DNA of 11,892 nucleotides from assembly GCA_902797705.1 (NCBI GenBank), contig CADBTX010000236.1, forward strand, positions 1 to 11,892. Reading direction: 5' to 3'. This DNA is from an uncultured Lachnospiraceae bacterium. Its GTDB lineage: Bacteria > Bacillota > Clostridia > Lachnospirales > Lachnospiraceae. Shown in pieces: positions 1 through 11,892 of this stretch; within the stretch, counting starts at the first letter, position 1, and each line of letters begins with the position of its first letter. The notes below the pieces were generated by a model. It saw nothing but the letters and a program-made list of their open reading frames with translations. It did no database searches and was not told the origin of the DNA. The position numbers were made by a program, and so were the translations under genes.

Positions 1-267
1 AAGTATCTCACAGTGCTCCTTTCTGAAAACAAGAAATCCAGAAAGACAAAGAAGTATAAGCAGGATATTTGCCGCAAGGCCCACTCCGGATAACAGGCTG
101 AAATAGCCTGCATAGACCGTGACAAAGGCAAAGCCGGAGAGCATCACGCTCAGGAAGCCGAAAGAAGCATTTCTTCCCGTACCCTTCTTAAAAAGTATGA
201 TAAGGGTCTGCCCTGTGAAATATGTTGTGATAAAGATATACAGCCAGTTTATTAATACCGCCGCCAA
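1..267 (-). CDS. N-terminal part of a polytopic membrane protein, function unknown (cut by window edge)
   Basis: An open frame of 89 codons runs without a stop to base 1, so only the N-terminus is present. I chose a TTG start at 267-265 because an AGGGG ribosome binding site sits 8 bases upstream, overlapping the end of the glycosyltransferase gene. The translation begins MAAVLINWLYIFITTYFTGQ and is very hydrophobic. About three membrane segments are visible (roughly residues 2-26, 37-58 and 62-83), split by a short basic loop (LFKKGTGRN), and the fragment ends in a charged FRKEHCEIL stretch. The gene lies 5 bases after the glycosyltransferase stop, so the two are probably co-transcribed and may act together on a lipid-linked sugar or surface glycan. 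I do not recognise the family. A multi-spanning glycan polymerase or GT-C type transferase is plausible from context only. The membrane nature is firm; the function is not. Confidence 0.6.
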   Translation of the reverse strand, partial: MAAVLINWLYIFITTYFTGQTLIILFKKGTGRNASFGFLSVMLSGFAFVTVYAGYFSLLSGVGLAANILLILLCLSGFLVFRKEHCEIL

Positions 268-272
268 CTGTC

Positions 273-1211
273 TTACCCCTTCTTTTTCCTGAATGTGTCA
301 TAGAGCTCGTTTAATTTCAGCTCCGTCTCCATGCGGTTACGCTGGGAGATATTGTTTAATATGAGTCCCGCAAAAAGAGCCTGTATGGCTGCAACAAAGG
401 CAAAGCCGCAGACGATGAGTGTCGGGAAGCGGGGCACGAGACCCGTTTTCGCCCACTCAAACAGCACCGGGATTATGAATATGACCGAGAGCAGCACCAG
501 CACCGCCGCCACCAGACTGAAAAACTGCAGGGGCTTATACTCCCTGAAAAGCCTGAGTATGGTACGGATCACCTTAAAACCGTCGGAGTAGGTATTAAGC
601 TTTGAAACAGAGCCCTCAGCCCGATCCCTGTAACCTATCACCACGTTCTCCACCTGCATATTGTTGTTTACCGCAAAGATAGTCATCTCGGTCTCTATCT
701 CAAATCCCTTGGAAAGCACGGGGAAGGACTTGACGAACTGATAGGAAAAGGCCCTGAAGCCCGTCATGATATCTCTGATGTCGCACTTGAACAGCCTGTT
801 GATGGCACCTCTCACCAGAGAATTTCCAAGGTTATGGAAGGGACGCTTATTCTCCGTAAAATATGTGGAGGACAGCCTGTCGCCCACCACCATGTCAGCC
901 TGATGAAAGAGCACCAGATCCGACATTTCCCGGGCAAAGCTCATGTCATAGGTATCGTCTCCGTCCACCAGGATGAAGCACTCCGCATCCACCTCCCGGA
1001 ACATTCGCCGGACCACGTTGCCCTTGCCCTGCATATATTCATGCCTTACAACGGCTCCCGCTTCCTCCGCGATCTCCACTGTACGGTCCGTGGAATTATT
1101 GTCATAGACGTAGATCTTTGCCTCCGGAAGAGCCTTCTTCGCATCATCAATAACCTTCCCGATGGAAAGCTCCTCGTTGTAGCATGGGATCAAAACCGCT
1201 ATCCTGTCCAA
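273..1211 (-). CDS. Family 2 glycosyltransferase, membrane-anchored (dolichol/polyprenyl-phosphate mannosyltransferase-like)
   Basis: This 312-residue protein has a GT-A fold glycosyltransferase domain at about residues 1-225 and two C-terminal membrane helices (about 230-252 and 262-285). Visible motifs are the IPCYNEE nucleotide-binding strand (8-14), DNNSTDRT (37-44), the metal-binding DGDDTYD (83-89, the DXD motif) and MTGFRAF in the acceptor region. This pattern matches GT2 enzymes that move a sugar from a nucleotide donor to polyprenyl phosphate at the inner face of the membrane; donor and acceptor cannot be read here. The start is TTG (1211-1209), supported by AGGAAGAGG six to eight bases upstream, with no in-frame ATG nearby. 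It lies 17 bases after pcrA and 5 bases before a membrane protein gene, so it is likely part of the pcrA transcript. The link with a DNA helicase is probably positional, while the membrane neighbour is a likelier functional partner. Confidence 0.88.
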   Translation of the reverse strand: MDRIAVLIPCYNEELSIGKVIDDAKKALPEAKIYVYDNNSTDRTVEIAEEAGAVVRHEYMQGKGNVVRRMFREVDAECFILVDGDDTYDMSFAREMSDLVLFHQADMVVGDRLSSTYFTENKRPFHNLGNSLVRGAINRLFKCDIRDIMTGFRAFSYQFVKSFPVLSKGFEIETEMTIFAVNNNMQVENVVIGYRDRAEGSVSKLNTYSDGFKVIRTILRLFREYKPLQFFSLVAAVLVLLSVIFIIPVLFEWAKTGLVPRFPTLIVCGFAFVAAIQALFAGLILNNISQRNRMETELKLNELYDTFRKKKG

Positions 1212-1228
1212 AATCCTCTTCCTTTTCC

Positions 1229-3451
1229 TTACAGTTTCTTTAGCCTGGCGAAACCGGCCATCATCTTTCTCACGCCGATCCCTTCAAATTCAGCCCTTAC
1301 CTCGTAATCACGGCCCGCATCGGTAATGGAGAGCACGGTACCCACTCCGAACTTGAAATGCCTTACCCTGTCACCTTCCTTATATGCAGGCAGGGTCTTT
1401 ACCATGTCAGAACCCTTCTTTATGGAATCAAGGGAAAACAGGGACTTAACGGGCTTCTCAAAAGAAGGAGAACTTTGAGTCACGGCCTTCGCTGCGGGCT
1501 TTTCATTCATATCAATAAGATCCTCCGGGATCTCCTCAATGAATCTGGACATGGGATTTCTTCGCCACTCACCGTTTGTCATCCGCTCGAAGACACCGGT
1601 CATGGTAAGGCTTTCCCTGGCCCTTGTTATTCCCACATAGCAGAGTCTCCGCTCTTCCTCTATCTCAAAAGGATCCCCGTTTATGGCCGCGTATCCGGGA
1701 AATAGCCCCTCTTCCATACCCGCCATATAGACCTCCGGGAATTCCAGTCCCTTGGCATTGTGCATGGTCATGATCAGCACCTTATTCCGGTCGTCATCCC
1801 CGCTGCCCTTGTCGATATTATTTCCCTCCAGTCCGTTTATCCTCATAAAATCCGTAAGATCCGGCACCTCTGCCTCTTCCTCATAGGCATCCAGAGTCTC
1901 CCTGAGCTTATTGATATACTCCTTCTGCTCCCGGTACTTATCCTCGGACTCCATCTCGGAATAGAGATAGTCCATATATCCGCTCTCCTCCAGTATCCTG
2001 TTTAAAACAGCGGAGAAACTCATAGAGGAAGCATCTTCCCGGATCTTTAAGATCATATCGGTAAAGTCCGTGATGGCATTCTTTGCCTTTGCGGGAATGC
2101 CGGCAATATCCTTAAGTGAAAAAAGGGCTTCAAAAAAAGTCATGTTATTTGCGCCGGCGAAGATACCGATCTTATCGATGCTGCTCTTTCCAATGCCCCT
2201 CTTCGGAACATTTATTATCCTTTTCACCCTCATATCGTTTACGGCGCTGTCCACCGTCATGAGATAGGATGTCAGGTCCTTTATGACCTTTGTGTCCCAG
2301 AACTTAAGTCCCTTTACCACCTCATACTGTATATTCCTGACCCGGAGCGCATCTTCCAGTTCCTTGCTCTGGATATTGGTGCGGGTAAGAATGGCGAAGT
2401 CACCGTATTCCCGCTCACCATCCCTTACCTTTTTCCTGATATCCTCGGCGATAAAGTCCGCTTCCCCTCTGGGGTCATTAAGCTTCCTGTAACGGATCCT
2501 CTTTCCCCTTTCCCCTTCTGTCCAAAGAGACTTTACCTTACGCTCCGTATTGTTCCTTATGACAGCGTTGGCCGCATCCAGTATGGTGGAGGTGGAACGG
2601 TAGTTTTCCTCCAGCCTCACGGTATAGGCGTCGGGATAGTATTTTTCAAAGTTCAATATGTTGTAGATATTGGCACCCCTGAAGCGGTAGATGGACTGAT
2701 CGTCATCTCCCACCACGCAGAGATTCCTGTATTTTTCAGCCAGAAGCCTTATGAATTCGAACTGGGATGTGTTGGTGTCCTGATACTCGTCCACCATTAT
2801 GTACTTATATCTCTCCCTGTAGTTCTCCAGCACCTCGGGATACTCTTTGAAAAGCCTGACGGTATTCATGATCATATCGTCAAAATCCATCATGCCGTTT
2901 TTCATAAGCTGTTCCTGATATTCCCGGTAAATATCCGCAACGGAAATCGTGTTGAAGATATATTCACACTCGCCGGTCCTTTCATAGTCCAGCGGAGTCA
3001 GGAGTTCCACCTTTGCGGCGGAGATCTTGTTTATCACCATCTTAAAGGGCACCCTTTTAGGATCCAGCCCCATTCTCTCATAGACTTCCTTTAATACGCT
3101 CTTCTGGTCCGTGGTATCCGCTATCTCGAATTTCTCCGGGTATCCCAGTTTGGAGGCATGGACAAAAAGAATCTTAAGACAAGCGGAATGGAAGGTGCTG
3201 ACATTCATCCTGCCAAAGCCCGGCCCCGCCATTTCACGTATCCTGTCCCTCATCTCATTCGCAGCCTTATTTGTGAAGGTCACCGCCAGTATATTCCCGG
3301 GATCCACCTTTTTCTCCGTAAGAAGATAGGCCATCCTGTATACTATGGTCCGGGTCTTTCCGCTCCCGGCCCCCGCCAGGATCAGCACAGGGCCCTCGGT
3401 TTTCCTCACCGCCATAGCCTGTTCTTTATTTAACTCCCTGTCTATATCCAT
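1229..3451 (-). CDS. pcrA: ATP-dependent DNA helicase PcrA/UvrD family
   Basis: A 740-residue superfamily 1A 3'-5' helicase of usual length. The motifs appear in order: Q-motif region LNKEQAMAV (7-15), Walker A GAGSGKT (27-33), motif Ia TFTNKAANEM (58-67), TFHS (86-89), Walker B VDEYQDTN (220-227), motif III GDDDQSIYRFRGA (248-260), NYRST (motif IV region), and the C-terminal TMHNAKGLEFPEVY and YVGITRARE motifs. The last 50 or so residues (YKEGDRVRHFKFGVGTV onward) form the Tudor-like tail that in PcrA contacts RNA polymerase. The family acts in nucleotide excision repair, in removing RecA or stalled polymerase, and in rolling-circle replication. The ATG at 3451-3449 has AGGA six bases upstream. 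It is divergent from the DUF1836 gene across 92 bases and leads the string with the glycosyltransferase. I see no convincing promoter of its own. No PcrB or ligase gene is next to it, unlike Bacillus. Confidence 0.96.
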   Translation of the reverse strand: MDIDRELNKEQAMAVRKTEGPVLILAGAGSGKTRTIVYRMAYLLTEKKVDPGNILAVTFTNKAANEMRDRIREMAGPGFGRMNVSTFHSACLKILFVHASKLGYPEKFEIADTTDQKSVLKEVYERMGLDPKRVPFKMVINKISAAKVELLTPLDYERTGECEYIFNTISVADIYREYQEQLMKNGMMDFDDMIMNTVRLFKEYPEVLENYRERYKYIMVDEYQDTNTSQFEFIRLLAEKYRNLCVVGDDDQSIYRFRGANIYNILNFEKYYPDAYTVRLEENYRSTSTILDAANAVIRNNTERKVKSLWTEGERGKRIRYRKLNDPRGEADFIAEDIRKKVRDGEREYGDFAILTRTNIQSKELEDALRVRNIQYEVVKGLKFWDTKVIKDLTSYLMTVDSAVNDMRVKRIINVPKRGIGKSSIDKIGIFAGANNMTFFEALFSLKDIAGIPAKAKNAITDFTDMILKIREDASSMSFSAVLNRILEESGYMDYLYSEMESEDKYREQKEYINKLRETLDAYEEEAEVPDLTDFMRINGLEGNNIDKGSGDDDRNKVLIMTMHNAKGLEFPEVYMAGMEEGLFPGYAAINGDPFEIEEERRLCYVGITRARESLTMTGVFERMTNGEWRRNPMSRFIEEIPEDLIDMNEKPAAKAVTQSSPSFEKPVKSLFSLDSIKKGSDMVKTLPAYKEGDRVRHFKFGVGTVLSITDAGRDYEVRAEFEGIGVRKMMAGFARLKKL

Positions 3452-3474
3452 ATTTTATCCTGTATTTTAACTTC

Positions 3475-3503
3475 TTGAATCTGCCCCGAACAAAGTTTAT
3501 AAT
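3475..3503 (+). promoter_or_regulatory. Sigma-A type promoter for the DUF1836 gene
   Basis: TTGAAT at 3475-3480 and a perfect TATAAT at 3498-3503 are separated by exactly 17 bases. Transcription should begin near 3510, giving a leader of about 34 bases before the ATG at 3544. Because the promoter lies upstream of that ATG, the longer open frame starting at 3475 cannot be the real gene start. The site also lies in the 5' flank of the divergent pcrA gene, so the two transcription units may interfere. Confidence 0.8.
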
Positions 3504-3543
3504 CTGTCTATGCTGCTTCTTTCTTAACTGCAGAGGTACTGAC

Positions 3544-4149
3544 ATGACTTTTGACCCCGAAAACCTTATAGAAAGCATAATCGAAAGTCTTGGACGGATC
3601 GAAACCATTGATGTTTCTGCCCTTCCCGACATAGGTCTGTACATGGATCAGGTCACGACTTTTATGGAAAAAAACATGGAGCACACCAAGAGGTACTCCA
3701 CCGATAAAGTCCTTACCAAGACCATGATCAATAATTATGCCAAAAACAAACTGCTTCCGCCTCCCGATAAGAAGAAGTACGATAAAGATCATCTTATCAT
3801 GCTGATCTTTATCTATTACTTTAAGAACATCCTGTCCATCAACGATATTGAAAAACTGATGGCTCCTCTGTCCGAAAAGTATTTCCACTCGGATTCCGAC
3901 TTTAACTTAAAGGATATCTATTCCTATGTCAGCGAAAGCTCCCTGAATCAGGTGGAGGAACTCCAAAAGTACGTGAAGCAGAAGTATTCCGAAAGCACAG
4001 AGATTGCCGGAAAAGCCGGAGAAAGCGGCATTTCGGAGGAAGACAGACGCTTTATAGAGATCTTCTCCTTCATCTGTTCCCTCTCCTTTGATGTCTACGT
4101 TAAACGGCTTATGATCGAGAAACTAATCGACCTCATGCATCCTCTCTAA
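3544..4149 (+). CDS. DUF1836 domain protein, putative DNA-binding regulator
   Basis: A 201-residue protein and the only plus-strand gene in the window. The ATG at 3544 is preferred over the earlier TTG (3475) because AGAGG sits 7 bases upstream and a consensus promoter occupies 3475-3503. The signature LTKTMINNYAKNKLLPPP (57-74), followed by a basic KKKY and the hydrophobic DHLIMLIFIYYFKNILSINDIEKLM, is the DUF1836 hallmark and resembles the helix-turn-helix region of MerR-like proteins. The C-terminal half is helical and acidic. From memory, the Bacillus subtilis DUF1836 protein YkrK regulates the protease gene htpX, so a transcriptional role is likely, but no target can be read here. Its final nine codons overlap the end of yerC on the other strand. 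No rho-independent terminator is visible past its stop, so its transcript may run into antisense yerC. Confidence 0.85.
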   Translation: MTFDPENLIESIIESLGRIETIDVSALPDIGLYMDQVTTFMEKNMEHTKRYSTDKVLTKTMINNYAKNKLLPPPDKKKYDKDHLIMLIFIYYFKNILSINDIEKLMAPLSEKYFHSDSDFNLKDIYSYVSESSLNQVEELQKYVKQKYSESTEIAGKAGESGISEEDRRFIEIFSFICSLSFDVYVKRLMIEKLIDLMHPL

Positions 4150-4416
4150 TACCAGATCGTAGCCGTCATTGCCGTAGTTAAGGGACCTGTTTACACGGCT
4201 GATGGTGGCTGTGGAAGCGCCGGTCTTTTTGGCGATCTCCTGATAGGTCTTCTTATCCTTCAGCATCCTTGCTACTTCAAAGCGCTGTGAAAGAGAAAGG
4301 ATCTCATTCACCGTAGCCAGATCCTCAAAAAAAGTATAGCACTCCTCTTTCGTCTCCAATGTAAGGATCGCGTCAAAAAGCGTATCCACCGCCTCGGTAT
4401 GTAACTTCGCGTTCAC
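4123..4416 (-). CDS. yerC: YerC/YecD family TrpR-related DNA-binding protein
   Basis: A 97-residue helical protein of the usual length for the YerC/YecD family, whose fold is that of the Trp repressor. The central LSLSQRFEVARMLKDKKTYQ region (about 39-58) and EIAKKTGASTATISRVNRSL (59-78) form the helix-turn-helix, with TATISRV as the recognition helix. The start is GTG at 4416-4414, backed by a strong GGAGGGG seven bases upstream that lies just after the aminopeptidase stop. The gap to that gene is 16 bases, so yerC is likely last in the LytM-aminopeptidase-yerC string. Its physiological target is not known to me. In Bacillus subtilis yerC also lies close to pcrA, and here pcrA is one gene away, so part of the neighbourhood may be conserved. 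The last 27 bases overlap the convergent DUF1836 gene. Confidence 0.9.
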   Translation of the reverse strand: MNAKLHTEAVDTLFDAILTLETKEECYTFFEDLATVNEILSLSQRFEVARMLKDKKTYQEIAKKTGASTATISRVNRSLNYGNDGYDLVLERMHEVD

Positions 4417-4432
4417 TTATTCCCCTCCGCTC

Positions 4433-5809
4433 TCAGGCCTTGATGAAAGCCTTGTAAGCCTTATACCCTTCGTAAAGATCGGACTTGCTGGTAACCTCCC
4501 AGGGCGCATGCATGGAAAGCACTGCCATACCGCAGTCTACCACATCCATGCCGTAGAGTGACATGATGTAGGCAATGGTACCGCCGCCTCCGGCGTCAAC
4601 CTTTCCAAGTTCCGCAGTCTGGTAAGCCACCTTGTTTTCTTCCATCACGTGACGGATAAAGCCGAAGTACTCGGCGTTGGCGTCATTTGAACCGCTCTTT
4701 CCCCTGGCACCGGTAAACTTGTTGAATACGATGCCCTTTCCGAAAAATGCTGCATTCTTCTTGTCGAACTGTGAAGCATACAGTGGGTCGAAAGCCGCAC
4801 TGACATCTGAGGACAGCATTCTGGAATTGCTTAAGGTACGCCTTAATGTCAGGTCTCCCTCACGCCCCATAAGGCTTAATACCTCCGCCAGGGTGTTCTC
4901 GAAAAAGCGGGAACGCATGCCGGTGGCACCTACGCTGCCTATCTCCTCCTTGTCCACCAGAAGGCAGACAGAAGTGCGCTTTACCGTCTTCACATCGAGA
5001 AAAGCCTTAAGTGAAGCAAAGGCACATACCCTGTCGTCCTGTCCGTATGAGAGTATCATGGAACGGTCGAAGCCAAGCTCCCTTGCCTTTCCGGCAGGGA
5101 CTATCTCGAGCTCCGCGGACTCAAAGTCCCGCTCCTCCATATCGTATTTATCCTTGAGAAGCTGAAGGATGTTCTCCTTTACAGCCTCCTTTTCCTTGCC
5201 CTTAAGGGGAATGCTTCCGATAAGGATATCAAGGTTTTCCCCCTCCACTGCCTTTGCTGCCTTCTTATCCATCTGCTCCGAAGCAAGATGTATGAGAAGA
5301 TCCGTAACGCAGAATACAGGATCATCCTCGTCTTCACCGATATTGACCTCGGTGGTGGTGCCGTCGGTACGGACTATCACGCCGTGGATCGCAAGGGGAA
5401 GGGTCACCCACTGGTATTTCTTGATCCCGCCGTAGTAATGGGTGTCCAGATATGCGAGTTCGTTATCCTCATACAGGGGGTTCTGCTTCACATCCATCCT
5501 GGGTGAATCAATATGGGCGCCGAGGATGTTCATTCCCTCTTCGATATCATCCTTTCCGATATTGAAAAGCGCCACGGTCTTTCCCATACATACCGCATAT
5601 ACCCGGTCTCCGGCTTTGATCCTTGTCTTCTTTTTAATAAGATCATGAAGGTTTTTATAGCCGGCCCTCTCTGCTTCGTTCACGGCTATATCCGCGCACT
5701 CCCTCTCGGTCTTTCCGTCGTTCAGGAAGGCGATGTACTCCTTCGATATCTTCTCAAGTTCCTTTTTTGCGGCTGCGGTATAACTAAGCCAGGTATTCTT
5801 CTGTTCCAT
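4433..5809 (-). CDS. M18 family zinc aminopeptidase
   Basis: A 458-residue cytosolic metalloaminopeptidase of the M18 (aspartyl aminopeptidase / aminopeptidase I) family, at the expected length. Key residues are visible: His99 in GAHIDSPRMD (metal ligand), Asp258/Asp259 in GQDDRVCAFA (bridging metal ligand), the catalytic and ligand pair Glu288-Glu289 in DKEEIGSVGATG, an acidic DVSAAFDP, and His434 in SMHAPWEV near the C-terminus. Members form large tetrahedral dodecamers that remove N-terminal residues from peptides. The residue preference cannot be read from sequence. The ATG at 5809-5807 has AAGGAG eight bases upstream. It follows the LytM-like gene by 44 bases that contain a GC-rich hairpin, and precedes yerC by 16 bases. 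The M18 assignment is firm; membership in an operon is inferred from spacing. Confidence 0.94.
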   Translation of the reverse strand: MEQKNTWLSYTAAAKKELEKISKEYIAFLNDGKTERECADIAVNEAERAGYKNLHDLIKKKTRIKAGDRVYAVCMGKTVALFNIGKDDIEEGMNILGAHIDSPRMDVKQNPLYEDNELAYLDTHYYGGIKKYQWVTLPLAIHGVIVRTDGTTTEVNIGEDEDDPVFCVTDLLIHLASEQMDKKAAKAVEGENLDILIGSIPLKGKEKEAVKENILQLLKDKYDMEERDFESAELEIVPAGKARELGFDRSMILSYGQDDRVCAFASLKAFLDVKTVKRTSVCLLVDKEEIGSVGATGMRSRFFENTLAEVLSLMGREGDLTLRRTLSNSRMLSSDVSAAFDPLYASQFDKKNAAFFGKGIVFNKFTGARGKSGSNDANAEYFGFIRHVMEENKVAYQTAELGKVDAGGGGTIAYIMSLYGMDVVDCGMAVLSMHAPWEVTSKSDLYEGYKAYKAFIKA

Positions 5810-5827
5810 TGATTCAACTCCTTATCT

Positions 5828-5849
5828 GTCAGCCCCCTCCGGGACCGAC
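5828..5849 (-). other. Intercistronic RNA hairpin between the LytM-like and aminopeptidase genes
   Basis: Read on the minus strand, GTCGGTCCC (5849-5841) can pair with GGGGCTGAC (5836-5828) around a GGAG loop. This gives nine pairs, two of them G-U. No U-run follows, so it is not a standard intrinsic terminator. It could pause polymerase, set mRNA ends or protect one half of the message. It lies just before the aminopeptidase ribosome binding site (AAGGAG) without covering it. Confidence 0.45.
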
Positions 5850-5853
5850 CTCA

Positions 5854-6570
5854 TCAGCCATCTATCTTCATGAAAGTGTTGGGATCGATGGACTTACCCT
5901 TATACTGTATCTCGTAAGTAAAGGTAGGCTCCAGCGACGTGCAGGAAAACAGCGCCGTTCCCCGGAGCACCTGGGTGCCTTCCGAGAGCAGCGGTTCATC
6001 CTTGTATCTGTATATTGACATATAGTCATTCCCGTGATCTATCTCGATCCTGTAGCCAAAGTCCGTATCGCTCACGACCTTGGTGACGGTGCCGTCTCCC
6101 GCGGCAGCGATCTTTGTGCCGTCGCCAACGGTAAAGGTGATGAAGCCCTTAGTCTCGTCAAACTTGGAGGGCTGGCTCACCTGCCCTGTTATGGGGAGTC
6201 CGGTGGGTATGTAGCTTAAGGCGCTGGCGCTGTCCGTCTGCTGCTCCACGTAGTCCTTGGTCTCCAGATACGTCTTAGCAGTCAGAAGCTCACTCTGCAG
6301 TTCCTCATTCTCTGCCTGGAGAATGATATTGCTGCTTGTCACCGACTCCAGCTGGGCGGTGAGGGCCAGGATCTGATTCCTGTCATCCTCCACCTCTCCC
6401 GAAAGTTTTACAAAATAAGACAGTGACACTACCAGCAGAAAAGCCAGGGCTGCCACCAGTATGATGATAAAATCCAGCGCTATATGAAACTGCTTCACAT
6501 CTCCACTTCCCTCGGGAACAATGAGCAGATTAAATCTTCTGGTCTTTTTCTTCTTCTTTTCTTCTTCCAT
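5854..6570 (-). CDS. Membrane-anchored LytM/M23-like protein with a degenerate, probably non-catalytic domain
   Basis: A 238-residue protein with a very basic cytoplasmic N-terminus (KKKKKTRR, 5-12), one membrane helix (about 30-54), a coiled coil (about 57-103) and an extracellular LytM-like domain (about 120-235). The fold shows in GDGTKIAAAGDGTVTKVV, GYRIEIDHGNDYMSIY and EGTQVLRGTALF. The zinc ligands of active M23 endopeptidases are absent: the usual HxGxD position reads TKGFIT and the HLHFEI position reads FTYEIQ. The domain therefore probably binds a partner or activates a hydrolase, as EnvC- and SpoIIQ-type LytM proteins do. The ATG at 6570-6568 is preceded by AGGA very close (3 bases) and by GGAG at 12 bases, so translation may be modest or structure-dependent. 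It is first gene after the promoter at 6682-6709 and upstream of the M18 aminopeptidase. Confidence 0.85.
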   Translation of the reverse strand: MEEEKKKKKTRRFNLLIVPEGSGDVKQFHIALDFIIILVAALAFLLVVSLSYFVKLSGEVEDDRNQILALTAQLESVTSSNIILQAENEELQSELLTAKTYLETKDYVEQQTDSASALSYIPTGLPITGQVSQPSKFDETKGFITFTVGDGTKIAAAGDGTVTKVVSDTDFGYRIEIDHGNDYMSIYRYKDEPLLSEGTQVLRGTALFSCTSLEPTFTYEIQYKGKSIDPNTFMKIDG

Positions 6571-6582
6571 TTATCCTAAAAT

Positions 6583-6625
6583 CTCCGAGAAATATAATAA
6601 ACGACAAAACTCTTTTGTTCCGGAG
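6583..6625 (-). promoter_or_regulatory. Nested stem-loop in the 5' leader of the LytM-like gene
   Basis: On the minus strand, CTCCGG (6625-6620) can pair with TCGGAG (6588-6583), with one G-U pair. Inside it ACAAAA (6618-6613) pairs perfectly with TTTTGT (6609-6604) around a GAG loop. The outer stem buries GGAG, one of two possible ribosome binding sequences for the gene starting at 6570, so it could modulate translation. No known riboswitch class is recognised. The structure is short, so it may be incidental. Confidence 0.35.
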
Positions 6626-6681
6626 TTTACTCTGCGCCGTGGACAGCGCGGTTAAAGATGCGTCCCCCGGACACTTTGTTG

Positions 6682-6709
6682 ATTATATCACAATCGGGAT
6701 TTTCTTCAA
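6682..6709 (-). promoter_or_regulatory. Sigma-A type promoter for the LytM-like / M18 aminopeptidase / yerC string
   Basis: On the minus strand, TTGAAG (6709-6704) and TATAAT (6687-6682) are spaced by 16 bases, and the -10 is extended (TGATATAAT). Transcription should start near 6675, leaving a leader of about 105 bases before the ATG at 6570. The promoter lies 5 bases from the edge of the 28-bp tandem repeat array, between that array and the gene. The array is therefore in the zone where an upstream regulator or the polymerase alpha subunit would bind. Confidence 0.75.
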
Positions 6710-6714
6710 GATAA

Positions 6715-6826
6715 GTGGATTTTGTCAGTCTGCATCTTGTACGTGGATTTTGTCAGTCCGCATCCTGTACGTGGATTTTGTCAGTCCGCGTCCTGTACGT
6801 GGATTTTGTCAGTCCGCGTCCTCAAG
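6715..6826. repeat. Four tandem copies of a 28-bp repeat spanning the ANTAR gene 3' end
   Basis: Four direct copies lie head to tail with no spacers: 6715-6742, 6743-6770, 6771-6798 and 6799-6826. Each begins GTGGATTTTGTCAGTC on the plus strand. Copy 4 holds the last codons and stop of the ANTAR gene (Asp-Ala-Asp-stop), so each copy carries a GACTGA-like stop context on the minus strand. Copies 3 and 4 are identical over 24 bases, copy 2 differs from 3 at one base, and copy 1 has two further changes. This fits stepwise duplication of the gene end by replication slippage. The unit is not a multiple of 3 and forms no strong hairpin. Confidence 0.95.
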
Positions 6827-7384
6827 GATACGGCGGGCGGCAGAGCCTCTGGATATCCCATTATCCATTGCCATTTTTCCTATGAGCCTGTGGGCATCAT
6901 CCTCTGTCATGTGATCTCTTTCCACAAGCAAAAACTTGGCCTTGCTTACGAGCCTCATTTCCTCCAGCTTTTCCTCCAGCGCCCGGTTTTTCTTTTCCAG
7001 TTCGTGAATCCTGTTCTGGGAGGCGAGAAGGAACCTTACAGCACGGTCGAACCTGTGGCGCGGCAGGGGTTTCGGGAGCACAAGTATCCCGCGCTCCGTC
7101 ACCCTTTCAAGCACATTTTCATAGGAATCCTGCGGAGTGATGATCAGCACGGAAGCACTGCACTTCTGCACCGTATCCATGGCAAAGCCCTCGCCTGCTT
7201 CATCCGGAAGAGGTGAATTGATGATAACGATATCATAATACCTTTCAAGGATGCAGCGACGGCCAACAGCCGCACTTTTCCTGAGATCGATACTAAAACC
7301 CGAAAGGGATCTCTTCACGATCTGGTCAAACTGCGGCGATGCAGACACTATCAATATGGAATGAAATGTGTCATCCCTGGGCAT
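6809..7384 (-). CDS. ANTAR-domain RNA-binding response-regulator-like protein (NitR-like), pseudo-receiver
   Basis: A 191-residue protein with a receiver-like domain (about 8-110), a coiled-coil linker (about 118-138) and a C-terminal ANTAR domain (about 139-184: KAKFLLVERDHMTEDDAHRL, then the conserved KMAM and AARRIL). ANTAR proteins bind paired hairpins in nascent RNA and prevent termination. The receiver lacks the acidic pocket (ILIVSASP at 10-17 where ILIVDDD is usual) and the phospho-acceptor: the Asp is Asn56 in YDIVIINSPLPDEAG. Thr83 and Lys105 remain. It is therefore unlikely to be switched by a histidine kinase. The ATG at 7384 has AAGGA eight bases upstream and is 11 bases after the glutamine-synthetase-like gene. 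The arrangement resembles the glnA-nitR pair reported in Clostridium saccharobutylicum. The stop codon falls in the 28-bp repeat array. I found no ANTAR-type double hairpin target in the window. Confidence 0.88.
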   Translation of the reverse strand: MPRDDTFHSILIVSASPQFDQIVKRSLSGFSIDLRKSAAVGRRCILERYYDIVIINSPLPDEAGEGFAMDTVQKCSASVLIITPQDSYENVLERVTERGILVLPKPLPRHRFDRAVRFLLASQNRIHELEKKNRALEEKLEEMRLVSKAKFLLVERDHMTEDDAHRLIGKMAMDNGISRGSAARRILEDAD

Positions 7385-7395
7385 AGACTCTTTCC

Positions 7396-8571
7396 TTAAA
7401 CTCCTGTATAGACCTTAATGATGCCTTCGGGAACAATGCTCTTCACAAAGTCACTCTTTGCGGCGAGTCCCGCTGCCTCACGGCGTGAACCCGGAAGGAG
7501 CAGCGCTTCATTTGCCATTTCCTCCGGAAGTTCCGTCCTGTTTTTGATACCCTGAAGCCCGGCATGGATGAGCAGGGCATAAACCAGATAGGGATTTCCC
7601 GAAGCATCCGGGGATCTTAATTCCACCCTGGTCCTTCCCTTGTAGGTCTCTATATACATCATCTCCGACTCACCGGCGCTGGACCAGTTTACCTTATCGG
7701 GAGCCGTATTATTTCCAAGCCTTGCATAGGAGCCGTCCGTAGGATTCAGGAAGATGGTGATATCCCTGATCTTTTCTATTATGCCTGCGGCGGCGTATTT
7801 TATCACGTCTTCTCCCTTCTTACTGTCCGCATAGATCATGATATGGTAACCGTTTCCCGGCTGGTCCGGAAGGGGCATGGGAGAAAAATCCGCCGCCAGA
7901 CCGTAGATATCCGCGATGGTGCTTACGACCATCTTGAAGGTGGTCATCTGATCCGCAGCCTTTAAGGGACGGGCATAATGAAAGTCTATCTCATTCTGTC
8001 CGGGGCCTCTTTCATGATGTGACCTCTCGGGAATAAGCCCCATCCTCTCTATGGTAAGAGAGATCTCCCTCCTTACGTTCTCACACTTATCGAGAGGGGC
8101 GATATCCATGTACCCTGCCTTGTCATAGGGTATCCTGGTGGGGTTTCCGTCATCATCCTTCATAAAGAGATAGAACTCGGTCTCGGTTCCGAAGCGGAAT
8201 TCGATCCCCTCTTCTTCGGCATCCTTAACCGCCTTCCTTAAGATCGCTCTGGTATCGCTCTCATAAGTTCTGCCCTCGGGATCAAAGAGATCGCAGAACA
8301 TCCTTATGACCCTTCCGCTGTCAGGCCTCCAGGGCAGTATGGCCATGGTGTCCGGATCCGGTTTCAGATACAGGGAGGCGTAAGGACAGTCCTCAAAGCC
8401 CGGGATCACCTTCGGATTAATGGGTGCCCCGTCAGTGAAGGCCTTTTTTACTTCACCCGGCATGACTGAGATATTTTTCTGCACTCCGTAGGCGTCACGA
8501 AAGGCAAGACGTATAAATTTCACGTCTTCCTCTTCTATAAACTTCATTACTTCATCAACGGAATAATTCAT
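7396..8571 (-). CDS. Short, divergent glutamine-synthetase-family protein
   Basis: At 391 residues this is shorter than GSI-type glutamine synthetase (about 440-470). The beta-grasp domain (FIRLAFRDAYGVQKN) and catalytic domain are clear: FGTETEFYLF (Glu130, Glu132), SHHERGPGQNEIDFHYARPL (Glu187, Glu194), PGNGYHIMI (His243), NPTDGSYARL (Arg284) and RVELRSPDASGNPYL (Glu317, Arg319). By eye, three residues needed in enterobacterial GS are changed: Glu327 to Thr289 (NNTAP for GYEAP), Arg339 to Glu301 and Arg344 to Tyr306 (the NRSxxIRIP stretch is lost). About 11 residues before Arg284 and nearly 40 at the C-terminus are missing. It may have another substrate, or sense glutamine or ATP rather than make glutamine. 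The ATG at 8571 lies 3 bases after pyrG, with its AGGA inside the pyrG end, so translation is probably coupled. No symbol is given because glnA activity is doubtful. Confidence 0.85.
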   Translation of the reverse strand: MNYSVDEVMKFIEEEDVKFIRLAFRDAYGVQKNISVMPGEVKKAFTDGAPINPKVIPGFEDCPYASLYLKPDPDTMAILPWRPDSGRVIRMFCDLFDPEGRTYESDTRAILRKAVKDAEEEGIEFRFGTETEFYLFMKDDDGNPTRIPYDKAGYMDIAPLDKCENVRREISLTIERMGLIPERSHHERGPGQNEIDFHYARPLKAADQMTTFKMVVSTIADIYGLAADFSPMPLPDQPGNGYHIMIYADSKKGEDVIKYAAAGIIEKIRDITIFLNPTDGSYARLGNNTAPDKVNWSSAGESEMMYIETYKGRTRVELRSPDASGNPYLVYALLIHAGLQGIKNRTELPEEMANEALLLPGSRREAAGLAAKSDFVKSIVPEGIIKVYTGV

Positions 8572-8574
8572 CTC

Positions 8575-11419
<2,845 letters not shown>

Positions 11420-11421
11420 CT

Positions 11422-11892
11422 TTATTTCCTTCCTTTCCTTAGCTTATCCCAGTCTATTTCTCCCTCAAACACGGTTTCCGCGGGACCGGTCATATACACG
11501 TGGTTATCATCCTCATTCCACTCTATGTCCAGATCACCGCCCCGGAGCCGCACCCTGACACGCCTGTCAGTGTATTTATTTATGACGGAAGCCACCACGC
11601 TGGCGCAGGCCCCTGTGCCGCAGGCGAGAGTTTCCCCGCTGCCCCTTTCCCAGACACGCATCTTTATGGTATTTCTGTCGATCACTTTAATGAACTCTGT
11701 ATTTACTCCCTCCGGGAAAATAGAGAGATGCTCATATTCCGGGCCGGTCTTTTCCAGATCAAGACTGTAAGGGTCATCCACATATATGACCGCATGGGGA
11801 TTTCCCATGGATACCGAGGTTATACTGACGGTTTTTCCCTTTACATCCACAAGAGCGTCAATAAGATCTTCATCCGGGACCGGTTCTCCCAT
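11422..11892 (-). CDS. dapF: Diaminopimelate epimerase, C-terminal part (start outside the window)
   Basis: The last 156 codons of dapF; the frame stays open at the right edge. The enzyme converts LL- to meso-diaminopimelate. The MGEPVP at the edge fits the internal VDMGEP-like segment of the family, so the Met at the window end is not the start. Visible features are [43 protein letters not shown] with the second catalytic Cys, and [14 protein letters not shown]. The N-terminal half and its first catalytic Cys are not in view. The stop lies 2 bases before dapL. The Lys/Arg-rich tail (DKLRKGRK) overlaps the dapL ribosome binding site. Confidence 0.97.

Follow-up and report, generated by a model that had tools for sequence, protein, structure and literature searches.

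ANTAR proteins act on RNA targets whose hexaloops have A in the first and G in the fourth position (A1/G4), and the target hairpin competes with a terminator (PMC3369931; PMC3369936). A single hexaloop is the minimal ANTAR binding unit, and the eut leader needs both of its hexaloops (Walshe et al., PMC8934654). AmiR-type ANTAR proteins with a pseudo-receiver depend on a modulator protein for their action (PMC3369931). That ANTAR proteins control nitrogen genes, among them those for glutamine synthetase (GS) and GOGAT, is already known (PMC6316151; PMC3369931; PMC4676874): NitR of Clostridium saccharobutylicum induces GS/GOGAT genes under nitrogen limitation (PMC6316151), and an ANTAR gene lies in the GS-GOGAT cluster of C. 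thermocellum (PMC4676874). The GS of Bacillus subtilis reports the nitrogen state to TnrA (PMC6316151).

We analyzed a stretch of 11,892 nucleotides (the window) from a relative of the Lachnospiraceae of rumen and gut, in which the gene for a GS-like protein is followed by an ANTAR gene. NitR (Stutz 2007, via PMC6316151) is likewise an ANTAR antiterminator acting on nitrogen genes; the citing text of PMC6316151 contains no statement on GS as its sensor or on a dead GS, and here a GS-like protein is the candidate sensor. In AmiC-AmiR a pseudo-receiver ANTAR protein is gated by a ligand-binding partner (PMC3369931; PMC3369936), and here too a pseudo-receiver ANTAR gene adjoins that of a candidate modulator. 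The candidate partner in the window differs in having the GS fold, and the complex is a putative one. AmiC belongs to the periplasmic binding proteins. NasS-NasT offers a further likeness, a sensor-ANTAR complex that dissociates on signal (PMC3795266), but its sensor responds to nitrate/nitrite. In the GS-TnrA system of B. subtilis an active enzyme controls a DNA-binding protein (PMC6316151), whereas here a changed GS is encoded beside an RNA-binding protein. EutV leaders (PMC3369931; PMC8934654) share with the leaders described below an A1/G4 hexaloop whose hairpin overlaps the terminator with its 3' part; they have dual hexaloops and need the upstream hairpin P1 in vivo, whereas the present leaders have one hairpin just after the putative promoter, no visible P1 and loops that are mostly AAAGGC or AAGGGC. 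A literature search of titles and abstract openings, covering little of the subscription literature, found neither a dead GS as an ANTAR partner nor its repeated origin. Within the same scope no description of a one-hairpin leader was found, and the supplementary tables of Ramesh 2012 may contain some such leaders.

The GS-like gene and its ANTAR neighbor

The features of the locus, all on the minus strand, are as follows.

6809..7384, minus strand: 191-aa ANTAR RNA-binding regulator whose receiver is degenerate; its gene lies 11 nt past the end of the GS-like gene
7396..8571, minus strand: GS-like protein, a predicted pseudoenzyme, 391 aa (Pfam Gln-synt_N/C; active-site tables; AF model)
7654..7656, minus strand: codon for Tyr306, aligned with Arg344
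7669..7671, minus strand: codon for Glu301, aligned with Arg339
7705..7707, minus strand: codon for Thr289, aligned with Glu327
8416..8418, minus strand: codon for Asn52, aligned with Salmonella Asp50
8575..10176, minus strand: pyrG, a glutamine-using CTP synthase, 3 nt upstream of the GS-like gene (NCBIfam PRK05380, 827 bits)
10205..11419, minus strand: dapL, LL-diaminopimelate aminotransferase, in the same apparent operon (TIGR03542, 592 bits)
11422..11892, minus strand: 3' part of dapF, cut by the contig end (TIGR00652, 158 bits)

The ANTAR protein matched PF03861 with 51 bits (cut-off 27.3), and its gene was the sole ANTAR match in the host genome, which is 80% complete. In 78 of 80 loci an ANTAR gene follows the GS-like gene on the same strand; in the other two (L053 and L055) the contig ends there. 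The gap between the two reading frames had a median of 13 nt and was at most 322 nt. Many relatives have pyrG upstream of the GS-like gene, directly or across carA/carB-sized genes, whose identity was verified by Pfam in one relative (L015). Since the upstream neighbor varies, being pyrG or dapL in many loci, carAB in L015, gltBD in L005 (Pfam) and amtB-PII in L031, the GS-like and ANTAR genes are the constant unit.

The receiver of the window ANTAR protein has Asn56 in the phospho-Asp column and Ser-Ala at the expected place of the acidic pair. Among 79 ANTAR proteins of the window clade the phospho-Asp was missing in 67 and retained in 12 (N 59, D 12, S 4, and K, Q, C and F one each). It was also missing in 38 of 40 downstream partner genes of relatives, which were picked by position (37 of 39 once L161, which is probably no ANTAR gene, is left out; L135 is truncated). 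Because the loss extends to these partner genes, receiver degeneration seems to predate the dead GS. The RNA-contact residues known from EutV are partly conserved in the window protein: Lys149, Glu160 and Met172 are kept, Tyr164 is replaced by His, and Arg142, Arg168, Arg175 and Arg177 are not kept. His replaced the G4-stacking Tyr of EutV in 78 of the 79 window-clade proteins (the remaining one has a gap), and Arg175 and Arg177 were mostly lost across the same set.

Several further features were observed. A 28-bp tandem repeat (window 6715-6822; 3.9 copies, 96% matches) reaches the 3' end of the ANTAR gene, whose stop codon lies within it. A DUF1836 protein gene (window 3475-4149, plus strand) is convergent with one for a YerC/YecD TrpR-family regulator (4123-4416, minus strand), with an overlap of 27 bp. 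In L070 (7809-7896, plus strand) an Rfam GA-cis RNA (70.8 bits) lies between the ANTAR gene and the next gene; the literature search found no description of GA-cis.

Active-site changes and selection

The AF monomer model of the GS-like protein had a pLDDT of 91.5 and kept the GS fold, and one loop and the C-terminal tail of GS are missing. Retained are E130, E132, E187, E194, H243, E317, R284 and R319, which comprise metal ligands and glutamate-pocket arginines; the two arginines answer to Arg321 and Arg359 of GS. A sequence-only reading of this DNA had listed the five metal glutamates and His243 as retained, and the active-site tables agree. It had also proposed three replacements, Glu327 by Thr289, Arg339 by Glu301 and Arg344 by Tyr306, all of which recur in the tables; that list was incomplete, lacking Asn52 in place of Asp50 and the lost loop and tail. 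We take Asp50 and Glu327 to form the ammonium site of GS and Arg339 and Arg344 to contact phosphates. Both ammonium-site residues (N52, T289) and both phosphate arginines (E301, Y306) are thus altered, and the alignments placed no Glu or Arg from elsewhere in the protein at sites 327, 339 and 344. Lys352 was not used as a marker since it is absent from B. subtilis GS too. Pro occupies the place of Asn264, presumably a glutamate-site residue of GS, and Arg62, which we take to be the feedback residue of B. subtilis GS, has no conserved counterpart (GFVR is GFED here). With both of these gone, glutamine may not be the ligand of the GS-like protein.

Conservation was evaluated in 200 homologues, comprising the window, 80 loci (of 122) and 119 of 120 listed proteins (199 distinct strings); these are the nearest homologues only, the listed proteins being the best 120 of 7999 scored candidates. 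Nine residues (E131, Y179, H211, E212, E220, G265, H269, R321 and R359) were invariant in all 200, and E129 and E357 were conserved in 193 and 195. Position 50 was N in 172 and D in none, position 264 was P in 198, and position 344 was Y in 166 and R in none. No homologue had E at position 327 (T 99, S 38, L 18, M 13, N 11, others 21), and position 339 was E in 131, with R left in four (L043, L049, L052 and P0105). This combination of invariant and lost residues indicates constraint on the metal sites and on two substrate arginines but not on the ammonium and phosphate residues. The median dN/dS of the GS-like gene was 0.038, calculated from the 11 pairs with a usable synonymous distance among all pairs of 32 loci (pairs share members). 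A value near 0.04 reflects purifying selection and argues that the protein is functional; a vestigial pseudogene was ruled out on this basis.

A pure scaffold, which would titrate or cap another GS or stabilize the ANTAR protein and sense no small molecule, would fit changed catalytic residues in a retained fold and the lost C-terminal tail. However, nine metal- and substrate-site residues without exception in 200 homologues go beyond what a scaffold needs, and we regard this explanation as unlikely.

In a profile comparison the GS-like protein stayed below both cut-offs: it scored 255.9 bits against the GlnA equivalog model (NCBIfam TIGR00653; cut-off 429) and 140.9 bits against gamma-glutamylputrescine synthetase (NCBIfam NF045547; cut-off 650). 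The second score bears on whether the protein could be a gamma-glutamyl ligase that uses some other amine in place of ammonia and has no tie to the nitrogen regulator beyond co-transcription. Relatives whose ammonium site is altered are known: in PuuA, positions 50, 53 and 327 are P, V and Y. The retained metal sites, R321 and R359 would also suit such a ligase. PuuA, a glutamate-putrescine ligase, nevertheless retains S273, R339, R344 and R355, whereas the phosphate contacts R339 and R344 are changed here, which makes the GS-like protein unlike a ligase for a new amine. Moreover, a Pfam search of ten window genes recognized no amine pathway, and the constant partner is an RNA-binding regulator. 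An amine ligase is therefore quite unlikely.

A genome search for a second GS, as had been proposed earlier, found two GSIII genes in the host (PF12437 GSIII_N, 267 and 266 bits). The earlier doubt about canonical synthesis was borne out by the joint changes at the ammonium and phosphate sites, the family-wide pattern, the GlnA score below cut-off and the two GSIII genes. Judged from these data, the GS-like protein has very probably lost canonical glutamine synthesis, a conclusion firmer than the sensor function discussed below.

Leader RNAs, their targets and ANTAR genes

A descriptor with two hairpins (P1 and P2) gave one match only in the loci and was abandoned for a single-hairpin search. 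The single-hairpin descriptor gave 63 raw matches, some places being doubled through overlapping loci, compared with 34 in one shuffled set; many raw matches are thus chance, often within coding sequence. Among them were A1/G4 hexaloop hairpins before nitrogen genes. Twenty-nine leaders with A1 were chosen by eye, selected for pairing and loop motif, and aligned. The antiterminator helix had 95.2% of its cells paired and 34 double-change cells, compared with a mean of 9.6 after shuffling; for the overlapping terminator the values were 93.6% and 92 (25.9 after shuffling). The pairing percentages lean upwards since the instances were picked for pairing. The two folds of the leader RNAs both covary and exclude each other. 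Five leaders, including three from the host genome, folded into the terminator form far below shuffles (z of -4.2 to -8.2).

Of 57 leaders 56 were usable, with loops AAAGGC (32), AAGGGC (13) and seven others (11). The leaders have the A1/G4 hexaloop overlapping an intrinsic terminator, and the search had used a related motif. A promoter-like pair (8 of 12 matches) preceded 50 of the 56 leaders, a level that 55% of shuffles reach likewise. In 44 of these 50 the -10 element ends 13-17 nt ahead of the loop, from which spacing the RNA would start with the hairpin. An upstream A1/G4 hairpin P1 with a stem of at least 4 bp was found in none of the 56 leaders (3.75 expected in shuffles). Rfam at the gathering level gave nothing in a set of nine sources and only GA-cis in a set of 11; the leaders at these loci thus match no Rfam family at that threshold.

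A leader model (R1) was built from the leaders picked for pairing and loop motif, and its E-values are rough owing to a short calibration. It had no match within the window, where the operon start and any leader lie beyond the contig end; an R1 leader precedes dapF in four related genomes (L098 by Pfam; L099, L168 and L171 by the same N-terminus). In the host genome leaders precede a GSIII-gltB operon, amtB-PII and asnB, and a weak match (C202:19382-19450) with no long gene downstream was set aside. AmtB and PII are fused in one protein in L090:2280-4037 (minus strand; host contig C291) and L031:4011-5783 (plus strand). Tandem leader pairs precede a single gene in L077:524-672 (minus strand), L082:3760-3906 (minus strand) and L037:10186-10315 (plus strand); that gene is amtB-like by its N-terminus in L082 and probably likewise in L077. 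A double check on read-through is a possible function of such pairs.

Of 108 leader rows nine were dropped before classification: eight were copies on the reverse strand, and one was a weak second element in L111. The next gene after the remaining 99 matches, in which L173 counts twice (two leader elements, one gene), was GSIII in 20, AmtB in 17, AsnB in 12 (one assigned at 27% identity), PyrG and GltB in five each, and GS-ANTAR and CarA in two each. This nitrogen set accounts for 63 of the 99; another gene followed in 23 and none was found in 13. Pfam analysis of ten of the 23 identified DapF, two sodium:alanine symporters, glutamate dehydrogenase, NifH and an aminotransferase of class IV, and the less obvious targets PPDK_N, ATP-grasp, a leucine-rich-repeat protein and one without a family. 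The PPDK_N-domain gene lies after an R1 leader in L169, and a gene with a similar N-terminus does so in L179. Twenty further leaders, chosen from the best matches in other families of the order, preceded GSIII (6), GS (3), AmtB (1), GltB (1, at 31% identity), other genes (7, with three AsnA-like and one NifH-like by eye) and no gene found (2). Their loops were AAAGGC (13), AAGGGC (4), AATGGC (2) and GAAGGC (1), so that G stood at loop position 1 in 6 of 76 loops overall (5 of 56 and 1 of 20).

Leader and ANTAR gene were compared across genomes at an R1 threshold of E <= 1e-4. Among 61 relatives a leader was present in 32 of 42 genomes with an ANTAR gene and in 5 of 19 genomes that lacked one, these five being 61-88% complete; at 90% completeness or more the counts were 20 of 27 and 0 of 9. 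A second sample comprised 107 genomes of the order, requested at 90% completeness or more except for the host; here the counts were 43 of 72 and 0 of 35 (Fisher 8.7e-11, a p value that overstates independence because the genomes share ancestry). Genomes absent from the first sample gave 36 of 61 and 0 of 26. The 29 ANTAR-bearing genomes of the second sample with no leader at this threshold may have leaders that are weak or of another form, or ANTAR proteins of another sort.

The leaders might instead be recognized by some other factor whose occurrence merely coincides with that of ANTAR genes, as the partial conservation of the RNA contacts in the window clade and the absent P1 hairpin would allow. 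Against this, an A1/G4 hexaloop overlapping a terminator is the published ANTAR signature (PMC3369931), and in the order sample every one of the 43 genomes with a leader also contains an ANTAR gene. We give another factor a small chance and infer that the ANTAR protein is what binds the leaders.

Origin and proposed role

In 39 of the 42 ANTAR-bearing relatives a GS lies within 1.2 kb of the ANTAR gene; the exceptions are G045 and G011, and also G028, in which the contig ends, and second ANTAR genes in G049 and G056 stand apart. Most ANTAR-linked GS of relatives are full length, and at 14 checked sites some are intact, e.g., in G039, G040, G046, G014, G030, G009 and G036. Erosion in the others takes different forms: D50Y, E327M/C, R339E and R344V in G001 and G013; Y179I/M, R355A and R359G/S in six genomes; E327R in G059; E129N, R339G, R355G and E357I in G032; and R321G with a gap at E327 in G044. 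On a maximum-likelihood tree (53 rows) at least seven changes between intact and eroded states were required, in a count that treats mild changes at the 14 sites, such as E357D, as eroded; the tree is unrooted, has 13 of 50 inner branches weak and includes three long rows. On the aligned residues and this tree, erosion of ANTAR-linked GS arose several times, and the ancestor would have been an intact GSI, subject to the tree being unrooted.

The ANTAR-linked GS of L151, L152, L153, L155, L156 and L157 (G004, G006, G008, G016, G025 and G027) have lost Arg359 and Tyr179 and retain Arg344 and mostly Arg339, the reverse of the erosion in the window clade.

The intact forms bear on whether the window protein is still a working GS with an unusual active site, the ANTAR link meaning that glnA is merely antiterminated. 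In G040 (97% complete) and G046 (100%) the intact ANTAR-linked GS is the only GS found, and leaders precede GS-ANTAR genes in several genomes, both as this explanation would have it. The window clade, however, is without D50, E327 and R344 throughout and nearly so without R339, and the host has two GSIII genes; a working enzyme here is highly improbable.

The sequence-only reading had left a different ligase or a sensor as options. The comparison with PuuA makes the ligase less likely, and the sensor is favored by the ANTAR gene next door and the leaders before nitrogen genes. We consider it probable (roughly 0.6) that the GS-like protein is the sensor subunit of an ANTAR nitrogen-antitermination switch. 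A pseudo-receiver needs a partner that brings the signal, and GS is the only constant neighbor; kept metals and substrate arginines with changed ammonium and phosphate residues fit an enzyme-derived sensor; and, by analogy, B. subtilis GS already signals nitrogen to TnrA. On the other side, the GS-ANTAR pairing could reflect shared regulation only. The most serious points against the sensor function are the altered ANTAR RNA contacts (Tyr164 to His; Arg175 and Arg177 lost) and the absent P1. Also against it are the phospho-Asp retained in 12 of 79 window-clade ANTAR proteins, the lack of a leader in 29 of 72 ANTAR-bearing genomes, and the leaders in 5 of 19 genomes without an ANTAR gene in the first sample.

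The ancestral operon would have encoded a working GSI and an ANTAR protein, as in some related genomes today. In a GSIII-bearing lineage the GSI would have shed its ammonium- and phosphate-site residues and retained the metal sites and two glutamate-pocket arginines. The GS-like protein presumably binds the ANTAR protein physically; its oligomer would read glutamine or glutamate, the candidate ligands, and via the pseudo-receiver determine whether the ANTAR protein is free. Under nitrogen shortage the freed ANTAR protein would bind the leader RNA at its 5'-terminal AAAGGC-type hexaloop and hold the antiterminator hairpin against the overlapping terminator, and RNA polymerase would then enter GSIII-gltB, amtB, asnB and like genes. 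More broadly, and with somewhat less than an even chance of being right as a whole, GS may repeatedly have lost catalysis within this clostridial order and been retained as a dedicated sensor, gating a pseudo-receiver ANTAR protein that controls a nitrogen regulon via one-hairpin 5'-end leaders, the intact GSI-ANTAR pairs being bifunctional enzyme-sensors and the source of the dead forms.

These results point to the neighboring GS as the nitrogen sensor for ANTAR antiterminators of the NitR kind. The natural GS variants may separate sensing from catalysis, and the defined leader RNA and its list of targets in rumen and gut bacteria make the idea directly testable.
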